From the NCBI GenBank assembly GCA_027028665.1, contig JALVIU010000238.1, forward strand, positions 1 to 10,430: a DNA stretch of 10,430 nucleotides, written 5' to 3'. A program made the position numbers and the translations under genes. The notes below the pieces were generated by a model. It made no database searches. It was given only the letters and a program-made list of their open reading frames with translations, and was not told where the DNA came from. This document shows, piece by piece, positions 1-10,430 of the stretch. Numbering within the stretch: the first letter of the stretch is position 1; every line of letters begins with the position of its first letter. The stretch is from Candidatus Atribacteria bacterium. Lineage in GTDB: Bacteria; Atribacterota; JALVIU01.

Positions 1-614
1 CTAGAGACAGTTCCTGTATTTGGGAAATTCGCAGAAGGGTAGGGATGGTTTTTCAAAACCCTGACAATCAAATCGTAGCAAGTGTAGTGGAAAATGATGT
101 AGCATTCGGGCTGGAAAATTTAGGTCTGCCTTCTGAAGAGATACGTAAAAGAGTAGATGAGGTTCTTTCTTTAGTGGGCCTTTCTCAGTATAAGAGAAGT
201 GAGCCCCATTATCTTTCCGGGGGCCAAAAGCAGAAACTTGCCATAGCAGGCATTTTGGCAATGGAGCCTAGAGGCATAATTTTTGATGAGCCAACATCTA
301 TGTTAGATCCAAAAGGAAAAAAAGAAGTTTTAGATCTTATAATTAACTTAAATAGAAAAGGCGTTACTATAGTTCTAATTACCCAAGATATGGAAGAGGT
401 GTTGCTTTCTAATAGAATTATAGCTCTTTTGAAAGGAGAAATAAAATTTGATGGTTCTCCTGAAAGACTTTTTTCCAATTTTGAACTTTTGGAAAAACTC
501 TCTCTTGCTTTTACTAAAACAGGAGAACTTGTACATATGTTATATAATGAAGGAGTTCCTATTCCTAAAAATATCATACGAAGAAAAGAGTTTATAGATT
601 TCTTATGCAGATAA
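1..614 (+). CDS. ecfA1: Energy-coupling factor transporter ATPase 1, EcfA1 (5' end outside window)
   Basis: This is one of the two cytoplasmic ABC ATPases that power an ECF-type vitamin or metal importer. It should heterodimerise with the next gene product and dock on EcfT. The frame is open from base 3, upstream of the first ATG at 45. That ATG lies inside the Q-loop (VGMVFQNPDNQ), so it is not the start; about 203 residues are visible, and roughly 75 N-terminal residues with Walker A are missing. Visible motifs are the Q-loop at 39-71, the signature LSGGQ at 213-227, Walker B IIFDEP with catalytic Glu at 288-290, and the D-loop SMLDP. The switch histidine is replaced by Gln (CAA at 384-386, in LITQDMEE). 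The 3' end overlaps ecfA2 by 10 bases. EcfA1 rather than EcfA2 is inferred from gene order and the NPDNQ Q-loop. Family assignment is very secure. Confidence 0.95.
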   Translation, partial: RDSSCIWEIRRRVGMVFQNPDNQIVASVVENDVAFGLENLGLPSEEIRKRVDEVLSLVGLSQYKRSEPHYLSGGQKQKLAIAGILAMEPRGIIFDEPTSMLDPKGKKEVLDLIINLNRKGVTIVLITQDMEEVLLSNRIIALLKGEIKFDGSPERLFSNFELLEKLSLAFTKTGELVHMLYNEGVPIPKNIIRRKEFIDFLCR

Positions 615-1453
615 AACTGGAGAATGTTTCACATATATATGCCCCGAAAACCCCTTTTGAAACCGTTGCCCTTTCTAATATAAACCTTGTTGTAGGTAAA
701 AATGAATTTATAGGTCTAATAGGGCATACAGGTTCTGGAAAATCCACTTTGGTGCAGATACTAAATGGTCTTATAATACCTACTTTGGGTGATATATATA
801 TAAATAATAAAGAAATAAGGAAATACAAGTCTTTAATAGATATAAGAAGAAAAATAGGAATAGTTTTTCAATATCCAGAAGACCAATTTTTTGAGGATAC
901 TATATTTAATGAGATAGCATATAGTCTTAAAAATATGGGCTTCACAGAAGAGATTGTAGAAAAAAGGGTGTATAATGCACTCTCTTTAGTAGGTCTTGAA
1001 CCTATGAAATTTAAGGATCGATCTCCTTTTGCCTTAAGTGGCGGTGAAAAAAGAAGAGTTGCTATAGCTACTATCTTAGCTATGAGACCAGAGTTAATTA
1101 TTTTTGATGAGCCCAGCGTAGGACTTGATCCAGAAAGTAAAAAGAAAATCTTTGATTTAATTTATAATCTTTATAAAAGTGGTATATCAGTAATTATGAT
1201 TTCTCACGATATGGATGTTATTGCATCCTTTTCCAATAGAATAATAGTAATGAATAATGGTCAGATTGTGCTCGATGATAAACCGTATGAAGTGTTTATA
1301 AAAAACAGAGAATATCTTTTAGATATAAATCTTGATATTCCTCAGATAAGTAAGATACTTCTGGATTTAAAAAAATGTGGATACAATCCAAGACTTGATA
1401 TATTCACACTTGAAGGGGCAAAAGAAGAAATAAGAAGGGTGCTAAATGTTTAG
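605..1453 (+). CDS. ecfA2: Energy-coupling factor transporter ATPase 2, EcfA2
   Basis: This is the second ATPase of the ECF importer, 282 residues, the usual full length. All ABC motifs are present: Walker A GHTGSGKST (residues 40-48), Q-loop FQYPEDQ (88-94), signature LSGGE (144-148), Walker B LIIFDEP (164-170) with catalytic Glu169, D-loop GLDP, and switch His201 (ISHDMD). The FQYPEDQ form of the Q-loop and the signature ending in Glu are typical of EcfA2 subunits. The ATG at 605 lies 10 bases before the ecfA1 stop, and residues MQIKLENVSHIY match the normal N-terminus of the family. There is no good Shine-Dalgarno site, so translation is probably coupled to ecfA1. The gene overlaps ecfT by 8 bases. 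The C-terminal part after residue 215 is the EcfA-type tail that contributes to dimer formation. Confidence 0.97.
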   Translation: MQIKLENVSHIYAPKTPFETVALSNINLVVGKNEFIGLIGHTGSGKSTLVQILNGLIIPTLGDIYINNKEIRKYKSLIDIRRKIGIVFQYPEDQFFEDTIFNEIAYSLKNMGFTEEIVEKRVYNALSLVGLEPMKFKDRSPFALSGGEKRRVAIATILAMRPELIIFDEPSVGLDPESKKKIFDLIYNLYKSGISVIMISHDMDVIASFSNRIIVMNNGQIVLDDKPYEVFIKNREYLLDINLDIPQISKILLDLKKCGYNPRLDIFTLEGAKEEIRRVLNV

Positions 1454-2231
1454 ATTAACAGTTGGCCAATATTTTCCCGTGGATTCCTGGTTTCATAGAC
1501 TGGATCCAAGAACAAAGATACTGTCTACACTTTTTTTTGCAGTACTTATATTTTTTATTCATAGCTTTTTAGATTACCTTGCATTATTTATCCTTTTATA
1601 TCTTTTTTATATTATTGCAAAGATCCCTTTTACATATCTTATAAATGGAATAAAGCCTATCTTATTTCTTATCGCCATTACATTTATTTTTCAAGTGTTT
1701 TTTTATGGAGAGGAAACTCTTTTTAAAATATGGATTCTACCTGTGTATAAAGAAGGGCTTATAAGAGGTGCATATTTATCATTGAGAATAATTTTTCTTG
1801 TTATTTTTACAAGTTTTTTAACTCAAACCACACCCCCTCTTGATATAGCAGATGGCCTTGAGGCACTTTTGAGGCCATTAAAAAGAGTAGGAGTTCCTGT
1901 AAGTGAAATTGCCCTTATGATGAGTATATCTCTTAGATTTATTCCCCTTTTGCAGTCAGAGGTAGAACGAATTGCAAAGGCTCAAATGGCAAGAGGAATA
2001 GAATTGAATAAAGGGAATTTTATAAAGAGAATATACAATTATATTCCTATATTGATACCACTTTTTTTAAGTTCATTTAGGAGAGCAGAAGAGCTTGCTA
2101 TTGCGATGGAGGCAAGGTGTTTTAAAGGCGGGGAAGGTAGGACAAAATTAAGAGAGTTGAAATTCAGAAGGGATGATTATATTTTTATTGGGTTTACTAT
2201 ATTATTTTTTGTTTTAATCTTATGGTTATGA
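1446..2231 (+). CDS. ecfT: Energy-coupling factor transmembrane protein EcfT
   Basis: This is the transmembrane coupling (scaffold) subunit of the ECF importer, 261 residues. It links the EcfA1/EcfA2 ATPases to a membrane substrate-binding S component. The N-terminus (DSWFHRLDPRTKI) is family-typical. Hydrophobic segments lie at about residues 26-42, 44-60, 70-86, 107-125, and a last one at 245-261. Two cytoplasmic coupling-helix motifs that contact the ATPases are visible: AQMARG (179-184) and AMEARC (220-225). The second ends in Cys rather than Gly, which I believe is common in this family. The start at 1446 overlaps ecfA2 by 8 bases and follows a fair ribosome site, AGAAGGGTG at 1433-1441. 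No S component is encoded in the window, so the module is probably shared among several S components encoded elsewhere (inference). The transported substrate cannot be read from the sequence. Confidence 0.96.
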   Translation: MFRLTVGQYFPVDSWFHRLDPRTKILSTLFFAVLIFFIHSFLDYLALFILLYLFYIIAKIPFTYLINGIKPILFLIAITFIFQVFFYGEETLFKIWILPVYKEGLIRGAYLSLRIIFLVIFTSFLTQTTPPLDIADGLEALLRPLKRVGVPVSEIALMMSISLRFIPLLQSEVERIAKAQMARGIELNKGNFIKRIYNYIPILIPLFLSSFRRAEELAIAMEARCFKGGEGRTKLRELKFRRDDYIFIGFTILFFVLILWL

Positions 2232-2974
2232 AGAATATAGTTCTTTTAATGGAATACGATGGAACAGGTTATTATGGATGGCAGAGGCAACCAGGATTAA
2301 AGACTATACAAGGTGTACTTGAAAAGACACTTGAGAGGATAATAGGTGAAGAGGTCACACTTTTTGCATCTGGAAGGACAGATAAAGGGGTTCATGCACG
2401 GGGTCAGGTTGCAAATTTTAGACTTACAAGAGATATTGAGCTTAAAACTCTTTTTAAGGCCTTAAATTCTTTACTTCCAAAAGATATAAAAATAAAAGAA
2501 GTAAGATATGCAGATCCATCTTTTCATGCAAGATTCTCGGCAAAAGAAAAGATATATTATTATTATTTTTCCCACTTTTCTCATTATACTCCCTTTTTAA
2601 GAAATTATGTTTGGTATATTCCTCGTAATTTTAATGTAGAAAATATGAGAATATTGGCAAAAAAGTTTGTGGGAAGACACGATTTTTCTTCTTTTAGGAA
2701 TCTCCGTGGTCCATGGGAAAAAGGAGCTTCTTCTATTCGAAATATATTTTATTCCGATATCCTATTCTTAAAAAATGAACTATACGTATATAGAATAAGT
2801 GGTGACGGATTTTTCTATAAAATGGTAAGAAATATATTTGGTCTTATAGTACAAGTAGGAATAGGAAAACTAAACTTAAGAGAAGCACAAGAAGTCTTTA
2901 AAACAAGAGATAGAAAGAAGGCCCCTCCACCTGTTCCTCCTCATGGATTATTTCTTGTAAGAGTGAAATATTAA
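2228..2974 (+). CDS. truA: tRNA pseudouridine(38-40) synthase TruA
   Basis: This cytoplasmic enzyme isomerises uridine to pseudouridine at positions 38, 39 and 40 in the tRNA anticodon arm. Landmarks are the N-terminal EYDGTGYYGWQRQPG, the catalytic loop ASGRTDKGVHARGQV with the nucleophilic Asp (residue 52 counted from this start), the central FHARFSA segment, FVGRHDFSSF, and the C-terminal GDGFFYKMVRNIFG and APPPVPPHGLFL motifs. Length (248 residues) is normal. Two starts are possible: ATG at 2222 (10-base overlap with ecfT) or ATG at 2228, which forms an ATGA stop-start overlap. I prefer 2228 because the resulting MKNIVLLMEYDGT matches the family N-terminus, but the sequence cannot settle it. 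No Shine-Dalgarno site is visible, so re-initiation after ecfT is likely. The gene converges with a kinase gene only 6 bases downstream. Confidence 0.96.
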   Translation: MKNIVLLMEYDGTGYYGWQRQPGLKTIQGVLEKTLERIIGEEVTLFASGRTDKGVHARGQVANFRLTRDIELKTLFKALNSLLPKDIKIKEVRYADPSFHARFSAKEKIYYYYFSHFSHYTPFLRNYVWYIPRNFNVENMRILAKKFVGRHDFSSFRNLRGPWEKGASSIRNIFYSDILFLKNELYVYRISGDGFFYKMVRNIFGLIVQVGIGKLNLREAQEVFKTRDRKKAPPPVPPHGLFLVRVKY

Positions 2975-2980
2975 GTATCT

Positions 2981-5905
2981 TTATTCTTTCAGAAAACTAT
3001 CCATTTCATTTAGAAGTACGTTTAATTTTTCTTGAAGTTCTTTAAATCTATTATCTATATGGTCCATATTATTTTCTTTTATAGCATTTTCAAGCTCTAT
3101 AAGTTCATCTACCATATCACTATCTATGAAATTCCCTATGCTCCCTTTCATAGAATGAACAATTTTTGCCAATCCTTCATTATCTTTTTTTGAGTATAAA
3201 TTTTTAAATTGAGAGATCATATTCTTTATATGGGGTAAATTTTCCTTTATTATATCTTTTAGAATTTCTCTACTTCCAAGATCTTCAATGAGTACTTGTG
3301 GACTGAATATTTTATATTTTTCTTTTTTTGATGTTTCTCTTTTTTGGGTAAGCTCTAAAAATTTATAAAGTGCTTCATATAAGTCTTTAGTTGATATAGG
3401 TTTTGTTATATATCCATCCATTCCAGCCTCTAAAAATTTTTTTACTTCAGATTTAAACACGCTTGCACTTAAGGCCAGGATAGGAGTGTGTTTATTCTTT
3501 TTTCTCTCTATTTCTCTTATAATTTTTGTAGCCTTTACTCCATCCATTACAGGCATTTGTATATCCATGAGGATAAGATCGTAATCGTTTTTTTGATAGA
3601 ATTCTACCGCTTCTTTTCCATTATTTGCTATATCGAATGAAATTCCCATTTTTTCAAGTAAAATGCTCTCTACTCTTTGATTTACTTTATTATCCTCTAC
3701 AAGAAGAACCTTGTATTTATTTGAAAATACATAATTCTCCTCTTTAGTCTTATCTTCTTCTGGCCCATTTATCGGTTTTGTTATTTTTTCAAGTAAATAA
3801 TCTTGTCTTATAGGTTTTACAATATAGCTGTTTACGAGATCTTTGTATTCTTTTAGCATATGTATGAGAGAAGGTGAGACAATTCCGATTAAGGGTATAT
3901 CTTTTTGATTTAGGTTATTCTTTATAATAATTAAAATTTCTTTATCATTTTTTTCTTCATTTATATCAAAGAAAATTATATCAGTTATATAAGTATCTAA
4001 TATTTCTTTAATCTTTTCCTGTTTGAAACTTAGAGTTTTTGAATCCTTGTCGAAATTGTACATACTTTCTGTCTCTATGTTCCATTCTTTTAATATATCT
4101 CTTAAGAATTGAAATGTGTATAAATTTTTTGTGACAACTAATGCATGCTTAAAAAGGACATTACCTTGTTGTCTTTCATGATTTTTTTTCATTTTTCCTA
4201 TAGTTAATTTTATAAAGAAGGAAAAATGACTACCTTTACCAGGCGTACTTTTTACTTCAATATCTCCCTCCATCATTTTAATGAGTTCTTTTGATATGGC
4301 AAGTCCGAGACCTGTTCCTCTATATTCTCTTGTCAGAGATGAATCTACCTGAACAAATTTATCAAATATCGTGTTTATTTTGTCAGGAGGGATACCTATG
4401 CCCGTATCTTTTACTGAAAATTTTAGAGTAATTTTATTGCCGTCTATATTTCCCTTTTCTACTTTTATCCATATACCCCCTTTTTCTGTGAATTTTATGG
4501 CATTTCCCAGGAAATTTATAAGTATTTCTTTTATCTTTATTGGGTCTCCTATAAGAAGTGAAGGAATCTCAGGTGATATGTATGGATAAAGTTCTAATCC
4601 TTTTTTATATACATCACTTGAAACTATGGATATAGTTTCATAAAAGAGTTTCTTTATATCGAATTCTCTTTCATTAAGACTGAATCTACCCTGTTTTATT
4701 TTTGCTATATCTAATACCTCATTTATTATTTCTAGCAAAGCCTTAGATTGTGTCTTTAGTATGGAGAGATATTCTTTTTGTCTTTCTGTAAGTTCATCTA
4801 TCGATATAAGGTCTAATGTAGCTATAATGCCATTTAATGGTGTCCTCATTTCATGACTGATATTAGATAAAAAACGTCTTTCTGTTTCTACTGCTTGAAA
4901 TGCCTCTTCTTTTGCTTTTCTAAGCTCTTCTTCTATAGCCACTCTTTCAGTAACATCATGAACTACTAGTGTATAACCAATAGATATTCCCTTATTTTCT
5001 ATTCTCTTTTGGGAAATTCTAAGGACTTTATTCTTATATCTAATATCATATTGAAGGTAGTCTTTCGTTTTATCAAAATTAGGTATAAAAAATTTAATAT
5101 TTTTTCCTATTATATTTTCTTTTTTTTCATTTAGAATATCTAGTAATATAGAATTTACATCTACTATATTCCCTTCAGCATCCAATATTATGGCACCTTC
5201 TCCTAAATAATTAAAGAAATGTGGTAAGATGTTTTCGGGTTTTAATAGGAGAAAATTGTATTTTTTGATAGCTATATAGAAAAATAGGGAAGGAAGAAAT
5301 GTGAAACTTGCGGCAGACGGCAGTTGAATAAAATCTCGTATAGATATAAGGTAAAAATCTAAAACAAGAAATAGTACAACTATCGAAAATACCCCCATTA
5401 ATATAATATTTATGGAAGCTTTCATGATAGGATTTTTTGTCTTTCTTTTATATGTATATAATAAATATACTCCATATAAATAGACTATCAGTATAGAAAA
5501 TAAAGCAATAGGAAGAAAAAGAGGGCCGGTAGCAATATCTATTCCATAAGGAGTTATTTTCCAACTTTTAATAAATTTATCTGTAAATACTGCAATTATT
5601 ATATTTATAGTATGAATTATATGAAGTAATATAGATATTCTGTCAACAGGCCTATTCATAAACTTATATGCAAATTCTATGAATAATATTCCTGTAGATA
5701 AGAGAAAAAAAATGGCCAGATGGAATACAAGATTGCTTTCTACATGATGTATATAAAATATAGACATATTACATCCTATAAAGCTTAAAGATAAATATGC
5801 GAATGACCTTGTCACTTTATTTTTTGGATTTAATACTATTATGTTTATAGTAAAGTATAAGTTTATAATTGCAGAGATAAGATTTAAGGTATCATATATG
5901 TCCAT
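2981..5905 (-). CDS. Membrane hybrid histidine kinase (7TM-PAS-HisKA-HATPase-pseudoREC-REC-HPt)
   Basis: This 974-residue tripartite sensor kinase has a BarA-like layout. Seven hydrophobic segments (about residues 6-26, 34-53, 59-79, 90-108, 127-150, 161-186, 198-213) form a membrane sensor resembling the 7TM N-terminal region of some histidine kinases; its ligand is unknown. A PAS domain (228-320) and a short coiled coil follow. The H-box is FLSNISHEMRTPLNG with phospho-His351; ATP-binding motifs are N468 (FLGNAIKFT), DTGIGI (500-505) and GTGLGL (530-535). Residues 585-705 fold like a receiver but lack the acidic pair (T592, K593). The second receiver (731-850) is intact, with E737/D738, phospho-Asp781, Ser814 and K835. 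A C-terminal HPt domain has HSMKGS with His917. The start follows a weak ribosome site 20 bases after the upstream kinase, so the two are almost certainly co-transcribed. No DNA-binding output is present. Domain calls are strong; the signal and target are unknown. Confidence 0.93.
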   Translation of the reverse strand: MDIYDTLNLISAIINLYFTINIIVLNPKNKVTRSFAYLSLSFIGCNMSIFYIHHVESNLVFHLAIFFLLSTGILFIEFAYKFMNRPVDRISILLHIIHTINIIIAVFTDKFIKSWKITPYGIDIATGPLFLPIALFSILIVYLYGVYLLYTYKRKTKNPIMKASINIILMGVFSIVVLFLVLDFYLISIRDFIQLPSAASFTFLPSLFFYIAIKKYNFLLLKPENILPHFFNYLGEGAIILDAEGNIVDVNSILLDILNEKKENIIGKNIKFFIPNFDKTKDYLQYDIRYKNKVLRISQKRIENKGISIGYTLVVHDVTERVAIEEELRKAKEEAFQAVETERRFLSNISHEMRTPLNGIIATLDLISIDELTERQKEYLSILKTQSKALLEIINEVLDIAKIKQGRFSLNEREFDIKKLFYETISIVSSDVYKKGLELYPYISPEIPSLLIGDPIKIKEILINFLGNAIKFTEKGGIWIKVEKGNIDGNKITLKFSVKDTGIGIPPDKINTIFDKFVQVDSSLTREYRGTGLGLAISKELIKMMEGDIEVKSTPGKGSHFSFFIKLTIGKMKKNHERQQGNVLFKHALVVTKNLYTFQFLRDILKEWNIETESMYNFDKDSKTLSFKQEKIKEILDTYITDIIFFDINEEKNDKEILIIIKNNLNQKDIPLIGIVSPSLIHMLKEYKDLVNSYIVKPIRQDYLLEKITKPINGPEEDKTKEENYVFSNKYKVLLVEDNKVNQRVESILLEKMGISFDIANNGKEAVEFYQKNDYDLILMDIQMPVMDGVKATKIIREIERKKNKHTPILALSASVFKSEVKKFLEAGMDGYITKPISTKDLYEALYKFLELTQKRETSKKEKYKIFSPQVLIEDLGSREILKDIIKENLPHIKNMISQFKNLYSKKDNEGLAKIVHSMKGSIGNFIDSDMVDELIELENAIKENNMDHIDNRFKELQEKLNVLLNEMDSFLKE

Positions 5906-5925
5906 TTATTCTCACATCCTATGTC

Positions 5926-8724
5926 CTATGTTAAATACTTATCAATTATTTCTAAAAATTTTTTCATATCCAAAGGTTTTTTTAAAAAGTCAGAAAAGCC
6001 TGATTTTTTTGTCTTTTCTATATTATTCTCCATAACATCTGCACTTACTGCAACAACAGGAATATTTTTAAGCTCGGGGATCTTTTTTAGTTTTTTTAAT
6101 ACCTTATGTCCATTTATATCTGGAAGGTTTATATCTAAGAGTATAAGGTTAGGTCTTTGGGCTATGGCTAACTCAATACCTATTCTCCCTTGTGCTGCAT
6201 GGATAAGTTTGATATTTGTTCGTGCAAGAAGCATACGCTCTACAACCCTGGTATTTGAAAGATTATCCTCTATGTATAGGATCTTCTTTTCCTCTTGATA
6301 TGTCTTTTTGAGAACAATATTTCTTTCTTTATTCTCTTTACCTTTCTTATTTTCGGTATCTGAAGTAATAGGAAATATAAGTGAGAAACTACTGCCTATA
6401 CCTAAGCTGCTTTCTACTTCTATCTTTCCGTTCATAAGCTCTATAAGTTTCTTTACAACGGTAAGTCCTATACCTGTTCCTTCTATATTTGAGGATTCTC
6501 TGCCTAAACGCTCAAATGGTTCAAACAATTTTTTTATTTTATCACGGTGTATCCCGATTCCACTATCTTCTATTGTTATTTTTACTTTATTATCCGTAAT
6601 TTTTTTAAAATCTATTTTTACCCAACCTTCATCTTTATTGTACTTTATAGCATTTGAAAATATATTTATTAAGATCTGACGCAGACGGGTATAATCTGCT
6701 ATAACATATATTTTTTCTTTTTCATTTGCATTATTAATGATCTTTATATTTCTCTTAGAAGCAATAGGTTGAACAAGATTTATTACTTCAGTTATTAAAG
6801 ATTGAAGAAGGATAGGTTTCATAGAAAGGGCAACTTTTCCAGATTCTATTCGTGAAATATCAAGAATATCGTTTACAAGTTCTAATAGGTGTTTTCCCGA
6901 TCTTAATATATCCTCTATAGCCTCTTTTTGTTCTTCGGTAAGTTCCCCAAGTAAACCCTCTTCTAATATTTGAGAGAAACCCAATATTCCATTTAAAGGA
7001 GTGCGAAGTTCATGGCTCATGCGGGAGAGAAATTCGCTTTTTGCAGCACTTGCAGCATCCGCTCTCTTTTTTGCCTCAATAAGTCTTCTTTCTATTTCTA
7101 TTCTTGTCTTTTGTTCCATTTTTAAAGCTATGAGATCTGCTACATATTTTGCAAATAGTTCCTCTTCCACTGTCCATTCTCTGTCTTTATTAAAGGACTC
7201 GAAGGATAAGATTCCTATAAGATCATTGCCTGATCTTATAGGAATATCTATGGAACTCCTCTCTATTTTTTGATTATTTAGACCGTGTTCTTGGATGTAT
7301 TTATCTAATTCAGCTCTTATTTCTGCATTATGTTTAGGGCTTATTATAAAAGTTTCTACTTCTTTGTTTTTTGCAGCTTGAAAATATAGAGGGAGTGATT
7401 CCTCATAAGAGATGTAACCATCGGTAAATCTATCTTCGTCTTTTAGGTATATGAATTTAGGTATGAGTGCGTTTTTTTCCTCGTTGAATATAAGAATTAT
7501 TATTTTATCAAGATCTAAAATTACAGCAGTTTTTTTGAGCAGTTTCTTTATAAATTCGTCTAACTCTTTTTGTGAAGCGATATCTTTTTTTGTCATCTCT
7601 AAAAATACCTTAAATGCCTCTTTTAGTTTTTGATTTCTTTCCTCAAGGAACTTTTCATACTGTTTTCTCTTGGTAACATCATAGAAAAATATCCTTGCTA
7701 TGCCTTCTTCTGAAAAGTAAGAGACCCTTACCTCGTATATATGGCCTTTTCTTTCTATTTCATTTATAAAAAATCTCTTTGAATCTTTTTTTGATTCTTC
7801 TTTTTCTATAGTTTTTAAGTAGACGTTGAATAGTTCTGCATCTTTATTTTTATCAAAGACCTTCTTTGCCGCGGGATTCATATAAAGAATTACGCCATCT
7901 GAATTTATCTCTACGATAGGATCTATGAATTCTTCAGGAAATGCAGAAAGACGAAGAATTTCTTTCTTTAGGTTTATTGTTTCTGTAACGTCTCTTTTGA
8001 AGGCTGCAAAATTTATAATTTCTCCATCTGCACTAAAGATGGGAAATATTATATTATACTCTTGATAGAGGGTACCATCTTTTTTCTTATTTGTAATGCG
8101 TCCTCTCCACGTTTTTCCTGAGGCAATAGTATCCCATAGTTCTCTATAAAACTCTTTATCGTGTTTTCCACTTTTTAATATCCTCATATTTTTCCCTATT
8201 GCTTCATCCTTGCTGTATCCTGTGAGTCGTGTAAAGGCAGGGTTTATATATAGGATATTGCCCTTTAGATCTGTTAGGGTAAGGGGATAATCAGATTGTT
8301 CTATTATCTGAATAAGTTTATTTAGATTAAATTCTTTGGATTCTTGTGTGTATTCTTTTGTGAAGAAGAAGGTAATAAATAATTTATTGTTTTTATATAG
8401 TTTATGAAAGATACCCCCTATATGAACAATCTTATACCTATCAATGATTATACTTAATTCTCTATGGAGTTGGACCCTACTCTTTCCTTCTTCTATGAGT
8501 TGTTTAAATACTTTATCAATAAGCTCTGCACTTCCTTCTAAGAATAATTCTCTGTAGTAAGTCCCTTTTAGATCTTTGTGGTTTAATATGTTATACGCAG
8601 ATTCATTTGCCCATACTACATATTTGTGGTTATCAAAGATAATAAGTGGGGTAGGGAGTTCATAGGCCAGATTTCCAATTATATCAGAAATTATTTTCTT
8701 ATTTTCTTTGATTACGTAGTCCAT
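5926..8724 (-). CDS. Soluble hybrid histidine kinase (PAS-PAS-PAS-GAF-HisKA-HATPase-REC)
   Basis: This is a 932-residue cytoplasmic sensor kinase with no membrane segment. In order it has a divergent PAS (about 18-124), a classic PAS/PAC (135-252; GNILYINPAFTRLTGYS, then FKRDVTE), a third PAS (256-354; SDGVILYMNPAAKKVF, then YDVTKRK), a coiled coil, a GAF domain (384-539), and the kinase core. The phospho-His is 571 (FLSRMSHELRTPLNG), the N-box Asn is 691, and the ATP lid has DSGIGI (720-725) and GTGIGL (749-754). A C-terminal receiver has E819/D820, phospho-Asp864, Ser894 and K916. A TTG at 8742 would add six residues. I chose the ATG at 8724 because TTG would start only a few bases after the predicted transcription start and has no ribosome site, while the ATG has GGGGG 11 bases upstream. 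There is no HPt or DNA-binding domain, so an HPt partner is needed; the next gene encodes one. The signal sensed is unknown. Confidence 0.93.
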   Translation of the reverse strand: MDYVIKENKKIISDIIGNLAYELPTPLIIFDNHKYVVWANESAYNILNHKDLKGTYYRELFLEGSAELIDKVFKQLIEEGKSRVQLHRELSIIIDRYKIVHIGGIFHKLYKNNKLFITFFFTKEYTQESKEFNLNKLIQIIEQSDYPLTLTDLKGNILYINPAFTRLTGYSKDEAIGKNMRILKSGKHDKEFYRELWDTIASGKTWRGRITNKKKDGTLYQEYNIIFPIFSADGEIINFAAFKRDVTETINLKKEILRLSAFPEEFIDPIVEINSDGVILYMNPAAKKVFDKNKDAELFNVYLKTIEKEESKKDSKRFFINEIERKGHIYEVRVSYFSEEGIARIFFYDVTKRKQYEKFLEERNQKLKEAFKVFLEMTKKDIASQKELDEFIKKLLKKTAVILDLDKIIILIFNEEKNALIPKFIYLKDEDRFTDGYISYEESLPLYFQAAKNKEVETFIISPKHNAEIRAELDKYIQEHGLNNQKIERSSIDIPIRSGNDLIGILSFESFNKDREWTVEEELFAKYVADLIALKMEQKTRIEIERRLIEAKKRADAASAAKSEFLSRMSHELRTPLNGILGFSQILEEGLLGELTEEQKEAIEDILRSGKHLLELVNDILDISRIESGKVALSMKPILLQSLITEVINLVQPIASKRNIKIINNANEKEKIYVIADYTRLRQILINIFSNAIKYNKDEGWVKIDFKKITDNKVKITIEDSGIGIHRDKIKKLFEPFERLGRESSNIEGTGIGLTVVKKLIELMNGKIEVESSLGIGSSFSLIFPITSDTENKKGKENKERNIVLKKTYQEEKKILYIEDNLSNTRVVERMLLARTNIKLIHAAQGRIGIELAIAQRPNLILLDINLPDINGHKVLKKLKKIPELKNIPVVAVSADVMENNIEKTKKSGFSDFLKKPLDMKKFLEIIDKYLT
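7211..7245. repeat. Perfect 15-bp inverted repeat inside the soluble kinase gene
   Basis: The arms 7211-7225 and 7231-7245 are exact reverse complements with a 5-base loop (TTGCC on the + strand). They fall in codons 494-505 of the soluble kinase gene, in the last conserved strand of the GAF domain (IPIRSGNDLIGI). There is no U-tract on the mRNA side, so this is not an ordinary terminator. It may be a coincidence of codon choice around a conserved motif, or an mRNA structure. Confidence 0.6.
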
Positions 8725-8753
8725 ATAGATATAAGCCCCCAAATATATGTTTT

Positions 8754-8782
8754 ATTATAATATCAATAAACTAATATGTCAA
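8754..8782 (-). promoter_or_regulatory. Consensus housekeeping-sigma promoter for the two-kinase operon
   Basis: On the minus strand a perfect -35 box TTGACA (8777-8782) is followed after exactly 17 bases by a perfect -10 box TATAAT (8754-8759). Transcription should start near 8747, giving a leader of about 23 bases that contains GGGGG (8736-8740) before the ATG at 8724. The upstream stretch is very A+T-rich and could act as an UP element, although the whole region is A+T-rich. A short leader argues against a riboswitch. The rest of the roughly 180-base gap between the kinase gene and fprA holds this promoter, the fprA terminator and otherwise featureless A+T-rich sequence. Confidence 0.85.
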
Positions 8783-8860
8783 TTAAATGATATTTTTATA
8801 ATAAATAAGTTTTTATAGAGAGTATAAGTATAAGAGAAATTATATTTTTATTATTGTTAT

Positions 8861-8907
8861 AAATATAGAGGTCCTGGGGAAAGGAATTCCCCAGGACCTC
8901 TATATTT
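8861..8907 (-). terminator. 21-bp perfect hairpin after fprA, probable intrinsic terminator
   Basis: The arms 8861-8881 and 8887-8907 are exact reverse complements with a 5-base loop. The stem has a GC-rich 12-bp core (GAGGTCCTGGGG) flanked by A+T-rich ends. Its 5' base on the minus strand is the last base of the fprA stop codon. The tail after the core in the fprA mRNA is TATATTTATAAC, a weak U-tract. On the other strand the tail TATATTTTATTG is also T-rich, so the element could act in both directions, though no + strand gene ends nearby. It separates the hrb-fprA unit from the kinase promoter about 80 bases further on. Confidence 0.75.
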
Positions 8908-10103
8908 TATTGTAAGCTTTTATGCCTTTCTGCAATATCTTTTACTAATCTGTCGAGTTCTTTAAAGTCTTTTTCTTCTGGGAGGCCTTTTATGATAACA
9001 GAAGGGATAAATTCTGCTTTTAGCGCAGAGAGTAATTCTTTTAGTGTATCTTCTAATCTCCCTCCCCATCCATAAGAACCTATGAATGATACGTATCTAG
9101 TTTTTGGTCTCAGTGCATTTATAAGATATGCAGTGGATACTATATTTGGATGAGGTCCTGCAAGCACCATAGGCGAACCTATTATAATTGTTGCTGCATC
9201 TACAAGTGCCATAGCGAGCTCTCCTATATCTGTTTTTGATATATTAAAGGGTTTTACACATATACCATTCTCCATTAATTTATTTACTACATAGTCTACC
9301 ATTTTTGCAGTACTTTCATGCATCGAGATATACGGAATAAGTACCTCATTTTTTACATTATCAGATACCCATTCTTCGTATATTCTTAAGATAGAACTTG
9401 CCTTAGAGTGCTTGTATATTACACCATGACTTGGTGCAACTACATCAATTTTTAATTCTTTAATTGTTTTTAAGTGTTTTTTAATATGATTTCTAAAAGG
9501 CATCATTATCTCTGCATAGTATCTTTTTACCTCTGGATATGCTTTAGGGTCATCTTCTGGTTCATTTTCTGCAAAGAGTGCACTTGTTGCAATATGAGAA
9601 CCGAGAAAATCACAGGTAAAGAGCACCCTATCTTCTTTTATATATGTAAACATTGTCTCTGGCCAGTGTACCCATGGAGCAAAGATGAACTCTAATGTCT
9701 TATCTCCAAGGGATAATGTTTCTCGATCTTTTATCGTAATGAATTTTTCTTCTGGTATTAGCAAAAGCTCTTGCAAGAAGCCCTTACATTTTTCATTTGT
9801 TACTACTTTGGCATCTGAATATAATTCAAGTATCTTTGGTATAGTACCTGAATGGTCCTGCTCTGCATGATTTGAGATTATATAATCTATCCTTGGTAAA
9901 TTTAAGGTGTTTAGATTTTGTAGTAACTCCTCTTCTTTGGTTGGATCCACTGTATCTATGAGCGCAATTTTCTCTGAGCCTTTTACTAAGTATGAATTAT
10001 AACTTGTACCGTCGGGTAGAGGAACTAATTCATCGAAGACTCTTCTGTCCCAATCAATTGCTCCTACAAAATATATGCCAGGCTTTATCTCTTTTACTGC
10101 CAT
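8907..10103 (-). CDS. fprA: Flavodiiron protein (A-type; O2/NO reductase)
   Basis: This cytoplasmic enzyme of anaerobes reduces O2 to water and/or NO to N2O, using electrons from rubredoxin. It is 398 residues, the standard two-domain length. The N-terminal metallo-beta-lactamase-like domain (1-245) carries the full diiron ligand set: H79-x-E81-x-D83 (with H84), H146, D165 and H226. The C-terminal flavodoxin domain (about 252-395) has the FMN phosphate loop SMHEST (260-265), GSPMVLAGPHP (309-319) and GSYGWGG (342-348). ATG at 10103 lies 2 bases after the upstream rubredoxin stop, with a good ribosome site GGAAGG, so the two are translated together. The adjacent rubredoxin-flavin reductase is the expected electron donor, as for FprA/Hrb of Moorella thermoacetica. 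The sequence does not tell whether O2 or NO is the preferred substrate. Confidence 0.96.
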   Translation of the reverse strand: MAVKEIKPGIYFVGAIDWDRRVFDELVPLPDGTSYNSYLVKGSEKIALIDTVDPTKEEELLQNLNTLNLPRIDYIISNHAEQDHSGTIPKILELYSDAKVVTNEKCKGFLQELLLIPEEKFITIKDRETLSLGDKTLEFIFAPWVHWPETMFTYIKEDRVLFTCDFLGSHIATSALFAENEPEDDPKAYPEVKRYYAEIMMPFRNHIKKHLKTIKELKIDVVAPSHGVIYKHSKASSILRIYEEWVSDNVKNEVLIPYISMHESTAKMVDYVVNKLMENGICVKPFNISKTDIGELAMALVDAATIIIGSPMVLAGPHPNIVSTAYLINALRPKTRYVSFIGSYGWGGRLEDTLKELLSALKAEFIPSVIIKGLPEEKDFKELDRLVKDIAERHKSLQ

Positions 10104-10105
10104 AC

Positions 10106-10430
10106 TTACCCTTCCTCTTCAAAGCTGTCTTTGCCTACACCACATACAGGGCATACCCAATCATCGGGTAATTCTTCAAATGAAGTTCCTGGGGCGATAC
10201 CATTATCAGGATCCCCAACCTCAGGATCATAAACATACCCACATACTGTACATACATATTTTTTCATATTACTTTCCTCCTTTTTATTCTTTTCTTCTTT
10301 AATATAAGTCGGTGCCGTTTTGGGTGATTTCCCTTTCTTTATTTCATGATAATATGCATAAGTCATAGGTTCTCCTTCCTGGAGTATATCGGCATCGACT
10401 ATTTCTCCCATAAAGATCAGATGGGTACTT
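10106..10430 (-). CDS. hrb: High-molecular-weight rubredoxin: flavin reductase-rubredoxin fusion (5' end outside window)
   Basis: This protein passes electrons from NAD(P)H through a flavin domain to a rubredoxin iron centre and on to FprA. Only the last 107 codons are visible, and the frame is open to the window edge at 10430. The ATG at 10411 is therefore not the start: the upstream codons (THLIF) continue the flavin reductase domain. Visible parts are the flavin reductase C-terminus ([34 protein letters not shown]), a charged linker rich in Lys/Glu, and a complete 53-residue rubredoxin. The rubredoxin has CTVCG (Cys6 and Cys9 of the domain), [20 protein letters not shown] and CPVCG (Cys39 and Cys42), so all four iron-binding cysteines are present. 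It resembles Hrb of Moorella. The stop lies 2 bases before fprA, indicating one operon. An internal ribosome site may also produce the rubredoxin alone. Confidence 0.92.
10265..10281 (-). promoter_or_regulatory. Internal ribosome binding site and ATG for a free rubredoxin
   Basis: Within the fusion gene, minus strand, a perfect AGGAGG (10276-10281) precedes an in-frame ATG (10265-10267) by 8 bases, the best spacing for initiation. The ATG encodes the Met of [10 protein letters not shown], exactly where a stand-alone rubredoxin would begin, and would yield a 53-residue protein ending at 10106. The site itself is translated as part of the Lys/Glu linker. This could be live dual initiation or a relic of two genes fused in frame; the sequence alone cannot decide. 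It is the strongest ribosome site that I noticed in the window. Confidence 0.6.

Follow-up and report, generated by a model that had tools for sequence, protein, structure and literature searches.

An in-frame internal start in hrb predicted to supply free rubredoxin alongside a flavin reductase-rubredoxin fusion

The gene hrb at the edge of the contig studied here is very probably an in-frame gene within a gene that makes both a flavin reductase-rubredoxin fusion (Hrb) and the cell's free rubredoxin; from the comparative sequence evidence we put the probability of this reading at about 0.86. It is based on the internal start site itself, its selective upkeep, its accessibility, an evident start at the same place in relatives whose genes are split, and the complementarity of the site with separate rubredoxin genes.

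Materials and Methods

The window, the whole stretch of DNA that was analyzed (10,430 nucleotides), is an entire contig (C238) of a 1.79-Mb draft genome (G000) that is 90% complete. Hrb-like loci were drawn from relatives, from named genomes, from further genomes and from one class sampled afterwards; phylum searches around G063 and G079 yielded one and four genomes, respectively, and a search of a plasmid collection for hrb relatives returned only matches to the rubredoxin region. The collection came to about 150 fused junctions and 17 first scored as split, of which one (L206) proved on re-reading to be fused.

A Shine-Dalgarno (SD) sequence was counted as strong at a duplex energy of -7 or lower. 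The class labels (which codon counts as a start, and the energy cut-offs of -5 and -7) were chosen while viewing the first data set, and only the class sampled later was collected after labels and cut-offs had been fixed. Background rates came from control ATGs within the same genes and from synonymous recoding, in place of genome-wide rates for G000; for the window, the seven linker residues were fixed and codons drawn according to local usage. Linkers of the Chloroflexi type were scored by direct reading, and the tree was built from Hrb proteins with the linker removed.

Results

The internal start site in the window

The features on which the argument turns are as follows.

8907-10103, minus strand: fprA, flavodiiron protein (PF19583, ODP), starting 2 bases past the hrb stop
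10106-10429, minus strand: 3' part of hrb (about 42 amino acids of the C-terminal end of the flavin reductase, the linker and the rubredoxin; PF00301), with its 5' end beyond the contig edge
10106-10267, minus strand: predicted nested gene for a free 53-amino-acid rubredoxin (NF045768 above cut-off; PF00301)
10265-10267, minus strand: internal in-frame ATG, rubredoxin residue 1, 8 bases past the SD
10276-10285, minus strand: internal Shine-Dalgarno sequence AAAAAGGAGG, coded AAA AAG GAG G, core at 10276-10281

The site reads AAAAAGGAGG-N8-ATG on the minus strand (10285-10265), with the AGGAGG core at 10281-10276 followed by 8 bases and the ATG at 10267-10265, so that an in-frame start codon and an SD at initiation spacing lie inside an open Hrb frame. 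The junction codons are AAT AAA AAG GAG GAA AGT AAT ATG AAA AAA TAT GTA TGT, and the duplex energy of the SD with the anti-SD is -10.9. An earlier note on this DNA had described both this site, as lying before residue 1 of a complete 53-residue rubredoxin, and an upstream frame open through it, and both descriptions hold: the frame, open at the contig edge (10429), continues through the linker ATG without interruption as far as its TAA (10108-10106), and from that ATG there are 53 codons and a stop. The nested protein matches NCBIfam NF045768 from model position 1 (1-50/54; 114 bits against a cut-off of 90) as well as Pfam PF00301 (E 3e-26), and solved free rubredoxins align with a full-length orthologue (L004) from the equivalent methionine, residue 1 to residue 1. 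For the window alone, 6.8% of synonymous recodings of the linker produce an SD of at least this strength (p = 0.068), so chance is not excluded from the window by itself.

The window ends at the contig edge, which cuts off the 5' part of hrb and with it the greater part of the flavin reductase domain. The ~42 residues left upstream align to the C-terminal end of that domain in complete orthologues, of which L004 carries both PF01613 (Flavin_Reduct) and PF00301; the window hrb is 72% identical to L004 (genome G063) over the shared part. Relatives within the genome's own phylum reach at most ~67%, and the closest ones lying outside it suggests either horizontal transfer or a misbinned contig. 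Among solved structures, 1i0r/1i0s (E 9e-53) comes closest to the flavin reductase domain; we take it to be the ferric reductase of Archaeoglobus fulgidus, and unlike Hrb it stands alone with no rubredoxin attached.

As in Hrb systems, hrb adjoins the flavodiiron gene fprA, whose product is likely the electron acceptor in the same operon. Against NCBIfam, the fprA product aligns over its full length with flavorubredoxin models at scores below cut-off, and with a flavodoxin model over its C-terminal part. Farther downstream on the minus strand (2981-8742) lie, side by side, genes for two large hybrid histidine kinases with HisKA, HATPase and receiver domains and, in one of them, PAS domains; the start of the one at 5926-8742 is uncertain, since it is listed with a TTG start and without an SD. 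On the plus strand (3-2974), two ABC ATPases and a CbiQ-family protein, which look like an ECF-type transporter module, precede a tRNA pseudouridine synthase, the genes overlapping end to end.

Conservation of the start signal

The earlier note had proposed asking of orthologues whether the SD is kept beyond what Lys/Glu coding requires, and that comparison favors function. Where a fused junction has an ATG at the rubredoxin start, a strong SD precedes it in 82 of 89 cases, against 31.6 ± 3.9 expected from synonymous recoding of the same amino acids and a maximum of 51 in 200,000 draws. Fused junctions without a start codon there have an SD in only 2/47 (4.5 expected). The contrast is retained among AT-rich loci alone (GC below 0.45; 40/42 with ATG against 0/16 without a start codon), and the excess at ATG junctions persists after thinning by tree distance (22.5 of 26 with an SD against 9.6 expected). 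Control in-frame ATGs elsewhere in the same genes carry an SD in 57 of 324 cases (p 8e-40). SD energy peaks at 9-mers starting at -16, and the start region is less structured than that of control ATGs (unpaired fraction 0.58 against 0.45). The Chloroflexi-type class has a longer than usual SD-ATG spacing of ~11-12 bases.

The motif is kept while the linker around it changes. Within one family of the window's own phylum (f5, to which L118, titled Atribacteria, belongs), an identical AAAGGAG is found in each of the three codon registers (AAG GAG in L017, GAA AGG AGT in L014, AAA GGA GTT in L016), and across lineages the SD is encoded by KE(E/V/A), KGG, EGG, MEV, QED and other residues. L013 has its motif in common with relatives despite an identity at four-fold sites of only 0.29-0.43 (chance 0.27), which is near saturation. 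Archaeal records also carry the SD (Euryarchaeota L051, Bathyarchaeota L057 and L072, Methanoliparum L090), and three loci keep it ahead of a GTG in place of the ATG (L063, L100, L152), with no other rubredoxin in these. The start signal is thus retained beyond coding needs, and on this comparative evidence selection is acting on the nucleotides of the linker and not on its amino acids.

Split relatives

In some relatives the frame is closed just before the site. In L012 and L016 a TAA stands a few bases ahead of the shared SD, at a position that is a sense codon in sister genomes; other stops ahead of the SD occur in L165, L169 and L147, all in families that are otherwise fused, and at additional loci the split is in another frame. 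Within f5, some split and fused genes differ by a single base (TAA/GAA). The rubredoxin of a split locus must start at the SD-ATG, so judging from gene integrity the signal would be a working start in these relatives, and the scattered stops point to an apparent repeated switching between the fused and split forms. One locus first taken as split (L206, genome G518) was rejected on re-reading, since its hrb is fused and an AAGGAA there runs directly up to the ATG.

Complementarity with separate rubredoxin genes

Another rubredoxin gene is rare in site-bearing genomes (4 of 60) and usual in genomes whose fused gene has no site (43 of 49; p = 7e-19; p = 7e-11 using strong matches only), some of the genomes in this count being incomplete drafts. 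The exceptions are the four site-bearing genomes that have one and six genomes that have neither a start codon nor another rubredoxin. Three loci in the same clade as the GTG-bearing L063 and L100 have lost the start (L086, L105, L109), and in these another rubredoxin is present. When compared as edge-disjoint pairs on the tree (~15), about nine differ in the predicted direction and essentially none in the opposite one (median sign-test p 0.004); restricting the test to strongly supported branches leaves 4 independent pairs, too few to reach significance. In the class sampled afterwards, another rubredoxin accompanies 1/31 genes with the site and 4/7 without it (p = 0.002). L206 was left out of this held-out table; it fits the class without a site, because its AAGGAA abuts the ATG and about six other rubredoxins lie nearby. 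Moorella thermoacetica, which presumably has a separate rub gene, would also fit that class. For the window's genome itself, no other rubredoxin gene was found in the 90% complete draft, and the nested start is probably its only source of free rubredoxin, as far as gene content tells.

Two further arrangements were seen in the course of these searches. In G518 (contig C109), L215 (742-2661) has about six rubredoxin-like open reading frames in tandem behind a fused hrb, an unusual rubredoxin array with a rubrerythrin-like frame upstream and superoxide reductase-like and peroxiredoxin-like frames downstream. The small genome G199 (that of L085) has more than one flavin reductase-rubredoxin fusion.

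Discussion

The SD could be present because a Lys-Glu-rich linker happens to use AAG GAG GAA, as the earlier note had allowed, and the recoding result for the window linker leaves room for this. With the amino acids held fixed the family as a whole nevertheless exceeds expectation far beyond any draw, and the motif is all but missing from linkers that have no start codon, which refutes chance at the family level and makes it a most improbable account of the site. A motif sitting in an inter-domain linker might instead pause the ribosome between the two domains and so aid folding, rather than start translation; such a role would not require the motif to accompany a start codon at the right distance, to take an initiation-like position or to trade off with separate rubredoxin genes, and we regard it as highly unlikely.

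The note had also raised the possibility of a fossil, in which adjacent flavin reductase and rubredoxin genes, with the SD between them, were recently fused by stop loss, the old signal has yet to decay and the fusion is the only product. Split arrangements in many lineages, and the single-base difference in f5, show that repeated fusion and fission is real. An undecayed remnant is nevertheless hard to reconcile with an SD that has outlasted near-saturation at four-fold sites, is present across the ~26 well-separated lineages left after thinning, and has come through changes of register in fused genes, nor would it predict a separate rubredoxin gene alongside fused genes that have no site. The persistence over deep divergence and the link with the absence of a separate gene make this explanation improbable. 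A variant compatible with the nested start is that an internal promoter drives a short transcript, and that most of the free rubredoxin is translated from this transcript through the linker SD and ATG. The rpn genes, with internal transcripts alongside an internal start, offer a precedent (PMC10327210), and such a promoter would alter regulation and not the product; we think it unlikely to be the main route, with a modest chance of being so.

Under the nested-start reading, one mRNA would give both the fused protein and a diffusible rubredoxin, as the earlier note had suggested and as SD conservation and complementarity now support. Ribosomes entering at the normal hrb start, beyond the contig edge, would make the fusion, in which electrons taken from NAD(P)H by FMN would reach FprA by way of the attached rubredoxin. 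Other ribosomes would bind the SD in the linker and begin at the ATG of rubredoxin residue 1. The free rubredoxin so made would carry electrons to superoxide reductase, rubrerythrin and FprA, the tethered copy serving as a self-contained delivery chiefly to FprA and the free copy serving the other partners. Internal initiation in fused genes, the relative amounts of the two products and these partners are what we infer. Superoxide reductase and rubrerythrin are known users of rubredoxin. Among the 35 site-bearing genomes tested, the former is encoded in 28 and the latter in 34, and the window's genome encodes both.

The long protein is of the same type as the high-molecular-weight rubredoxin (Hrb) of Moorella thermoacetica, which depends on NAD(P)H, contains FMN as well as a rubredoxin domain, and supplies a flavodiiron protein; an internal start is not among the features described in the portions of these reports available to us (PMC12288474; PMC9364112). 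In-frame internal translation is a known kind of mechanism. Cas11 arises from inside cas8/cas10 in type I-B, I-C and I-D CRISPR systems, where an in-frame internal start, possibly with an SD, releases the C-terminal domain as a separate protein (PMC11899642), as proposed here for hrb; both Cas11-related products join one complex, whereas the small hrb product would be a diffusible electron carrier. RpnS of the Escherichia coli rpn genes is likewise a C-terminal domain made as a protein of its own, from a ribosome binding site and start that lie inside the gene (PMC10327210), although it has an antitoxin function and the proteins are unrelated. Retapamulin Ribo-seq in E. coli and Salmonella revealed internal in-frame starts (arcB, infB, clpB, mrcB and others) that give N-terminally truncated proteoforms in an SD context (PMC11005335); their conservation was assessed within enterobacteria, whereas the hrb site spans many bacterial phyla and some archaea. 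We found no description of a rubredoxin internal start in the literature searched, most subscription journals falling outside its coverage. As judged from the comparisons above, the remaining doubt concerns direct demonstration and not the signal.

It is fairly likely, if less assured than the nested gene itself, that cells of many bacterial phyla and of several groups of archaea obtain free rubredoxin only from the internal start of hrb, and that lineages switch between a fused gene with the start, a split gene and a fused gene without the start plus a separate rubredoxin gene, so that the balance of tethered and diffusible carrier is set on a single mRNA. If true, the conservation of this in-frame gene within a gene would be unusually wide. 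Read by the long frame alone, many anaerobes seem to have no free rubredoxin despite possessing rubredoxin-dependent enzymes of oxygen defense; the nested start would close that gap, and it offers a clean case in which selection on an internal start can be tested. It also suggests that a single electron carrier has moved in evolution between a tethered and a free state.
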